Of a stretch of DNA of 64,000 bases, positions 1 through 64,000 are shown in pieces. The notes beneath the pieces are model-generated. The model was not told where the DNA came from and did not search any database. It saw only the letters and a list, made by a program, of their open reading frames with translations. Within the stretch, counting starts at the first letter, position 1. Each line of letters opens with the position of its first letter. The DNA is from Massilibacillus massiliensis (lineage in GTDB: Bacteria; Bacillota; Negativicutes; FLKF01), in NCBI RefSeq assembly GCF_900086705.1, contig NZ_LT575483.1, positions 249,166-313,165 on the forward strand. The letters run 5' to 3'. The position numbers and the translations under genes were made by a program.

Positions 1-71
1 TTACTTAGAACTTTAACTAGTTCATTCGTTTCATAAAGGGATTGCGTTCCAAAATCTTTAACAATAATCAT
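1..71 (-). CDS. Unrecognised small protein, 5' part only
   Basis: An open frame starts at an ATG whose complement is at 69-71, with a GAGG ribosome-binding site about eight bases upstream. It runs off the window after 23 codons, beginning MIIVKDFGTQ. No family can be assigned from this fragment. Its reading direction matches the next XRE gene. Confidence 0.4.
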   Translation of the reverse strand, partial: MIIVKDFGTQSLYETNELVKVLS

Positions 72-132
72 GTTTTTTACCTCGCTTTATTTTTTAATAG
101 GTACATGCTATAATCTAGATGTAAATTATTTT

Positions 133-486
133 CTATACGACCGTTTGCATTGCAGTGCAAGCGGTTTTTTCTTTTCTCTTGCAAAGCTCTATCGCTTCTA
201 TTCTTAGCTGAATTATTTCAGGCTTGCTCAGTACTCTCGCCAAGGCTACCGTTGACTCAATCTGCGGTATTCCTAAACCTCGTTCCCAACGAAGTAGCGA
301 TTCATAAGATATAATCTGATTTCCCTTACTGCTTAATTGATTCACATTCATATAGAGCTGTATAATTGTCCAGCCTTTTGCTTCTCTTGCTGATTTCAAT
401 ATCACTCCAAACTCACTATACTTTCTTTTGGGACTGTCCAATTCGTAATTATTTACGCTATTGTAATCATTTACGTGGCAATTCAT
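133..486 (-). CDS. XRE-family helix-turn-helix protein
   Basis: This 117-residue protein has a Cro/C1-type DNA-binding domain at roughly residues 26-90, with the pattern SAREAKGWT...QL, then SYESLLRWERGLGIP, then a third helix ending in ALARVL. The N-terminal 25 residues are polar and look disordered. An AGGGGGTG ribosome-binding site precedes the ATG. The last 11 codons are formed by a hairpin (141-164), so the C-terminus may be a scar of a fused terminator. It is probably a regulator of element genes; its target is unknown. Confidence 0.7.
   Translation of the reverse strand: MNCHVNDYNSVNNYELDSPKRKYSEFGVILKSAREAKGWTIIQLYMNVNQLSSKGNQIISYESLLRWERGLGIPQIESTVALARVLSKPEIIQLRIEAIELCKRKEKTACTAMQTVV
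141..164 (+). terminator. Rho-independent terminator, plus orientation
   Basis: CCGTTTGCA pairs with TGCAAGCGG (one U-G pair) around a six-base loop and is followed by six T residues on the plus strand. It lies inside the 3' end of the minus-strand XRE gene, so it would stop transcription arriving from the left of the window. Confidence 0.6.
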
Positions 487-549
487 TACATGTCACCCCC
501 TTCCATAACGAGTAAAATAATACTTAAGGAGTTACCTCACCTAATAATT

Positions 550-569
550 AGTCCGTCATTTGATGGGCT
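550..569. terminator. Possible hairpin terminator
   Basis: AGTCCGTCA and TGATGGGCT can pair with two wobble pairs, and a T-rich run (TTTTCTTTTT) follows on the plus strand. It lies 15 bases beyond the stop codon of the small minus-strand gene at 584-742, but the T-run is on the wrong side for that gene. The orientation is therefore unresolved. Confidence 0.35.
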
Positions 570-583
570 TTTCTTTTTGATAA

Positions 584-742
584 TTACTTTTGTCTTATAC
601 ATTCACCATCGGTAATATTGCGACACTTTACTTTAACACCCAAAACTTTTTCAATAATCGTGCTCATTAATTTTGGATTGTTGCTATTATCAGGATGAAA
701 ATTTCGAATTACTTTCGGCATTTTTCTTGGTCTTGTGGCCAT
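584..742 (-). CDS. Small basic protein, unrecognised
   Basis: A 52-codon frame begins MATRPRKMPK behind a strong GGGAGGTG ribosome-binding site and ends KCRNITDGECIRQK. The N-terminus is rich in Arg and Lys, and two Cys residues lie near the C-terminus. No family is recognised. The spacing between ribosome-binding site and ATG, and its place between two element genes, support a real gene. It could be a small nucleic-acid-binding accessory protein of the element, but that is a guess. Confidence 0.5.
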   Translation of the reverse strand: MATRPRKMPKVIRNFHPDNSNNPKLMSTIIEKVLGVKVKCRNITDGECIRQK

Positions 743-834
743 ACTAACACCTCCCTTCATTGCTCTTTGAAAACCAAAAGGAAATTGTTTCCTCCTGTCG
801 AAATATATTAATTTATATCAAAGGAGGAATTCAT

Positions 835-1305
835 ATGTCAGAATTTATAAAATCATTATTTACTTCAACAGCTCTCGTTACTGTTGTGATTTTTGCTTAT
901 AACCAATATCGGGAATGGAGACATCTTCGTATTTCCTGTTTATCACTACTTATTGAAATTAATCGCCACAAAACATGGCTTACAATTCTTCTCCAAGATC
1001 TTGCCCCTGAAGATCGTAAAAATGCTTTAGATGTAATATCCACTGCCGATTTCGTGAATAACGATTGGAATAAAATTAAATTTGATGCCATGTTTACAAG
1101 AATTCCGGCTAAAGACTTTAACATGATTGCCCTTCATTACAACGAAATGTTTTCATTGCAAAAATCAGTAGAGAAATGTTACCAAAGAAACGAAGCAATA
1201 GACGAAAAATCATTTGCTAAATCAAGAATTCAAATATGTAAACAGGCCTACAACATTGTCTATAAACGGGCTGGCAAGCCCCTAGGATATAAACCAGAAA
1301 TTTAA
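835..1305 (+). CDS. Membrane-anchored hypothetical protein
   Basis: This is a 156-residue protein. The start at 835 is chosen because an AAGGAGGA site sits seven bases upstream; the in-frame start at 760 has no such site. Residues 6-23 form a single hydrophobic segment (FIKSLFTSTALVTVVIFAY) followed by a basic stretch, as in a signal anchor. The rest is soluble and helical, with many Lys and Asn. No known domain is recognised. It lies among regulators and small membrane proteins of the element. Confidence 0.6.
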   Translation: MSEFIKSLFTSTALVTVVIFAYNQYREWRHLRISCLSLLIEINRHKTWLTILLQDLAPEDRKNALDVISTADFVNNDWNKIKFDAMFTRIPAKDFNMIALHYNEMFSLQKSVEKCYQRNEAIDEKSFAKSRIQICKQAYNIVYKRAGKPLGYKPEI

Positions 1306-1307
1306 TA

Positions 1308-1469
1308 TTATCGATGACCCATTAAGTACAAGGCAATCATGGATACACTAAATACTGTTGGACATGACCAGCTCCAAGCCAAATAGTAATCGCCTATGTT
1401 GCCGTAATATATATCTAGTACACAAGAAACGCCTCCTAAGATTGCTATGCCAAGCATGAGTTTTTGCAT
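1308..1469 (-). CDS. Small membrane protein, unrecognised
   Basis: A 53-codon frame begins MQKLMLGIAILGG and has two hydrophobic segments (about residues 4-20 and 38-50) joined by a Tyr/Gly/Asp-rich loop. A GAGAGGAA ribosome-binding site precedes the ATG. It starts 16 bases downstream of the XRE gene at 1485-1712, on the same strand, so the two are probably co-transcribed from the promoter at 1755-1783. Cro-linked small membrane proteins in mobile elements have various roles; none is assigned here. Confidence 0.5.
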   Translation of the reverse strand: MQKLMLGIAILGGVSCVLDIYYGNIGDYYLAWSWSCPTVFSVSMIALYLMGHR

Positions 1470-1484
1470 ACTTCCTCTCACTCC

Positions 1485-1712
1485 CTACGCTGTGGTTTTT
1501 GTATCTTTTAAAGATACTTCGTTTTCAAAAAAAATATCATAAAGACTATGACCTAAAATATCTGATATTTTTTTTGCATCCTCTAAAGATATTTTTGTTT
1601 GCCCTAATTCTTTTTTACTATAGGCTGACTTGGTCTCCAGTCCCATCAATTCAGCCATTTTTTCACAAGTATAACCTTTTTCGAGTCTTAATTCTCTTAA
1701 CCTTTCAAACAT
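1485..1712 (-). CDS. Cro-like XRE repressor
   Basis: This 75-residue protein is little more than one helix-turn-helix domain: RLRELRLEKGYT, then EKMAELMGLE, then SAYSKKELGQTKIS, then ISDILGHSLYDIF. It is transcribed divergently from the CI-like gene at 1872, and 17-bp palindromes cover the region between them. That is the Cro side of a lysogeny switch in phages and ICEs. A fourth palindrome (1501-1517) lies inside its own 3' end. Confidence 0.75.
   Translation of the reverse strand: MFERLRELRLEKGYTCEKMAELMGLETKSAYSKKELGQTKISLEDAKKISDILGHSLYDIFFENEVSLKDTKTTA
1501..1517. promoter_or_regulatory. Operator-like palindrome inside the Cro-like gene
   Basis: GTATCTTT-T-AAAGATAC is a perfect 17-bp palindrome with the same GTATC...GATAC ends as the three sites between the divergent promoters. 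It overlaps codons near the 3' end of the Cro-like gene. It could be a fourth repressor site or a chance by-product of the coding sequence. Confidence 0.4.
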
Positions 1713-1733
1713 CTTTTCACCTTCTTCACTTTT

Positions 1734-1750
1734 GTGTCTTGTTAAGATAC
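1734..1750. promoter_or_regulatory. Repressor operator O1
   Basis: GTGTCTTG-T-TAAGATAC is a slightly degenerate copy of the 17-bp palindrome. It lies just downstream of the -10 box (1755-1760) of the Cro-side promoter, over its expected start site. Confidence 0.65.
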
Positions 1751-1754
1751 TTCA

Positions 1755-1783
1755 ATTATATATTCGAATATGTATCTTGTCAA
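1755..1783 (-). promoter_or_regulatory. Promoter of the Cro-like gene
   Basis: On the minus strand TTGACA (1778-1783) and TATAAT (1755-1760) are separated by exactly 17 bp, a full match to the housekeeping sigma-70/sigma-A consensus. The -35 box lies in the centre of the O2 palindrome and O1 covers the start region, so repressor binding would block this promoter. Confidence 0.8.
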
Positions 1784-1798
1784 GATACATATTCGAAT
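1762..1798. promoter_or_regulatory. Operator O2 inside a 37-bp perfect palindrome
   Basis: The 17-bp core GTATCTTG-T-CAAGATAC (1772-1788) is flanked so that symmetry continues without a mismatch to 18-bp arms (outer ends ATTCGAAT) around the single base at 1780. It is the best copy of the operator and contains the -35 box of the Cro-side promoter. The extended symmetry may bind a second dimer or a second protein. Confidence 0.75.
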
Positions 1799-1823
1799 TT
1801 TATATCCATAATAGATACTTTTG

Positions 1824-1852
1824 TTGTGTATCCTATTCAGATACTTTATTAT
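1824..1852 (+). promoter_or_regulatory. Promoter of the CI-like gene, containing operator O3
   Basis: TTGTGT (1824-1829) and TATTAT (1847-1852) are spaced by 17 bp and drive the gene at 1872. A third operator, GTATCCTA-T-TCAGATAC (1828-1844), fills the spacer between the two boxes. Occupancy there should shut off the repressor gene, the classic autoregulation of a lysogeny switch. Confidence 0.65.
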
Positions 1853-1871
1853 AAGATCAAGGAGTGGTTAT

Positions 1872-2240
1872 ATGAATGTAATTAGGCGATTACGAAACAT
1901 GAAAGGTATTAGTCAAGCTGAATTAGGTACTATTTTAAACGTTCAAAAAGCAGCTATTTCTAAATATGAATTAGGCCGAGCACAACCTAGTCCTGATGTA
2001 TTAAAAAAATTATCTGAGTATTTCAATGTTTCTATTGATTACTTACTTGAAAATGAAACAAATATTAATGATAGTTCTTCTAGTCCATCTAAAAAACGCC
2101 CTAAAGAACTCATCAAACTCATCGAACAAGAAGAATATACACTCAATGGTAAAATCGCAACACAAGAAGATCGTGAAAAACTCGCCAAAATCATTGAAGC
2201 CTTATACTGGGATGCAAAAGAGAAAAATAAACGGAAATGA
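1872..2240 (+). CDS. CI/ImmR-like XRE repressor
   Basis: This 122-residue protein starts at 1872 behind AAGGAGTGG; the upstream in-frame start at 1821 lies inside the promoter and is rejected. Residues 4-60 form an XRE helix-turn-helix (RLRNMKGISQAELG, then VQKAAISKYELGRAQPSPD, then YFNVSIDYLL). A charged C-terminal tail follows, with no peptidase domain. It overlaps the ImmA-like gene by four bases (ATGA), so the two are translationally coupled. By analogy with ImmR of ICEBs1 it should keep the element silent until cleaved by its partner. Confidence 0.8.
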   Translation: MNVIRRLRNMKGISQAELGTILNVQKAAISKYELGRAQPSPDVLKKLSEYFNVSIDYLLENETNINDSSSSPSKKRPKELIKLIEQEEYTLNGKIATQEDREKLAKIIEALYWDAKEKNKRK

Positions 2241-2626
2241 ATATCCCGCTACGAGTAAGAAACCTCATAAAAAAATACGATACAACAGATCCGTATCGTA
2301 TAGCTAAAGAATTAAAAATTGAAGTTAGATTTTGCAATACCCCGGGCGGTATCAATGGTATGTGGCGACGAATTTTACGAAGAAAATATATTGTAATCAA
2401 TGAAGATTTAAACGATTGGCAAAGAAAAGCTGTTCTAGGACATGAAATTGCACATTTTCTTTGTCATCGTGGTTATGTAAGCTACTGCATGGCAGGGCGC
2501 ACGTTCTTCTCTTCTACACGCAAAGAAAACGAAGCGAACGAATATTCTATAGAACTCCTCTCCTACTCTTGCAATGTAGATCAAAAATACATACTTAGCT
2601 TTTTAGAAGAAGGCTGGAAAAAATAA
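2237..2626 (+). CDS. ImmA/IrrE-family metallopeptidase
   Basis: The protein has 129 residues. The zinc-metalloprotease signature HEIAHFLCH (about residues 69-77) is followed by the glutamate-bearing EANEYSIELL helix usual for the ImmA/IrrE family (DUF955). In ICEBs1 and related phages ImmA cleaves the repressor encoded next to it and so induces the element. Here it is coupled to the CI-like gene by a four-base overlap, which supports the same antirepressor role. A hairpin terminator begins at its stop codon. Confidence 0.85.
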   Translation: MNIPLRVRNLIKKYDTTDPYRIAKELKIEVRFCNTPGGINGMWRRILRRKYIVINEDLNDWQRKAVLGHEIAHFLCHRGYVSYCMAGRTFFSSTRKENEANEYSIELLSYSCNVDQKYILSFLEEGWKK

Positions 2627-2659
2627 ACCTACGACTAATTTGAGAATTTAGTGTAGGTT
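2626..2659 (+). terminator. Terminator after the repressor-protease pair
   Basis: AACCTAC and GTAGGTT close a hairpin whose inner arms (ACTAA/TTAGT) also pair, with one bulged G. TTGTTATTTTT follows. It begins at the last base of the ImmA-like gene. Confidence 0.65.
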
Positions 2660-2725
2660 GTTGTTATTTTTAGGGACTTTCGACATAATTCGATAAATTA
2701 GGACAAAAGAACTAAGGGTGATTGT

Positions 2726-2890
2726 ATGAGGGAAAACATTTTTATTAAAGTTGTTATAGTTCTATGGATTGCGTTTATTATTGGCATATATATGGGAAAA
2801 AATGGAATGAATACTACCATAATTTTTATAGCTTCTATCTTTTTTTTATGGTTTTCAGCGTATATCGCCGACAAGACAAAAGAAAAATGA
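2726..2890 (+). CDS. Two-helix small membrane protein
   Basis: A 54-codon frame begins MRENIFIKVV. It has two hydrophobic segments (about residues 6-22 and 31-46) separated by a short GKNGMN turn and ends in a charged DKTKEK tail. The ribosome-binding site (AAGGGTGA) is fair. A TTCGACA...AGGACAA motif lies just upstream and recurs at 5829. No family is recognised. Confidence 0.5.
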   Translation: MRENIFIKVVIVLWIAFIIGIYMGKNGMNTTIIFIASIFFLWFSAYIADKTKEK

Positions 2891-2946
2891 ACATATAGTA
2901 AACTGAAGTTCTTGCAGAAACAAACTCTAATAAGGAAGTGATTTTT

Positions 2947-3474
2947 ATGCCATACAAAAAGAATGCGCCTACTAAAGAAGCTCAGAAACCAACTTTTACG
3001 GTTGAGGAAGAAATACCTATTGGCAACTTATTGCTCAGTGATACGCAAGCGATATCAGTATCATTAGTTCGAAATAAAGGCAATCGATATGTTTCTATTA
3101 AAAGAATGTATAAAACCAAAAATAATGATTCTTATAAACCCAAAAGCGGTATATGGATTCCATTTGAGGAGACCAATAACATAATCTCTTTGCTCATGTA
3201 CTCCTATGATGAGGGAATTAAAGCACATTGGGACGAGCCTGCAATTACCCCTGAAGAAATATCTATAAAGTCAGACGGCCTGCCTCCGATAGAAGAAAAT
3301 GATATACACAAATCTATGCAAATCGCGCTTCAAGAAACCAAAAGTGCCTTAGATAAATTAAATTATTGTATTGAACATAGCGATAGCCTGCGTGAAAAAC
3401 ATCAGGATACCTCTTCATTGGAGTTAATCAAGGAGCAAACTCTCAGAACGATCTCACGAATATTTGGAAAATGA
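2947..3474 (+). CDS. PC4-like (p15) transcription cofactor fold, tentative
   Basis: This 175-residue protein is started at the ATG at 2947, eight bases after AAGGAAG, rather than at the in-frame GTG at 2938 inside that site. Residues 36-80 read VSLVRNKGNRYVSIKRMY, then KPKSGIWIPFEE, matching the strand pattern of PC4/p15 single-stranded-DNA-binding domains. The rest has a Pro/Glu-rich middle and a helical C-terminus. If right, it may help element replication or transcription. The assignment rests on pattern only. Confidence 0.45.
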   Translation: MPYKKNAPTKEAQKPTFTVEEEIPIGNLLLSDTQAISVSLVRNKGNRYVSIKRMYKTKNNDSYKPKSGIWIPFEETNNIISLLMYSYDEGIKAHWDEPAITPEEISIKSDGLPPIEENDIHKSMQIALQETKSALDKLNYCIEHSDSLREKHQDTSSLELIKEQTLRTISRIFGK

Positions 3475-3629
3475 ATATGAAATCAGCTTTCAAACTATAA
3501 ATTTACGAATTAGTTTCCTATTCCCAGGGAGCACCGCATATAAAAATTCCCAAGGAGCTTGTTGAACATTATAATAGCTACAATAAATTATAGCGAGCAA
3601 GTCATTCAAAAACTAAGGATGGTATTCAT

Positions 3630-4517
3630 ATGAAAAAAATATTAACTTCGCTAATGGCAGTTATGTTTGTACTACTAGTTGTCTCCCCTGCTGCCTTTGC
3701 AAGCGATATGAAGCTATATCACAATGATAATGATCATTGTAGCATTTTAGTTCCTAGCGATTTTGAGTATCAAGATGTAAATAATATTGCCGATCCAAAA
3801 TTAGATGGACTATCATTACTGTCTATATCAAAATCGACGAGCAGAATGAATTACACTCAAAAAGTTCAACAAGAATTTCTTCGCCCCATTGAAGATTGGC
3901 CACATGAATTAATAAAAAAATGGGTTCAAGATAATAGCAATAACAATCTATTCCAAAATACAACCTTTAAAGGCTCAGGTGAAATATATATTAATAATCA
4001 CAAATTACTTTGGGTAAAATTTAGTGATTCAAACAGGATAATGATAAATTACATTATTATACATAACAATTCACCTTATTCAATATTATATATATGCCCT
4101 ATTAGCACTTATGAAAAAAATCTTCCTAAAATTACAGAATCAATAAACAGCTTAAATTTTGATAATATAGCTCCAAATTGGTACTGGCTTAAATCTGATG
4201 ATTCTTCAGATGTATATATAGATATCAATAACGTATCATCTTACAAAGATATAGCAACAAATACTGTATGTAAGAGAGTAACACTGAAAAGGGTCACTCC
4301 TGAAGATCCTATCGAATATTATTCTAAGAATATTATTGAATTTAAAAAAGAAAATGACGTTTACTATTATAAACTTATGGTTACGGATTTATATGATGCT
4401 AACGATAAAATTATTTTTCAAGGCGATTATTCTCCAATAAAAAGCAGAAGCTGGACTAAACTGACTATAATAAACGATTATGCATCAAAAGTAATAGCTT
4501 TATTATTTGATTCTTAA
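3630..4517 (+). CDS. Secreted protein with C-terminal adhesin-E-like domain
   Basis: This 295-residue protein has a signal peptide (MKKILTSLMAVMFVLLVV, cleavage near AFA-SD). The N-terminal half is an unrecognised beta-rich domain. From about residue 186 the pattern WYWLKSDDSSDVYIDINNV, then KRVTLKRV, then LYDANDKII resembles the surface-adhesin protein E family (PF16747 type) common in Negativicutes. It is the largest of four tandem genes with repeated leaders. It is predicted to be exported; its function is unknown and no catalytic motif is visible. Confidence 0.6.
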   Translation: MKKILTSLMAVMFVLLVVSPAAFASDMKLYHNDNDHCSILVPSDFEYQDVNNIADPKLDGLSLLSISKSTSRMNYTQKVQQEFLRPIEDWPHELIKKWVQDNSNNNLFQNTTFKGSGEIYINNHKLLWVKFSDSNRIMINYIIIHNNSPYSILYICPISTYEKNLPKITESINSLNFDNIAPNWYWLKSDDSSDVYIDINNVSSYKDIATNTVCKRVTLKRVTPEDPIEYYSKNIIEFKKENDVYYYKLMVTDLYDANDKIIFQGDYSPIKSRSWTKLTIINDYASKVIALLFDS

Positions 4518-4559
4518 CCAATAACGAATTACATTAATAAACTAAGGATGGTACTTGTT

Positions 4560-5036
4560 ATGAAAAAATTTCTCTGCATTATAATGTTAACCATTATTTG
4601 TACTTTAGGATTTTGTAATATTTCAGAAGCTAAAGTTGGCGTATTTGAAAGTAAGTTTACTGAACCTCAAAGCCAATTTTCAGTCTATTTAAGCTACAAA
4701 GATTCTTCTACTCTAGAAACTCAGTTATCTTTTTCTAAAGGAGATAAAAATGTCTATTGGATATTTCCCCCATCAACTCCACCACAAGTAAATATAGACG
4801 GTTATATTTATCTGCCTACTAGTTATTATCATAAAAATTCCCCTCTAAAAAACGGTGGATACCATAGTTACGCTTCACTCTACAACATTCCTCTTGGCAT
4901 AGTACAAAGAATTTTATCTGCAAACAATATTACAGTTACTTTGTTCTTTGAAAATCAAGACACTTTAATTATCAGTGTTCCGCCCGATGTATTAGAAGAA
5001 TGGAAAAGTTTAATTGAATTATCTTGGAAAAACTAG
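4560..5036 (+). CDS. Secreted hypothetical protein
   Basis: This 158-residue protein is started at 4560, where the shared GGATGGTA leader gives normal spacing; the in-frame ATG at 4548 lies inside that ribosome-binding site. Residues 1-24 form a signal peptide ending near SEA-K. The mature part is rich in Tyr, Ser and Pro (IFPPSTPPQ) and looks beta-structured. No family is recognised. It sits between the two adhesin-E-like genes with matching leaders, so it is probably part of the same cargo group. Confidence 0.55.
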   Translation: MKKFLCIIMLTIICTLGFCNISEAKVGVFESKFTEPQSQFSVYLSYKDSSTLETQLSFSKGDKNVYWIFPPSTPPQVNIDGYIYLPTSYYHKNSPLKNGGYHSYASLYNIPLGIVQRILSANNITVTLFFENQDTLIISVPPDVLEEWKSLIELSWKN

Positions 5037-5105
5037 TTTTTAAGCCATATATTCAATAAAATAAATTAACGGATTACATATATTTAATAAAGGATGGTAC
5101 TCATT

Positions 5106-5630
5106 ATGAAAAAAATAACTTTATTAATAACGTTATTGCTCATGCCCCTACTCTCTTGTACTGCTTTTGCCTCGGATAATTGGCAATGGGTTGGCTCAAA
5201 TTCAAACGTTATAGTATATGTTGATGATGACAGTATAAAATACAGCACACCCCAAGAAAATCCAGAATCAATAGATAAAAATATAATAACTTTTTCTTCA
5301 AAGGACAAATATAGCGAAGAAGGCATCCAATTATTCGTAAACAATATGAATAAGCAAAATAATCATCTTGCCGAATGGGATAAATTATCTTATATCATTA
5401 TGATCAAGTCGATCAATGTCAAAGATAACAAGTTTTATCCAATAAAATATTCTTATTATGATAGCCAAGGAAGACTTATATATGATTGGAATTGTATTAA
5501 AAATACTCCTTGGAAGGAAATTAAACCCAATACGTTTGAAGAATCATGCTATAATCATGTCATTACTTTCGCCAGAGAACATATTGATGGTTTTCAGCAA
5601 ATCTCCAGTAACAAATTAAATGAAAAATAA
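5106..5630 (+). CDS. Secreted surface-adhesin-E-like protein
   Basis: This 174-residue protein has a signal peptide (MKKITLLITLLLMPLLS, cleavage near AFA-SD). The mature protein follows the adhesin-E-like plan: WQWVGSNSNVIVYVDDDSI near the start, a central variable section, KYSYYDSQGRLIYDW, then a WKEIKPNT...C segment at the end. Such proteins are numerous in Negativicutes and their role is not established. The start at 5106 is preferred to 5094, which overlaps the GGATGG site. Confidence 0.65.
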   Translation: MKKITLLITLLLMPLLSCTAFASDNWQWVGSNSNVIVYVDDDSIKYSTPQENPESIDKNIITFSSKDKYSEEGIQLFVNNMNKQNNHLAEWDKLSYIIMIKSINVKDNKFYPIKYSYYDSQGRLIYDWNCIKNTPWKEIKPNTFEESCYNHVITFAREHIDGFQQISSNKLNEK

Positions 5631-5647
5631 ACTAAGGATGGTCCATT

Positions 5648-5791
5648 ATGAAGAAAACACTCTTTATCTTTCTCCTCAGTTTTATAGGAGGCTGTGTGAT
5701 GTGGTATTTTCTATGCCTTCCAGAGCCACCAGGAAATCTTACTTATAAAGATATTTTATATTCATTAATTGTTGAATTAATTTACAAGTAA
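5648..5791 (+). CDS. Very small secreted or membrane protein
   Basis: A 47-codon frame begins MKKTLFIFLLSFIGGC behind the fourth copy of the repeated leader. It is a hydrophobic N-terminus (residues 4-22) followed by a short Pro-rich, Tyr-rich tail. The IGGC motif could be a lipobox, which would make it a tiny lipoprotein, but the tail is only about 30 residues. It may be a remnant of a larger tandem copy. Confidence 0.45.
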   Translation: MKKTLFIFLLSFIGGCVMWYFLCLPEPPGNLTYKDILYSLIVELIYK

Positions 5792-5951
5792 GCCAAGGAT
5801 AGAAATTATTCTAATCTTATTTTTTGCTTTCGACAAAATATTACAGTATAGGACAATGGTACTAGAGTATTATTAAAATAAAGTTACTAGTAGTCTAAAA
5901 TAACCGGTAACGGATAACATAGACAAAATTTAATGAAGGAAGATGATTTCA

Positions 5952-6197
5952 ATGTTTAACCCGATTAAGAACATGAAACGTAAACTTACTGCATTATTTG
6001 TACTAGCTCTAGTCATTGTTTCAATTGCTGCCCCTGTCCTAGCCTCCACTTACGTGGCAAATGCCAATACAGGTAAATTCCACTATTCAGGCTGCAGATA
6101 TGTTAGTCGCATGAACGAAAGTAATAAGGTTTATTATAATGATCGTGATGATGTCATAAATGCAGGGTATGTACCTTGCAAGGTTTGCAGGCCGTAG
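5952..6197 (+). CDS. Secreted Ada-like cysteine motif protein
   Basis: This 81-residue protein is started at 5952 behind AAGGAAG. A basic start and hydrophobic segment (LTALFVLALVIVSIAAPVLA) give a signal peptide. The mature part is one small domain, KFHYSGCRYVSRM ... GYVPCKVCRP, the His/Cys pattern that resembles the Ada metal-binding fold and is often found at the C-terminus of secreted nucleases. Here it stands alone. A metal-binding or structural role outside the cell is likely; no enzyme domain is present. Confidence 0.65.
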   Translation: MFNPIKNMKRKLTALFVLALVIVSIAAPVLASTYVANANTGKFHYSGCRYVSRMNESNKVYYNDRDDVINAGYVPCKVCRP

Positions 6198-6257
6198 TAA
6201 TTAAATTTAGATCGTTTTTGTAGAGTATTATTTGTCATTAATAATGGAGGAATAAAT

Positions 6258-6674
6258 GTGATCAGTAAGAGATTCCCCTGCCCTTGTTGCGGATATCCAA
6301 CATTAACAGCTCAAAATGAATGGGAAATTTGTATTCTATGCCATTGGGAAGACGATGGTCAAGATGATTCTTCTGCTAACCAAATTCTTGGTGGTCCTAA
6401 TGGTAAGTATTCTCTGACAATGGCAAGAAAAAACTTTGAGAAATATTTAATCATGTATTCTCCAGATAGTGACACAAGAATCGTTCCTGAAGATTGGCCC
6501 GGTGAGCGTTCCATTAAAGCTTCATTAATTAAATCCTTTGAAAAATTAAAAAACACTATTGATAAGACAACAATACATTTAATTTGGCAACAAATATATG
6601 AACTTGAGCAGAAACTCGATGAAATTACAAGTCAAAAAATTAAACAATATGAATCTAGCTTACTAAAAAAATAA
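6258..6674 (+). CDS. CPCC cysteine-rich protein
   Basis: This 138-residue protein uses a GTG start seven bases after GGAGG. The N-terminus has CPCCGYPTL followed by CILCHWEDDGQDD, the four-cysteine zinc-finger-like arrangement of the CPCC family (PF14206), and then GGPNGKYSLTMAR, also typical. The C-terminal 50 residues form a helix or coiled coil. Proteins of this family are often encoded singly in mobile or toxin-immunity regions; their function is unknown. Confidence 0.75.
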   Translation: MISKRFPCPCCGYPTLTAQNEWEICILCHWEDDGQDDSSANQILGGPNGKYSLTMARKNFEKYLIMYSPDSDTRIVPEDWPGERSIKASLIKSFEKLKNTIDKTTIHLIWQQIYELEQKLDEITSQKIKQYESSLLKK

Positions 6675-6688
6675 TGTTATCTATATGA

Positions 6689-6719
6689 AAAATAAGAATG
6701 CTTAAGGCATTTTTATTTT
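6689..6719 (+). terminator. Terminator after the CPCC gene
   Basis: AATGC and GCATT close a five-base TTAAG loop, extended by A-rich and T-rich arms with one mismatch. TTTTATTTTT follows on the plus strand. Confidence 0.65.
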
Positions 6720-6732
6720 TCAAGTTCCAACA

Positions 6733-6744
6733 GAACATACGTAC
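6733..6744. promoter_or_regulatory. LexA-box-like motif 1
   Basis: GAACATACGTAC differs by one base from the Firmicute SOS box GAAC-N4-GTTC. It lies seven bases before the start region of the small gene at 6751. Confidence 0.4.
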
Positions 6745-6750
6745 TAAGGA

Positions 6751-6936
6751 GTGATTATTATAACTAAAAACAACTTTGACACTGCTCTCAACCGGCAAAG
6801 ATGTCATAAAATCATTGATCAACTGAACGACGTACAATTAGCTGATGCATTTGACTACTTGGCAGAGTTAGTAGACCTATATGAAGATGAAAAACGATTA
6901 AACGCACTTGCACAATTATATAAACCTAAAAGATAA
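6751..6936 (+). CDS. Small acidic protein next to the recombinase
   Basis: The frame encodes about 60 residues (NFDTALNRQRCHKIIDQLND ...). AAGGAGTGA at 6746-6754 is a strong ribosome-binding site, but the GTG at 6751 lies inside it. The codons at normal distance are ATT (6757) and ATA (6760), so the start is either non-canonical or an ATG that has mutated. The protein is helical with no known domain. Small genes next to serine integrases sometimes encode directionality factors; that role is only a possibility here. Confidence 0.45.
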   Translation: MIIITKNNFDTALNRQRCHKIIDQLNDVQLADAFDYLAELVDLYEDEKRLNALAQLYKPKR

Positions 6937-6957
6937 AAGCGGTTAATGACCGCTTTT
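6935..6957 (+). terminator. Terminator before the recombinase gene
   Basis: AAAAGCGGT pairs perfectly with ACCGCTTTT around a five-base loop. It begins at the stop codon of the small upstream gene and would insulate the recombinase from it. Confidence 0.75.
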
Positions 6958-6974
6958 AAAATGACATTTCACAC

Positions 6975-6986
6975 GAACATATGTAC
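6975..6986. promoter_or_regulatory. LexA-box-like motif 2
   Basis: GAACATATGTAC, preceded by C, is nearly identical to the motif at 6733-6744 and again one base from the SOS box GAAC-N4-GTTC. It lies about 27 bases before the recombinase start codon. Confidence 0.4.
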
Positions 6987-7012
6987 CAATTTGCTAAAAG
7001 GAGATATGACAA

Positions 7013-8608
7013 ATGTCCATAAACGTATTTTACGGAAGAACATCAACGGATGACCAGGCTGAAAGAGGAACTATTGAGGCACAGCTCATCTTCGCTGAAA
7101 AATATTGCGATCTTCATGAAATAAACCTATTTGAAATATACAAAGATGATGGCGTAACCGGTACTCTCCCACTCCAAGATCGTGAAGACGGTGCTCGTTT
7201 ACTTCAAGATGCAAAAGATAAAAAGTTTGATACTGTCTTGATCTACAAGTTAGATCGACTCGGTCGTACTGCAAGAGTTATTTTAAATGCAATTTACGAG
7301 TTGGAGCAATATGGAGTTAAAGTAAAATCAATGACAGAACCATTCGATACCAGTACACCTGCCGGTAGTTTCCTATTAACAATTCTTGCCGGAGTCGCCG
7401 ATCTAGAAAGAACAAATATTTTAGAACGGTTGCAGGGTGGCGCAAATCGTGCCGCTGGTAAAGGAAAATGGCTTGGAGGAATAGTTCCGTATGGATATAA
7501 GATTGTTGAAAAAAAACTAACCATAAATGAAGCGATAATTCCTAATACTAATATTTCAGAAGCAAGCGTAATTCGTCTAATGTATCAACTTACTGTAGAG
7601 CATCACATGTCGACAATCGAAATAGCTGATTATTTTAATAGTCTGCACATTCCCCCATCCTATGTACTTCATAAAAACTCCATAAAAAAAGGGAAAAGGA
7701 AAATCAACACGGCCGGTATCTGGCGACCCAGCCGAATATTAAACATGCTAAAAAGTACGGTTTACAAAGGTATACACGTGTATGGTAAACGCAGTAAAAA
7801 AGACCGTGAATTAATAGAACGCAAGGTCCCTGCTATCGTAAGCGAAGAAGTTTGGGATCGTGCGCAGGAAGTTATCAAAGAAAATTACATTGAAGCATTT
7901 AGGAATAGAAAATATGACTATCTCCTTCGCAGTCTAGTCAAATGCGGTTGTTGCGGCCTAAACTATCACGGAACATCTAACGGCAAAAATTCTTACTACC
8001 GTTGTAACGGTCGTGACAACACCTACAAGGGACCATCGCAAGGTCTTTGTGAAAATAAAACTATAAATGCACAATGGATTGAAGAATTTGTTTGGAACGA
8101 TTGCTTAACATTCATACATCATCCGAACGTGGTTATTGATCATATTAGTGAAGATAAAACTAAATTCTTAGAATTGAAAGAATCTATTGACCTTGAAATA
8201 AATTTACTACGTAAAAGCATCGAAGATATAGAGGTAGAAAAAGAACGCATCCTTGACCTTTTCCGCAAGAAACTAATTTCTTTTGACGACGTTGAAAAAC
8301 AGCTTACAAAGATAGAAATAGAAAAAAGCACGTTAAATAATCGTGCCATAGATCTGGAATCGAATCTTCATAGAGAAAATGTAACTACTATTCAGAAGTC
8401 AAATATTATTGATTTGTTATTAAAATTAAAAGAAAAACTTATAGATGATACAGAGGAAATAGATTTTGAATTAAAACGTGAGATTGTTAAAACGTTGATC
8501 GATTCGATCGTTGTAAATACTGTCCAGGATGAAAATGATAATCTCGATACGACAATCCAAATCAACTACAAGTTTGGAGTTGATATCCGCACGGACAAGG
8601 ATTCATAG
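7013..8608 (+). CDS. Large serine recombinase (integrase)
   Basis: This 531-residue protein contains a resolvase domain (residues 4-150) with GRTSTDDQ and the catalytic Ser11, plus [11 protein letters not shown] and the [15 protein letters not shown] helix. A recombinase domain follows (about 165-270), then a zinc ribbon ([11 protein letters not shown] ... YRCNG ... CENK) and a coiled coil (about 380-460) as in phage integrases. It inserts the element into comM and, with a partner, excises it. Its final eight codons lie in DNA that also codes for comM on the other strand, so the C-terminus depends on the junction. Confidence 0.95.
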
Positions 8609-9644
8609 AAGATATTAGCATAAATTTAGACGGATAAGAAATTGATGCATTTACACGAGATATTGTAACAGCTCCATCTTCTAGAGGTTGTCTCAATACT
8701 TCAAGTGAAGATTTACTAAATTCAGGCAGCTCATCTAAAAATAGTACGCCATTATGGCTCAAAGTTACCTCACCAGGTTTTGGTATTCCACCTCCTCCAA
8801 TCATGCCTGCAGCAGAAATTGTGTGATGTGGATTTCTAAATTGGCGCTTCGTAATTAGACCAATATCTTGATTTAATAATCCAGCAACACTATAAATTTT
8901 AGTAACTTCCAAAGCTTCCTCTTGTGACATCGCAGGCAATATCGAACTCACACGCTTAGCAAGCATTGTTTTACCCGAACCAGGCGGGCCAGTCATTAAA
9001 ACATTATGTCCTCCAGCAGCAGCAATTTCTAAAGCACGTTTTGCAATAAATTGACCTTGTACTTCAGAGAAATCTTCTTGAAAAGCTGCTTTTTCTGTCA
9101 GCATATCCTCTTTTTTTACTTCACTTAAAACCCGATCTCCTCTAAAAAAAGCAATAAGCTCCCCAAGTGTATGAGGAGCATAAACAGTTAAGCCATCAAC
9201 AAGCAAAGCTTCATTTGCATTTTCTGGCGCTACAAAAATATTTTTTATTCCTTTTTCTAAGCAATGAATTGCCATAGGTAGTATGCCATGAATGCCTCGG
9301 AGCTTTCCTTCTAAAGACAACTCCGCTACAAACATAGTTTCTCCTTGGAATTTTTGCGAAACAATTCCATTCGCCAATAAAATGCCAATTGCAATTGGCA
9401 AATCTAATCCAGAGCTATCCTTTTTTATATCTGCTGGGGCAAGATTAATTGTTGTTTTGCGCATTGGAAATTTTAATCCAGAATTTTTTATTGCTGCTCT
9501 TACCCGTTCTTTAGATTCTCTAACTGCTGCATCCGGCAGACCAACAATCTCAAAACTAGGTAAACCATTTGCAACGTCTACTTCGACATGAATCAAATTA
9601 CCATTTACTCCAATTGTTGTTGAACCAAATGTTTGCGCAAACAT
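8562..9644 (-). pseudogene. comM: comM/yifB, 3' part removed by the element
   Basis: The intact 5' part encodes the Mg-chelatase-like AAA+ protein ComM/YifB, which in other bacteria is a hexameric branch-migration helicase acting in natural transformation. It shows the N-terminal domain ([20 protein letters not shown]), Walker [11 protein letters not shown], Walker [12 protein letters not shown] and [10 protein letters not shown]. Intact proteins are about 500 residues; here normal sequence stops at Tyr in that last motif and six foreign residues lead to a stop at 8562. The C-terminal AAA+ part is lost, so activity is unlikely. The rest should lie at the other end of the element. Confidence 0.9.
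8573..8608. other. Attachment-site junction (att) in comM
   Basis: Reading leftward, comM codons stay normal down to Tyr (about 8583) and then become element sequence. Reading rightward, the recombinase frame runs to a TAG at 8606-8608. The crossover of a serine recombinase, usually a two-base core inside poorly matched sites, must lie near 8580-8600. Without the left end the exact core cannot be fixed. Confidence 0.75.
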
Positions 9645-9661
9645 AATTTAGATACCTCCAA

Positions 9662-10225
9662 TTATAGATCTCCCTGCCAACGTTTAAATAAATTGTGATC
9701 AATATGAATATTATCACAAATTTTTCCTATAAGCATATCCACAATATCTTGTAAATTCTGAGGCTTATGATAAAAAGCTGGGCAAGCTGGTATAATTTTG
9801 ACACCTAGCGTTGCTAATTTCAACATATTTTCTAAATGAATTGCGTTCAATGGTGTTTCTCTTGGTACAAGGACTAATGTCCGTCCTTCTTTTAATGTAA
9901 CATCTGCTGCACGTGTCAATAAATTATCTGATATTCCATGTGCAATACTTGCCAATGTTTTCATGGAACAAGGCGCGATAATCATTGCATCATTTTTAAA
10001 AGATCCGCTTGCGATAGAAGCACCGATATGATCTATGTCGTGCAATAGATCAACCTTCTCCTTTAACTTTTCTCTTGTAATTCCACATTCATAATTAAGT
10101 ACCTGCCAACCACTTTTCGTAACAACGGCATGTACTTCACATGCATTTATTTTTTTTAAAACTTCTATTAATCGAATTCCATAAATGGAGCCACTAGCTC
10201 CTGTAATTCCTACAATAACACGCAT
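9662..10225 (-). CDS. ubiX: Flavin prenyltransferase UbiX
   Basis: This 187-residue protein, normal for the family, makes prenylated FMN from FMN and dimethylallyl phosphate, the cofactor of UbiD-type decarboxylases. It begins with the flavin-binding GITGASGSIYGIRL and has IIAPCSMKTLASIAHG and LVPRETPLNAIHLENML, all hallmarks of UbiX/Pad. No ubiD is in the window. It lies between yraN and comM on the same strand with short gaps, so it is probably co-transcribed. Confidence 0.9.
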   Translation of the reverse strand: MRVIVGITGASGSIYGIRLIEVLKKINACEVHAVVTKSGWQVLNYECGITREKLKEKVDLLHDIDHIGASIASGSFKNDAMIIAPCSMKTLASIAHGISDNLLTRAADVTLKEGRTLVLVPRETPLNAIHLENMLKLATLGVKIIPACPAFYHKPQNLQDIVDMLIGKICDNIHIDHNLFKRWQGDL

Positions 10226-10248
10226 TACTAGCTCCTTTGTTTTATTTG

Positions 10249-10617
10249 CTAAAGCTCAAAGGCATTCTCTATATGATTCACTTGAAAGTCTTCTTTACTT
10301 CGATAAAATACTTCCATTACGTCAAAACGACAAATTTTATTATATTGACATGTTTGTTGCAGATAACATTGCGCAACTTGAATAATTTTTAATTGCTTAT
10401 AATGATTAACAGCTTGGGAAGGATGCCCATATATCATACTTCTTCTTGTTTTGACTTCAAGAAATACAAGCATATCTTTATAGGCAGAAATAATATCAAT
10501 TTCACCCAAATCCACCGTGTAATTTCTATGTATTATTTTATATCCTTTTCTCTGTAAATAAGCAGCCGCACATTCTTCACCAAAAGCACCTAAAATTTTA
10601 TTATGCTTCAAGCCCAT
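10249..10617 (-). CDS. yraN: YraN family protein (UPF0102)
   Basis: A protein of about 122 residues with the endonuclease-like core of the family: GEECAAAYLQRKGY, HRNYTVDLGEIDII, then FLEVKTRR. The D...E-x-K residues resemble a Holliday-junction resolvase or restriction-endonuclease fold. The biological role is not established. The start is uncertain: the ATG at 10617 is three bases from a GAGG, and an in-frame TTG lies at 10626. In many Firmicutes yraN follows rnhB, as here after the fliK-like and flhX genes. Confidence 0.85.
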   Translation of the reverse strand: MGLKHNKILGAFGEECAAAYLQRKGYKIIHRNYTVDLGEIDIISAYKDMLVFLEVKTRRSMIYGHPSQAVNHYKQLKIIQVAQCYLQQTCQYNKICRFDVMEVFYRSKEDFQVNHIENAFEL

Positions 10618-10700
10618 GCACCTCAATATGACAAAAATACCTATTTTTTATATTCCATATAAACTCAAAACTTCCTTCTTGAATTTTCCTTTTTTAGTAT

Positions 10701-11000
10701 TTAAAGACGAATTTTAGGTGCATTTTTTGTTTTTTGGTCCATACGGTAAACATATGCTAAAATTTCTGCAACTGCCGTATATAATTCCGGAGGAATTTCA
10801 CGATCGATGTCAACCGCCATAAGCATACTGGTTAAGGTTTTATTTTGATAAATAGGAACAGAGTTTTGTTTCGCAGCATTCAAAATGTTTTCTGCAATAT
10901 AACCTTTTCCTTTTGCAACTACTTTAGGCGCAATATTCTTTTCATCATATTTTAGAGCGACGACTTGCGTTTTGCTTTTATTTTTATCTTCATTATTCAT
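10701..11000 (-). CDS. flhX: FlhX: stand-alone C-terminal domain of the FlhB export switch
   Basis: This 99-residue protein corresponds to the cytoplasmic C-terminal domain of FlhB (VVALKYDEKNIAPKVVAKG, then NKTLTSMLMAVDIDREIPPELY). It starts almost exactly where FlhB is cut and lacks the Asn-Pro-Thr-His cleavage motif, reading KTQVVALKYD instead. The equivalent B. subtilis gene is ylqH. Such proteins can stand in for the cleaved FlhB fragment in the flagellar export gate. The start at 11000 overlaps the TAA-A of the upstream fliK-like gene. Confidence 0.85.
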   Translation of the reverse strand: MNNEDKNKSKTQVVALKYDEKNIAPKVVAKGKGYIAENILNAAKQNSVPIYQNKTLTSMLMAVDIDREIPPELYTAVAEILAYVYRMDQKTKNAPKIRL

Positions 11001-11001
11001 T

Positions 11002-12768
11002 TTAATCACCAATAGCACTAACCTTTACATCTATCAGATCTATGGGTAGATCTTTAAAGGCAGATTCAATTTCTGGCATATATTCGTTAAAAGACTGTAC
11101 AGCATCTTGATCTGAAAATGCAACTCTTAAATTCAATTTAGATTGCTCATACAATCTAAAAACAAGTTCAACAGCGCCAACATTTTCTGTCAACAAACAA
11201 ATTCTAAACCATGTCTCCTTTTTATTTTCACACATATTTTTTCCATCTTCAGATTGATTATATATGTGAATATACGTTGGATAACAATGTCTATTATCGC
11301 CTAAATATAACGGCGTCATAAAAGACATAGATCGTTGATTTCCATTCACTTCATTTTCATTGTGCATAGATTCTTTTAGCAAACCTGTAAAATCGCTGAT
11401 ACTCTTACTAGCATTTTTTAATTTATTCGCTGGTAAATCGGCGACTTCTGCTAAATCACATAATTGAACAAATACCCAAAGTTTCGCTAATTCCGGGATA
11501 TTTCGTCTAATTGCGGCCTGCCGAACTATTGACGGCAAATTTGCTTCGCTCATTTTTATTAAAACCTGTAAATTTTTCGTTTCATTTTCACTTAATACTT
11601 CTTGTTTATCATTTATAAAATTTTTTAATAAACTTCGCTCTTTTATCGATAAATTTTTACTATTTATAATCTGACCTGCTATATTTTTCATTAATTGCAT
11701 AGTCTTATCCGTATTTTCCATGGGCAGACTCATTTTATTTTGCTTTGTATTCTCTCCTATCGAATTAGATTTTACATTCATATTCTGTGTTATTTGCTTA
11801 TCATTATTCCTACTATTCAAGCCCACTTGCTTATCATCATTCTTTTGAATAGAATCTGAGTTTATCGTCCCCTTATTATTTGCTGACGTATTTTTTCCCT
11901 CCAATTGACTTGTCATCAACTGATTCTGTCTACTCAGCACTTTACTTTCCTCTTGATGCTCCGGTAGATTTGATCGTGTGAAAATTTGCTTACCGGCGTT
12001 TGTTTCTTGACCATTCGGTTTTCTAATCAAAGACGCTAAACTTTTATCAGAATTTATATTCTGCTGACCTTCGTATAGATTTTGCTTACCTTGGTTAGAA
12101 GAAATAAATGCGTCTCCTTTCTGCGGACTAGGCATAAATTGCTTAATTAATTGTTTTAAAAAATTTAAATTCGTAGACTGCTGAGGCCCCAAAATGCTAG
12201 TTTGCTGATTTTGCATAAATAATAATTGCAAAACATCATCTATATTCTCTGTTGATTGCTTTTCTAATAGTTGCAAAGCCAACTTGTTTATAGATGTACC
12301 ATCCAATATTCTACCGTTTTGTTCATCAAACAATTTAGTGTTCACCAGCAATGTTTTTAATGTATTCGATACGTTGTCTGCTCCTTCTTCAGATATTTTA
12401 TTTCCTAGCTGTTCTAGTAATTTTGCTAATAAATTTAATTGTTCAAGACCTGCTTTTTGACTTTGTAAAGAACTTTCAATACCTTGTCCCAATGATTGAT
12501 TTACAGAAAAAGCATTTTGCAATATATTGTTTATTAATTTTTGTAATTCTTTAGGCATTTCTTGTACCGGTAGACTTTTATTCAATATCGTTTTCGATAA
12601 ATTTTCCAACATATTTTTCACTGAGTTTTCAATATCCACTTCCACCTTAGGTTGAGATGAAACACCAGCTTCATTTGTATTTTTCGTAGTATTTATAGTT
12701 GTAGGATCATTTCTTTCAACTTGATTCACAACGGAATTAGGCACACTTGCAACAGTATTCATCGTCAT
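11002..12768 (-). CDS. FliK-like protein (YlqG type)
   Basis: This 588-residue protein has a long low-complexity middle rich in Gln, Asn, Lys and Ser (residues about 215-350), typical of flagellar hook-length control proteins. It also has a folded C-terminal part (about 480-588: MTPLYLGDNRHCYPTYI, WFRICLLTENVGAVELVFRL, LNLRVAF) resembling the FliK C-terminal domain. It is followed at once by flhX, matching the ylqG-ylqH pair of B. subtilis. FliK domains talk to FlhB in export switching, so the pairing is meaningful. Confidence 0.75.
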   Translation of the reverse strand: MTMNTVASVPNSVVNQVERNDPTTINTTKNTNEAGVSSQPKVEVDIENSVKNMLENLSKTILNKSLPVQEMPKELQKLINNILQNAFSVNQSLGQGIESSLQSQKAGLEQLNLLAKLLEQLGNKISEEGADNVSNTLKTLLVNTKLFDEQNGRILDGTSINKLALQLLEKQSTENIDDVLQLLFMQNQQTSILGPQQSTNLNFLKQLIKQFMPSPQKGDAFISSNQGKQNLYEGQQNINSDKSLASLIRKPNGQETNAGKQIFTRSNLPEHQEESKVLSRQNQLMTSQLEGKNTSANNKGTINSDSIQKNDDKQVGLNSRNNDKQITQNMNVKSNSIGENTKQNKMSLPMENTDKTMQLMKNIAGQIINSKNLSIKERSLLKNFINDKQEVLSENETKNLQVLIKMSEANLPSIVRQAAIRRNIPELAKLWVFVQLCDLAEVADLPANKLKNASKSISDFTGLLKESMHNENEVNGNQRSMSFMTPLYLGDNRHCYPTYIHIYNQSEDGKNMCENKKETWFRICLLTENVGAVELVFRLYEQSKLNLRVAFSDQDAVQSFNEYMPEIESAFKDLPIDLIDVKVSAIGD

Positions 12769-12771
12769 ATT

Positions 12772-13542
12772 TTAATTCCTCCAAGACTTTATTGGCTCAA
12801 AAGATTTTCTATGTACTGGACACGGTCCATATTTACCAATCGCCTCAATGTGTTGTTTTGTCCCGTAACCTTTATGCTGTGAAAAACCATACATCGGATA
12901 TGCATGGTCCAATTCATCCATAATTTTATCTCGCTCTACTTTTGCAATAATAGAAGCCGCTGCGATTGAAGCACTAATTGCATCTCCTTTTATAAGTGAT
13001 AGAGAAGGCATAGTTAACTTATCAAGCGGAACTGCATCAATGAATACCGCTTTAGGCCTCGGATTCAAATGATCAATTACCTCATACATCCCTTGTACAG
13101 TAGATTGATAAATATTTATTTTATCAATTGTTTCTTGACTTATAACTGCCCTTTCGATTGCAATCGCATTTTGTATAATATTATGATAAATTTCTTCACG
13201 TAATTTTGCTGATAGTTTTTTCGAATCATTAATTTTAGGTATATGAAATCCCAAAGGCAAAATCACCGCCGCCACAACAACCGGCCCCGCTAAAGGACCA
13301 CGACCAGCCTCATCAACTCCGGCAATTACATCATACCCGTTTTTTAAAAATTGATATTCGTTGTAATATAAATTCTGTACCCGCTCTAATTCAGCTTGTT
13401 CTTTATCCCATTTTTTCACTAAACGTACAACAGTGGATCTTGTATCTTCCCGAAGTTTATCAATTTGTTCCTTAGAAATATTTTTTTCTAAAACTAACGC
13501 ACAAATTTCCTTAATTGATAGTGTTTGATCGATCATAGACAT
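12772..13542 (-). CDS. rnhB: Ribonuclease HII
   Basis: This 256-residue enzyme removes ribonucleotides from DNA and cuts RNA-DNA hybrids. Catalytic residues are seen in GVDEAGRGPLAGPVV (Asp, Glu), in AVFIDAVPL and in ASIAAASIIAKVERD. The 60-residue N-terminal helical extension before the core is the form found in Firmicutes. The start at 13542 (TGGAGTG ribosome-binding site) gives the family length; the frame is open for 37 more codons upstream without a good site. The order rbgA-rnhB matches B. subtilis. Confidence 0.95.
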   Translation of the reverse strand: MSMIDQTLSIKEICALVLEKNISKEQIDKLREDTRSTVVRLVKKWDKEQAELERVQNLYYNEYQFLKNGYDVIAGVDEAGRGPLAGPVVVAAVILPLGFHIPKINDSKKLSAKLREEIYHNIIQNAIAIERAVISQETIDKINIYQSTVQGMYEVIDHLNPRPKAVFIDAVPLDKLTMPSLSLIKGDAISASIAAASIIAKVERDKIMDELDHAYPMYGFSQHKGYGTKQHIEAIGKYGPCPVHRKSFEPIKSWRN

Positions 13543-13661
13543 TTCACTCCAAAATTCCGCAAAAATTTCTAAATACTTATATTCGTTAAATACATAAAAA
13601 AACCTGTTTAATAATAGAAAACTGATGATACAATCAACAATATCATCAGTCATTTATCTTC

Positions 13662-14546
13662 TTATTCAGCTATAACATTGTCTAATGTAATTAGACCTAA
13701 CTTTCCAGCTCTAAATTCATTTAGAATAATACGTCTTACTTTTTCATGATCTACTATACCGCCACTACGTAAACAGCCACGTTTAACGCCAATCATTTCT
13801 AAGATCTCAACACTATCGTCAGGAAGTTGATCTTTCAATTTATAACGTTCAATTAATCGTGTTGGATACGATTCACGCATAATTCGCAGAAAAGCATTCA
13901 TAACCTTTTCCATATCATAAACCTCATCGTTAATTGCTCCCGTAAACGCCAATTTAAGCCCAACTTCTATATCTTGAAATTTAGGCCATAATACACCCGG
14001 TGTATCTAATAATTCTAAATTCTTACCAATTTTAATCCACTGTTTTCCACGCGTAACTCCAGGTTTATCCGCTGTCTTTACAACACTAGAACCAAGTAAT
14101 CGATTAATCAAAGAAGACTTTCCAACATTAGGAATTCCTAAAATCATTGCACGAGATGCTCTTGCATTTGCACCTTTATTTACCAATTTACTAGCTTTTT
14201 CTCTTGCTAAAGCCTCCACTTTATTTACAAGTGTCTTCGTTCCTTTACCAGTTATCGAATCGATTGCAATGACTTGTATATTTTTACTGCGAAAAAATGC
14301 AATCCATTTCTCAGTCATTTGTGAATCTGCCAAATCAGCTTTATTTAATGCAACAATATGTGGCTTATCCAAAATAATTTCTTTAATTACTGGATTTGCA
14401 CTGCTGTACGGAATTCTTGCATCTAATAATTCAATTACAACATCAACCAATTTTAGGTTCTCTCTAATCATTCGCTGTGCTTTTGCCATGTGCCCAGGAA
14501 ACCAATTAATATTTATCTTCTCGTCTCTATTATCTTCTAGTATCAC
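13662..14546 (-). CDS. rbgA: Ribosome biogenesis GTPase RbgA (YlqF)
   Basis: This 294-residue circularly permuted GTPase, needed for late assembly of the 50S subunit, uses a GTG start eight bases after GGAGG. The N-terminal INWFPGHMAKAQR motif is diagnostic. The G motifs appear in permuted order: G4 NKAD first, then G1 GIPNVGKSSL, then G3 DTPGVLWP. It follows lepB/rplS after a 430-bp gap, while rnhB follows it within nine bases. Confidence 0.95.
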   Translation of the reverse strand: MILEDNRDEKININWFPGHMAKAQRMIRENLKLVDVVIELLDARIPYSSANPVIKEIILDKPHIVALNKADLADSQMTEKWIAFFRSKNIQVIAIDSITGKGTKTLVNKVEALAREKASKLVNKGANARASRAMILGIPNVGKSSLINRLLGSSVVKTADKPGVTRGKQWIKIGKNLELLDTPGVLWPKFQDIEVGLKLAFTGAINDEVYDMEKVMNAFLRIMRESYPTRLIERYKLKDQLPDDSVEILEMIGVKRGCLRSGGIVDHEKVRRIILNEFRAGKLGLITLDNVIAE

Positions 14547-14980
14547 TTTTTATTCCTCCGTATCACCTTCATAGAACATTGATTTTACTGGCCTTACCAA
14601 GAACATAATTTTTTCCATGACTTAAAGTACTCTTCTTATTACCTTTTATGACACCGAATTGACTTACTTTATCTATAAAACTCAGTAGGCAAGCGATAGA
14701 CAGCCTGCAAACTTAGGCAAAGAAATCAAGTTTGTTCTCCATTATAATATATCCATAAGGCTTTTGCAAAAACCTTTAAATAGCTTATTTTATAAACTGC
14801 AATAATGTACGTTTAGTCACTACTATAGCTAATATATTTTTAACAATAAACTTTCAATATCAATACAGTATTATGTACCAATCCTGAAAATTTCATTAAA
14901 AAGGCTCTATAATAAATGCTGTAATCTCAATCAAAATTAAGACCACAACAATTATTATAGAGCCAACATAATCTAAAGCT
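14547..14980. other. Intergenic stretch without a gene
   Basis: 434 bases between lepB and rbgA contain no convincing ORF on either strand. The only structure seen is the inverted repeat at 14903-14964. The region near 14690-14720 has weak internal complementarity around GGCAAGCG. The promoter of rbgA should be here, but no box pair stands out. Confidence 0.5.
14903..14964 (-). terminator. Inverted repeat after lepB: terminator or relic IS end
   Basis: GGCTCTATAATAA (14903-14915) and its exact complement (14952-14964) are 36 bases apart. On the minus strand the second arm is followed by five T residues, so it can act as a long-looped terminator for lepB, which ends 17 bases upstream. The perfect 13-bp arms beginning GGCTCT also resemble the terminal repeats of ISL3-type insertion sequences, so this may be an internally deleted remnant. 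Confidence 0.5.
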
Positions 14981-15508
14981 TTATGGCAATGTTTTTAAAT
15001 GATCAAATGGCCAAAAAACCATCATTGCCTTTCCCTTAATCAAATTATATGGAACAAAACCAACATCTTTAAAACGACTATCTTCTGAATTATTTCTATT
15101 ATCACCCATAACAAAAATATGTCCTTCCGGTACTGTGGATAATGGATATGAACCTTTCGTTTTATCAAGAATATAAGACTCATTTAATAATTGTTGGTTT
15201 ACGAAAACTCTTCCGTCTTTGATTTCAATCGTATCCCCAGGAACTGCAATTACTCTTTTTATAAAATCTCTGCTCGGATCTTTCGGATAACGAAAAACTA
15301 AAACCTCACCTTTTTCAGGTGCTTTAAAACGATAAATAAATTTATTAACGACTAAACGTTCTTGACTAACCAAAGTTGGACGCATAGATGGTCCTTCAAC
15401 TAAATATAATTCAACAATAAAATAACGAATAAAAAAGGCTAATACAACCGCAACAAGGATTGATATCACCCAATCTTTTATTTCTTCTCCAAGAGATTCT
15501 TTGCTCAT
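14981..15508 (-). CDS. lepB: Signal peptidase I
   Basis: This 175-residue membrane protease removes signal peptides from secreted proteins. One N-terminal membrane segment (about residues 14-33) is followed by the catalytic serine in EGPSMRPTL and the catalytic lysine in DFIKRVIAVPGD. The GDNRNNSEDSR box lies near the C-terminus. The start at 15508 is set by GGGAGG upstream. Its place after rplS, next to the SRP genes, groups targeting and processing functions. Confidence 0.95.
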   Translation of the reverse strand: MSKESLGEEIKDWVISILVAVVLAFFIRYFIVELYLVEGPSMRPTLVSQERLVVNKFIYRFKAPEKGEVLVFRYPKDPSRDFIKRVIAVPGDTIEIKDGRVFVNQQLLNESYILDKTKGSYPLSTVPEGHIFVMGDNRNNSEDSRFKDVGFVPYNLIKGKAMMVFWPFDHLKTLP

Positions 15509-15533
15509 TTGATATCCTCCCACTTAAATAAAG

Positions 15534-15558
15534 AATAGGGACTGAAACAGTCCCTATT
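15534..15558 (-). terminator. Hairpin between rplS and lepB
   Basis: AATAGGGACT and AGTCCCTATT form a perfect 10-bp stem with a five-base loop directly after rplS. Only a short T-rich stretch (CTTTATTT) follows on the minus strand, so it probably attenuates rather than fully stops read-through into lepB. Confidence 0.55.
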
Positions 15559-15568
15559 GCGCGCTCTA

Positions 15569-15910
15569 CTAACGTCTTTCTTTAATACGAGCAGCTTTAC
15601 CAGTAAGGTTACGAAGATAATAAAGTTTTGCACGACGTACAATCCCTCTGCGTGCAACTTCAATTTTTTCAAGTCTAGGAGAATGTACTGGGAAAGTACG
15701 TTCAACACCTATACCATAAGAAATACGTCTTACAGTAAAGGTTTCACGAACTCCGCCGCTTTGACGAGCAATTACTACTCCTTCAAACATCTGAATACGT
15801 TCGCGATTACCTTCGACAACTTTTACATGTACGCGTACAGTATCGCCAGGAATAAATTCAGGAATGTCTGTACGAAGTTGTTCTTGTTCTAAAGCTTGAA
15901 TAATGTTCAT
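15569..15910 (-). CDS. rplS: Ribosomal protein L19
   Basis: This 113-residue protein of the 50S subunit sits at the interface with the 30S subunit. It shows the family sequences [45 protein letters not shown] and [18 protein letters not shown]. The length is normal. A TAAGGAGGA ribosome-binding site precedes the ATG. It follows trmD and the SPOUT methylase, keeping the usual rpsP-rimM-trmD-rplS order. Confidence 0.97.
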
Positions 15911-16035
15911 AAGTATATTTTTCCTCCTTAGTTGAGACGTTCATGGCAAATAATTTACTCAGAGGACCGCCCACATACATTTTAAAATTATATCATACTT
16001 GTATTAAAAATTCAAATTTTATATTTCTATATAAA

Positions 16036-16608
16036 CTACGAAATCCACCATTTTTCACCAAGCAACCGATCCAATATAATTGCCACTGCCGCTCTAACAG
16101 GTAAATGATTATAATCACCAGGACCGTAAATCGGTTCAAGAATATAATCAAACTTACGCATGACTTCGTTTTGAATTCCCCATCCTGTACCAAATAAAAT
16201 AAGGTATGGCCTTTGCTCACCTTCTATTTCCGCTCTCAAGTCAGAATAAGAAATTGTATTAGGGTAAATTCGAGCATCTGTTGTAACGATAATCGGTTTC
16301 TTTTTTTCTTTTTTTTCAATCTCTTTCACAGCGTCTTCTATGTTTTTTACTAAATTTAAAATTTGAAAAGCTTCTTTACGATCTGAATGGTGTTGCCCGC
16401 CATAACCAGTTTGCCAATATTCAATTATGTCATTTGCAATTTCTTGTTGCTTCTCTATAGGATGAATAATAAAATACTGTTTTATATTATAGGTACGTGC
16501 ACTTCTAGCAATATCATGAATATCAAAATTAGTCAAAGCTGTCGTTACGATTTGATCGTGTTTATTATAAATCGGATAATGTACTAACCCAATATATACA
16601 GTCGGCAT
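16036..16608 (-). CDS. SPOUT-type RNA methyltransferase (PF09936 family)
   Basis: This 190-residue protein starts at 16608 behind GGAGGTG. It begins VYIGLVHYPIYNK, with NFDIHDIARSARTY and, near the C-terminus, LFGTGWGIQNEVM and LPVRAAVAIILDRLLG, the AdoMet-knot pattern of a small RNA-methylase family often encoded between trmD and rplS. The RNA target is not established. It starts within three bases of the trmD stop, so the two are coupled. Confidence 0.85.
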   Translation of the reverse strand: MPTVYIGLVHYPIYNKHDQIVTTALTNFDIHDIARSARTYNIKQYFIIHPIEKQQEIANDIIEYWQTGYGGQHHSDRKEAFQILNLVKNIEDAVKEIEKKEKKKPIIVTTDARIYPNTISYSDLRAEIEGEQRPYLILFGTGWGIQNEVMRKFDYILEPIYGPGDYNHLPVRAAVAIILDRLLGEKWWIS

Positions 16609-16609
16609 A

Positions 16610-17356
16610 TTATTCACCTCCAAGTTCCGATTTTATTTGTTCTAATAATTTTTTCTGCATGTCACTAAGCTCTATCGACTCAAGTAAATCCGGTCTATGA
16701 ATCCATGTATTTTTTAAAGATTCCTTTTGCCGCCATTTTTCAATTTTCCCATGATCTCCTGATAATAAAATATCTGGAACATTCCATCCATTAAATTCAC
16801 GCGGTCTGGTATATTGCGGATATTCTAATAAGCCATTATAAAAAGAATCTGTCGTTGCAGACTTTGAAGAGCCAAGAACACCTGGAAGCATCCTTGCTAC
16901 TGCATCAATAATAACCATTGCTGCTAGCTCTCCACCGGTCAAAACATAATCGCCAATCGAGATTGCTTCATCCACCAAGTGGGTTGAAATCCTAGCATCG
17001 AATCCTTCATAATGACCACAAACAAAAATTAATTGTTCATATGCAGCTAATGATTTTGCTTTTTTTTGTGAAAAGGTCTTTCCACTTGGACACATTAATA
17101 AAGTCCGCTTTTTAGAAATATTGGTAATTGTTTTTACATGTTCAACAGCACGAAAGATAGGCTCAGGTTTTAACACCATTCCTTCCCCACCACCAAAAGG
17201 ATAATCATCAACCATTTGATGTTTATCGTATGCAAACTCACGCGGATTTACGATATTAATATCTAAAATCCTACCATCAACTGCTCTTTTAATCATACTT
17301 TGACCAAAGGGGCCTTGAAACATATCCGGGAATAAAGAAACTATATCAATACGCAT
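16610..17356 (-). CDS. trmD: tRNA (guanine37-N1)-methyltransferase TrmD
   Basis: This 248-residue enzyme methylates G37 of tRNAs reading CNN codons, guarding against frameshifts. Visible motifs are IDIVSLFPDMF at the start, VDDYPFGGGEGMVLKPEP, VCGHYEGFDARI and SIGDYVLTGGELAAM, which form the trefoil-knot AdoMet site. It lies two bases after rimM and is followed at once by the SPOUT methylase gene. Confidence 0.97.
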   Translation of the reverse strand: MRIDIVSLFPDMFQGPFGQSMIKRAVDGRILDINIVNPREFAYDKHQMVDDYPFGGGEGMVLKPEPIFRAVEHVKTITNISKKRTLLMCPSGKTFSQKKAKSLAAYEQLIFVCGHYEGFDARISTHLVDEAISIGDYVLTGGELAAMVIIDAVARMLPGVLGSSKSATTDSFYNGLLEYPQYTRPREFNGWNVPDILLSGDHGKIEKWRQKESLKNTWIHRPDLLESIELSDMQKKLLEQIKSELGGE

Positions 17357-17358
17357 AA

Positions 17359-17853
17359 TTATTCCATCTCTTCTTGTAAAACAACATCTATTTTACCAGC
17401 TTGCACATCTATATTTTTGATAACTTTTTTTAATGCAGGAATTAATATCTGTCTCCCCTGATGATTTACTATATAAACATCATTACTTCCCGTTTTTAAA
17501 ATTTGCCCAATTTGACCGAGACACTCATTCTTTTCATTGTAAACTTCCAAACCAATAATATCAAAGCTATAATATTCACCATCATTAAGTGGAGGAACAT
17601 CCTTGCGATCAACCTTTAGAAGCTTACCTTTAAAAGGTTCGATCGCCTCCCGAGTGTCAATCCCCTTAAATTTCAAGATTACAAATTGGTTACTATATTT
17701 AACATTTTCAATCTCAATACAAGTCTGCTCATCTACAAATACATTCTTTAAGGATTGAAATCGATCCGGAAAATCAGTGAGTGGAACAATACGCACTTCA
17801 CCCCGCACACCGTGCGGGGCACCTATTTTACCAATAATAATTTTTTCTTTCAT
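17359..17853 (-). CDS. rimM: 16S rRNA processing protein RimM
   Basis: A protein of about 165 residues that binds S19 and helps mature the 30S head. It has the N-terminal KIGAPHGVRGEVRIVPLTDFPDRF signature, a central EPFKGKLLKV segment and a C-terminal PRC-barrel (GEYYSFDIIGLEVY...LIPALKKVIKNID). The start is ambiguous: GTG-ATG-ATG overlaps the ylqD stop codon, and any of the three (17859, 17856, 17853) could be used. The overlap implies coupling. Confidence 0.93.
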   Translation of the reverse strand: MKEKIIIGKIGAPHGVRGEVRIVPLTDFPDRFQSLKNVFVDEQTCIEIENVKYSNQFVILKFKGIDTREAIEPFKGKLLKVDRKDVPPLNDGEYYSFDIIGLEVYNEKNECLGQIGQILKTGSNDVYIVNHQGRQILIPALKKVIKNIDVQAGKIDVVLQEEME

Positions 17854-17858
17854 CATCA

Positions 17859-18266
17859 CTAACTACGGAAAGCCAATACTTTACCATCTTCTAAAAGAAT
17901 TTCAGCATTTAATAACTGTGGTAATTCATCGCCAACTTTAACTTCAATAATACGTTCCAATGTTCCTTGAACAATTTCCGAACCAATTTCTAATTGAGCA
18001 GTCTCTTTTAACTTTTCTAATAAATGATTTTTAAATTCAAGTCTTTTTTGTTTCTCACCTTCAATTTGCTGTCTTAATGCCACTAATCCCTGTGCATCTT
18101 GTTTTGCTTGTTCAGCCATGATCCGTTTCGCATGAAACTCAATCTGCTGTAATTCAAGATCAGCTTTTTTAATATTTTCTTGAATTTCGTGCTCCAACTG
18201 TTTTTTTAAAGCTTCTGTAACCTTAGCTTTAATTGTAATTGGGCATTTTAGTGTCATACTTTCCAT
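17859..18266 (-). CDS. ylqD: YlqD family protein
   Basis: This 135-residue protein has a central helical coiled-coil section (about residues 20-90, Gln/Glu/Lys-rich) and a C-terminal segment GSEIVQGTLERIIEVKVGDEL. The position between khpA and rimM and the overall shape match B. subtilis YlqD; the function is unknown. The start at 18266 is chosen for its GAGGTG site. The frame is open upstream through the hairpin at 18318-18360, which is not expected to be coding. Confidence 0.8.
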   Translation of the reverse strand: MESMTLKCPITIKAKVTEALKKQLEHEIQENIKKADLELQQIEFHAKRIMAEQAKQDAQGLVALRQQIEGEKQKRLEFKNHLLEKLKETAQLEIGSEIVQGTLERIIEVKVGDELPQLLNAEILLEDGKVLAFRS

Positions 18267-18317
18267 CTTTATCAACACCTCTATTTTCTTTACATTTTTC
18301 TTTATGATAAACAAGTA

Positions 18318-18360
18318 GCGGCAATATCCCCCACTGATAAGATGGAGGATTTTTTGCCGC
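18318..18360 (-). other. Strong intergenic hairpin between khpA and ylqD
   Basis: GCGGCAA and TTGCCGC close a 43-base structure with an inner ATCCCCC/GGAGGAT-type pairing. It lies six bases after the khpA stop codon. There is no T-run on the minus strand, so it is more likely an RNA-processing or stability element than a terminator. Confidence 0.5.
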
Positions 18361-18365
18361 ATAAT

Positions 18366-18593
18366 TTAAATAATTTCAACTGTTACTTTTTTATTTTCAC
18401 GGGTAGAAGCTGCTTTCACAACCGTACGTAAAGCTTTCGCAATACGACCTTGCTTACCAATTACTTTTCCCATGTCATCCGGAGCAACATGTAATTCACA
18501 AATCGTAACATTGTTACTTTCTATTTCTTTTACAACAACTTGTTCTGGATTTTGTACTAATGCCTTGGCGATAACTTCAACAATTTCTTTCAT
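18366..18593 (-). CDS. khpA: KH-domain RNA-binding protein KhpA (YlqC)
   Basis: This 75-residue protein is a single KH domain with the GKVIGKQGRIAKALRTVVKAAS helix-loop-helix that contacts RNA. In other Firmicutes it pairs with KhpB (Jag) and affects cell-wall growth and small-RNA binding. It lies six bases after rpsP, the usual neighbour. Confidence 0.95.
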   Translation of the reverse strand: MKEIVEVIAKALVQNPEQVVVKEIESNNVTICELHVAPDDMGKVIGKQGRIAKALRTVVKAASTRENKKVTVEII

Positions 18594-18599
18594 CGTTTA

Positions 18600-18881
18600 T
18601 TACGCCTCTTTCTTAGTGCGCTTTACTTCATCCCATTTAGCCATTATGCCTTGCTTGCTAAATAAAGATTTAACAGTATCTGTAGGCTGAGCACCTTTAC
18701 TCATCCACTCAAGCGCCTTTTCTTCATCAATTTTGATAACAGCAGGTTCTTTTGTAGAATCATAATGTCCTAAAATCTCAATAAAACGTCCATCACGCGG
18801 AGAACGAGAATCAGCTACAACCACACGATAAAAAGGGTTCTTTTTTGCCCCCATTCGATTTAAACGAATTTTAACTGCCAT
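18600..18881 (-). CDS. rpsP: Ribosomal protein S16
   Basis: This 93-residue protein of the 30S subunit shows [33 protein letters not shown] and PTDTVKSLF. The start at 18881 is fixed by GGAGGTG and by the invariant MAVKIRL beginning. It follows ffh within 34 bases. Confidence 0.97.
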
Positions 18882-18914
18882 AAAATATTCACCTCCTTTA
18901 CAAATCAAATAAAT

Positions 18915-20264
18915 TTATTTCATAAAAGGTAACTTAAAACCGCCTAATCCTTTGCCGTTTTTCTGTAGACCTTTCATTTTCTTAATCATTTTTTTCGTTT
19001 CAGCAAACTGTTTTAATAATTTATTAACATCTTGCACTCTTGTGCCACTACCTAATGCAATACGTTTACGCCTACTACCATTAATAATATTGATATCACG
19101 ACGTTCTTTAGGTGTCATTGAATAGATAATCGCCTCAATATGTTTGAGGTCTTTTTCATTAAATTCGACATCTCCAAGTTTTTTCTTTAAATTGCCCATA
19201 CCTGGAATCATACTTAAAATTTGTTCCATAGAACCAAGTTTTCTGACTTGCTGCATTTGTACAAGAAAGTCATCCAATGTAAAATCATCTTTACGAAATT
19301 TCTTTTCCATTGCTTGCGCTTGTTCTAAATCGAATGTAGATTGAGCCTTTTCAATCAAGCTCAACACATCACCCATGCCTAAGATTCGAGAAGCCATCCG
19401 ATCAGGATGAAAAGCTTCTAATGCCTCTAACTTTTCACCCATCCCAACAAACTTTATAGGACATCCAGTAACTGCTTTTACAGAAAGTGCAGCACCGCCT
19501 CGCGCATCACCATCTAGCTTGGTTAATATAACCCCATCAAGACCAAGGTCTTGATTAAAACTTTCTGCAACGTTCACCGCATCCTGCCCAGTCATAGCAT
19601 CTACAACCAGTAAAATTTCATGTGGCTTTACACCTTGCTTAATTAGCTTTAGTTCTTGCATTAATTCTTCATTAATATGCAAACGACCAGCTGTATCAAT
19701 AATCACAATATCATTGGCATGTGAAACAGCTTGCTCTACGGCCTTTTCTGCAATCATTACCGGATTGGTACCTTCAGGCATAGAGAAAACAGGTAAATCC
19801 AATTGTTGCCCTAATACTTGTAATTGTTTTATCGCTGCCGGACGATAAATATCTGCTGCTACAAGTAAAGGTCTTTTATTCTGTTTCTTTAACGACAATG
19901 CTAACTTGCCTACCGAAGTCGTTTTACCAGCACCTTGTAATCCCACCAACATAATAATTGTAGGGGGTCTTGATGAAATATTAATACGACTTTGCGTACC
20001 TCCCATTAATGTGGTTAATTCATCATTTACAATCTTTATAACAACTTGCGCAGGAGTAAGCGTTTCCAAGACTTCTTGTCCAATCGCTCGTTCTTTTACC
20101 TTAGCAATGAAATCTTTTACAACCTTGAAGTTAACATCGGCCTCCAGTAACGCCATACGAACTTCACGCATGGCTTCATTAACATCAGCTTCTGTTAATT
20201 TACCATGTCCACGCAACTTTTTGAAAGTTTTCTGTAGCTTATCGGCTAAACCTTCAAAAATCAT
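18915..20264 (-). CDS. ffh: Signal recognition particle GTPase Ffh
   Basis: This 449-residue protein binds signal peptides on the ribosome together with the SRP RNA. The N and G domains carry GLQGAGKTTSVGKLAL (P-loop), DTAGRLHI and TKLDGDARGGAAL. The Met-rich M domain (about 300-449) has SMIPGMGNLKKK and GSGTRVQDVNKLLKQF. The start at 20264 follows a GAGG site. ylxM overlaps just upstream and ftsY lies further up, so the SRP protein, its helper and its receptor are clustered. Confidence 0.97.
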   Translation of the reverse strand: MIFEGLADKLQKTFKKLRGHGKLTEADVNEAMREVRMALLEADVNFKVVKDFIAKVKERAIGQEVLETLTPAQVVIKIVNDELTTLMGGTQSRINISSRPPTIIMLVGLQGAGKTTSVGKLALSLKKQNKRPLLVAADIYRPAAIKQLQVLGQQLDLPVFSMPEGTNPVMIAEKAVEQAVSHANDIVIIDTAGRLHINEELMQELKLIKQGVKPHEILLVVDAMTGQDAVNVAESFNQDLGLDGVILTKLDGDARGGAALSVKAVTGCPIKFVGMGEKLEALEAFHPDRMASRILGMGDVLSLIEKAQSTFDLEQAQAMEKKFRKDDFTLDDFLVQMQQVRKLGSMEQILSMIPGMGNLKKKLGDVEFNEKDLKHIEAIIYSMTPKERRDINIINGSRRKRIALGSGTRVQDVNKLLKQFAETKKMIKKMKGLQKNGKGLGGFKLPFMK

Positions 20265-20265
20265 G

Positions 20266-20625
20266 TTATACCTCCTCAATTTTACCAATTAATTTGGAAA
20301 GTTTTATTAAAACAGCCTTTATATCTGCTCTTTCAGATGAGTTTTCCGGCAAATGTTCAATTACATCATAAATTGCCTTTATTTCATGTTGTTCTTGTTG
20401 ATACCGCTCTACCAACTTAAGTTTTTCTTCATATGATGTCAACACTTGTTCTGCTCTATGAATAATATCATAAATTGCCTGTCGTGAAACACTAAATTGA
20501 TCAGCAATTTCTGATAAAGATAAATCATGTAAAAAATGCATTTCAAGACAACGCTGTTGTTTCTCTGTAAGTAATGCGCCATAAAAATCAAATAAAATGC
20601 TGATTTTTAATAACTTATCCAACAT
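20266..20625 (-). CDS. ylxM: YlxM-type SRP-associated helix-turn-helix protein
   Basis: This 119-residue protein begins MLDKLLKISILFDFYGALLTEKQ and has a sigma-factor-4-like helix-turn-helix (LSLSEIADQFSVSRQAIYDIIHRAE). It is encoded between ftsY and ffh as in most Firmicutes. In streptococci YlxM stimulates the SRP GTPase cycle. The start at 20625 follows AGGTGG and gives the family length. The gene ends one base before the ffh start codon. Confidence 0.93.
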   Translation of the reverse strand: MLDKLLKISILFDFYGALLTEKQQRCLEMHFLHDLSLSEIADQFSVSRQAIYDIIHRAEQVLTSYEEKLKLVERYQQEQHEIKAIYDVIEHLPENSSERADIKAVLIKLSKLIGKIEEV

Positions 20626-20724
20626 AATGAACCACCTATCATTGTCTATTGCCATAATTACCTGACAAGGTAATTCACTTGACTTATGTATTATATACAA
20701 TCTTTTTTGCAATGTCAAGTTATT

Positions 20725-21642
20725 TTACTTGTCATCAAATAATGCTTTTGCAAACTCGTCTGCATGAAATGGACGAAGATCATTTATCCCTTCACCAACA
20801 CCAATCCACTTGACAGGCATATTCAATTCTGATTTAATCCCAATAACAACTCCACCTTTTGCTGTTCCATCCAATTTAGTTAAAACAACTCCAGAAACTG
20901 GTGCGGCTTTTGAAAAAAGTTCGGCTTGATTAATAGCATTTTGTCCTGTTGTAGCATCTAATACTAAAAGTGTTTCATGTGGAGCCTCTGGAATTTCTTT
21001 TTGAATTACCCGACTAATTTTCTTTAATTCTTCCATAAGATTAAATTTCGTGTGTAGCCGTCCCGCAGTATCAATAATCAATACGTCGACCTTTCTTGCT
21101 TTTGCAGCTTTTACTGCATCAAATGCAACGGCTGCCGGATCAGAACCCTCTGAATGTTTGATTAGATCAGCCTGAATTCTTTCTCCCCATATTTCTAATT
21201 GATCAATTGCAGCTGCTCTAAATGTATCAGCAGCTGCCAGCATTACAGTTTTTCCTTGTTCTCTATAATAATTGCCCAATTTACCAATTGTTGTCGTCTT
21301 ACCAACTCCATTTACGCCAACAACCTCAATTACAGTAGGTGGATTTTCCGCCATTATACTTGTATCTTCACCTTCATTTAAAATTGCAGTAATTTTCTCT
21401 TGTAGAAATGGCTTTAAGTCTCCCGGCTCTTTTATTTCTTTATTTCTAATCCCTTTACGAATTTCTTCCATTAAACGTGTAGATGTTTTTACGCCAACAT
21501 CAGCCATAATTAAAGCTTCTTCTAAATCATCTAAAAATTCATCATCAATTTTGGCATAGCCAATAACAATTTGTTCAATTTTTTCAGTAAAACTTTGTCT
21601 CGTATTCGCTAAACCTTTTTTCAATTTATCAAAAAAACCCAT
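20725..21642 (-). CDS. ftsY: SRP receptor FtsY
   Basis: This 305-residue membrane-associated GTPase docks Ffh-ribosome complexes at the translocon. It has the N domain (FFDKLKKGLANTR), P-loop GVNGVGKTTTIGKL, DTAGRLHTK, TKLDGTAKGGV and the C-terminal GVGEGINDLRPF. It lacks the long acidic A domain of E. coli, as usual in Firmicutes. smc ends 20 bases upstream, the standard smc-ftsY pair. Confidence 0.97.
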   Translation of the reverse strand: MGFFDKLKKGLANTRQSFTEKIEQIVIGYAKIDDEFLDDLEEALIMADVGVKTSTRLMEEIRKGIRNKEIKEPGDLKPFLQEKITAILNEGEDTSIMAENPPTVIEVVGVNGVGKTTTIGKLGNYYREQGKTVMLAAADTFRAAAIDQLEIWGERIQADLIKHSEGSDPAAVAFDAVKAAKARKVDVLIIDTAGRLHTKFNLMEELKKISRVIQKEIPEAPHETLLVLDATTGQNAINQAELFSKAAPVSGVVLTKLDGTAKGGVVIGIKSELNMPVKWIGVGEGINDLRPFHADEFAKALFDDK

Positions 21643-21662
21643 AACGATTCCCCCAATATGAA

Positions 21663-24600
21663 TTAAATTATTTCATCTTCTAACTTTACAGAAATAACTT
21701 TTGAAACACCTGAATCTTCCACAGTAACACCATGCATAACATCAGCGACTTGCATCGTTCCTTTTCGATGCGTCACAACAATAAATTGCGTCTGCTTTGA
21801 AAAGTCTTTTAAAAAAGAACCAAATCGATCAACATTTGCCTCATCTAATGGTGCATCAATCTCGTCAACAACGGTAAAAGGAGCTGGCTTAAAACTTAAA
21901 AAGGAAAATAAAAGTGCAATTACTGTTAACGCTCTTTCTCCACCAGATAAAACAGATAAACTTTGCGATTTCTTTTCAGGAGGCTGTACAATAATTTCAA
22001 TTCCTGCTTCAAGAACACTTTTATCCGTATTCGATAGTTCTAATCTAGCTTGTCCGCCCCCAAATAAATTACTAAAAATATGCCCAAAAAACGTATTAAT
22101 TTTTTCAAAGGCATTCAGAAATTGCTTTGACATTGTTATATCAATCTCTTTTATAATACCATTTAAGTAGTCCTTCGCAATAACTAAATCGTCAATTTGT
22201 TTTTTCATGAAATGATATCTTTCATTCAAAATCTCATATTCTTGAATTGCATTTGGGTTGACACTTCCCAGCGCATTTATCTGGATTTCCAGATCTTTAA
22301 TTTGCTTACCTAAAATATCATTTTTTTCGTCTGTTTTTAACGCAGTTGCTTCTTCAATTGATACTTCATAATTTTTTTCTAATTGTTCAACGCAATGATT
22401 CATTTCAAATTGATATTTTGTATATAAAATATCAATTTGATGCATTCTATTTTGTATTTCATTATGCTTTTTTCGTATCTCTTTAATTAGCTTATCATTT
22501 TCTTGTATTTTTGCTAATTTCTCTAACTTGATTGAATGAAAATTATTATAATCTTTTTCTGCTATCGCTTTTATTTCTTTAAGTCTAAAATTACAAGTAT
22601 TCAATTCCACTAATTCTTTTTTTATAGTACGTAACGTATTCTCTACCCTATCCAGTTCATTTTGTAAATTAATAGAATTTTGTTGATATTGCTCTAATTC
22701 CAAATCCAACATTTTACTCATTTCCTGATTTTGAATAATTTCCTGTTGCAACATCTTACTTTTTATTCTCGTATCAACTAAGCTCTCCATAATTTTATTT
22801 TTTTCTTCTTTAAGTTCTTTTAATGTCATTGTCGCATTTTCATCATCTGTTTTTTGCGTAAAATCTAGCATCTCAAGTTTAGCTATAGACTCTTGTGTAT
22901 GTAACTTATCTGCTTCAATTTTATCAAGTTCTATCTCATACGCATTTAATTGCTCACATAACCTACTCAGTAAGTTTTTATTACGGTCTGATTCTAATTG
23001 ATAATTTTCTACATGAACTCTAAGCTCAGCTTGTTCTACCTTATATTGCTGCTTACTATTATCAATTTCAAGAATTCTTTTTTGATACACCTTTAATTGC
23101 TCTTCTATTTTTTTCTGCTGCGGCTGATAATCTTTCATTTTTTGCTCTAATGAAATAATTGCACGCTGTACATTTTCTATTTCGCTTGATCTGTTTAGAA
23201 AACTCGCTTCTCGCCTCTGAATGCTTCCACCCGTCATAGATCCACCAGGATTCACTACCTCTCCTTCTAAAGTTACAATTCTCACTTTAAAATTTTGTCT
23301 ACGTGCTAATTTAAGGGCAACATCAATATTGGTGACAACAATTGTTCGTGCAAGTAAAAATTCAATTATTTTTCGATATTTAATATCGCAGTCAACAAGC
23401 CGATCTGCATAATCAATGAATCCACCCATATCTTTAAAACTATTGTCTCGCTGAATTTTGGCCCCATTTACGATTGTATTCAATGGGAAAAAAGTAACGC
23501 GCCCTAGTTTTTCTTTTCTTAAATATGCAATAGCTTCTTTAGCAATCGAATCATTTTCAGCAATAATGTTTTGCAAATTACCGCCAAGAGCAATTTCTAT
23601 AGCAATAACATAATTTTCAGGGACGGAAATAACCTCTGCAACGGCTCCACAAATACCTACGTTCCATGGATTATTTCCTTTAAGAATGGCTTTTGTTGCT
23701 CTTCCAAACCCTTCATATTCCTTTTGCATTCCAGTTAGAAATTGTACTCTGGTTTTAGATTCATTTAAAGCTTGTATGCACCTATTTACTTCCGCATTAA
23801 GAAAATCAAGTTGTTTCGTATATTCTTGTGCTTTTAGTGTTAATTCTGTTCTTATGGTATCACTTTTTTGAATTTCTAAAGAAATCGTATCTAATTTATA
23901 TTTCAATTCATTAACCCCAGATACATCTCTTTCTATTTGCAAATCACAAGATACTTTTTCACGCTCCAAAGAAGAAATCATATTTTTCAACTTATCAATA
24001 TCTCTTTGTAAAACAATACACTTATTTTTTTCACTCACAAGATTTTTAACTTGTTCTAACGATTCTTCCTTTATTTTAGTAATTTGATCTTCAGTATTTT
24101 TAATTTTCACACTTAATATTTGTTCAATCTTCCTCTGTTCTTCGGAAAAAGTTTCTAATTTAATTTCTTGTTCTTGTAAACAGACTAAAGACGCCTGTGT
24201 TTTTGTCAATTTAACCTGAGCATCTGTACGCTTTTGATCAACAGTTTTCATTTCGTTTTTTACGCGAAAACTACTTTCCTCACTTTGTTTTATTCTTTCT
24301 TGGTAAACTGTAATGTTACTCTGATTTTTCTCTATTTTTCCAACCAGTTCATTGTTCTTTTCTATTAACAAATTTAATGATTTTTCTACTTCAATAAGTT
24401 CATTATTTAATTGTTCTCTCGCTACTTCTTGTAAATTTAATTCTGTATTTACCATTTGCTCATCTTGAATCACAATATTTTTCTGTTTTTTACTATCATG
24501 AAAAAAGTTCTTATACTTATCAAAATTATTCATTAATACAGTTATTTTTGAAACACGAAATTTATCATTAAGTTCATTAAATTTCTCTGTTTTTTTAGCA

Positions 24601-25223
24601 CTTTCCGCTAAAGGGCCTAATTGATTTTCTACTTCTGAAACGATATCAGAAACCCTTAAAATATTTTGTTCTGTATCTTCCAATTTTCGAAGCGATTCAC
24701 GTTTTCGATTGCGATATTTTGTAATTCCTGCCGCTTCTTCAAATAGAAATCTCCGCTCTTCGGGCTTACTATTTAATACTTGATCAATCCTATTTTGACT
24801 GATAACACTTAAAGCATCTTTGCCCAAGCCAGTATCGGCAAATAATTCATGAATATCCTTCAATCTGCATTGCGCTTTATTTATATAATATTCACTTTCT
24901 CCTGAACGAAAAATTCTTCGCGTTACAACAATTTCTTTAAAATCAAGCGATAACTCGCCATCTGAATTATCGAAAGTTAAAGAAACTTCTGCAACACCCA
25001 ATGCTCTTCGTTTACTACCGCCGGAAAAAATAATATCTTCAGTCTTCGATCCACGTAAATTTCTAACATTTTGCTCTCCCAAGACCCATTTTATAGCATC
25101 CGTAATATTACTTTTCCCACTACCATTAGGCCCTACAATCGCAGTAATGCCTTTATTAAACTCAATTTCCAACTTATCTGCAAAGGATTTAAAGCCATAT
25201 GCTTCTAATTTAAGTAATTGCAA
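21663..25223 (-). CDS. smc: Chromosome segregation ATPase SMC
   Basis: This 1186-residue condensin subunit organises and segregates the chromosome with ScpA and ScpB. The N-terminal Walker A GPNGSGKSNI is followed by a long coiled coil (about 165-500). The hinge (about 510-670: KGNNPWNVGICGAVAEVI...GGSMTGGS) and a second coiled coil follow. The C-terminal ABC signature LSGGERALTVIALLFSF and Walker B FTVVDEIDAPLDEANV complete the head. The start is TTG. It lies between a radical SAM gene and ftsY. Confidence 0.97.
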   Translation of the reverse strand: MQLLKLEAYGFKSFADKLEIEFNKGITAIVGPNGSGKSNITDAIKWVLGEQNVRNLRGSKTEDIIFSGGSKRRALGVAEVSLTFDNSDGELSLDFKEIVVTRRIFRSGESEYYINKAQCRLKDIHELFADTGLGKDALSVISQNRIDQVLNSKPEERRFLFEEAAGITKYRNRKRESLRKLEDTEQNILRVSDIVSEVENQLGPLAESAKKTEKFNELNDKFRVSKITVLMNNFDKYKNFFHDSKKQKNIVIQDEQMVNTELNLQEVAREQLNNELIEVEKSLNLLIEKNNELVGKIEKNQSNITVYQERIKQSEESSFRVKNEMKTVDQKRTDAQVKLTKTQASLVCLQEQEIKLETFSEEQRKIEQILSVKIKNTEDQITKIKEESLEQVKNLVSEKNKCIVLQRDIDKLKNMISSLEREKVSCDLQIERDVSGVNELKYKLDTISLEIQKSDTIRTELTLKAQEYTKQLDFLNAEVNRCIQALNESKTRVQFLTGMQKEYEGFGRATKAILKGNNPWNVGICGAVAEVISVPENYVIAIEIALGGNLQNIIAENDSIAKEAIAYLRKEKLGRVTFFPLNTIVNGAKIQRDNSFKDMGGFIDYADRLVDCDIKYRKIIEFLLARTIVVTNIDVALKLARRQNFKVRIVTLEGEVVNPGGSMTGGSIQRREASFLNRSSEIENVQRAIISLEQKMKDYQPQQKKIEEQLKVYQKRILEIDNSKQQYKVEQAELRVHVENYQLESDRNKNLLSRLCEQLNAYEIELDKIEADKLHTQESIAKLEMLDFTQKTDDENATMTLKELKEEKNKIMESLVDTRIKSKMLQQEIIQNQEMSKMLDLELEQYQQNSINLQNELDRVENTLRTIKKELVELNTCNFRLKEIKAIAEKDYNNFHSIKLEKLAKIQENDKLIKEIRKKHNEIQNRMHQIDILYTKYQFEMNHCVEQLEKNYEVSIEEATALKTDEKNDILGKQIKDLEIQINALGSVNPNAIQEYEILNERYHFMKKQIDDLVIAKDYLNGIIKEIDITMSKQFLNAFEKINTFFGHIFSNLFGGGQARLELSNTDKSVLEAGIEIIVQPPEKKSQSLSVLSGGERALTVIALLFSFLSFKPAPFTVVDEIDAPLDEANVDRFGSFLKDFSKQTQFIVVTHRKGTMQVADVMHGVTVEDSGVSKVISVKLEDEII

Positions 25224-25341
25224 ACATATTCACCAACCTATAAAATTTAGCCATTTTATACAATTATACACTAAATTATATGAACTAAGTAATATAGAAA
25301 TTATAAAAGGACGTTATCCTTTCCAAATTGAAACTATATGC

Positions 25342-26385
25342 CTAAATTGAATTTACGTCTAAAGTATATTTTTTTTCTTCATACTCTACTACAATTCGAT
25401 CAATTCTATTTAGGTCTTGCTTGAATATAATTGATTTGGGGTGAAACATAGCATACCATTTTTTTTGATTTTCATTTTTCATTCCACGTATTTTAGAAGT
25501 ATCCTTAGGATGATGATGCAAAATGATTTTTTTATTTTTAATATATAAAAGCTCAAAAAGGTTGGAAACTGTAATATAAAACAAATACATATCAACCATT
25601 TCACCAAAAGCAGGGTGATACGGACCTGCTATTCGTACTTCATCATCATTTAATGCTTCAGTTGCCTGAAGCCCAACCCGAATAACCGGAATATTATTTT
25701 TCTCAAAGAGCGCTTTCATTATTGCGCAATATTTAACTGCAGTTTCTAAAGTCAACGGCTTATATTCTTTTTTATAAAATAATACAGCTAATTGCGTTTT
25801 TGCCAAAACTAAAGTAGGATAAATTCTTACAAAATTAGGTTTTAAATGTATCACTTCATAAGTCGTTGACATAATTTTAGACAAATTATCTTCAGGCAAT
25901 CCTGGCATTAATTGAATCCCAAATTGTAAATTCATTCGCTTTATACAATCTATCGCTTTATAAACTGCTTCTCTCGTATGTCCTCTTTGTGCATTAGATA
26001 AAACTTGATCATCCAACGACTGCACACCTAATTCAACAATGCGAACACCATATTTTAAGAGATTTACAAGAATTTCTTCATTTATACAATCAGGCCTTGT
26101 AGAAACTCTAACTCCATCTATTTTCTTCTTCTTAAAAAATTCATAGGCAGGACTTAATAATTCCTTCTGTTTTTTTATACTTAACGCTGTAAAACTTCCA
26201 CCATAAAAAGCAACCTCTATATTGCGTTCTTGATTAATTTTATTTAAATGATTTTGAATTGTCTCTTGAACAAAATTTGCCGTAACATTGGTCTGCATTC
26301 CGGTTATTTTATATTGATTGCAAAATATACATTGATGCTGACAACCATAATGAGGAATAAAAATAGGAATAATATAATTTTTCAT
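25342..26385 (-). CDS. Radical SAM protein of the Elp3/YhcC-like group
   Basis: This 347-residue protein has the iron-sulfur motif CQHQCIFCNQ near the N-terminus, GGSFTAL, STRPDCINEEIL, ELGVQSLDD and QLMPGLPEDN. These are the core motifs of the Elp3-like radical SAM domain, but the acetyltransferase domain of Elp3 is missing. Members are commonly encoded between rnc and smc in Clostridia and Negativicutes. The reaction is unknown. Confidence 0.88.
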   Translation of the reverse strand: MKNYIIPIFIPHYGCQHQCIFCNQYKITGMQTNVTANFVQETIQNHLNKINQERNIEVAFYGGSFTALSIKKQKELLSPAYEFFKKKKIDGVRVSTRPDCINEEILVNLLKYGVRIVELGVQSLDDQVLSNAQRGHTREAVYKAIDCIKRMNLQFGIQLMPGLPEDNLSKIMSTTYEVIHLKPNFVRIYPTLVLAKTQLAVLFYKKEYKPLTLETAVKYCAIMKALFEKNNIPVIRVGLQATEALNDDEVRIAGPYHPAFGEMVDMYLFYITVSNLFELLYIKNKKIILHHHPKDTSKIRGMKNENQKKWYAMFHPKSIIFKQDLNRIDRIVVEYEEKKYTLDVNSI

Positions 26386-26399
26386 AACAACCTCATAAC

Positions 26400-26430
26400 A
26401 AAAATGGATGACCTTAAGTCACCCATTTTT
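26400..26430 (-). terminator. Terminator after rnc
   Basis: On the minus strand AAAAATGG-TGAC pairs with GTCA-CCATTTTT around a TTAAG loop with one mismatch. It contains the end of the rnc stop codon. It should separate the fatty-acid/rnc operon from the radical SAM-smc operon. Confidence 0.65.
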
Positions 26431-27160
26431 AACTATTTAATTTATTCATTTTCATTAATGCCTGTTTTGCTGCACTTTGTTCAGCTTCCTTTTTACTCTT
26501 TCCAAATCCGCTTCCTAGTCTCTCATCATTTATAAGAACAGCAATATGAAAAACCTTATTATGATCTGGTCCACTTTCGGAAATAATCTCATAGCTAATT
26601 TTATTATCACTATTTTTCTGAATAACTTCTTGTAATAAAGTTTTATAATCTTTGATATAGCTTCCGTTTTTTATGCTTAGCAAATCATCATGCAATTGCG
26701 CCAGTATAAAATTCGTCACTGCATCAATCCCATGATCTAAATAAATAGCCCCAATAATTGCTTCGAAAGCATCTGCCAATATAGAAGTTCGCTCTCTGCC
26801 TCCTGTGGCTAATTCACCCTTGCCAAATAAAAGATATCTACCAACATTTAAACTTGCTGCTCGTTTTGCCAAAGTTGCTTCACACACAATAGCCGCTCTC
26901 GCTTTTGTTAACTCGCCTTCCGGAAGTTCCATAAAATGCCGAAATAAATAATTGCTAATGACCAATTCAAGCACAGCATCGCCTAAAAATTCAAGTCGCT
27001 CGTTATGAAGAATATGTGCTTTCTTAGCTTCATTCGCATAAGAAGTATGCGTAAGCGCTTGATGGAGTAGATTCAAATTAGTAAAAGAAACACCCAAACC
27101 TTTAGATACTTCTATTAAATCTACTTCTCTATCTTTTCCTAAACGTTTTTGTAAGCTCAT
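26429..27160 (-). CDS. rnc: Ribonuclease III
   Basis: This 243-residue double-strand RNA endonuclease matures rRNA and some mRNAs. The catalytic domain contains the signature HNERLEFLGDAVLELVISNYLF and a later DAFEAIIGAIYLD helix with the metal-binding Asp and Glu. A C-terminal double-stranded-RNA-binding domain (about 165-238) ends GSGFGKSKKEAEQSAAKQAL. It starts one base after fabF ends, so it is the last gene of the fatty-acid operon. Confidence 0.97.
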   Translation of the reverse strand: MSLQKRLGKDREVDLIEVSKGLGVSFTNLNLLHQALTHTSYANEAKKAHILHNERLEFLGDAVLELVISNYLFRHFMELPEGELTKARAAIVCEATLAKRAASLNVGRYLLFGKGELATGGRERTSILADAFEAIIGAIYLDHGIDAVTNFILAQLHDDLLSIKNGSYIKDYKTLLQEVIQKNSDNKISYEIISESGPDHNKVFHIAVLINDERLGSGFGKSKKEAEQSAAKQALMKMNKLNS

Positions 27161-27161
27161 C

Positions 27162-28406
27162 TTATTTAACGTATTTCTTTAAAATTATACATGCATTATG
27201 ACCGCCAAAACCAAGTGAGTTTGACAAAGCGACATTGACTTCTTTTTCACGCGCTTGGTTAGGCACATAATCTAAGTCTAAATCTTCATCAGGCTCAGTA
27301 TAATTAATTGTCGGCGGTATAATGTTATTCTCAATAGTTAGTGCAGTAGCAATACATTCTATTCCTCCAGCAGCACCAAGTAAATGCCCAGTCATAGATT
27401 TAATAGAGCTAATGGCCAAATCATATGCATGCTTACCAAACGATGACTTAATAGCAGCCGTTTCAGTCAAATCATTTAAATGCGTAGATGTACCGTGTGC
27501 GTTAATATAATCAACACAATCTGTATGCAAGTTAGCATCTTTTAATGCTTTTTCCATACACTTCGAAGCTTGAACTCCACCTGGTGAAGGTGATGTAATA
27601 TGATACGCATCGGAATTGGTTGCATAGCCTGCCAATTCTGCATATATGTGTGCGCCACGTTTTAATGCATGTTCTAAACTTTCTAAAATAACAATTCCTG
27701 AGCCTTCACCCATGACAAAACCACTTCGATTTTTATCAAATGGTCTAGAAGCTTTTTGAGGCGCATCGTTAAAGTCAGTACATAGTGCTTTCATTGCACA
27801 GAACCCTGCCACAGCCGCCGGAGAAATACATGCTTCCGTCCCTCCCGCTACCATTACATCGGCTTCTCCATACTGAATAAGCCTAAAAGCATCGCCAATA
27901 GAATTCGTTCCAGTAGCACATGCTGTTACAACACAACTACTTGGACCATTTAAATTGAACACAATTGAGGTTTGACCTGCTGCCATATTCCCAATCATCA
28001 TTGGAATAAAAAATGGGCTAACACGACCTGGACCTTTATCAAAAAGTGTAGTGTATTGACTATGTAGTGTTTCAATACCACCAATGCCAGTCCCAATAAT
28101 AACACCAATACGATCACGATCTTCTTTTTCTAGATCGATTTTAGCATCTTCAAATGCTAATTTTGTAGCAGCTACTGCAAATTGTGTACAACGATCCATT
28201 CTTTTTGATTCTTTTTTATCGATATATTCTGTGGGATCAAAATCATGAACTTCTCCCGCGACTTGCGCAGTATATTCACTCGCATTAAAACGTGTAATAT
28301 TATCAATGCCAGACTTACCTTCTAAAAGAGCATTCCAAAATGCATCTTTGCCTATGCCAACAGGTGTAATTGCACCCATTCCTGTAATCACTACTCTATT
28401 TTTCAA
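27162..28406 (-). CDS. fabF: 3-oxoacyl-ACP synthase II
   Basis: This 414-residue condensing enzyme elongates acyl-ACP with malonyl-ACP. It has catalytic Cys in VTACATGTNSIGDA, the two His residues in NAHGTSTHLNDLTE and IKSMTGHLLGAAGG, and the glycine-rich GFGGHNACII end. A TTG start at 28406 sits eight bases after GAGG and gives the usual KNRVVITGMGAITPVG beginning. It follows the second FabK-like gene. Confidence 0.96.
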   Translation of the reverse strand: MKNRVVITGMGAITPVGIGKDAFWNALLEGKSGIDNITRFNASEYTAQVAGEVHDFDPTEYIDKKESKRMDRCTQFAVAATKLAFEDAKIDLEKEDRDRIGVIIGTGIGGIETLHSQYTTLFDKGPGRVSPFFIPMMIGNMAAGQTSIVFNLNGPSSCVVTACATGTNSIGDAFRLIQYGEADVMVAGGTEACISPAAVAGFCAMKALCTDFNDAPQKASRPFDKNRSGFVMGEGSGIVILESLEHALKRGAHIYAELAGYATNSDAYHITSPSPGGVQASKCMEKALKDANLHTDCVDYINAHGTSTHLNDLTETAAIKSSFGKHAYDLAISSIKSMTGHLLGAAGGIECIATALTIENNIIPPTINYTEPDEDLDLDYVPNQAREKEVNVALSNSLGFGGHNACIILKKYVK

Positions 28407-28420
28407 ACAAAGCACCTCAC

Positions 28421-29365
28421 CTAATTTATTGCTTCAACTTCGGCTTGAAGCCTCGCAAATATTTCTTTAACAGGTAATATTTCTTTTATCTTATGAATGT
28501 ATTCGCCAGTGAATACCAATCCATTTTCCACATCACCCTGTTGCGCACGAATTAATGCCTTAATGATACAGAAATTCTGTTTGCAATGTTTTAGGCATGC
28601 ATCACATGAATCAATTGGCGAATTACCTTCTATTATTTTCTCAGCAAAAGGATTACGTACTGCACGACCCGGAAGCCCTACAGGACTATTTATTACAACA
28701 ACATCTTCAGCTTTTGCTTTTAGATAAAATTCTTTTAAAGCTGGAGCTGCATTAGATTCTTCACTAGCTGCAAACCGTGTACCCATTTGCACACCATTCG
28801 CTCCAAGATTTATAAGTTCTACAATATCACTGCCTGACATCACACCGCCTGCAGCAATTACGGGAATTTTTACAGCCTCTCTAATTCCGGGAATTAACGA
28901 TTTTACTGATTGGTCTGTCCCTAAATGACCACCAGCTTCTTTTCCTTCAACAATTACTGCTGACGCTCCAAGCGCTTGTGATATTTTAGCTAATTTTACA
29001 GATGAGACAATAGGTACGATAGGTGTATTAGACTCTTTACCTAATCCGAACATATCACGAGAAAAACCAGCTCCAGCTACAACTAAATCAATGCCTTCAC
29101 TAATAGCAGTTTTAACTAAATCACTAAATTTCCTTGCCGCAACCATAGCATTTATACCAATAATCCCCTTGGTCAATGATCGCGCCAATTTTATTTCGTG
29201 TCGTAATTCATCCATTGTCATACCAGATGCAGCAATAAGTCCAATACCACCAGATTCTGCAACAGCAGCAGCTAAACGCGCTGTCGATAAACGTATGGCC
29301 ATACCACCTTGAATAATAGGTACCGTTGCAACCTTTGTACCAATTTTTAGTTCTGGAAGTTTCAA
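28421..29365 (-). CDS. FabK-like flavoprotein with C-terminal cysteine cluster
   Basis: This 314-residue protein is of the nitronate monooxygenase/enoyl-ACP reductase II family. It has PIIQGGMAIRLS, the flavin-binding EGKEAGGHLGTD, PVIAAGGVMSG and GVQMGTRFAASEES. It differs from the fabK paralogue at 31427 by a C-terminal DSCDACLKHCKQNFC cluster. The start is TTG at 29365, eight bases after GGAGG. Its place between acpP and fabF suggests a redox step on acyl-ACP; nitroalkane oxidation is less likely in this setting. Confidence 0.82.
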   Translation of the reverse strand: MKLPELKIGTKVATVPIIQGGMAIRLSTARLAAAVAESGGIGLIAASGMTMDELRHEIKLARSLTKGIIGINAMVAARKFSDLVKTAISEGIDLVVAGAGFSRDMFGLGKESNTPIVPIVSSVKLAKISQALGASAVIVEGKEAGGHLGTDQSVKSLIPGIREAVKIPVIAAGGVMSGSDIVELINLGANGVQMGTRFAASEESNAAPALKEFYLKAKAEDVVVINSPVGLPGRAVRNPFAEKIIEGNSPIDSCDACLKHCKQNFCIIKALIRAQQGDVENGLVFTGEYIHKIKEILPVKEIFARLQAEVEAIN

Positions 29366-29399
29366 GAATAACTCCTCCAATCAATACGCATTACCTTTA

Positions 29400-29429
29400 G
29401 AAAGCCCCGCAAAAATTTACGGGACTTTC
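29400..29429 (-). other. Hairpin between acpP and the FabK-like gene
   Basis: GAAAGTCCCG and CGGGGCTTTC (minus strand) pair with one G-U around a ten-base A/T-rich loop. There is no T-run after it. It could stabilise the abundant acpP message or reduce read-through into the genes below. Confidence 0.5.
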
Positions 29430-29448
29430 AGTACAGTAAGACTTAAAC

Positions 29449-29679
29449 TTATTTGTTTTGGTCTATGTAGGTCACAGTATCTTTTACCGTTTTAATTTTT
29501 TCAGCTACTTCATCAGGGATTTCAACACCGAATTCCTCTTCAAAAGCCATAATTAATTCAACAATATCAAGAGAATCTGCTCCTAAATCGTCAATAAATG
29601 TAGAATCAATAGAAACATCATCAGCTTCAACACCAAGTTGTTCTACTACAATCTCTCTAACTTTTTCAAAAGTCGACAC
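29449..29679 (-). CDS. acpP: Acyl carrier protein
   Basis: This 76-residue acidic protein carries growing acyl chains on a phosphopantetheine attached to the serine of [29 protein letters not shown] start at 29679 follows GGAGGAGG with good spacing; ten more in-frame codons upstream overlap that site. It lies between fabG and the FabK-like gene. The very strong ribosome-binding site fits its high abundance. Confidence 0.97.
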
Positions 29680-29715
29680 AATCTTCACCTCCTCCCAAAA
29701 AACAAACACTTATTT

Positions 29716-30459
29716 TTACATCACCATACCGCCATCAACATTTAATGTCTGTCCAGTAATGTAAGATGCTTCATCAGAAACGAAGAACATAACAGCATTC
29801 GCTACGTCATTCGCAATTCCAAGCTTACCTAAAGGAATTCTCGACACCAACTCTGATTTAACTTGTTCTGACAATACTGCGGTCATATCAGTATCGATAA
29901 AACCAGGTGCAACGGCATTGACTGTAATTCCACGTGAAGCCAATTCTTTTGCCATCGATTTAGAAAAACCAATAACTCCAGCTTTGGCAGCAGCATAATT
30001 AGCCTGTCCAGCATTCCCTGTCAGACCAACCACAGACGTCATATTTACAATTCTGCCATATTTTTGTTTCATCATGATTTTTGAAACGGCTTTTGTGCAA
30101 TTATAAATACCTTTCAAATTGGTATTTATCACATCATCCCAATCATGTTCCTTCATACGCATAAGCAAATTATCACGTGTAATACCTGCATTATTAACTA
30201 AAATATCAATTTTTCCATGTAAAGCATGAATATCTTTAACCATTGTATCAACAGCTTCCGCATCCGCTACATCAGCTTGGACAAGCATAGCTTTTCCACC
30301 ATTTTCAATAATCATACTTACGACTTCTTCTGCCGCTTTTACATTACCTGCATAATTTACAATTACGTTTGCCCCAGATTCTGCTAATTTAAGAGCAATA
30401 GAACGACCAATGCCTCTTGATGCTCCTGTAACAAGAGCAATCTTTCCGTCTAAAAGCAT
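29716..30459 (-). CDS. fabG: 3-oxoacyl-ACP reductase
   Basis: This 247-residue short-chain dehydrogenase reduces 3-oxoacyl-ACP with NADPH. Motifs are the nucleotide-binding [24 protein letters not shown], the catalytic Ser, Tyr and Lys in [20 protein letters not shown], and [11 protein letters not shown]. The start at 30459 follows GGGGAGG and overlaps the fabD stop codon region, so the two are coupled. Confidence 0.97.
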
Positions 30460-30460
30460 T

Positions 30461-31405
30461 TTAACGAACCTCCCCGAAATAATCAAGAGTTTTTTCTAAA
30501 GATTCGATGTTTTCAACGTTAAAATTGATAAGCGACTTATCTATTTTTTTATTAAAACCATTTAAAACCTTCCCTGGTCCAACTTCAACAAATAAATTTG
30601 CTCCAAATTTTTGCATTTCAGCAACACAATCCTCCCATTTCACAGGACTTGCCGCTTGTTCAATCAAACTTTCTTTAATCGCATTTGCCTTAGTTAATAT
30701 TTTCCCTGTCACATTTGCAACAACAGGAATAGATGCATCACGTAATGTAATTTTATCTAATTCTAAGGCTAATTTTTCAGAAGCAGGTTTCATTAAGCTA
30801 CTATGAAACGGAGCACTTACTGGTAATATAACAGTTTTTCTAGCTCCTGCCTCTTTCAATAATTGGCATGCTTGTTCAACGCCTTTTGTTGTCCCAGCAA
30901 TTACAACTTGCCCTGGGCAATTAAAGTTAACCGCTTGTACTGCTTCACCAGTTTGCATAAGTTCATTACAAATATCAATGATAATTGTTCTTTCTAGCCC
31001 TAAAATTGCAGCCATTCCGCCTTGACCAATTGGAACTGCCTCTTGCATAAAAGTTCCCCGTTGTCTAACCAAATGTACCGCATCTTCGAAATTTAATGCT
31101 CCAGCAGCAACTAATGCAGAATATTCACCAAGACTGTGCCCAGCAACAATTTCCGGAACAACTCCAGCTTCTTTCAATATCTCATGACAGATTACACTTA
31201 CTGTTAGAATAGCTGGCTGCGTATTAAATGTCTTTCGCAGCTCCTCTTCCGGACCATTAAAACACATATCTTTAATAGAAAATCCCAGAACATCATCTGC
31301 TTTTTTAAAAAGATCTTTAGCTATATCATACTTTTCAAATAATTCTTGTCCCATACCAATCGTTTGTGAACCTTGGCCTGGAAAAACAAAAGCAATTTTA
31401 CTCAT
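30461..31405 (-). CDS. fabD: Malonyl-CoA:ACP transacylase
   Basis: This 314-residue enzyme loads malonyl groups onto ACP. It starts [16 protein letters not shown], has the nucleophile in [16 protein letters not shown], and [11 protein letters not shown] with the catalytic His, followed by EVGPGKVL. fabK lies 22 bases upstream and fabG overlaps downstream. Confidence 0.97.
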
Positions 31406-31426
31406 TTTACAACTCCTAACTAAACC

Positions 31427-32371
31427 TTATTTACAGATATTCTGAATACCACGCATCACAGAAGGTATTCCGTTTACCAATTCTTGCATAATTGTATCCA
31501 CCGATTTAATTTCATTTAACAGACCAGAAATTTGTCCAATCATAATTGAACCGTTTTCTATATCACCCTTATGAGTTGCAAGATGCAATTTACCTGCGCC
31601 TAATTTTTCTAATTCTTCTACCGGCGTTCCTTTTTTCTCTAATTCTAAATACTCCCGAGTCAATTTATTTGCAATTACACGAACCGGATGTCCAGTTGAA
31701 ACACCTGTAATTACCGTAGAACGATCCTTCGCCTTTAAAACAGCTTTTTTATAATTTTCATGCGCAATGCATTCTTCTGAAGCAACGAAACGCGAACCAA
31801 TTTGTACCCCTTGTGCACCTAATGCAAAAGCAGCCACGATTCCGCGCGAGTCACCAATTCCTCCAGCAGCAATTACGGGAATATCTACTGCATCCACAAT
31901 TTGCGGAACCAATGCCATTGTAGTAATTTCACCAATATGTCCGCCGCTTTCCATACCTTCAGCGATAACAGCATCGACACCAGTACGAGCCAAGCGTTTT
32001 GCTAAAGCAACAGAAGCTACCACAGGAATTACTTTACTGCCGATTTCCTTCAAAGCAGGAATATATTCCCCTGGATTTCCAGCACCAGTTGTAACAACTG
32101 GTATTTTTTCCTCAATCACGACTGCCATAACCTCTTTTACAAATGGAGACATTAACATGATATTGACACCAAAAGGTTTATTCGTAAATGATTTCGCCTT
32201 TTTTATTTCATTTCTCAACGCATCTGGTGGCATATGACCAGCACCAATAACACCTAATCCACCAGCATTGGATACAGCAGCAGCTAATTCAGAAGTACCG
32301 ATCCACGCCATACCACCTTGCATAATTGGATATTTAACATTTAATAATTTACAAATATCACTATTAAACAA
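31427..32371 (-). CDS. fabK: Enoyl-ACP reductase II
   Basis: This 314-residue FMN enzyme carries out the last reduction of each elongation cycle using NAD(P)H. Motifs are YPIMQGGMAWIGT, NIMLMSPF, VTTGAGNPGEYI, EGMESGGHIGEI and IGSRFVASEEC. It lies between fabH and fabD as in streptococci and clostridia. No FabI is seen in the window, so this is the likely main enoyl reductase. FabK enzymes are known to be insensitive to triclosan. Confidence 0.94.
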   Translation of the reverse strand: MFNSDICKLLNVKYPIMQGGMAWIGTSELAAAVSNAGGLGVIGAGHMPPDALRNEIKKAKSFTNKPFGVNIMLMSPFVKEVMAVVIEEKIPVVTTGAGNPGEYIPALKEIGSKVIPVVASVALAKRLARTGVDAVIAEGMESGGHIGEITTMALVPQIVDAVDIPVIAAGGIGDSRGIVAAFALGAQGVQIGSRFVASEECIAHENYKKAVLKAKDRSTVITGVSTGHPVRVIANKLTREYLELEKKGTPVEELEKLGAGKLHLATHKGDIENGSIMIGQISGLLNEIKSVDTIMQELVNGIPSVMRGIQNICK

Positions 32372-32375
32372 AATA

Positions 32376-33380
32376 TTAATCCTCCTTAGCCCATTTCATA
32401 ACACATGATGCCCATGTAAGCCCGGCACCAAACCCAACCAATACAACAACATCACCTTTTTTTACTCGGCCTGCTTCCACAGCTTCTGATAAAGCAATTG
32501 GTATGGAAGCTGCTGAAGTATTTCCATATTTATCAACATTGACAACGACTTTATCCATCGACAAATCAAGACGCTTAGCAGCTGATTTTATAATTCGAAT
32601 ATTCGCTTGATGCGGAATTAAACAATCTATATCACTCGAATTTAAACCTGCAGCCTGCAAAGATTTTAATGCAGCTTCCCCCATGATCTTTATTGCAAAT
32701 TTGAAAACTTCATTGCCATTCATATGAATATAGTGCAATTTATTCTCAATTGTCTGCAATGTAGCCGGATGCAGACTGCCACTCGCTGGAACACTTAAAA
32801 ATTCTCCACCAGAGCCATCTGCTCCAAGTTCAACACCTAATATTCCATAACCAGCTTCTACTTCACTTAAAACAGCTGCTCCTGCACCGTCGCCAAATAA
32901 GATACACGTATTCCGATCTTTCCAATTCACCAATTTCGAAAGTGTTTCTGCTGCTACTACAAGCACTTTTTTATACATACCCGATTTTATAAATTGACTT
33001 CCGGTACTGATCCCATAAACAAATCCTGAACAAGCTGCAGATATATCAAAAGCTGCAGCATTTATCGCTTTCAACTTGTTTTGAATGATGCACGCCGTGG
33101 ATGGAATCACCATATCCGGTGTTAATGTTGCAAAAATAATCAAATCAATTTCTTCTGGTGATATTCCTGCATTTTCAAGTGCTCTTTCAGCTGCGTGTAT
33201 CGCAATTTCAGAAGTTGGAACATTTTCTTCAACAATTCTGCGTTCACTAATTCCCGTACGTTCAACAATCCATTCATTATTTGTCTCTACCATTTTTTCC
33301 AAATCATGATTTGTTAATACTTTTTCCGGAACATAATACCCTGTACCAATGATTCCAACACTTTTATCATTCGTTTGCAT
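32376..33380 (-). CDS. fabH: 3-oxoacyl-ACP synthase III
   Basis: This 334-residue enzyme starts chain synthesis by joining acyl-CoA to malonyl-ACP. The catalytic Cys is in [13 protein letters not shown], the His in [11 protein letters not shown] and the Asn in [14 protein letters not shown]. It overlaps the end of plsX by 14 bases, showing translational coupling. Confidence 0.97.
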
Positions 33381-34389
33381 TGTTCAGCATCTCCTCCTTT
33401 GCAATACTTTCACTAATGTGCGCTAAAACATTTTTGCTGACATATTCATTTGCAACACCAATTGCACTTTTTATTGCCTTTGCATTAGAGCTGCCATGAC
33501 AAATGATAAAACAACCATTTACGCCTAGCAGAGGCGCTCCACCATATTCTGTGTAATCAACTTTTTTGCTCAAATTTTTTAAAGTTGACGTTAACATCAA
33601 CGCTGCCACTTTTGTAAAAATACTGCTTTCTTTAATCGCATCTTTGATTAATTTCATTATAGTTTTAGCAAGTCCCTCGCCAAATTTAAGCACCACATTT
33701 CCTACAAATCCATCACAAACAACAACATCTACGCTACCGTTAGGAATATCACGTCCCTCTGCATTCCCAGTAAAGTTAATTGTTTTTAAAGATTTCAATA
33801 GAGGATACGTTGCCAGAACTTGTTCATTTCCCTTTGTTTCTTCTTCACCAATATTTAATAAGCCTACTCTAGGCTTCTCTATACCAAAAACATATTTAGA
33901 ATAAATAGATCCCATAATTGCACTCTGAACCAATTGACGAGGTTTACTATCAACATTCGCACCCGAATCTAAAAGCATAGTAACTCCGTTAATATTAGGT
34001 ATCGGAGTTGCGATCGTAGGTCTATCAATACCTTTAATTCTACCCAATTCGAATAAGGCGGCCGCAACAGCAGCTCCTGTACTACCTGCAGATAAAACCG
34101 CATCACAAATTCCATCTTTGACTAGTTTAGTTGCTACAACTATCGAAGAATCTTTTTTCCTTCTTACCGCCGCACCTGGATGTTCATCCATACCTATAAC
34201 ATCACTGGCATGATGAATTGATATCTTTAAGTTCTGCCACGCAGGACACTTCTCTAGAACAGTCCTAACTTTTACTTCGTCTCCAACTAGAATTATTTCG
34301 CAATCATATTCTTGGGCAGCTGTTATTGCACCTAGCACTATTTGCTCCGGAGCAAAATCTCCTCCCATAGCATCAACTGCAATTTTCAT
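33367..34389 (-). CDS. plsX: Phosphate acyltransferase PlsX
   Basis: This 340-residue enzyme converts acyl-ACP to acyl-phosphate, the donor used by PlsY (found here at 52055). Motifs are [54 protein letters not shown] and [13 protein letters not shown]. It follows fapR with 16 bases between, behind GGAGGG. Confidence 0.97.
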
Positions 34390-34405
34390 ATATTAGGACC
34401 CTCCA

Positions 34406-34960
34406 TTACTCTAACGAAACCATTATAAACTTTGCTCGAAAGACTTCTTGTGTATCATTTCTCGTTTTAACCCAAATAAAATATTTATTGCCTCTTTTTT
34501 TAACGATTTCTGCTTTAGCAATTAATTTTTCTCCAATATGAATCGGAACCTTATATTTTATATTAGCAACTCCAGTTACTGCTGCTGGAGCATCAATGAC
34601 TGCAAGTGCTAAAGAATTCGCTTGTGAAAAAACATGATGTCCACGAGCAACTTGGGTTTTTTCAAAAACCATATCTTCAGTGACTTTCATTAGAGAAATT
34701 CCTGATTTTCCTAGTTCTATATCAATCAGTTCACCAACTACTTCTCCACTTGCAATAGACTTAATCTTTGTTTGGGCATTTTCGGCCATTTTTTTTATGC
34801 GTTCACGCAACTCTGGAATACCTAGTTCCAAACGATCTAAACGTATTGTCTGGATACTAACATGCAATAGTTTTGCTAATTCTTCATCGGTCAGAAAAGG
34901 CTTTTCTTTCATATGACCCAACAATAATTGTTGGCGATTCTTCTTTTTTACACGTATCAT
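34406..34960 (-). CDS. fapR: Fatty-acid repressor FapR
   Basis: This 184-residue regulator represses lipid genes until malonyl-CoA binds. The N-terminal helix-turn-helix (TDEELAKLLHVSIQTIRLDRLELGIPELRER) is joined to a hot-dog domain (about 75-184: GEVVGELIDIELGKSGISLM, ARGHHVFSQANSLALAVIDA) that binds malonyl-CoA. It heads the plsX-fab operon. A matching operator lies 17 bp before its start codon, so it should regulate itself and the whole operon. Confidence 0.95.
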   Translation of the reverse strand: MIRVKKKNRQQLLLGHMKEKPFLTDEELAKLLHVSIQTIRLDRLELGIPELRERIKKMAENAQTKIKSIASGEVVGELIDIELGKSGISLMKVTEDMVFEKTQVARGHHVFSQANSLALAVIDAPAAVTGVANIKYKVPIHIGEKLIAKAEIVKKRGNKYFIWVKTRNDTQEVFRAKFIMVSLE

Positions 34961-34976
34961 GCAATTATCACCTTTT

Positions 34977-34993
34977 TTAGTACTAGATACTAT
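34977..34993 (-). promoter_or_regulatory. FapR operator
   Basis: TTAGTACTAGATACTAT closely follows the known FapR inverted repeat (TTAGTACCTAGTACTAA type). It lies between the promoter at 35012-35040 and the fapR start codon, where bound FapR would block transcription. Confidence 0.7.
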
Positions 34994-35011
34994 AACCAGT
35001 TGTTACAGACT

Positions 35012-35040
35012 ATTATAAACATACTAAAGTAAAAAGGCAA
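35012..35040 (-). promoter_or_regulatory. Promoter of the fapR-fab operon
   Basis: On the minus strand TTGCCT (35035-35040) and TATAAT (35012-35017) are 17 bp apart. The FapR operator lies just downstream. Confidence 0.7.
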
Positions 35041-35056
35041 GTAAAATAAAAAGAAT

Positions 35057-35090
35057 GAGCAAGATATAAGTATTAACCTATATCTTGCTC
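35057..35090 (-). terminator. Terminator after rpmF
   Basis: GAGCAAGATATA and TATATCTTGCTC form a perfect 12-bp stem with a ten-base loop, followed on the minus strand by ATTCTTTTTATTTT. It starts 14 bases after the rpmF stop and separates rpmF from the fapR promoter. Confidence 0.8.
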
Positions 35091-35103
35091 ACAACAAAAT
35101 AAA

Positions 35104-35283
35104 TTATTCTGCTACTTCGACAACTATCTTACCATTATAGTGACCACATTCAGAACATACGCGATGTGGCATTTTAGGTTCATGACATTGCGGACATGCA
35201 ATAAGACCAGGAACAGTTAATTTCCAGTTAGCACGACGTTTATCACGACGAGCTTTAGACATTTTACGTTTAGGTACTGCCAT
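35104..35283 (-). CDS. rpmF: Ribosomal protein L32
   Basis: This 59-residue zinc-ribbon protein of the 50S subunit begins [21 protein letters not shown] without its Met and has CPQC and CSEC zinc pairs. A GGAGGTG site precedes the ATG. It follows yceD, the standard yceD-rpmF pair. Confidence 0.96.
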
Positions 35284-35335
35284 TTATTACACCTCCTTAA
35301 AACAAATCAGGTAAAACTACTTCCCTAATTTTCAA

Positions 35336-35842
35336 TTAATTCTTATTTAAAAGTTTTTGTAATGCTGCAAGTCTAGGATCTATAATATGTCGATCGCATC
35401 CACAATCTTTTTGGTTTAGATTAGCACCGCACTTAAGACATAATCCGCGACAATCAGAACTACATATGTTATTTAGTGGTTGCGATAATAATATAGTTTC
35501 ACGAACCAACTCGGAAATATCTATATAATCACCACTAAAACAAATCACATCATCAGAATCAAACTCGGACTGATCTGCCCTTTTATATGTTTCTGAAAAG
35601 GAGACTTCTTGCTTTTGCGTGAAATATTCTAAACATCGATCACACTGAAAATATTTTTCAAAATAAATATTGCCATTTATTTTAAAAGCATTCCCCGTAT
35701 TCACAATATAACCATTTATTGCTATATCACCTCGAATTGAGAACTGCTCAACAATAACATCTAATTTATCAGCAGTGATACTAAAATTAAATTCATATTG
35801 CTGTCCTATATTTTCTTGAGATTGTACAACATTAATTTTCAT
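35336..35842 (-). CDS. yceD: YceD family protein (DUF177)
   Basis: This 168-residue protein shows two Cys pairs: CDRCLEYF in the middle and CSSDCRGLCLKCGANLN near the end, with an acidic patch between. DUF177 proteins are encoded next to rpmF in most bacteria and are thought to act in ribosome or rRNA metabolism. The start at 35842 follows GAGGTGG, with seven more open codons upstream. Confidence 0.9.
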   Translation of the reverse strand: MKINVVQSQENIGQQYEFNFSITADKLDVIVEQFSIRGDIAINGYIVNTGNAFKINGNIYFEKYFQCDRCLEYFTQKQEVSFSETYKRADQSEFDSDDVICFSGDYIDISELVRETILLSQPLNNICSSDCRGLCLKCGANLNQKDCGCDRHIIDPRLAALQKLLNKN

Positions 35843-36024
35843 TATATTCCACCTCAACCTCAATCTATTATAGCTATCAAGCTATTATTTGTCAAGATTA
35901 TTAATTTGTTTTTATTAAATTATAAAACAGTTATTTTAAAAATACAGTATATATTATGCCGTATAAAATGTTAGAATATTACCAGCCTATTAAAATCATG
36001 AATTTATACAAAGCAGGTGAAAAA

Positions 36025-37263
36025 ATGGAGTCAATTGGAATTATTGCTGAATATAATCCTTTTCATAACGGACACCGCTATCATTTAGAAGAAACAAAAA
36101 AAATCACAAAAAATGAAAATATCATTTGTATCATGAGCGGAAATTTTACCCAGCGGGGTGATTTGGCAATTATCAACAAGTGGGATCGGGCCTCTATGGC
36201 TGTGAAAGCTGGAGTTAGCTTAGTCATAGAACTTCCCGTTGTTTTCACGATTCGAAGCGCCCAATATTTCGCAACAGGTGCAATTCGTTTATTAAAAGCA
36301 TTAGGACTAGTTACAGGCTTGTGTTTTGGTGCAGAAAACGCAAATAATCAACTTCTCAGTCAAATTGCCAAATCCACGACAAATCCCGTTGTATTAAAGC
36401 TATTTCACGAGAATATAGACAGAGGAAACAGCTATGCAGCGGCAATGGGGTGTGCAATTTCATCAGTTTATGGAATCGATTCTAAACTTTTAAATTCTCC
36501 TAATAATATTTTAGCAATTGAATATATAAGAGCCATCCATTATTACCAAGCAAATATAACTCCAATTCCAATTTATAGAATTATTTCAAATTATCACGAT
36601 ACAAAAATTACACATTCAATTGCAAGTGCAACTTCCATCCGACATGAATTACAATTATCAAATATAAATAATCAAGTGTTACAAGCTACACTTCCTGAAT
36701 TTAGTTTTAATATCCTAAAAACAACCCTTTCTTCAAATAAAGAGCTCCCGCATCTTAATAACTTATCCGCTATTTTACTCTATAAGCTTAGAACTATGAA
36801 GGCTGGAGAAATAAGAAATATCCCTGGAATTTCTGAGGGTTTGGAAAATCGCTTGCTAAACAATGCGAAGAAAGCTATAGATTTAGAAACACTATTAAAT
36901 CTAACAAAAAGCAAACGTTATCCATTGTCGAGATTACAAAGAATATTGCTTCATATTCTTTTAGCAATATCCAATGAAGATATCAGTAAGTTTGACGAAA
37001 CGGGTCCATTATATGCGAGGATTTTAGCATTTAACGATCAGGGACGTACTCTTATAAAACAGCTAAAAAAGACTAGTTCTATTCCACTAATCACCAAAAC
37101 AACCGATTATTTAAATACTACCAAACGCGACAATAATAACTTAACTGATTTAGAAAGTATGTTATCTATTGATACTTACGCTACAGATATTTACGCACTT
37201 GCTCATTCACCATTTTGTCCCGGAGGGTTAGATTTTATAAGGTCTCCACTCTATATAAAATAG
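36025..37263 (+). CDS. tmcAL: tRNA(Met) cytidine acetate ligase TmcAL (YlbM)
   Basis: This 412-residue enzyme makes N4-acetylcytidine at the wobble position of elongator tRNA-Met from acetate and ATP. The nucleotidyltransferase-like start GIIAEYNPFHNGHRYHLEE, then CIMSGNFTQRGDLAIINKWDRA and ELPVVF are diagnostic. The start at 36025 follows AGGTGA; 23 upstream in-frame codons lack a site. It converges with the patatin gene without a gap. ylbJ lies nearby, as in B. subtilis (ylbJ-ylbM region). Confidence 0.92.
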   Translation: MESIGIIAEYNPFHNGHRYHLEETKKITKNENIICIMSGNFTQRGDLAIINKWDRASMAVKAGVSLVIELPVVFTIRSAQYFATGAIRLLKALGLVTGLCFGAENANNQLLSQIAKSTTNPVVLKLFHENIDRGNSYAAAMGCAISSVYGIDSKLLNSPNNILAIEYIRAIHYYQANITPIPIYRIISNYHDTKITHSIASATSIRHELQLSNINNQVLQATLPEFSFNILKTTLSSNKELPHLNNLSAILLYKLRTMKAGEIRNIPGISEGLENRLLNNAKKAIDLETLLNLTKSKRYPLSRLQRILLHILLAISNEDISKFDETGPLYARILAFNDQGRTLIKQLKKTSSIPLITKTTDYLNTTKRDNNNLTDLESMLSIDTYATDIYALAHSPFCPGGLDFIRSPLYIK

Positions 37264-38043
37264 TTAATATTCTTGATTTTCGATCATTTTATGCAATTCC
37301 TCCAAAATACCGTACGTACTTCTTTCCCCAATTAGAAAACATTCATCTATATGGTCAAAAGAACTAGGAGATATATGCGCTACATCTGGCTTGATTAAAA
37401 TCACATTATCTTGTTTGTGTCTATACTTTCTTAGTTCTCTTTCCATAATATCTATTGATTGAAGAATAACATCAAATATGTTATTTATTTTAGATTGAGA
37501 ATTTGTATACGCCAAATCAACTGCAATGACAATATCTGCTCCCATGTCAAAAGCAACATCAATTGGAGTTGGATTCAACACAGCTCCATCAACCAGCAAC
37601 ATATCTTCCAATGCATAAGGAACAAATACACCTGGAACTGATACACTTGCCCTTACAGCAGTACTGACCAAACCTTCTGTAAAAACAACTTCTTGGCCTG
37701 TATTTAAATCTGTAGCAACTACAGCTAAGGGAATATCTAGCTGTGAAAAACAATTTTTCTTCGTCAGCAAACTCATCGTTTCAATTATTTTTTCTCCTGA
37801 AAATAACCCCATTCTTGTTACAAGAAAATCAAGCCAATGTCGTCGGCCTAAATTTTGTGCTAATTTTAAAATTGTATCAGCACTATGTCCACTGCAATAT
37901 AATGCTCCAATTAAACTACCAATACTGCAACCAGCAATATAATCTATTGATAAACCTTCTTTTTCAAAAACCTTTAATACTCCTACATGTGCAATTCCTC
38001 TTAACCCACCAGAACCAAGTGCTAAACCAATTTTAGGTCTCAT
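37264..38043 (-). CDS. Patatin-like phospholipase (RssA type)
   Basis: This 259-residue serine hydrolase has the oxyanion hole GSGGLRGIAHVGVL, the nucleophile in GCSIGSLIGALY and the catalytic Asp in LVDGAVLNPTPIDVA, the complete patatin dyad. No signal peptide is seen, so it should act inside the cell on membrane lipids or acyl esters. It lies tail to tail with tmcAL and back to back with ylbJ. Confidence 0.88.
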   Translation of the reverse strand: MRPKIGLALGSGGLRGIAHVGVLKVFEKEGLSIDYIAGCSIGSLIGALYCSGHSADTILKLAQNLGRRHWLDFLVTRMGLFSGEKIIETMSLLTKKNCFSQLDIPLAVVATDLNTGQEVVFTEGLVSTAVRASVSVPGVFVPYALEDMLLVDGAVLNPTPIDVAFDMGADIVIAVDLAYTNSQSKINNIFDVILQSIDIMERELRKYRHKQDNVILIKPDVAHISPSSFDHIDECFLIGERSTYGILEELHKMIENQEY

Positions 38044-38139
38044 TTTCCCACCTCGTATTACGCGTTTAATTAGTTATATTTTCTCCTTCTATTCATATAT
38101 ATTATAGAGGCACTATATAAGAATAAGGAGGAAAAATCC

Positions 38140-39393
38140 TTGCCTATATTACAAAAAGAAAAATCAAACCATTCTAAAATACTTACTTATTTCATTGCAT
38201 TCTGTACTTTACTTCTTACAGCAGCAATGATCCAATATCCCAAAGAAACTTTTGATTCTGCGATCATCGGTTTGAATTTATGGTGGAATGTCGTTTTTCC
38301 ATCATTGTTGCCTTTTTTTATATTATCAGAAATACTTATGGGAATTGGGGTTGTTCATGCATTAGGCATCCTATTAGAACCACTCATGCGTCCCATATTC
38401 AATGTGCCTGGAATTGGCGCCTTTGCACTTTCTATGGGATTAGCTTCTGGCTATCCAATGGACGCTGTAATCACTTGTAAATTTAGAAAAAACAAACTCT
38501 GCAGTACGGTTGAAGCTGAAAGACTATTGGCCTTCACGAATACCGCAGACCCCTTATTTATGTTCGGCGCTGTCGCCGTTGGTATGTTCGCAATGCCCGA
38601 ACTGGGGTCAACAATCGCTATTTCTCATTACTTAGCAAGTTTTTTAGTCGGATTAATTTATCGGTTTTACGGAAGAAACCGTGATCAATATCATCCACGT
38701 AAAGAAAATGTAGACACAAAAAACATTTTTATTCGTGCATTTCATGAATTGTATGTTTCACGAAAAAAAGACAATCGCACATTCAGCGCATTATTAGGCG
38801 ATTCTATAAAATCATCTATGAACACAATTTTATTAATTGGTGGATTTATTATATTATTCTCTGTCTTTTTAAAAATTTTATCAACCATCGGTGTTACAAA
38901 TTACCTTGATGCACTTTTTTCACTATTGCTTGGTTGCATTGGATTTAGTACAAATCTTGCTCAATCATTAAGCATCGGCTTATTTGAAATAGATTTAGGT
39001 GCCTTATCCGCTAGTCAAGCCATTGCTCCGTTAAGTGAAAAAGTGGCGATTGCTGGAGCAATTATTGCTTGGAGTGGCCTTTCTGTACACGGGCAAGTTG
39101 CCAGTATCGTAATTGAAGCTGGAATTAATATGACACCATACATGGTAGCTAGGCTATTACATGCAATCTTATCTGCCATATTGACGCTATTATTTTTAGG
39201 TCCGTGGCAAAGTGTTATGAATTTATTTACATTCCCGGTTATGACAAATTCATATTATCCAACTTCTATCTTCTTTTGGGTCGACAAGCTAACACAAACA
39301 TTGAATCAATTAGTTTTAATTTTATTTATTCTGTTAAGTATTTCTTTAGTTATACACATATTTAAAAAAATCTTTTTATATACAAAAAGATAA
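38140..39393 (+). CDS. ylbJ: Sporulation integral membrane protein YlbJ
   Basis: This 417-residue protein has about eight hydrophobic segments and two nucleoside-recognition (Gate) domains: VVFPSLLPFFILSEILMG with GLASGYPMDA in the first half, and KVAIAGAIIAWSGLSVHGQV in the second. In B. subtilis ylbJ is under sigma-E control and needed for heat-resistant spores. The start is TTG behind AAGGAGGA. Its stop codon lies in the stem of the following terminator. Confidence 0.9.
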   Translation: MPILQKEKSNHSKILTYFIAFCTLLLTAAMIQYPKETFDSAIIGLNLWWNVVFPSLLPFFILSEILMGIGVVHALGILLEPLMRPIFNVPGIGAFALSMGLASGYPMDAVITCKFRKNKLCSTVEAERLLAFTNTADPLFMFGAVAVGMFAMPELGSTIAISHYLASFLVGLIYRFYGRNRDQYHPRKENVDTKNIFIRAFHELYVSRKKDNRTFSALLGDSIKSSMNTILLIGGFIILFSVFLKILSTIGVTNYLDALFSLLLGCIGFSTNLAQSLSIGLFEIDLGALSASQAIAPLSEKVAIAGAIIAWSGLSVHGQVASIVIEAGINMTPYMVARLLHAILSAILTLLFLGPWQSVMNLFTFPVMTNSYYPTSIFFWVDKLTQTLNQLVLILFILLSISLVIHIFKKIFLYTKR

Positions 39394-39417
39394 GAGAGTA
39401 AATTTCTCTTATCTTTT
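39385..39417 (+). terminator. Terminator overlapping the ylbJ stop codon
   Basis: AAAAGATAAGAGA and TCTCTTATCTTTT form a perfect 13-bp stem. The TAA of ylbJ is inside the left arm. Confidence 0.75.
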
Positions 39418-39433
39418 GCTTTTACATTAAAAA

Positions 39434-39449
39434 GGCCCCTGAAGGGGCT
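39434..39449 (-). terminator. Terminator of the coiled-coil gene at 39514
   Basis: On the minus strand GCCCC-TTCA-GGGGC is followed by CTTTTT. It is a compact GC-rich hairpin downstream of the minus-strand operon rsmD-coaD-39514. Confidence 0.75.
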
Positions 39450-39513
39450 AATATAAAATTGATAAATTAAATATTTCTAATAAATTCAAAAATTAAATTA
39501 CATTTTATCATTT

Positions 39514-39957
39514 TTATTTTTGATTCAAATTTTTATGTGCCTGCTGAATAACTTCCAAAGCTCCACCAACATTCGAAACCAAGTGCTTAAACACTTCATC
39601 CGCATACTTTAAAGAATCTTCTTTCAACTCTTTAGAATGCTGCATCGATTTTTCCACAATTTCTTGTGCCTGAACTTGTGCTAGTTTAACAACCTCATGT
39701 TCGTCTGTTAATTTCGTTGCATAAGTTTTTGCTCTCTCTACAATATCATTGGCTTCACGTTTCGCACCATTGATAATTTGTTCTCTATCTCTAACTAAAT
39801 TATTGGCTTCTTGAATTTCTCTCGGTAATTCATCTCGTAATTCATCAATTAAACGAACCATATCATCTTCTTCAATTACTCGTTTATTTGTAAAAGGGAC
39901 TCGGCCAGCTTCAAGCAATAAACGTTCAATTTCATCTAAAATTTCATCAATAGCCAT
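39514..39957 (-). CDS. Coiled-coil protein, ATPase-subunit-B-like
   Basis: This 147-residue, highly charged protein begins MAIDEILDEIERLLLEAGRVPF and is helical through nearly its whole length (Glu/Lys/Ala heptads, for example REANDIVERAKTYATKLTD). Such proteins are often annotated as ATPase or DivIVA-like by similarity of the coiled coil only. It is encoded after coaD and, beyond the convergent terminators, ylbJ, an arrangement seen in other spore-formers. Its function is unknown. Confidence 0.65.
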   Translation of the reverse strand: MAIDEILDEIERLLLEAGRVPFTNKRVIEEDDMVRLIDELRDELPREIQEANNLVRDREQIINGAKREANDIVERAKTYATKLTDEHEVVKLAQVQAQEIVEKSMQHSKELKEDSLKYADEVFKHLVSNVGGALEVIQQAHKNLNQK

Positions 39958-39995
39958 CCATTTAAACCTCCTTCATAGAAAAGCATTGCATTTGA

Positions 39996-40481
39996 TTACA
40001 TTTTCTTATTTATACATTGTTTTATTTTTATTTCTACACATTCGGGAACAAGTCCTTTAATATTTCCATTAAACTTTGCTAATTCTTTGATTCCGCTTGA
40101 ACTTAAAAAGGAATACTCATTACTGGTCATCATAAATATTGTTTCCATCTCTGGATCAATTTTTTTAATTAATAAAGCTCTTTGAAATTCATATTCAAAA
40201 TCACCAATGGCACGAAGCCCTCTAATAATGATACTTGTATTGTGCTTTTTTGCATATTCACTTAACAAGCCAGAAAATGAATCTACCCTTATATTCTTAA
40301 TATGTTTTGTAGATTCCTTCAGTAAGTCAACTCGCTCTTCTACTGTAAACATAGGCTTCTTATTGGGATTATGAAAAACGCCAACAATGACTTCATCAAA
40401 CATATAACTTGCTCGTTCGAAGATATCTATGTGTCCATTCGTTACCGGATCAAAACTCCCAGGGCATACTGCAATACGCAC
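39996..40481 (-). CDS. coaD: Phosphopantetheine adenylyltransferase
   Basis: This 161-residue enzyme makes dephospho-CoA, the fourth step of CoA synthesis. The nucleotidyltransferase motif is in CPGSFDPVTNGHIDIFERA, with IIRGLRAIGDFEYEFQRAL and the late FLSSSGIKELA. It lies 14 bases after rsmD, the usual pair. Confidence 0.96.
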   Translation of the reverse strand: MRIAVCPGSFDPVTNGHIDIFERASYMFDEVIVGVFHNPNKKPMFTVEERVDLLKESTKHIKNIRVDSFSGLLSEYAKKHNTSIIIRGLRAIGDFEYEFQRALLIKKIDPEMETIFMMTSNEYSFLSSSGIKELAKFNGNIKGLVPECVEIKIKQCINKKM

Positions 40482-40495
40482 ACTAACTCCTCCAT

Positions 40496-41062
40496 CTACT
40501 CTATATTCATTTTCTCATATGCGAAAAAGCTTACAATGGTTAATCCATACTTTTGACTGCGAATTAAATTCAAATTTGAGTATTCAGCTTTTATTTCATC
40601 TTCTTTAGAATGTTCAATAACTACGAGTCCATCATTTTTAATGATAGACAACTGGTCTAAAGTCTCCAAAATTTTTCCGACAAATCCCTTATTATAAGGA
40701 GGATCACAAAAAATCAAATCAAAAGTTTTTCCAGCGGTGTGAAATTTATGTAATGCCGAAAAAACATCAATTTTAAAGACCTCTGTCATTTCAAATAATT
40801 TTGTATGAATTGCATTCTCTTTAATAACATTAAAACTATTGATATTATGATCAATAAAAGTAGCCTTTTCAGCACCCCTGCTTAAAGCTTCTAAACCAAG
40901 ATTACCTGTTCCAGCAAACAAATCTAATACATTTGCATGATAAACACGACCACCCAAAATATTAAATACGGATTCTTTGACTCGATCAGCAGTAGGTCTT
41001 GTCAACAAACCTTTTGGTGCCTTTAACTTACATCCTTTTGCAACGCCCGTTATTATCCTCAT
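40496..41062 (-). CDS. rsmD: 16S rRNA (guanine966-N2)-methyltransferase RsmD
   Basis: This 188-residue AdoMet enzyme methylates G966 in 16S rRNA. It begins RIITGVAKGCKLKAPKG with RPTADRVKESVFNIL, then the AdoMet loop VLDLFAGTGNLGLEALSRGA and the catalytic FCDPPYNKG. The length is normal. It is first in the rsmD-coaD operon and divergent from the DUF4127 gene. Confidence 0.95.
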   Translation of the reverse strand: MRIITGVAKGCKLKAPKGLLTRPTADRVKESVFNILGGRVYHANVLDLFAGTGNLGLEALSRGAEKATFIDHNINSFNVIKENAIHTKLFEMTEVFKIDVFSALHKFHTAGKTFDLIFCDPPYNKGFVGKILETLDQLSIIKNDGLVVIEHSKEDEIKAEYSNLNLIRSQKYGLTIVSFFAYEKMNIE

Positions 41063-41220
41063 ACTTTACCTCTATTATCTTTATCGAATATAATATTAAC
41101 ACATTTTTTTCATATAGTGAACTACTATTGTCAGACTTAAATATTTGATTTATTATAGTATGATGATATTAGTAAAGTTCTATAATACATATATCAAGAT
41201 CAAATAAAGGATGATACCTG

Positions 41221-42882
41221 ATGAACTATTTTCATGTAGTAATAACGACTTTATTATTAATAACATTCACCTTCTTCAGCGCTCTTCCACAAAAAGCAAC
41301 GCGATTAGAAACAAAACAAACCTATACTTATACAATCCTTTTATTACCATTAGACAGTAGACCCGCATGTACTAAATTCATCTATGATTTAGGCAAAATT
41401 GCAAATATAAAAATTATAATGCCCCCCAAAGAGTTTTTAGACAACTACAAAGAAACTGCACAAACAACTTTATTAAGAGATTGGTTATCTGAAAATATAA
41501 AAAATGTTGATGCAAGTATCATTTCTATCGACATGCTAATTCATGGCAGCCTCTTAGCTTCCAGACATCCAACTGGTACGCCCGATGACGCAAACGTTAC
41601 TTTACAATTATTAGAATCGATTCATGATAATCACCCTAAAATCCCGATGTATGTTTTCAGTATTTTACCTCGTTTATGGCCAGCAGATAATAATGAGAAT
41701 CAAAAATATCAAAAACACCTTCTGGAATATTCAAAGCTAAAAGATCAAGTATATACATTTGAAAATCCTATAGATTTAGAAAAATTAAAGGAATTAGAAA
41801 ATATAATTCCTTCCCAAGTATTGCAAAAATATGAAAATTTGTATCAAAAAAATGATCAATTAAATAGAAATTTAATTCGCTTAACACAAAAAGGCGTATT
41901 TAAACAGTTGATTATAGGGCAAGACGATAGTCAAATGTTTGGTATCCCAAACATTACAAAGCGGCAACTAGCCCACTATTTATTACAACAACAAATTTCT
42001 TCGGATAAAGTAGAAATCACCAGAGGAGCAGACGAAATCGCACTTACTTTATTAGGCAATATAACTAATCAGATCTATCATTACAAACCTAAAATTAACG
42101 TTCAATATTCTGATGATGAAGCCGCCAGCATGATTATGCCATATATGCCAAATTCCGTATCAACTACAGTAAAAGAAAAAATTGATTCCATTAACGGTCA
42201 CATCGTAAGTGAACCTGAAGATGCTGATTTCATTTTATTTGTGCACATCGGAACAGAGAAAAACAAATTTAATCGTTTTGCGATAAATAAAAAAATAAAA
42301 TTACTATTAGAAAAGAATTACAAAGTGGCACTTGTGGATTTAAGTGAAAACTTCTCATACGCTGAAACAATCTTCCCTAATTTAGTCAATAACGCAGCTC
42401 CAATCAATCATTTAATTTCTTATGCAGGTTGGAATACATCAAGCAATTCTATTGGCACCGCTCTCACACAGGCAACAATTTTTACGGCTAGATTACAGAC
42501 TGCTACTGAACCTAATGACATTCTTTCTTTATATAAAAATAATTTAACCTTTTTAATTTCTCGTTATCTTGAAGATTATTATTATTTAAAAGATATCATT
42601 GATACCATCAATGATAATTTAAAAACCTCAAATATAAATCCTTATGATTTAGACGAACATTATAGTGCTGCAAATAAGTTATTAAATGTCGAAATGCACA
42701 AAAAAGTAAATTTAATTCAACATACTCAAGCTTTTAATTCTCCACTGCCTATAGCAATACACAATAAATTTATAGAAATTAAACCATCTAATTTAGAAAT
42801 AACAACTTACTTTCCCTGGTCTAGAACATTTGAAATTTATCTAGATACCCAAATGGGAATAGAAAAACTTGAAAACAATTAA
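41221..42882 (+). CDS. DUF4127 family protein, exported
   Basis: This 553-residue protein has an N-terminal hydrophobic signal sequence (about residues 4-22). The mature part begins LLPLDSRPACTKFIYDLG and carries SIDMLIHGSLLASRHP, QDDSQMFG, GADEIALTLLG and SYAGWNTSSNSIGTAL. These conserved blocks match DUF4127, which occurs in Firmicutes and has no known function; the fold may be hydrolase-like. It is flanked by a divergent rsmD and the tRNA-Gln. Confidence 0.8.
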   Translation: MNYFHVVITTLLLITFTFFSALPQKATRLETKQTYTYTILLLPLDSRPACTKFIYDLGKIANIKIIMPPKEFLDNYKETAQTTLLRDWLSENIKNVDASIISIDMLIHGSLLASRHPTGTPDDANVTLQLLESIHDNHPKIPMYVFSILPRLWPADNNENQKYQKHLLEYSKLKDQVYTFENPIDLEKLKELENIIPSQVLQKYENLYQKNDQLNRNLIRLTQKGVFKQLIIGQDDSQMFGIPNITKRQLAHYLLQQQISSDKVEITRGADEIALTLLGNITNQIYHYKPKINVQYSDDEAASMIMPYMPNSVSTTVKEKIDSINGHIVSEPEDADFILFVHIGTEKNKFNRFAINKKIKLLLEKNYKVALVDLSENFSYAETIFPNLVNNAAPINHLISYAGWNTSSNSIGTALTQATIFTARLQTATEPNDILSLYKNNLTFLISRYLEDYYYLKDIIDTINDNLKTSNINPYDLDEHYSAANKLLNVEMHKKVNLIQHTQAFNSPLPIAIHNKFIEIKPSNLEITTYFPWSRTFEIYLDTQMGIEKLENN

Positions 42883-42891
42883 CTTTTAAGC

Positions 42892-42920
42892 TTGACTAAA
42901 AACTTTTCTAGTTGTATAAT
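42892..42920 (+). promoter_or_regulatory. Promoter of tRNA-Gln
   Basis: TTGACT (42892-42897) and TATAAT (42915-42920) are exactly 17 bp apart. The tRNA begins 36 bases after the -10 box. Confidence 0.8.
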
Positions 42921-42956
42921 ATTTAATTGTCAGATGATATATTTTGACTTTCTCAT

Positions 42957-43032
42957 TGGGGCGTCGCCAAGCTGGTAAGGCACGGGACTCTGACTCCCGC
43001 ATTCGTTGGTTCGAATCCAGCCGCCTCAGCCA
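42957..43032 (+). tRNA. tRNA-Gln (anticodon CTG)
   Basis: The gene is 76 bases long. The acceptor arm TGGGGCG pairs with CGCCTCA, and the discriminator G and encoded CCA follow. The anticodon arm is CGGGA-CTCTGAC-TCCCG with anticodon CTG, reading CAG. The T-arm contains GGTTCGAATCC. It stands alone with its own promoter and a long terminator hairpin downstream. Confidence 0.95.
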
Positions 43033-43051
43033 TATTTTAAAATTAAACAAC

Positions 43052-43102
43052 TGAGATAAATAAAAGCAGCTATTCAATGAATAGCTGCTTTTATTTATCT
43101 CA
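43052..43102 (+). terminator. Terminator after tRNA-Gln, 25-bp perfect arms
   Basis: Two arms of 25 bp (43052-43076 and 43078-43102) are exact complements around a single base. The core is GCAGCTATTCA with A-rich and T-rich outer parts, so it works in both directions. It is the only structure between the tRNA and the hairpin at 43228; the 125 bases between them hold nothing recognisable. Confidence 0.8.
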
Positions 43103-43227
43103 AGTAACTTCTACTAGCTTTATCCCAAGAACTTTTATACTAAACGCATTATTAAAAGCTCCACTATTTCATATTATAAATAAATCTATTCCTCTTTTTA
43201 CAAATAAGAATTACACTCACTATCTTT

Positions 43228-43271
43228 ATAGCATAAAAAAACCGCTCTTACGAGCGATTTTTTTATGCTAT
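43228..43271 (-). terminator. Terminator after the SpoVM-like ORF
   Basis: The arms ATAGCATAAAAAAA-CGCTC and their complement pair with one mismatch around a four-base loop. On the minus strand it directly follows, and shares a base with, the TAA of the small ORF at 43271-43351. Confidence 0.8.
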
Positions 43272-43351
43272 TATGCTTTGCAAAATACATGCATAATTTT
43301 ACGTAATGATTTAGGCACAGATAAAACATATATTTTCAAAGATTTCATCAT
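43271..43351 (-). CDS. spoVM: Candidate SpoVM, 26 residues
   Basis: A 26-codon frame begins MMKSLKIYVLSVPK behind AAGGGGGCG and ends at a terminator. B. subtilis SpoVM is also 26 residues. Setting its K-F-Y-T-I-K-L-P-K-F-L-G-G-I against K-I-Y-V-L-S-V-P-K-S-L-R-K-I here gives matches at Lys, Tyr, Pro, Lys, Leu and Ile in register, with mostly conservative changes elsewhere. SpoVM is an amphipathic helix that marks the curved forespore membrane and recruits SpoIVA, encoded at 50341. The ORF follows the cobalamin adenosyltransferase gene by 58 bases. The two Gly residues of SpoVM are Arg-Lys here. Confidence 0.5.
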   Translation of the reverse strand: MMKSLKIYVLSVPKSLRKIMHVFCKA

Positions 43352-43409
43352 AATCGCCCCCTTATTACACCCACATAGCAAATTTACTATATACTATGTA
43401 ATAAATAAA

Positions 43410-43916
43410 TCATTGGCTACTACTATTTTCCTCTAGGCGCATTAATACAAAACATAAATCAGATAAACGATTTAATACAATAAGAACGTCTTGCGAAATT
43501 TTTTCATTTCTAGCCAAAGTCCAGACTTTACGTTCAGCCCTACGAACCACAGTTCTTGCTAAGTCTAACGCGGCTCCGCCCTTACTATTTCCCGAAATCA
43601 AAAATTTATTTAACGGAGGTAATTTAGAATCTATTTGATCAATCATCGACTCCAAATAAGAAATATGATCTACTGTAATATACTGACCTTCCGAAGTACT
43701 TGCTAATTCCGCCATGAGCGACATATTCATCTCTTGTAATTTATAAATCACTTCTTGAATAAACGTTTTTTCACAAAATGCTCGAGCTAAACCTAGAGCA
43801 GAGTTAATTTCATCAACAGTGCCATATGCATCTACACGTAAAGAATCTTTTTCCACGCGTTCGCCTGTATATAACCCAGTACTTCCATTATCACCAGTTT
43901 TAGTATAAACACTCAT
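43410..43916 (-). CDS. Cob(I)alamin adenosyltransferase, PduO type
   Basis: This 168-residue enzyme transfers the adenosyl group of ATP to cobalamin. It has the N-terminal KTGDNGSTGLYTGERV ATP loop, DAYGTVDEINSALGLAR, and ARTVVRRAERKVW with the Arg residues that bind ATP. No other cobalamin gene is nearby. The family is also called CobO/PduO; which pathway it serves cannot be told from the window. Confidence 0.93.
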   Translation of the reverse strand: MSVYTKTGDNGSTGLYTGERVEKDSLRVDAYGTVDEINSALGLARAFCEKTFIQEVIYKLQEMNMSLMAELASTSEGQYITVDHISYLESMIDQIDSKLPPLNKFLISGNSKGGAALDLARTVVRRAERKVWTLARNEKISQDVLIVLNRLSDLCFVLMRLEENSSSQ

Positions 43917-43944
43917 ATAAGCATCTCCAATAAATTAATAATAA

Positions 43945-44361
43945 TTAAGCAAATATTTCTGCTTCATTAAAAAAAATATGAATTTCACGTTCTGCACTCT
44001 CTTTACTATCAGAAGCATGTACAGCATTACAGCTCATACTTTCCGCAAAATCGGCACGAATTGTTCCTGGTTCTGCTTTCTCAGGATTTGTAGCACCATT
44101 TAGTTTTCTAACTTTACCGATTGCATTCTCGCCACTTAAGACCATAGCAACAATTGGACCTGATGTCATAAACTCTACTAAAGATGGATAAAATGGTTTT
44201 TCAACATGTTCAGCATAATGTTTTGCAGCCAATTCAGGTGTCATCTTCAATAATTTTAGAGCTGTTATTGTTAACTCACTCGCCTCATAACGTTTAATGA
44301 TTTCACCAGTATAATGTTTGCTAAATGCATCTGGTTTGATTAGAACTAAAGTACTTTCCAT
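43945..44361 (-). CDS. ndk: Nucleoside diphosphate kinase
   Basis: This 138-residue enzyme balances nucleoside triphosphate pools by phosphate transfer through the His in SMSCNAVHASDSKESAEREI. It starts STLVLIKPDAFSK and has KLNGATNPEKAEPGTIRADF. The length is normal. It lies 16 bases after the carbonic-anhydrase-like gene. Confidence 0.96.
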   Translation of the reverse strand: MESTLVLIKPDAFSKHYTGEIIKRYEASELTITALKLLKMTPELAAKHYAEHVEKPFYPSLVEFMTSGPIVAMVLSGENAIGKVRKLNGATNPEKAEPGTIRADFAESMSCNAVHASDSKESAEREIHIFFNEAEIFA

Positions 44362-44377
44362 AATAATAAAAATCTCC

Positions 44378-44896
44378 CTACCTTAAAATATATTCTTGCG
44401 CAACTAAATTATAGTTGATTGCAGACTCTTTAATTGCTCTGACTTCTTCATCCGTAAGTGTACGAACAACTTTGCCAGGCGCCCCCATTACCATAGAATT
44501 TGGGGGTATCTCTTTTCTTTCTGTCACGAGTGTTCCTGCGGCAACAATACAATTGTCACCAATCTTACAATACCCTAATAAGATAGCTCCCATACCGATT
44601 AAGCAATTATTGCCTACTGTACATCCATGAACAACTGCATTATGTCCAACAGTGACATAATCCCCTATAATAGCAGGATGATCTCCCATGACATGAACGG
44701 TAGAATTATCTTGAATATTTGTGTATTTTCCAATATGTATACGGTCAATATCTCCTCTTAATACAGAATTAAACCAAATACTTGAACCATGCTCAATTTT
44801 TACATCGCCAATGATGACTACACCATCTGCCACATATACACTACTATCTATCGAAGGTTTTAATGATTTATACGGTACGATACTTTTTTCGTCCAT
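44378..44896 (-). CDS. Gamma-class carbonic anhydrase-like protein
   Basis: This 172-residue protein is a left-handed beta-helix made of hexapeptide repeats (VVIIGDVKIEHGSSIWFNSVLRGD onward). The three zinc His residues appear in STVHVMGDHP and TVGHNAVVHGC. This is the YrdA/PaaY group, of which some members hydrate CO2 and others have no proven activity. Confidence 0.88.
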   Translation of the reverse strand: MDEKSIVPYKSLKPSIDSSVYVADGVVIIGDVKIEHGSSIWFNSVLRGDIDRIHIGKYTNIQDNSTVHVMGDHPAIIGDYVTVGHNAVVHGCTVGNNCLIGMGAILLGYCKIGDNCIVAAGTLVTERKEIPPNSMVMGAPGKVVRTLTDEEVRAIKESAINYNLVAQEYILR

Positions 44897-44983
44897 TACT
44901 TTAACACCTCTTTAAATATTTTCTGTATATTTCATAAACATCAGTTATTACTGTTTCTAATATTATACAATATTCTGATAATA

Positions 44984-45427
44984 CTAATCAACCTTCTTAT
45001 CCAATTCTTTTTTAATTCCTGATAACATTTCCATAGAATTATGATAAATTTTCCTCTTTAAAATAGGATTCATCATTGCCGCAAGCATTGGTATGCCAAA
45101 ATCAAAATTTACGATCAACTTGACATTAACATACTCATTTTCTTGAAATAATGACCATTCCCCATCAAATCTTTTTAAATCTCCCTCTAATTGTTGATAT
45201 GCAATATGAAAATTATCTCGATCAAAACAATCTAATTCCTTCCAATTTATTTCTAGACCGTCCACCTTACTTTTCCATTCCGTTATTGTTGTATCTGGAG
45301 TTCGTTCTAATACCTTTACACTAATTAAATTTTCCATAAAACGCGGATATTGTTCCATATCTTTTATAAACGCATAAACTTTTTCACAATTTCCTTTCAT
45401 TAATAAAGCTGCTTCAACACAAGGCAT
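44984..45427 (-). CDS. SRPBCC (polyketide-cyclase/COQ10-like) protein
   Basis: This 147-residue protein has the helix-grip fold pattern: KVYAFIKDMEQYPRFMENLISVKVLER, TEWKSKVDGLEINWKELDCFD, and a long C-terminal helix. Such proteins bind hydrophobic ligands, and some are aromatases or cyclases. The start at 45427 follows AGGAGGG, which overlaps the end of the aminotransferase gene, so the two are co-translated. A joint role in a small-molecule pathway is inferred. Confidence 0.75.
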   Translation of the reverse strand: MPCVEAALLMKGNCEKVYAFIKDMEQYPRFMENLISVKVLERTPDTTITEWKSKVDGLEINWKELDCFDRDNFHIAYQQLEGDLKRFDGEWSLFQENEYVNVKLIVNFDFGIPMLAAMMNPILKRKIYHNSMEMLSGIKKELDKKVD

Positions 45428-45437
45428 AAAATCCCTC

Positions 45438-46691
45438 CTAAAATTCATCCGTTAATTGACTCGCTTGTTTTACAATATCATGTAATATTTCAGATATATC
45501 ATCAATTATTTCATAAGAGATGATAAACGGCGGCTCAAACCGAATAACTTTAGGATTATTTAAAGTATATGCCACCATAATATGTTGTTTAATGCACTCT
45601 GCCATGATAAACCCACCAAGACCTTCTTCAGTCATCTCAATCCCAATCATTAAGCCTCGCCCTCTAACCTCTTGGATAACTTTTGGATATTCTTCTTTTA
45701 ACGTATTTAACTTGCGCATGAAGTACGCACCTTTTTCAGCAACTTCATATGTAAAATATTCTTTCTTTAATATTTTAATGGTTTCTATTGCAGCAACACA
45801 AGCCAACTGATTGCCACCAAAAGTCGATGTATGTAAAAATGGACTTTCAATATATTTACTCCATATTTCTTCTTTTGCACAAAAAGCCCCGATTGGCATA
45901 ACACCGCCACCCAATGCTTTTGCAACGATCATTATATCGGGAATAACTTGATGAGCATCTACCGCAAACATTTGTCCGGTCCGCCCCAATCCAGTTTGGA
46001 TCTCATCACAAATCAATAAAATATTTTTTTCATCACATAAATTTCTTAATGCAGGAATATATTCTTGCGGTGGCACTATAATCCCACCTTCACCTTGTAT
46101 AGGTTCTATGATAATTGCAGCCGTATTATGATCAATTTCCCGTTCTGCAGCTGCAATATCGCCGAAATCTACATGGACGAAATCTGGAAGTAATGGTTTA
46201 AATGGATCACGAAATAAATCACGCCCCGTAGCAGTAAGTGAACCAAAAGTTTTGCCATGAAATGCATTACGCATAGATATGATTTTGGTTTTCTCGGTAT
46301 GCAATCTAGCTAATTTGAGTGCACCTTCCACAGCTTCCGTTCCGCTATTTACAAAAAAACTATATTTCAATCCTTTAGGTAAAATCTCTGCTAGTAATGA
46401 TGAAAGTTCTGCCAACTTATCATTCAAAAATATTTTACTTGATAATGGTATATAATCTAACTGCCTTTTCACCGCTTCAATAATAGCTTCATTTCGATGA
46501 CCTAAACTAAATACACCATACCCCCCCAAACAATCAATATATCTATTCCCCTTTGTATCAAACACATATATTCCTTTTGAGTAACATTCAATTGTTGCTA
46601 GTCCCATTATTTTAAACAATTTTGCAATGGCTGGATTTACATTCTCTTCATATCTTTTTAATGTTAATTGAGTTAATTCGTCCTTACTCAT
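45438..46691 (-). CDS. Class III aminotransferase (putrescine/ornithine aminotransferase-like)
   Basis: This 417-residue PLP enzyme has GGYGVFSLGHRNEAI, NSGTEAVEGALKLAR, FHGKTFGSLTATGR, EPIQGEGGIIVPP, ICDEIQTGLGRTG and the Schiff-base Lys in MIVAKALGGG. The motifs fit the YgjG/PatA branch, but substrate choice (putrescine, ornithine or another amine) cannot be read from the sequence. It is paired with the SRPBCC gene, not with polyamine genes. Confidence 0.85.
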   Translation of the reverse strand: MSKDELTQLTLKRYEENVNPAIAKLFKIMGLATIECYSKGIYVFDTKGNRYIDCLGGYGVFSLGHRNEAIIEAVKRQLDYIPLSSKIFLNDKLAELSSLLAEILPKGLKYSFFVNSGTEAVEGALKLARLHTEKTKIISMRNAFHGKTFGSLTATGRDLFRDPFKPLLPDFVHVDFGDIAAAEREIDHNTAAIIIEPIQGEGGIIVPPQEYIPALRNLCDEKNILLICDEIQTGLGRTGQMFAVDAHQVIPDIMIVAKALGGGVMPIGAFCAKEEIWSKYIESPFLHTSTFGGNQLACVAAIETIKILKKEYFTYEVAEKGAYFMRKLNTLKEEYPKVIQEVRGRGLMIGIEMTEEGLGGFIMAECIKQHIMVAYTLNNPKVIRFEPPFIISYEIIDDISEILHDIVKQASQLTDEF

Positions 46692-46769
46692 TTCAAACCA
46701 CCTCCGTAAATGCGATACTCTTCTATATCTTACATCGCTATTTTATTACTAAATATTGAAATCTACATT

Positions 46770-47054
46770 TCACAGATTTGTTTTCTTTGTATTAAATAAA
46801 TATCGATTATTCTCATGCGCATTCATATCGATAATGATGATTTCATTTCCGATTTTTTTTATTGCTCGCCAAGGAATCATATGTGCTTTACTCTCTGATA
46901 AAAATGGAAATAACGAATGCTTTGCCGGCAATAAAATAGAACTAATTTTACCGCTTTTCTCATCAAAAAGAAGCTCACATTCATCTACAATATTTAATTT
47001 TACCCCATCATTCATATTGATAATTTCTTTTCCGTACAATTCACTTATTCGCAC
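46770..47054 (-). CDS. YlmC/YmxH-type PRC-barrel sporulation protein
   Basis: This 94-residue protein begins RISELYGKEIINMNDG and has the IPWRAIKKIGNEIIIIDM segment of the YlmC/YmxH family, a single PRC-barrel. These are conserved in spore-formers and expressed during sporulation in some species; the molecular role is unknown. It adjoins a small membrane protein gene with no gap. Confidence 0.85.
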   Translation of the reverse strand: MRISELYGKEIINMNDGVKLNIVDECELLFDEKSGKISSILLPAKHSLFPFLSESKAHMIPWRAIKKIGNEIIIIDMNAHENNRYLFNTKKTNL

Positions 47055-47357
47055 TTATTTCACCCGCTTTATTAAATTTATTATAATCGGTTGCACAATA
47101 GCTAAACTAATTGCTACAAAAGCTAATGGATCCATATCAACAACAAAAAAATTAACTTTTTCTGGTACAGAAATTTTTAAAAATGAAACCAGCATGATTA
47201 GAGATAAATAAATACCTCCTGCAATAGCAATCAATTCTTGAATAGCCAAAGATAAAGGAGAATTTTTTTTCTCCACTTCAAATTCCTTGCGATAATTACA
47301 AGATCTAAGCCAAACTGAATAGCCCAAACAAAAGCAAAATACTATTATAATTCCCAT
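47055..47357 (-). CDS. Small membrane protein
   Basis: This 100-residue protein has three hydrophobic segments (about residues 2-15, 37-60 and 76-94). The linker after the first is charged (NYRKEFEVEKKNSP). It ends directly at the start of the PRC-barrel gene, so the two are one transcription unit. No family is recognised. Confidence 0.6.
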   Translation of the reverse strand: MGIIIVFCFCLGYSVWLRSCNYRKEFEVEKKNSPLSLAIQELIAIAGGIYLSLIMLVSFLKISVPEKVNFFVVDMDPLAFVAISLAIVQPIIINLIKRVK

Positions 47358-47419
47358 ATAAACATATAATACCTCCCAAGGTATATTAATAAATTATATG
47401 AGACACTTCACACTTTATA

Positions 47420-47474
47420 CATAGAAATAAAATAAACAGGCATGACATTCATACCTGTTTATTTTATTTCTATG
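47420..47474 (-). terminator. Terminator of the hom-thrB operon
   Basis: Two exact 21-bp arms (47420-47440 and 47454-47474) begin three bases after the thrB stop codon. The A/T-rich outer parts and CAGG/CCTG core make a strong, bidirectional hairpin. Confidence 0.8.
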
Positions 47475-47477
47475 AAA

Positions 47478-48392
47478 TTATAGGGCTCTTACCCCCTGAT
47501 GATCTATTTTTAGTTCCAAATATTTAGCAGCAATGTTATGTTCTTTAAAAGCGGCAACCATTGCTTCACCAATTTCCTCCACACGATTCGTAGCAAAAGC
47601 AATCAAGCATGGCCCTGCACCACTCAGTACAGCTCCCAAAGCCCCCTGCTCGATTGCAGCTTTCAATACATTTTGCATACCAGGTATTAATTTTTCACGA
47701 TATGGCTGATGAATTCTATCATCTAAAGCACTTCTTAAATGCTCTAATTCACCCTTACAAAGTGCTCCAACTAATAAAGCCGTGTGACTAATATTAAAAA
47801 CTGCATCTTTTATCGATATAGTATCTGGTAAAACTTTTCTTGCAGCTTTCGTAGATAAATTAAAATTAGGAATCGCAACCACTAACTTTAAATCGACTTC
47901 TGGGATAAAAGATAATGTTTTGGCTTGTTGATCTTTCATAAGGCTTAAGGTGATACCTCCAAAGATTGCCGGAGCTACATTATCTGGATGACCTTCTATC
48001 TCCGTTGCCATTTGAAAAATTTCTTGTTTGTCAAAAACATTTCCAATTGCAAGATTGGCCGCCATTAGTCCCGATACAATTGCAGCTGCACTACTCCCAA
48101 GACCTCGAGACAAAGGGATATTATTTAGCATTCTAATATGTGCTCCCTGATATTGCTCTCCCGCTTTTTGCAGAAGCATTTGCATTGATTTCCAAACAAT
48201 ATTACGTTTGTCGCATGGAATACTATTTTTTCCTTCACCAGTAATTTCTACAATAATTTTATTCTCTCTCAATAAAGAAACTTCTAATTCATTATAGATA
48301 TTACAAGCCATTCCAATTGAATCAAATCCAGGACCACAATTGGCAGTCGTTCCGGGCACACGAACTCTAACTGTATTTTCTCCCTTTAACAT
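47478..48392 (-). CDS. thrB: Homoserine kinase
   Basis: This 304-residue GHMP kinase phosphorylates homoserine on the way to threonine. It has VRVPGTTANCGPGFDSIGMA, the ATP loop IPLSRGLGSSAAAIVSGLMAA and the late GAVLSGAGPCLIAF. The start at 48392 is eight bases from the hom stop. No thrC is seen in the window, so the last step is encoded elsewhere. Confidence 0.96.
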   Translation of the reverse strand: MLKGENTVRVRVPGTTANCGPGFDSIGMACNIYNELEVSLLRENKIIVEITGEGKNSIPCDKRNIVWKSMQMLLQKAGEQYQGAHIRMLNNIPLSRGLGSSAAAIVSGLMAANLAIGNVFDKQEIFQMATEIEGHPDNVAPAIFGGITLSLMKDQQAKTLSFIPEVDLKLVVAIPNFNLSTKAARKVLPDTISIKDAVFNISHTALLVGALCKGELEHLRSALDDRIHQPYREKLIPGMQNVLKAAIEQGALGAVLSGAGPCLIAFATNRVEEIGEAMVAAFKEHNIAAKYLELKIDHQGVRAL

Positions 48393-48399
48393 GACACAA

Positions 48400-49698
48400 T
48401 TACGCCTCCTGAGGTGTTTCAACCCTAATAATATTACGAATTTCAGATACAACTGATAAATCCTTAATTGTGGTAGACGCCTTTCTAAGATTTTCTTCTG
48501 CTACATTATGCGTAATCAGCACGATCTCAGCACGATTATTGACTTTCCGCGTTTGAATCACAGAATTTAAGCTAACACCAGACCTGCCAAAAACTCCAGC
48601 AATTGTTGCTAATACTCCTGGTTCATCTTCAACCAATAGTCTTACATAATATGCAGAAGCCGTTTTTTCTATCGGACAAACCTTTCTATGTTCAAAACAA
48701 GTACAACGCACACTACCAACAATATGATTTACAATATTTCTAGCAATATCAATTACATCACCTACCACAGCACTGGCTGTAGGTTTTTCTCCTGCTCCAC
48801 GTCCATAAAACATAGTTTCACCAACTGCATTTCCTTTTACAAAAATTGCATTAAAGACATCACTGACTGCAGCAAGCGGATGTTCTTTAGAAATGAAAAC
48901 TGGATGTACCCTAACATCAACACCATTTTCTCCGCAGTCCTTAGCAATTGCTAATAATTTTATTACATAACCCAATTCACGTGCATACTCAATATCCTCA
49001 GGTGTAATTTTCGTAATACCTTCTACATAAACATCCTCTAACCCAACTCTTGTGTTAAAAGCTATAGACGATAAAATTGTGATTTTACGTGCCGCATCCA
49101 GACCTTCCACATCTGCTGTAGGATCCGCCTCAGCATACCCCTTTTCTTGCGCTTCTGCAAGCACTGCATTATAATCCATTTTCTCATCTGTCATTTTTGT
49201 TAACATATAATTGGTCGTTCCATTTACAATCCCCATTACCTCGGTAATTTTATTTGCAGTTAAGCATTGTTTTAATGGAGTAATAATGGGAATCCCACCA
49301 CCAACACTAGCTTCAAACATAAAATCAACATCATGTTTCTTAGCTGCTTCAAACATTTCGCGACCAAATTTAGCAACAACATCTTTATTCGCAGTTACTA
49401 CATGTTTTCCAGCATTTAACGCACGCAACATATATTCTTTCGCGGGATTTTCTCCTCCCATAACTTCAATCACAATATCAATTTCCTCGTCGTTTATGAT
49501 ATCATTCACGTCTGAAGTTACAGAAAAATCGCCTTCAATCGTACGCTTTTTATTTATATCTCGTACTAAAACTTTTTTTATCTTTACATTTCCCCCAACT
49601 TTTTGAGAGATTTCATATGCATTTTCTTTTAAAACTTTTAAAACGCCTCCACCGACAGTTCCCAATCCAAGCAGTCCGATATTAATATTTTTTTTCAT
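48400..49698 (-). CDS. hom: Homoserine dehydrogenase with ACT domain
   Basis: This 432-residue enzyme reduces aspartate semialdehyde to homoserine. The NAD(P) loop is GLLGLGTVGGGV, the catalytic core has VTANKDVVAKFG, MFEASVGGGIPIITPL, GTTNYMLTKM and GYAEADPTADVEGLDAARK, and a C-terminal ACT domain (about 350-425) should bind threonine for feedback. It lies between the ACT regulator and thrB. Confidence 0.96.
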   Translation of the reverse strand: MKKNINIGLLGLGTVGGGVLKVLKENAYEISQKVGGNVKIKKVLVRDINKKRTIEGDFSVTSDVNDIINDEEIDIVIEVMGGENPAKEYMLRALNAGKHVVTANKDVVAKFGREMFEAAKKHDVDFMFEASVGGGIPIITPLKQCLTANKITEVMGIVNGTTNYMLTKMTDEKMDYNAVLAEAQEKGYAEADPTADVEGLDAARKITILSSIAFNTRVGLEDVYVEGITKITPEDIEYARELGYVIKLLAIAKDCGENGVDVRVHPVFISKEHPLAAVSDVFNAIFVKGNAVGETMFYGRGAGEKPTASAVVGDVIDIARNIVNHIVGSVRCTCFEHRKVCPIEKTASAYYVRLLVEDEPGVLATIAGVFGRSGVSLNSVIQTRKVNNRAEIVLITHNVAEENLRKASTTIKDLSVVSEIRNIIRVETPQEA

Positions 49699-49728
49699 AC
49701 TGTTCAAATCCTTTCCTTCAGGAGGACA

Positions 49729-50175
49729 CTATGCTTGTCCTAATACTTCTAAACGTTTAACACCCTCAACCATTCTCAACTTATCTAATAAAGCTTCTAA
49801 ATCAACAACCAGTTCAGCAGTTTCAATAGAAACCGTAGCATTTGCTACGCCCTGTAACGGAATTCCTTGATTAATTGTTAATACACTTCCAGCATCTGCT
49901 GATATGGTATTTAAAACACGAGATAACACACCTTGCTTATGTTCTAACAATAATGTTAATGTTACTATTTTATCTTGGCTTGCTTCATAAAAAGGAAAAA
50001 CAAAATCTTTATATTTATAATATGCGCTCCGGCTCAATTCCATTTTTTCAACAGCTTCATTAATGGTTTTTGCCTCACCACGTTTTAACATTTCCTTAAC
50101 GCGAATTGTTTTTTTTATTGCTTCTGGTAATATTTCTTCTCTAACTAAAAAAAATCCTGATTGTTGTTTATTCAT
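49729..50175 (-). CDS. ACT-domain regulator, PheB/UPF0735 type
   Basis: This 148-residue protein has an N-terminal helix-turn-helix-like part (KTINEAVEKMELSRSAYYKYKDFVFPF) and a C-terminal ACT domain (about 70-145: VTLTLLLEHKQGVLSRVLNTIS). Proteins of this family were first linked to phenylalanine synthesis, and a B. subtilis relative represses threonine genes. Being first in an operon with hom and thrB, it is probably the threonine-sensing regulator here. Confidence 0.85.
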   Translation of the reverse strand: MNKQQSGFFLVREEILPEAIKKTIRVKEMLKRGEAKTINEAVEKMELSRSAYYKYKDFVFPFYEASQDKIVTLTLLLEHKQGVLSRVLNTISADAGSVLTINQGIPLQGVANATVSIETAELVVDLEALLDKLRMVEGVKRLEVLGQA

Positions 50176-50306
50176 AACGAAACCCTCCGTGTTTTTACAA
50201 TGGATAATAATCTATGTACAGAAGACATTATAACATTATTACTTTACAAATTACAATAGGAAATCCCGATTAAAATTTATGATTTCATATCGTTTTATAG
50301 AAAAAC

Positions 50307-50337
50307 AAGAGGCCGTCTCAAAAGAGACAACCTCTTA
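50307..50337 (-). terminator. Terminator of spoIVA
   Basis: On the minus strand AAGAGG-TGTCTC pairs with GAGACGGCCTCTT around a TTTT loop, followed by GTTTTTC. It begins three bases after the spoIVA stop codon. Confidence 0.8.
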
Positions 50338-50340
50338 TTA

Positions 50341-51819
50341 TTAAAAGATAATACAAATTAACCCGCCGCTTCCATCATTCACAATCTTGGTTAAAGCATC
50401 GCGTAGTTTTATCTGAGCATTTTCAGGCATGCCGGCCAACTTATTTTGAATGCCTTCTCTTACAAGTGAATTTAACGATTTACCAAATAAGTTAGTGCGC
50501 CAAATTCTTTCCGGTTCACCTTCAAATTCTCGCATTAAATACTGAATTAATTCTTCACTTTGTTTCTCTGTACCTAATATTGGCGATATTTCTGCCTGCA
50601 CATCGGTCTTTATAATATGCAACGATGGAGCAGTTGCTTTCAGTCTAACACCAAATTTATTTCCGGTCCGAATAATTTCAGGCTCTTCTAATACCATCTC
50701 ATCTATCTGCGGAGCAACAACAGCATATCCTGTTTCTTTTACCTGTTCTAATGCATCCGCTAATTTATCATATTCTCTTTTTGCAACTGCTAAACTTTGC
50801 ATTAAACGCAGCAAATGGTGTTCCCCACTAACTGTAAATCCAGTTAATTCTTCTATAACTTGATAGAATAAATCACCTCTAGCAGTAATTTCAATTACTG
50901 CTACGCCACTGCCTAAATCCATATCTTGTAAAATAACATCAGCAACAAATTCACAATTTGCCAATTCATCGATCGCACCATCAATATCACGAAGTCTACG
51001 AATTTCTCCAATAACTTCATTAACTGAACTTGTGAATTTTTCCTTTAACCAATGTGTATCACTTAATTCTTCTACCCATTTTGGCAATTCAATATTTACT
51101 TCTTTTACAGGGAACTCATACAATACTTCTTGTAATATTGCATAAATATCTTCACTGCCCAATTTGGCACAATCTACAGGAATTACCGGAACATTATATT
51201 TTCCTTCTAACTCAGCAACTAATTCAAGAGTTTCCATTGCAGTTGGCTTATTTGTATTTATAATCACTAAAAAAGGTTTTTGAAGCTCTTTTAATTCTGA
51301 AATCACACGTTCTTCCGCTTCTATATATTTTTCTCGTTCTAGTTCAGTCACACTGCCATCCGTACTAACAACTAATCCAATCGTAGAATGTTCTGTTATT
51401 ACTTTTTTTGTTCCTATTTCAGCGGCTTCTTGAAAAGGTATTTCTTCTTCAAACCAAGGAGTAAGTACCATACGCGGGACATCTTGCTCCGCATACCCCA
51501 AGGCACCCTCAACAGTATAGCCAACGCAATCAACCATGCGTACTCTCACTGCAACATTATCCTTAATACTTATTTCAACAGCTTCATTTGGAATAAATTT
51601 AGGCTCCGTTGTCATGATTGTTTTTCCAGCAGCACTCTGTGGCAGCTCATCTTTTGCACGTTCTTGTTCATATGGATCCGTAATATTTGGCAAAATCATC
51701 GTTTCCATAAACTTTTTAATAAAAGTTGATTTACCCGTACGTACCGGACCAACAACACCAATATAGATATCTCCCCCAGTACGTTCAGCAATATCTCTAA
51801 ATAAATCAAACTTCTCCAT
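50341..51819 (-). CDS. spoIVA: Stage IV sporulation protein A
   Basis: This 492-residue ATPase polymerises on the forespore surface to form the base of the spore coat. It begins MEKFDLFRDIAERTGGDIYIG, with the nucleotide loop GPVRTGKSTF, the switch MVDCVGYTVEGA, and VISTDGSV-like and INTNKPT motifs of the TRAFAC type. It ends in the conserved GGLICIIF tail that docks on SpoVM. The start at 51819 follows GGGAGGG. It stands alone between two terminators. Confidence 0.97.
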   Translation of the reverse strand: MEKFDLFRDIAERTGGDIYIGVVGPVRTGKSTFIKKFMETMILPNITDPYEQERAKDELPQSAAGKTIMTTEPKFIPNEAVEISIKDNVAVRVRMVDCVGYTVEGALGYAEQDVPRMVLTPWFEEEIPFQEAAEIGTKKVITEHSTIGLVVSTDGSVTELEREKYIEAEERVISELKELQKPFLVIINTNKPTAMETLELVAELEGKYNVPVIPVDCAKLGSEDIYAILQEVLYEFPVKEVNIELPKWVEELSDTHWLKEKFTSSVNEVIGEIRRLRDIDGAIDELANCEFVADVILQDMDLGSGVAVIEITARGDLFYQVIEELTGFTVSGEHHLLRLMQSLAVAKREYDKLADALEQVKETGYAVVAPQIDEMVLEEPEIIRTGNKFGVRLKATAPSLHIIKTDVQAEISPILGTEKQSEELIQYLMREFEGEPERIWRTNLFGKSLNSLVREGIQNKLAGMPENAQIKLRDALTKIVNDGSGGLICIIF

Positions 51820-52007
51820 ATATGTAATCCCTCCCCACACAATAGATAGTTTTTGTGAGCGATCGCCGATTAAACTCCCCCCTCACTTAGATAAACTTAT
51901 TCATACGAGAAGGAAAATAACATGAATGAACTTTTAGCAATGCTCATTAGTCATTAATAAATATATGATGAATCTATCATTCTATGCCCAATATTTTCAT
52001 ATAAAAA

Positions 52008-52050
52008 ATATAAGCATGTATTCATAAAATCATTGAACACATGCTTATAT
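52008..52050 (-). terminator. Terminator after plsY
   Basis: ATATAAGCATGT (52008-52019) and its complement (52039-52050) form a 12-bp stem, with TTTTTTAT following on the minus strand. It begins five bases after the plsY stop. Confidence 0.75.
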
Positions 52051-52054
52051 CAAT

Positions 52055-52654
52055 TTACTTATTTAGATTTCCAGCTTTTATTTTAGATTCATTCCCTCGA
52101 ATTAATCGTTGAATATTGGATTTATGCCTGTAAATTATAAAACAAGCAGCTAAAATACTGAAATATAAATATTCACCCGGCACACCAAAATAATACGCAC
52201 AAATAGGCACCATAGTTGCTGCAATAATAGAAGCCAATGACACATATTTCGTAAAATATACGATAACAAGCCAAATTGTAAATACAATAACTGTAACTTT
52301 CGGCATGAGCATTGTAATAACCCCCAAACCAGTAGCAACACCTTTTCCACCTGTAAACCGCAGTAAAATCGACCAGTTATGGCCAACGATGGCCGAAATT
52401 CCACCTAATATCATAGCAAATGGCGTACCAATAAAATAATAACCAAATAAAACACCTAGCATCCCTTTTAAAAGATCCATACTAAAAATCACTATAGCTG
52501 GCTTTACCCCTATAATTCTATAAGCGTTGGTAGCACCAATATTTTTACTTCCATGATCCCGCAAGTCAATTTTCCAAATCAATTTACCCAAAATTAATCC
52601 ATTCGGTATAGATCCAATGAAATAAGCCACTACAACTACGAGAAAATTTTCCAC
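52055..52654 (-). CDS. plsY: Glycerol-3-phosphate acyltransferase PlsY
   Basis: This 199-residue membrane enzyme transfers acyl groups from acyl-phosphate (made by PlsX, 33367) to glycerol-3-phosphate. It has five or so membrane segments and the three conserved loops: GSIPNGLILGK, GSKNIGATNAYRI and RFTGGKGVATGLG. It lies 30 bases after der. Confidence 0.96.
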   Translation of the reverse strand: MENFLVVVVAYFIGSIPNGLILGKLIWKIDLRDHGSKNIGATNAYRIIGVKPAIVIFSMDLLKGMLGVLFGYYFIGTPFAMILGGISAIVGHNWSILLRFTGGKGVATGLGVITMLMPKVTVIVFTIWLVIVYFTKYVSLASIIAATMVPICAYYFGVPGEYLYFSILAACFIIYRHKSNIQRLIRGNESKIKAGNLNK

Positions 52655-52684
52655 TTCTTAGCCTCCTATAAAACCGCGTGAATC

Positions 52685-54010
52685 TTAATTCTCTTCTTCT
52701 TTTCTTCCTCTAACAACTAACTTAAGGGGTGTTCCTTCAAAACCAAAGCTTTCCCTTAACTTATTTTCCAAGAAACGCAGGTAAGAAAAATGCATAATCT
52801 CCGGTTCATTTACAAAGAAGATAAACGTCGGTGGTTTTATATCTGCTTGTGTCGTAAACAATATTTTAAGTTTTTTTCCTTTATGAGAAGGTGGTGGATT
52901 TATTGATGTAGCATCAATAATAATTTGATTTAATACACTGGTCTGAATCCGCATTGCCTGTTGTTCAGCAACGTATTTTACTAGATCAGTTACCCTATGT
53001 ACACGTTGCTTTGTTAACGCGGAAGTATATAATACAGGTGCATATTGCAAAAAGCCAAGCTCGCTACGTAAATTTTCTGTGAACCTTAAAGACGTTTTAT
53101 CATCCTTTTCAAGCAAGTCCCACTTATTAACAACGATAATAACACCCTTACCACCTTCATGTGCATACCCAGCAATTTTTTTATCTTGTTCTGTAATTCC
53201 TTCAGCAGCGTTAATCACCATTAATACAACATCAGATCGATCTATAGCTCTAAGAGAACGCATTACGCTATAACGTTCAATTGGCAAATCAATCTTCGCT
53301 TTTCTCCGCATTCCAGCCGTGTCAATTAGAATAAATTTAATTCCATCTTTTGAGAAATGTGTATCAATTGCATCACGCGTAGTCCCAGGAATATCACTAA
53401 CGATAACACGTTCTTGTCCTATCAAAGCATTTACTAAAGAAGATTTCCCCACATTTGGTCGACCAATTACAGCAATACTAATTTCATCAGTTTCTTTTGC
53501 TTCATTTAAATTTTTTGGAAAAGACTCCACAATTTTATCTAATAAATCACCAAGATTTAAAGCATTTGAGGCCGAAATTGGAATGGGGTCACCTAAACCT
53601 AGATTGTAAAATTCGTAAATATCTACTTCCCGATTTGGACTATCAATCTTATTTACAGCTAACAATACAGGTTTTTTACTATTTCGTAAAATATGGGCTA
53701 CTTCAATATCAGCTGTTGTCATACCTGTTTTTCCATCAAGAACAAATACAACAACATCGGCTTCTTCAATAGCTAAATTGGCTTGATAACGCATTGACTT
53801 TAAAATATGATCCGTAGTTTCAATTTCAATTCCACCCGTATCAATCATTGTAAATTCACAGTTTAACCACTCTGCATCAAGATAAATTCTATCTCTAGTA
53901 ACGCCTGGAATATCTTCTACGATTGAAACTCTTTTTTTACCTATTTGATTAAATAAAGTTGATTTACCTACATTTGGACGACCGACGATCGCAACTATTG
54001 GTTTACTCAT
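52685..54010 (-). CDS. der: Ribosome assembly GTPase Der (EngA)
   Basis: This 441-residue protein has two GTPase domains in tandem and acts in 50S assembly. G1 motifs are GRPNVGKSTLFN and GRPNVGKSSLVNAL, G3 are DTGGIE and DTAGMRR, G4 are NKID and NKWD. A C-terminal KH-like domain (about 350-435) completes it. The start at 54010 follows AGGTGA. It is preceded by the DUF512 gene, a common Firmicute pair. Confidence 0.97.
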   Translation of the reverse strand: MSKPIVAIVGRPNVGKSTLFNQIGKKRVSIVEDIPGVTRDRIYLDAEWLNCEFTMIDTGGIEIETTDHILKSMRYQANLAIEEADVVVFVLDGKTGMTTADIEVAHILRNSKKPVLLAVNKIDSPNREVDIYEFYNLGLGDPIPISASNALNLGDLLDKIVESFPKNLNEAKETDEISIAVIGRPNVGKSSLVNALIGQERVIVSDIPGTTRDAIDTHFSKDGIKFILIDTAGMRRKAKIDLPIERYSVMRSLRAIDRSDVVLMVINAAEGITEQDKKIAGYAHEGGKGVIIVVNKWDLLEKDDKTSLRFTENLRSELGFLQYAPVLYTSALTKQRVHRVTDLVKYVAEQQAMRIQTSVLNQIIIDATSINPPPSHKGKKLKILFTTQADIKPPTFIFFVNEPEIMHFSYLRFLENKLRESFGFEGTPLKLVVRGRKEEEN

Positions 54011-54026
54011 TCGCATCACCTATCTT

Positions 54027-55421
54027 TTATTTATTTTGAGAATATGCTCCATTACTTTGCCAAGTGTAAACTTTACTTTCATTCTTTATTTGAACATTAC
54101 CTTCATGCCAATTCAATAAAATATGTTTTAGTTCAATTCCATTATTGGCAACTCGTACATCACTATCCAAATCCTTTGATAAATCATTCAGTGTATAATC
54201 ATCTAAAAAAATATTTTCGCCACTTCTAAGTGATACCCCAGGGATAATAATTCCAGATCGTTTATCCGGTGCTTCTTGTAAAGCAGCTAAAATATCTTGT
54301 CCCGTCAATAACCCTGTTACAGTGATATCTTTACCAAAAAATTGATTTTCTACTGCGACCAGTCTAACAAATAAATTAGGAATTTCTAGCTGATCAATTA
54401 GAGGCTGTAAAACAAGCTTTGCTGATTTGCCACATACAACATCTAAGTATATAGGTTGTTCATACGCATTGCAAATAATATCTTTGGACTCTTCCCACTC
54501 AGAAATGAATTTTCTCGTTAGTCCTATCCCATTTTCCAGTTGTGGAAACCCGTCATAATACTCATAATTAGGAATTTTTCTATCCGCTAAAAAATAAAAT
54601 TCATCCCCTAAATAAACAAAGTTATTTTTAATCTTATCACGATTGACGATTTTCCAATCTTCAATCATATCAATCACATCATTTGCTTGCTCTTTTGTAA
54701 ACATGTTGAGGGGATGACAACCCTCCCGGTATCGTGTAAGCCCGACCGGAACAATTGCTACTGATAATATAAACGGTTGAAACGCCAATAAATCATCCAA
54801 CGTTTTTTTCAAAATAGGCCCATCATTAATTTCTGGACAAAGCACGATTTGCGTATGAAAATCAATATCATCCATCTTTAGTCGATCTAATTGCTCCAAT
54901 ATATTTGCAGCACTCTTATTATGTAACATTTTAGCCCTTAATGCACCATCTGTTGTATGTACAGATACAAATAACGGAGACAAATGTAATTTTTTTATAC
55001 GATCAAAATCTTCATCGTTCATATTCGTTAATGTAACAAAATTTCCATATAAAAAGGACATCCTATAATCATCATCTTTTATTGCTAAGCTTGAACGCAT
55101 GTTCGGCGCAATTTGATCTACAAAACAGAACCAACACTGATTATAACAACGTTGAATTCCGTCAAACACGGCGTTTTCAAACTCTACACCTAACTCTTCA
55201 TCATATTCTTTATCAAATTCAATAAATTCACGTTCACCATCTTTTTTTTCAATAAGTAACGAAACCTCTTCATCAGCCAGAGCAAAACTAAGATCTATAA
55301 TATCTCTTAGCTTTTGTCCATTAATCTCCAAAATTTTATCGCCAACTTCAAGACCTATTTCTTCCGCAATACTCCCCTCATCTATACTAGCTACTACACC
55401 ATAACAGATCAAAACTTTCAC
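54027..55421 (-). CDS. DUF512 radical SAM/PDZ protein
   Basis: This 464-residue protein has an N-terminal PDZ-like domain (EEIGLEVGDKILEINGQ), then a radical SAM-like segment with RCYNQCWFCFVDQ (three Cys), SFLYGNFVTLTN and TTDGALRAKML. The C-terminal DUF512 region has GVSLRSGENIFLDD. The family lies beside der in most Clostridia and Negativicutes, which hints at a link to ribosome or translation biology. The reaction is unknown. Confidence 0.88.
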   Translation of the reverse strand: MKVLICYGVVASIDEGSIAEEIGLEVGDKILEINGQKLRDIIDLSFALADEEVSLLIEKKDGEREFIEFDKEYDEELGVEFENAVFDGIQRCYNQCWFCFVDQIAPNMRSSLAIKDDDYRMSFLYGNFVTLTNMNDEDFDRIKKLHLSPLFVSVHTTDGALRAKMLHNKSAANILEQLDRLKMDDIDFHTQIVLCPEINDGPILKKTLDDLLAFQPFILSVAIVPVGLTRYREGCHPLNMFTKEQANDVIDMIEDWKIVNRDKIKNNFVYLGDEFYFLADRKIPNYEYYDGFPQLENGIGLTRKFISEWEESKDIICNAYEQPIYLDVVCGKSAKLVLQPLIDQLEIPNLFVRLVAVENQFFGKDITVTGLLTGQDILAALQEAPDKRSGIIIPGVSLRSGENIFLDDYTLNDLSKDLDSDVRVANNGIELKHILLNWHEGNVQIKNESKVYTWQSNGAYSQNK

Positions 55422-55446
55422 CTCATAAAATCATTCATTCTTTCAT

Positions 55447-55489
55447 AATATAGCAAGGAGTGATTTTAATCATCACTCCTTGCTATATT
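55447..55489 (-). terminator. Terminator of spoIIP, 18-bp perfect arms
   Basis: Exact complements at 55447-55464 and 55472-55489 (core AGCAAGGAGTGAT) enclose a seven-base loop. It lies 18 bases after the spoIIP stop codon. Confidence 0.8.
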
Positions 55490-55506
55490 ATTATACATGA
55501 TTTATC

Positions 55507-56655
55507 TTATCTTTTCTCCACATCATCATCATTTTTTACTTCTTTTTCTGAATTCTTACTCCCAAATACGTCTTTAAATTCATTATGAGCAAAATTATGC
55601 ATTTTTGCTTTTGCTTCCTTCATACCACCCGTACTTATAAGCATAAATATTATCACACCTCCTACTAAAAATGCAATAATATAACCAATAGATTTTACAG
55701 AACCAGAAATTCCTGCCTCTTTTGTTCCCACGCCAGCACTGCCTTCTACATTACTAGGGTTAGCCGAGGTTACACCTAGTACTCCAGGAATTATATCCGC
55801 AAACATCGCAATACCACGTTCAGCTTCCTCTCGTGCATTTGTATGTGCGCCAACTTCTATCAGCATAGATTTAGGATGTAAATCTTGATTATAATCGCCA
55901 CCCTTTGCAAAAAATATGCCTTTTACTAAACCGGGATGCTGCTCATCGGATACAGCTTTCATCTGCAACGCATATTCTTCGATCTGCTTACTTGTTGCTC
56001 CGAATTTTCCAACAACCAACTGAATTTTTGTAAAATCCTCGTTATCACCTTTATAGGCTTCTGGTGGCGTAGCATCTCGATGAATATCAAAGATTGCATC
56101 TGGCTGCTGTTCTTTTAGCAGCTTAACAACCGTACGTCTAGAGCGTTCATAAGCCATATCATCATGCGGACTATGATTTGCATCAGAATGAATTGCCTCT
56201 ATTCCCTTTTCCTCTAGCGCTTTTGCTAAAGAATCTCCTACTTTTATAATTCCACCATCGCCCTCATCACTACTTTCAGTACCATCACTAGGTACATACG
56301 ATTCATCATTATGTGTATGGTATAAGGCTACTTTTTTTATATTTTCAGCTTCTGCAATTGATGTTTGAAAAAAACTCCACCAATATTTTTTTGCTTTATA
56401 GCTATCTAAATATTCAACTAAATTAATATCACCAATAAATTTGACGCTTGCATTTTTTCCATCAATTTTTACAATTTCATATCTCTTATTATTTGCTGTT
56501 AAAAATTCATCACCAATATGCGCTTTCCAACCTGTAATATAGACGATCGAACCGGATTCATCAATCATATTATAATAATTGGACTGCGCTTTTACCGGTA
56601 CAACTATAAACAAAATAAGAAAAGTTAACAACATAATCCTCAAAATTTTATTCAT
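55507..56655 (-). CDS. spoIIP: Stage II sporulation protein P
   Basis: This 382-residue amidase/endopeptidase degrades septal peptidoglycan during engulfment with SpoIID and SpoIIM. A signal sequence (KILRIMLLTFLILFIVV) leads to the catalytic part with zinc ligands in ALYHTHNDESYVPSDG, AIFDIHRDATPPEA and MLIEVGAHTNAREEAE. Another hydrophobic segment lies at about 325-345, so it may be anchored at both ends, with a charged 40-residue tail inside. The start at 56655 overlaps the DUF1614 gene by eight bases. Confidence 0.9.
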   Translation of the reverse strand: MNKILRIMLLTFLILFIVVPVKAQSNYYNMIDESGSIVYITGWKAHIGDEFLTANNKRYEIVKIDGKNASVKFIGDINLVEYLDSYKAKKYWWSFFQTSIAEAENIKKVALYHTHNDESYVPSDGTESSDEGDGGIIKVGDSLAKALEEKGIEAIHSDANHSPHDDMAYERSRRTVVKLLKEQQPDAIFDIHRDATPPEAYKGDNEDFTKIQLVVGKFGATSKQIEEYALQMKAVSDEQHPGLVKGIFFAKGGDYNQDLHPKSMLIEVGAHTNAREEAERGIAMFADIIPGVLGVTSANPSNVEGSAGVGTKEAGISGSVKSIGYIIAFLVGGVIIFMLISTGGMKEAKAKMHNFAHNEFKDVFGSKNSEKEVKNDDDVEKR

Positions 56656-57412
56656 GTTCTCCACCTCTAGAAGAATTTTCTTTAGATTTTTTTCTTTCTT
56701 CCATAGAAATGACACGCGAGCTCTTTTTTAAATTTTTTTCCGGAATCCCCAGTTCTTTACTAAATTCATAAGCACTCGTTATTTTACTTGTATGTGCTTT
56801 ATGACCACCTTGCAATTTTTCACGTGTTTCACCTACCAATTCAGCCATCATAATTGCCACAAATCCAGCAATAACTACAACATCAAAAACTCCAGCTCCA
56901 CCTATAGCAGTGGTTCCTACGATTCCTCTACTCGCCAAATTCATAAAATGAATTATATCGCTTAATACAATACCTAAGACGCCCCCAATAAAGGCGCTTC
57001 TTCTTGATCTACCAATGACATATGCTACAATTCCGGCTGAGATACCATAAATCAATTTAGGGTCAAAAAACATATTCTCTGGTTCATAAGGCAAATAACG
57101 TGAACCTAAAAAAACAATAAACGCAACCATCAGCATTGCTAAAATCGCACGAATTCTCTCAATCGTTTGGTCCGCCTTTATCATCAGCCAGATAGATAAT
57201 AAAGCAGGCAATAGTGCACCACCAACATTTACGGTCAAATTACCACTAGTGGAAATCGGTATATCAATAAAACTTCCAACCACCATTGCTAAAATAAACA
57301 AAATTGCCTGCTTATCAGTTAAACGCATTCTATCTAATAATCTTTGTGCAATACCAAAATAAACAAAAACTCCAATTACAAGTAAAGCAATCATTCCCAA
57401 CGGCATATTCAT
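56648..57412 (-). CDS. DUF1614 membrane protein
   Basis: This 254-residue protein has about seven hydrophobic segments with RLLDRMRLTDKQAI, SFIDIPIS, NVGGALLPALLSIWL and RSRRSAFIGGVLGIVLSDII, the conserved blocks of DUF1614. The C-terminus is a charged tail. It overlaps spoIIP by eight bases, so the two are coupled, which suggests expression and a role in sporulation. Function unknown. Confidence 0.85.
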   Translation of the reverse strand: MNMPLGMIALLVIGVFVYFGIAQRLLDRMRLTDKQAILFILAMVVGSFIDIPISTSGNLTVNVGGALLPALLSIWLMIKADQTIERIRAILAMLMVAFIVFLGSRYLPYEPENMFFDPKLIYGISAGIVAYVIGRSRRSAFIGGVLGIVLSDIIHFMNLASRGIVGTTAIGGAGVFDVVVIAGFVAIMMAELVGETREKLQGGHKAHTSKITSAYEFSKELGIPEKNLKKSSRVISMEERKKSKENSSRGGEHE

Positions 57413-57463
57413 TTACATACCACCTTTTATTCATAAAAATATCATCAGAAATAGATTGCCCGA

Positions 57464-57528
57464 TTTTATAGATTGAAATACAAAAAACATGGTTTTTAGC
57501 CATGTTTTTTGTATTTCAATCTATAAAA
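57464..57528 (-). terminator. Terminator of the ispH-rpsA gene, 29-bp perfect arms
   Basis: The arms at 57464-57492 and 57500-57528 are exact complements around a seven-base loop. The core ACATGG/CCATGT has A/T-rich flanks, so it can end transcription from either side. It begins 11 bases after the stop codon of the fusion gene. Confidence 0.85.
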
Positions 57529-57538
57529 CTAAAAATTT

Positions 57539-59506
57539 TTAATCCGCAAAGTTTTTAAATAAGTGCCCAAATTTATCACCTAGTGTACTTTTAGTTTCTG
57601 CTTGTGCTTCTATATACTCTTGATATTCCTGGTGTTCAACTTCTTGTTGTGCTTGTAATAAACTCAAGCCAATTTTTTTATGCGTTCTGTCAATATGCAG
57701 GATTTTAACTCTTAATTTATCACCAACTGCCACTGCCTCATCGGCTTTATTTAAATGTTTCTCAGACAATTCACTTAAATGAATTAATCCTTCCAATCCA
57801 TTTGCTAGTGAAGCAAATGCACCAAAACTCATAATTTTAACAACAGTAACATCTACAAGTGTATTTTCACACAAAGATTCTACTTTATCTAACCACGGAT
57901 CCCGATAAACGTCTTTTAAACTTAATGAAATTCGTTTTGTTTTTTCATCAAAGTTTGTTACCATCACAGAAACTTTATCGCCAACCTGTACTACTTCACT
58001 TGGTTCTTTCACGCGTTCCCATGATAATTCAGAAATATGTACCAACCCATCGATACCTCCAATATCGACAAAAGCACCATAACTTGTTAAACGTTTTACA
58101 GTTCCTTGTATAATTTGATTAACTGAAAGTTTATTAAAAAAAGCTTGCTCTTTACGCAGGTTTTCTTCTTCTAGAATTACTCGTCGAGAAAAGATTGCTT
58201 TGCCTTTTTCTTTATTTAATTCTATTATTCTAAAATCAAACTCTCGACCTGCATATTCTTCTAAGCTCTCAACAAATTTAATATCAAACTGCGATGCTGG
58301 TACAAAACCTCGAATACCAAGAACCTCTATACTTAATCCGCCTTTTATCGCAGCAGTTACAACGCCTTTTACGGGTTCCTTTGTCATTAAGCCTTCTTCC
58401 AATTTGCCCCATGCAGTGTGTTTATCCGCTCTTACTTTAGATAATTTCAAGCCATCTTCTCCATCTAAAGCTAAAACATATACATTGATCAAATCTCCAA
58501 TAGCAACAATATCATTGGGACTTTCTGGAACAGGGTACGCTAATTCTGTAATTGGAATTATACCTTCCGCTTTATATCCTATGTCAATAAAAACCTCATT
58601 TTTATGGATTCCAACCACTTTTCCTTGTATTAAATCATTTACTTTTATTTCTTTCATTGGTATTTCTAATAAATCTTCCATATTGTTCACCTTATTATAA
58701 ACCTCCTTAATAATCCAATCTGGCGTAGAAGCACCAGCGGTTATCCCCACGCGTTTCACATCAACAAACCATGACTCTTTTAATTCCTTTACCGTTTCAA
58801 TATGATACGTAACGGTACCAGTTTTTGTACATAATTCAGCTAAACGTGTAGTATTGGCACTATTTTTCCCACCAATCACCAGCATAACATCAACATCATT
58901 TGCCAATGCGATTGCCGCCGCCTGACGTTGTTCGGTTGCGGTACAGATCGTACGTTCAATTTTTATATCATTTGATTTATCCATCAAAACATCTACAATT
59001 TTTTTAAAAGCTTTGCCTGAAAAAGTAGTTTGTGCAACAATCCCCAATTTATCTATAAAATTTAAATTTTTAGCTTCTTCCTCTGTCTCTATAATAAGTG
59101 CCTGTTTTCCCGACCATTCAAAAATGCTTTTTACTTCCGGATGACATTTTTCTCCAATAATAATGACTTGATATCCATCCTCTGATAATTCATGCGCAGC
59201 CATTTGAGCCTTTTTTACATGTGGACAAGTAGCATCCACTGAATTAAAATTAGCCTTTTTTGCTTGTTCATAAACTTCAGGCCCGACACCATGGGACCGA
59301 ATAATAATCGTGCCACCATCAACTTCTGATAAATGATTTACCATCCCGACACCTTCTTTGGCCAATCGTTCAACCATTTGAGGATTGTGGATAATTGGGC
59401 CTAACGTATAGGACGGACCTTCTAAATTTATACTATCTTGCGCCATTTTTACAGCACGTTTCACGCCATAACAAAATCCATAATGTTCAGCCAATATTAC
59501 TTTCAT
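57539..59506 (-). CDS. IspH-ribosomal protein S1 fusion
   Basis: This 655-residue protein joins two functions. Residues 1-280 are IspH (LytB), the iron-sulfur enzyme making IPP and DMAPP, with Cys residues in YGFCYGVKRAV, DATCPHV and RTICTATEQRQ. Residues about 295-640 are four S1 RNA-binding domains (GKVVGIHKNEVFIDIGYKAEG, GAFVDIGGIDGLVHISELSW, GAFASLANGLEGLIHLSELS). The fusion is known in Clostridia and Negativicutes. The S1 part may bind mRNA or the ribosome; whether it replaces a true S1 is open. Confidence 0.95.
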   Translation of the reverse strand: MKVILAEHYGFCYGVKRAVKMAQDSINLEGPSYTLGPIIHNPQMVERLAKEGVGMVNHLSEVDGGTIIIRSHGVGPEVYEQAKKANFNSVDATCPHVKKAQMAAHELSEDGYQVIIIGEKCHPEVKSIFEWSGKQALIIETEEEAKNLNFIDKLGIVAQTTFSGKAFKKIVDVLMDKSNDIKIERTICTATEQRQAAAIALANDVDVMLVIGGKNSANTTRLAELCTKTGTVTYHIETVKELKESWFVDVKRVGITAGASTPDWIIKEVYNKVNNMEDLLEIPMKEIKVNDLIQGKVVGIHKNEVFIDIGYKAEGIIPITELAYPVPESPNDIVAIGDLINVYVLALDGEDGLKLSKVRADKHTAWGKLEEGLMTKEPVKGVVTAAIKGGLSIEVLGIRGFVPASQFDIKFVESLEEYAGREFDFRIIELNKEKGKAIFSRRVILEEENLRKEQAFFNKLSVNQIIQGTVKRLTSYGAFVDIGGIDGLVHISELSWERVKEPSEVVQVGDKVSVMVTNFDEKTKRISLSLKDVYRDPWLDKVESLCENTLVDVTVVKIMSFGAFASLANGLEGLIHLSELSEKHLNKADEAVAVGDKLRVKILHIDRTHKKIGLSLLQAQQEVEHQEYQEYIEAQAETKSTLGDKFGHLFKNFAD

Positions 59507-59518
59507 ATGTATCTATAT

Positions 59519-59540
59519 CGTTATTAGATACCTAATAACG
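59519..59540 (-). promoter_or_regulatory. Leader hairpin between ribosome-binding site and start of ispH-rpsA
   Basis: CGTTATTAG and CTAATAACG form a perfect nine-base stem with a four-base loop. On the minus strand GAGGTGAATT lies directly before it and the ATG is 12 bases after it. No other ribosome-binding site is near the start codon, so the stem may bring the two together or control access. Confidence 0.5.
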
Positions 59541-59629
59541 AATTCACCTCACTTTATTTATGTATAACTTTAATTATATCATATTCTAATATTCAAAAAC
59601 TAGATGGAAAAAGAGCGCAGTTGCGCTCT

Positions 59630-60220
59630 TTATTCTTTCATAAGATATTCAATTTCATTCATAATGTCTTGTGAAAACTCCTGTAAAGCACTTTTATCCG
59701 CTTTTTCACTATGTATAGTCATCGGCCTTCCAAAACGCACTTCCAAATCAGGGAGAAAGCTACCTTTTTTGAAAATTTTATTTGTACCAATAATCGCTGT
59801 CGGAATAACCGGAACACCAGCTTTCAAAGCAATGAGTGCAAGTCCAGCCTCTGGTTTTCTAATCATACCATTCTTACTTCGTGTGCCTTCAGGAAATAAT
59901 CCAAGACAATGTCCCTCTGTCAATAAAGAAATCGCTGTCCGAATCGCACTTCTGTCAGATGCACCTCTACGCACAGGAAATGAATGAAGCTTTTTGATGA
60001 TATATCCAAATATAGTAATTTTAAACAATTCTTCCTTCGCCATAAAGTGCACATATCTAGGTACAAAAGCAGCAACTAAAGGTGGATCCCACAAGCTAAC
60101 GTGATTTGCCGCAATAATAACTCCACCTTGCTTGGGAATATTTTCTTTTCCTAGAACTTTGCAGTGAAATAACCTCAGGAATATATTGAGTAAAATTACT
60201 TTTAGAAAATCATATAGCAT
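59630..60220 (-). CDS. plsC: 1-acyl-sn-glycerol-3-phosphate acyltransferase
   Basis: This enzyme of about 196 residues adds the second acyl chain to make phosphatidic acid. It has the NHVSLWDPPLVAAF motif (catalytic NHxxxxD), FPEGTRSKNGMI and GVPVIPTAIIGT. One N-terminal hydrophobic segment anchors it. The start is unsure: ATG at 60220 or GTG at 60235, both within the end of cmk. The cmk-plsC pair is common in Firmicutes. Confidence 0.92.
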   Translation of the reverse strand: MLYDFLKVILLNIFLRLFHCKVLGKENIPKQGGVIIAANHVSLWDPPLVAAFVPRYVHFMAKEELFKITIFGYIIKKLHSFPVRRGASDRSAIRTAISLLTEGHCLGLFPEGTRSKNGMIRKPEAGLALIALKAGVPVIPTAIIGTNKIFKKGSFLPDLEVRFGRPMTIHSEKADKSALQEFSQDIMNEIEYLMKE

Positions 60221-60887
60221 GTTGCACACACTCACATATATTTAAAATTTTTGCTACCGTCTCATCAATAGATAAATCTGTCGTGTCTATTAATTTTGCA
60301 TCTTTAGCCTGAATTAAAGGTGCTATATCACGTTCACTATCAGCCTTATCTCTTGCCGCAATTTCTTCTTTTAATTTTTGTAGTGAAATCTCATATCCTT
60401 TTAACTTCATTTCCTTCCATCTACGTTTCGCACGCTCTTCAATAGAAGCAGTCAAAAATAATTTCACCTCAGCATTTGGTAAAACATGCGTACAGATATC
60501 ACGACCATCCATAACAATTCCGCCATTTTTTGCCATGATCCTTTGCAAGACAAGCATCTTGTCTCTAACAGTTGCAATTTGAGCCACCTTAGAAACAAGC
60601 TTCGTCACTTCTGGAGTTCTAATTTCTTCTGTTACTTCGAAGCCATCTACGAATACCTTTATTTTTCTATCAATATATCTTAATTCAATTTTGATATCTT
60701 TCACAATTTCGCAAATCAAAGGTTCTGTAATATTACATTCCTTCTGCTGTAAAACTTTCCATGCGACCCCTCTATACATTGCGCCGGTATCAATATAAAT
60801 ATAATTTAGTTTTTGGGCGACTAACTGCGCTACAGTGCTTTTGCCAGCTCCTGCTGGACCGTCTATTGCGATAACCAACCTTCTCAT
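60210..60887 (-). CDS. cmk: Cytidylate kinase
   Basis: This 225-residue enzyme phosphorylates CMP and dCMP. It has the P-loop AIDGPAGAGKSTVAQ, YIDTGAMYRGVAWK, MDGRDICTHVLPNAEVKLFLTAS and ERAKRRWKE. The start at 60887 follows GGAGGAG. The plsC frame begins inside its 3' end, and aroA lies 24 bases upstream. Confidence 0.96.
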   Translation of the reverse strand: MRRLVIAIDGPAGAGKSTVAQLVAQKLNYIYIDTGAMYRGVAWKVLQQKECNITEPLICEIVKDIKIELRYIDRKIKVFVDGFEVTEEIRTPEVTKLVSKVAQIATVRDKMLVLQRIMAKNGGIVMDGRDICTHVLPNAEVKLFLTASIEERAKRRWKEMKLKGYEISLQKLKEEIAARDKADSERDIAPLIQAKDAKLIDTTDLSIDETVAKILNICECVQHAI

Positions 60888-60911
60888 AAACTCCTCCAAA
60901 TTACCACTATA

Positions 60912-62207
60912 CTAAATACTAAGTCTTTCTAAAGTTTCATAAAAATCTGGATAAGAAATACTTACACATTTTGCATTTTGAATTTCAACCCCAGCACCAG
61001 CAGCACCGGCAATTGCCAAAGCCATAGCAATACGATGATCATGATAAGAATCGCATTCTGCATTTCTAAAATTAACTGGGCCATCAATCATCAAGCCGTC
61101 TTCTGTACCTTGAATACAATCATTGAACTTATTAAATTCATTTGTAATTGCACTTAAGCGATCCGTTTCTTTTACACGTAGCTCACCGGCACCAGTAATC
61201 ACAGTTCTCCCTTCAGCAAACATTGCTGCTACAGTTATAATAGGAATTTCATCAATTAATCGAGGCATAATTTCAGCCCCTAATTCAGTACCTCTTAACC
61301 TAGCTGACTGCACAACTAAATCAGCAACGGGTTCTTTACCACTAGAACGCTCATTTATAATTTTGATATCTGCACCCATTTTTAATAAAACATCAATAAT
61401 GCCTGTGCGTGTTGGATTAACCCCAACATTTTTAAGTGTTAAACGACTATTAGGAATAATTGAAGCAGCCACCAGCCAAAAAGCCGCTGAGCTTATATCT
61501 CCCGGAACTTCAATATACTCTGGGGATTCGAAACTTTCTACTTTTTGGACTCCAACACTTGTCCCAAACTTATGTAAGGTAACACCAAAAGTTTCTAACA
61601 TTCTTTCGGTATGATCACGTGATGTATACGGCTCCGTCACGATCGTTTCTCCATCAGCATATATACCAGCTAATAAAATTGCAGATTTTACTTGCGCACT
61701 TGCCATAGGCATTTGATAATGCATCGAAGAAATCTTTTCCGCTGGCGCTATCGTCAATGGCAAATATTTCGAATTCTGTCTAGCAATGATTTTTGCGCCC
61801 ATTTGTGACAACGGCTGAATGACCCGCCCCATTGGCCTTTTTCTCAAAGAAGCGTCACCTGTAAAAGCTGATAAAAATGGCTGCACAGATAAAACGCCCA
61901 TCATTAAACGCAATGTAGTTCCAGAATTTCCTGCATCAATTACATTTTCAGGTTCAGTTAAGCCATGTAAACCTTTTCCGTAAACAAGCAGCTCAGTTGC
62001 GCTTGTTTGCTCAATTTTGATTCCCAATGAACGCATACAGCTCACCGTTGACATACAGTCTTGCGCATTTAAAAAATTAGTTATTTTTACCGGTTTATTT
62101 CCTAAACTAGAAAACATCACACTTCTATGTGATATGGATTTATCACCAGGAATAAGGATTTCTCCATTCAAACCTTTAACAACATTTATTTTTTTCTTAT
62201 CATTCAT
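60912..62207 (-). CDS. aroA: 3-phosphoshikimate 1-carboxyvinyltransferase (EPSP synthase)
   Basis: This 431-residue enzyme of the shikimate pathway joins PEP to shikimate-3-phosphate. Motifs are GDKSISHRSVMFSSL, DAGNSGTTLRLMMGVL, GDASLRKRPMGRVI, SAQVKSAILLAGIYADG and RVKETDRL. In the glyphosate-binding loop the first-domain sequence is GNSGTTLR rather than GNAGTAMR of E. coli, as in class II-type enzymes. aroA-cmk order is common in Clostridia. Confidence 0.96.
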   Translation of the reverse strand: MNDKKKINVVKGLNGEILIPGDKSISHRSVMFSSLGNKPVKITNFLNAQDCMSTVSCMRSLGIKIEQTSATELLVYGKGLHGLTEPENVIDAGNSGTTLRLMMGVLSVQPFLSAFTGDASLRKRPMGRVIQPLSQMGAKIIARQNSKYLPLTIAPAEKISSMHYQMPMASAQVKSAILLAGIYADGETIVTEPYTSRDHTERMLETFGVTLHKFGTSVGVQKVESFESPEYIEVPGDISSAAFWLVAASIIPNSRLTLKNVGVNPTRTGIIDVLLKMGADIKIINERSSGKEPVADLVVQSARLRGTELGAEIMPRLIDEIPIITVAAMFAEGRTVITGAGELRVKETDRLSAITNEFNKFNDCIQGTEDGLMIDGPVNFRNAECDSYHDHRIAMALAIAGAAGAGVEIQNAKCVSISYPDFYETLERLSI

Positions 62208-62360
62208 ATTGTATCCTCTTATTTTTCTATAGTATTATTTTCATCATAGTTTTACTAGAGCCTTACATCTAGTCTATAGTAAAATTGGACGATTTATATA
62301 ACTCTTCTTTTATATAATACTATACTACTAACAAAATGAAAATTCTAAATAAATAAATTT

Positions 62361-62537
62361 TCACTTATTCAAATCAAACGCTGTTCCTTCAAGCTTATCA
62401 ACAATAGATAACTCAGATCTTACATTATGATTTAACATTAAAAATTGTACACCAATCAGTATAAGACAAATAACAATAGAAATTTTCAATAAATATTTTT
62501 CACTTTTAATGGGATATAAATTTTTCCTTCTACGCAT
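62361..62537 (-). CDS. Small membrane protein
   Basis: This 58-residue protein starts at 62537 behind AGGAGTTG and begins MRRRKNLYPIKSEKY. One hydrophobic segment (about residues 18-36) is followed by a charged extracellular-type tail (SELSIVDKLEGT). It lies between the HI0933-family flavoprotein and aroA on the same strand. No family is recognised. Confidence 0.6.
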   Translation of the reverse strand: MRRRKNLYPIKSEKYLLKISIVICLILIGVQFLMLNHNVRSELSIVDKLEGTAFDLNK

Positions 62538-62588
62538 AGTATCAACTCCTAATCTAAAGTACACATATTATGCGCAGTTGATTGATAT

Positions 62589-63830
62589 CTAATCATCATT
62601 GGCAGCACTTTGTCCCGCGATATATCCAGTAGAAAATGCAGCCTGCAAGTTGAAACCACCCGTATATCCATCTATGTCAATTACTTCTCCAGCGAAATAT
62701 AAATTTTCAACTAATTTTGATTCCATTGTCTTAGGATTAATTTCCCTCACATTGACTCCTCCAGTTGTCACAATCGCTTCAGCTATTGGTCTCGTCCTTG
62801 TTATCGTTATAGTAAGGCCCATAATCACCTCTATCAGACGAGTTCTTTCTTCTTTCGTAATCTGATGAATCGGTTTATCTGGATCAATATAGGACAAATC
62901 TATTACAATATCTATTAATTTTGCTGGCAGCAATTCGCCTAAAGAATTTTTAATTTGTTTACGTGAAAATTTTTCAAAATCTCTTTGTATACGTTTGTCT
63001 AACATTTCTATCGTTAAAGCAGGTTTCAAATTAATGGACAAATTAACTGTTTTGTTCTTCATTAAGTATTGATCTACAACTTTACTTAATGATAATATAA
63101 TCGGACCAGAAACACCAAAATGTGTAAATATCATTTCACCAAAATCTTCACCGATTTTGGTCTCGCCCGAAAACACTGTAACGCGAACATTTCGAAGAGA
63201 TAACCCCTGAAGTTCTTTAATCCATTCCTCTTCTACTTCCAATGGAACTAAAGAGGGCCGAATTTCTACAATCGAATGACCTACTTGCTCTGCTAAACTG
63301 TACCCATCACCAGTTGACCCAGTTCCCGGATAAGAAGCACCTCCCGTAGCTAGAATAACCGCATCAGCAAAATAAATTTTGCCTGCTTGCGTCTTTACAC
63401 TCACTATTTTTTGATTTTCAATATTCATCTGTGCTACAGCTTCTTCTGTTAAAATACTAACGTTTAATCTATGCAAAGCTCTAAGCATCGCTCCAACAAC
63501 ATCCGCAGCCTTATCACTTTCTGGAAAAATTCGACCGCCGCGTTCTATTTTAGTTGGCACACCAAGTTCGTGAAAGAATGCAACAACATCATCATTAGAA
63601 TACTGGTGTATTGCACTATATAAAAATTTCCCATTTCCAGTCATATTTTTAATGATTGTTGGAATATCCGCATTATTGGTTATATTACAACGTCCCTTAC
63701 CTGTAATTAACATTTTTTTCCCGACTCGATTCATTTTTTCCAAAACAGTAACTTGCGCACCTTGCTTAGCTGCATGAATGGCAGCCATTAGACCGGCAGC
63801 ACCGCCACCAATAACAATTATCTTTTTCAT
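62589..63830 (-). CDS. HI0933-family FAD/NAD(P) oxidoreductase
   Basis: This 413-residue flavoprotein begins KIIVIGGGAAGLMAAIHAA (FAD loop), with KKMLITGKGRCNITN, LATGGASYPGTGSTGDGYSLA and, near the end, GEVIDIDGYTGGFNLQAAFSTGY. These blocks define the HI0933/YhiN family, whose substrate is unknown. The start at 63830 is preferred to the ATG at 63839, which is only two bases from the AAGGA site. Confidence 0.88.
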   Translation of the reverse strand: MKKIIVIGGGAAGLMAAIHAAKQGAQVTVLEKMNRVGKKMLITGKGRCNITNNADIPTIIKNMTGNGKFLYSAIHQYSNDDVVAFFHELGVPTKIERGGRIFPESDKAADVVGAMLRALHRLNVSILTEEAVAQMNIENQKIVSVKTQAGKIYFADAVILATGGASYPGTGSTGDGYSLAEQVGHSIVEIRPSLVPLEVEEEWIKELQGLSLRNVRVTVFSGETKIGEDFGEMIFTHFGVSGPIILSLSKVVDQYLMKNKTVNLSINLKPALTIEMLDKRIQRDFEKFSRKQIKNSLGELLPAKLIDIVIDLSYIDPDKPIHQITKEERTRLIEVIMGLTITITRTRPIAEAIVTTGGVNVREINPKTMESKLVENLYFAGEVIDIDGYTGGFNLQAAFSTGYIAGQSAANDD

Positions 63831-63865
63831 CGTATTCATTATCCTTTATCTTCTTATTGCATTAG

Positions 63866-63905
63866 AACAATTAAATAACCCTGTACAATGGGTTATTTAA
63901 TTGTT
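63866..63905 (-). terminator. Terminator overlapping the rluB-like stop codon
   Basis: AACAATTAAATAACCC and its exact complement form a 16-bp stem with an eight-base loop. The TAA of the pseudouridine synthase gene lies in the stem. Confidence 0.75.
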
Positions 63906-64000
63906 TTTAAACTTTCAACCTCATCTGCAGAAAGTAGTCTATATTGCCCCCGTCGCACTCCTTCTAAATTTAACGTAGCAAATTTTATGCGTTTTAAATT
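63893..64000 (-). CDS. Pseudouridine synthase (RluB/RsuA family), C-terminal end
   Basis: The last 35 codons of a gene continuing past the window read LKRIKFATLNLEGVRRGQYR, then LLSADEVESLK. This matches the end of RluB-type 23S rRNA pseudouridine synthases, where an L-x-R-I...L-x-G-x-Y-R-x-L motif closes the catalytic domain. Only the tail is visible, so the precise subfamily is uncertain. Confidence 0.75.
   Translation of the reverse strand, partial: NLKRIKFATLNLEGVRRGQYRLLSADEVESLKTIK

Follow-up and report, generated by a model that had tools for sequence, protein, structure and literature searches.

A conserved small open reading frame as the probable spoVM gene of Negativicutes

SpoVM serves as a model for how a peptide senses membrane curvature and how the spore coat is anchored. 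In a stretch of 64,000 nucleotides from Massilibacillus massiliensis (the window), an earlier note pointed to an unlisted 26-codon frame as a possible divergent SpoVM. The locus raises the question of whether this frame is a gene and, if so, whether it is the spoVM gene of Negativicutes. Galperin et al. (2012) reported that SpoVM is rarely recognised in annotation and was not found in several spore formers, and their study had no genome sequence of a spore-forming Negativicutes available (PMC3533761). The papers that we examined contained no mention of SpoVM in spore formers of this class; priority is unproven. We consider it highly probable that the small ORF represents spoVM in Negativicutes, with its function assigned by analogy.

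A small gene conserved across the class

The features of the locus are listed in Table 1. The proposed frame exists; its strand had been left unstated and is minus, and the plus-strand translation of the same interval contains stops. It encodes 26 residues followed by TAA (ATG ATG AAA ... GCA TAA). Aligned relatives have their start at the second ATG; the native peptide is therefore probably 25 residues long, and the equal length of 26 residues, which had been offered in support of SpoVM, is not evidence. The strong ribosome-binding site described previously lies 5 nt ahead of the first ATG and 8 nt ahead of the second. The terminator was also described correctly; it has a 20-bp stem (−28.2 kcal/mol, z = −10.1), is roughly symmetric and may work for both strands. 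The product is a strongly basic peptide of 25–26 residues. The hydrophobic moment of the helix behind its proline is 0.64, within the top 4% of shuffled sequences, and most relatives fall within the top 3%.

Table 1. Features of the small-ORF locus, in window coordinates.
Feature	Coordinates	Strand	Description	Basis or remark
Small ORF	43271..43351	minus (43351→43271)	MMKSLKIYVLSVPKSLRKIMHVFCKA; probable Negativicutes SpoVM	translation, homologues, SpoVM profile match
Probable true frame	43271..43348	minus	25 aa, second ATG	starts of aligned relatives
Ribosome-binding site	43357..43363	minus	AAGGGGG	relatives keep AAGGGGGCGA or AGGGAGGCGA
Terminator hairpin	43228..43271	minus		starts with the final base of the stop codon
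−10 element	43388..43398	minus	CATAGTATATA, mother-cell sigma type CATAnnnTA	similar distance in relatives
Weak −35 element	43414..43418	minus	AGCC/GCCA	relatives mostly CAC[AC]
Cobalamin adenosyltransferase-type gene (MMAB)	43410..43916	minus	immediate upstream neighbour	conserved; name from the earlier note
rsmD	40496..41062	minus	start of rsmD-coaD-ylbJ block	block also found after clostridial spoVM
ylbJ-type gene	38140..39393	plus	presumably a sporulation membrane protein	tentative name
spoIVA	50341..51819	minus	predicted partner, 7 kb from the small ORF	C-terminus GSGGLICIIF

When 40 relatives were searched with the single peptide, matches of 23–27 residues appeared in different families, ranging from 79% identity (E 6.6e-8) to 46%. 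In their sequence context, about 20 of them are complete ORFs of 24–27 residues with GTG, ATG or TTG starts, each with its own stop and a strong ribosome-binding site, and in most cases with a terminator-like stem. Four matches (L022, L023, L025 and L026) were discarded on inspection as chance. Profile A1, built from the relatives' ORFs and run over 250 genomes of the class, detected the ORF in 52 of them at E ≤ 1.2e-6. Frame, start, ribosome-binding site and stop are kept over about 19 family-level groups. Purifying selection, for which a check had been proposed, is indicated by a pooled pN/pS of 0.18 in close pairs, and the genes for identical Pelosinus peptides differ at synonymous sites only. 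The conserved homologues, the class-wide profile matches and the pN/pS value indicate that the small ORF is a real gene. One weak A1 match (G232:C56:14693-14764, E 2e-4), in a genome with no detected SpoIVA, may be a relic or chance.

The ORF occurs together with SpoIVA. Among the 250 genomes, SpoIVA was found in 51, the ORF in 52 and both in 50 (Fisher 5e-49, uncorrected for kinship). In the 210 genomes outside profile building, all 30 ORF genomes have SpoIVA and 30 of the 31 SpoIVA genomes have the ORF; the Fisher value is 1.6e-35, again uncorrected for kinship, which inflates such p-values. Of the about 19 family-level groups with one of the two genes, all have the other as well. None of the exceptions carries much weight: in G029 a piece of SpoIVA sits at the end of a contig, G142, with SpoIVA and no ORF, is only 58% complete, and G036, a 93% complete MAG, has the ORF with SpoIVA undetected. 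Essentially all spore-forming Negativicutes genomes thus have the ORF and almost no others do, and therefore the gene belongs to sporulation. The window genome (4.0 Mb, 98% complete) has SpoIVA at the distance, and with the C-terminal docking tail, that had been noted; two clostridial SpoIVAs end in GSGGLICIIL or GSGSLICIIL, compared with GSGGLICIIF here.

The gene neighbourhood is also conserved. The earlier note proposed to look for the small ORF downstream of the adenosyltransferase gene in other Negativicutes, and it lies directly behind that gene in 20 of the 21 loci examined. The gene order is adenosyltransferase>ORF>(EF-G-like)<DUF4127>rsmD>coaD>X<ylbJ in Negativicutes and rpe>spoVM<rpmB>asp23>fakA>recG>rsmD>coaD>X<ylbJ in clostridia, with the same orientation. 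In 12 of the 21 loci the ORF is upstream of rsmD-coaD-X-ylbJ within about 10 kb and in the same orientation; in the other nine, some of them at contig ends, rsmD is not within 10 kb. The rpmB-asp23-fakA-recG genes, found between spoVM and rsmD in clostridia, are missing at the Negativicutes loci. The 690-aa downstream neighbour was considered as RecG and rejected, as its sequence is EF-G-like. Most relatives have this EF-G-like paralogue (~690 aa) behind the ORF; it is missing from the window, where positions 42900-43270 instead hold a tRNA-Gln(CTG) on the strand opposite to the ORF, with strong terminators.

Relation to canonical SpoVM

The Pfam and NCBIfam SpoVM models (PF08183, NF033436) left the window peptide unmatched up to E = 10, and scans of both libraries matched it to no family. 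Eight relatives compared with NCBIfam yielded a single hit, weak and below threshold, to an unrelated family. The NCBI SpoVM model gave nothing above its cut-off in the 250 class genomes, only sub-threshold partial matches, while in a phylum-wide sample of 299 genomes 15 exceeded it. These models were presumably built without Negativicutes sequences. A different spoVM elsewhere, which would have spoken against the proposal, was found by the Pfam and NCBIfam models neither in the window genome nor in the class.

Profile comparison gave a different result. Against 22 canonical SpoVMs taken from the phylum, hhalign aligned A1 with 93.2% probability (P 3e-7, score 27.3), ungapped from K-x-Y to the helix, and 300 column permutations of A1 reached at most 39% and a score of 16.7. 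This alignment independently reproduced the register of Lys, Tyr, Pro, Lys, Leu and Ile proposed from the single peptide. A profile search of the PDB with A3 returned two SpoVM entries, 2mvh and 2mvj; with the A3 HMM alone, only 8 of 37 members score above the best shuffled peptide. The same search with A1 gave chance matches only, nearly all to SUMO through a PLRxLM stretch.

In the A1 alignment of 20 sequences, Y8 and P13 are invariant and nearly all have Lys or Arg two residues ahead of the Tyr. In SpoVM, K2 and I15 act in the cortex checkpoint, I6 in SpoIVA binding and P9 in curvature (PMC5607322). They correspond to K6, I19, L10 and P13 of the Negativicutes peptide: nearly every member has Lys or Arg as the K2 equivalent, those of I6 and I15 are hydrophobic, and that of P9 is invariant. 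Like the SpoVM of Bacilli, including B. subtilis (PF08183, NF011327/NF033436; PDB 2mvh, 2mvj), the peptide has ~25 residues, a Lys-x-Tyr-x4-Pro-Lys-x-Leu core, an amphipathic helix behind the invariant proline, a net charge of about +6 and co-occurrence with SpoIVA. It differs in having 2–4 extra N-terminal residues, a shorter C-terminus, Arg-Lys for Gly-Gly, and mostly Ser, Thr or Ala at Lys7, which is conserved in more than 90% of the canonical set. The family models miss it, and its promoter type and immediate neighbours are also different.

The replacement of Gly-Gly by Arg-Lys that the earlier note described is one end of a gradient that includes Gly-Lys or Ser-Lys in clostridia and Leu-Arg-Gly/Ser in an intermediate family. 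Clostridial SpoVM (MKIYVFKLPKKLGKIVRKILGLFSREHEE, L075; MRIYVLKLPKTLSKFVKAVLGLFGQEK, L071) shares the KIYV core and Pro-Lys-x-Leu-x-Lys and already has Lys at the second Gly; Negativicutes have Arg where it has Gly or Ser. As in Negativicutes, its gene precedes rsmD-coaD-ylbJ and has the same orientation. Unlike the Negativicutes gene, it is flanked by rpe and rpmB and often preceded by a frame resembling a small single-helix membrane protein. That frame ends just ahead of spoVM (for example ...WVWMLAMGGFLVWFGWILCNTKW*) in L071, L073, L075, L079, L085, L088, L089, L091, L098 and L100; it seems to be co-transcribed and may be unannotated.

When A1 was run over the phylum, three matches at E ≤ 0.01 came from beyond the class, among them G311 and its relative G349 of family f90. 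In G311, one ORF was matched at the same place by A1 and the SpoVM model. The two sequences (MRFYVFRVPRFLRSLLRLFIRSK; LRFYVFRVPRLLRGIIRLFIRNR) have R-F-Y as in SpoVM and V-P-x-x-L-R as in Negativicutes; they are without the N-terminal extension and retain the setting rpe>spoVM>rpmB-asp23-fakA>rsmD. These sequences of family f90 bridge the Negativicutes peptide and canonical SpoVM.

The earlier proposal of a divergent SpoVM missed by the models is supported by the conservation of the frame, the profile match, the pairing with SpoIVA and the finding of no other SpoVM in the class by the Pfam and NCBIfam models. The Negativicutes peptide is a divergent member of SpoVM that is absent from Pfam and NCBIfam, and very probably the orthologue. 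It has a short arm at its N-terminus, then the invariant SpoVM proline, which forms a kink, and behind it an amphipathic helix. By analogy with SpoVM, this helix would lie shallowly in the forespore outer membrane, on the mother-cell side and the convex face. The kink would set the curvature preference, and the arm residues ahead of it would hold SpoIVA at the membrane and thereby tether the coat. Both kinds of binding are extrapolated from SpoVM, and localisation and timing are predictions as well.

Promoter and timing

The promoter was not part of the earlier proposal and is new. The strict form CAC[AC]-N15/16-CATAnnnTA is present in 21 of 37 regions upstream of the ORF (shuffle mean 0.01), and near-matches occur at most of the other loci, including the window, where the −35 is weak. 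A scan with both patterns gave the sigma-K type in 22 of the 37 and the sigma-E type in none. In the same genomes, 19 of 21 spoIVA upstream regions have the sigma-E type and none the sigma-K type; the spoIVA promoter has a GTAATATT-like −35, N13 and CATATATTTATA. A highly conserved GTAATATT-N13-CATATATTTATAATGATTAA was observed about 50–165 nt upstream of spoIVA in the class (window 51840-52000; L138-L157). The −35 sequence ATA distinguishes sigma-E from sigma-K, which has AC, in C. difficile and B. subtilis (PMC3789822). The small-ORF promoter looks sigma-K-like, unlike the sigma-E-like promoter of spoIVA. Published spoVM genes are controlled by sigma-E in both C. difficile (PMC5607322) and B. 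subtilis (PMC517825); therefore, the small ORF may be expressed later in Negativicutes than spoVM is elsewhere. Transcription would take place in the mother cell, probably by sigma-K, and the peptide might come into play at a later stage than in Bacillus. Directly ahead of canonical spoVM genes, neither pattern was found, except for one sigma-E-like match (L077).

A genome scan with the ORF promoter pattern also led to CotJA in the window genome; controls gave up to several chance matches per genome. Pelosinus fermentans JBW45 (G023; L200-L206) has at least six near-identical Gly/Ile-rich peptides of 38–39 residues (MGLGFGGGRNGFGGSGCIIIIIIILLFFCCDNNDCSSGC type) and one shorter relative. These peptides, and another in G004 (L187), lie about 27–36 nt behind CACC-N15/16-CATACAATATA. 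They match no Pfam family and look like an unannotated family of small late-sporulation proteins. In three genomes (L173, L190, L194), a protein of roughly 90–157 residues starting MRKLR..KP.SIDLDHM has a promoter of the CAC[AC]-CATAnnnTA type; the one tested matches no Pfam family.

Alternative readings and meaning

Frames of 26 codons are frequent, and the other strand likewise has an open stretch of 119 codons, so that a chance frame between the adenosyltransferase gene and the terminator might be considered; the conservation across family-level groups and the low pN/pS refute this, and we give it practically no weight. It is more conceivable, yet improbable, that the ORF encodes a conserved sporulation peptide of other descent, an unrelated amphipathic mother-cell peptide that converged on Lys-x-Tyr-x4-Pro. 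Short basic amphipathic peptides are easy to mimic, the SpoVM models miss this one, K7 is lost and the promoter class differs. CmpA, a separate small SpoIVA-linked protein, provides a parallel. Such convergence is opposed by the ungapped profile match well beyond its permuted controls, the bridge sequences matched by both profiles, the position near rsmD-coaD-ylbJ and the finding of no other SpoVM in the class by the NCBI model.

Orthology leaves room for a changed role. The peptide could be a SpoVM of the same lineage that is not the first recruiter of SpoIVA and instead secures the assembled coat after engulfment, under sigma-K. This is a plausible reading, although we stop short of calling it probable. 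The opposite promoter counts of the ORF and spoIVA are consistent with it, as are the shared pattern of CotJA in the window genome, the sigma-K control of the cotJB operon in C. difficile (PMC3789822) and the almost normal spores of C. difficile without SpoVM (PMC5607322). However, the −35 of the window itself is weak, the promoter specificities assumed for Negativicutes come from other classes, and cotJ is under sigma-E in B. subtilis. As a more tentative proposal, outer-membraned spore formers may have shifted SpoVM to the sigma-K programme and altered its SpoIVA-facing residues, so that it serves as a late coat clamp; SpoIVA would then need another route to the forespore.

With the small ORF read as spoVM, the missing gene is supplied for the whole class Negativicutes, and an A1-type profile can be used by annotators. 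The series of sequences opens the coevolution of SpoIVA and SpoVM to study, and the promoters offer a testable difference in timing between classes of spore formers. If the late-clamp reading is true, the order of coat assembly differs among these classes.
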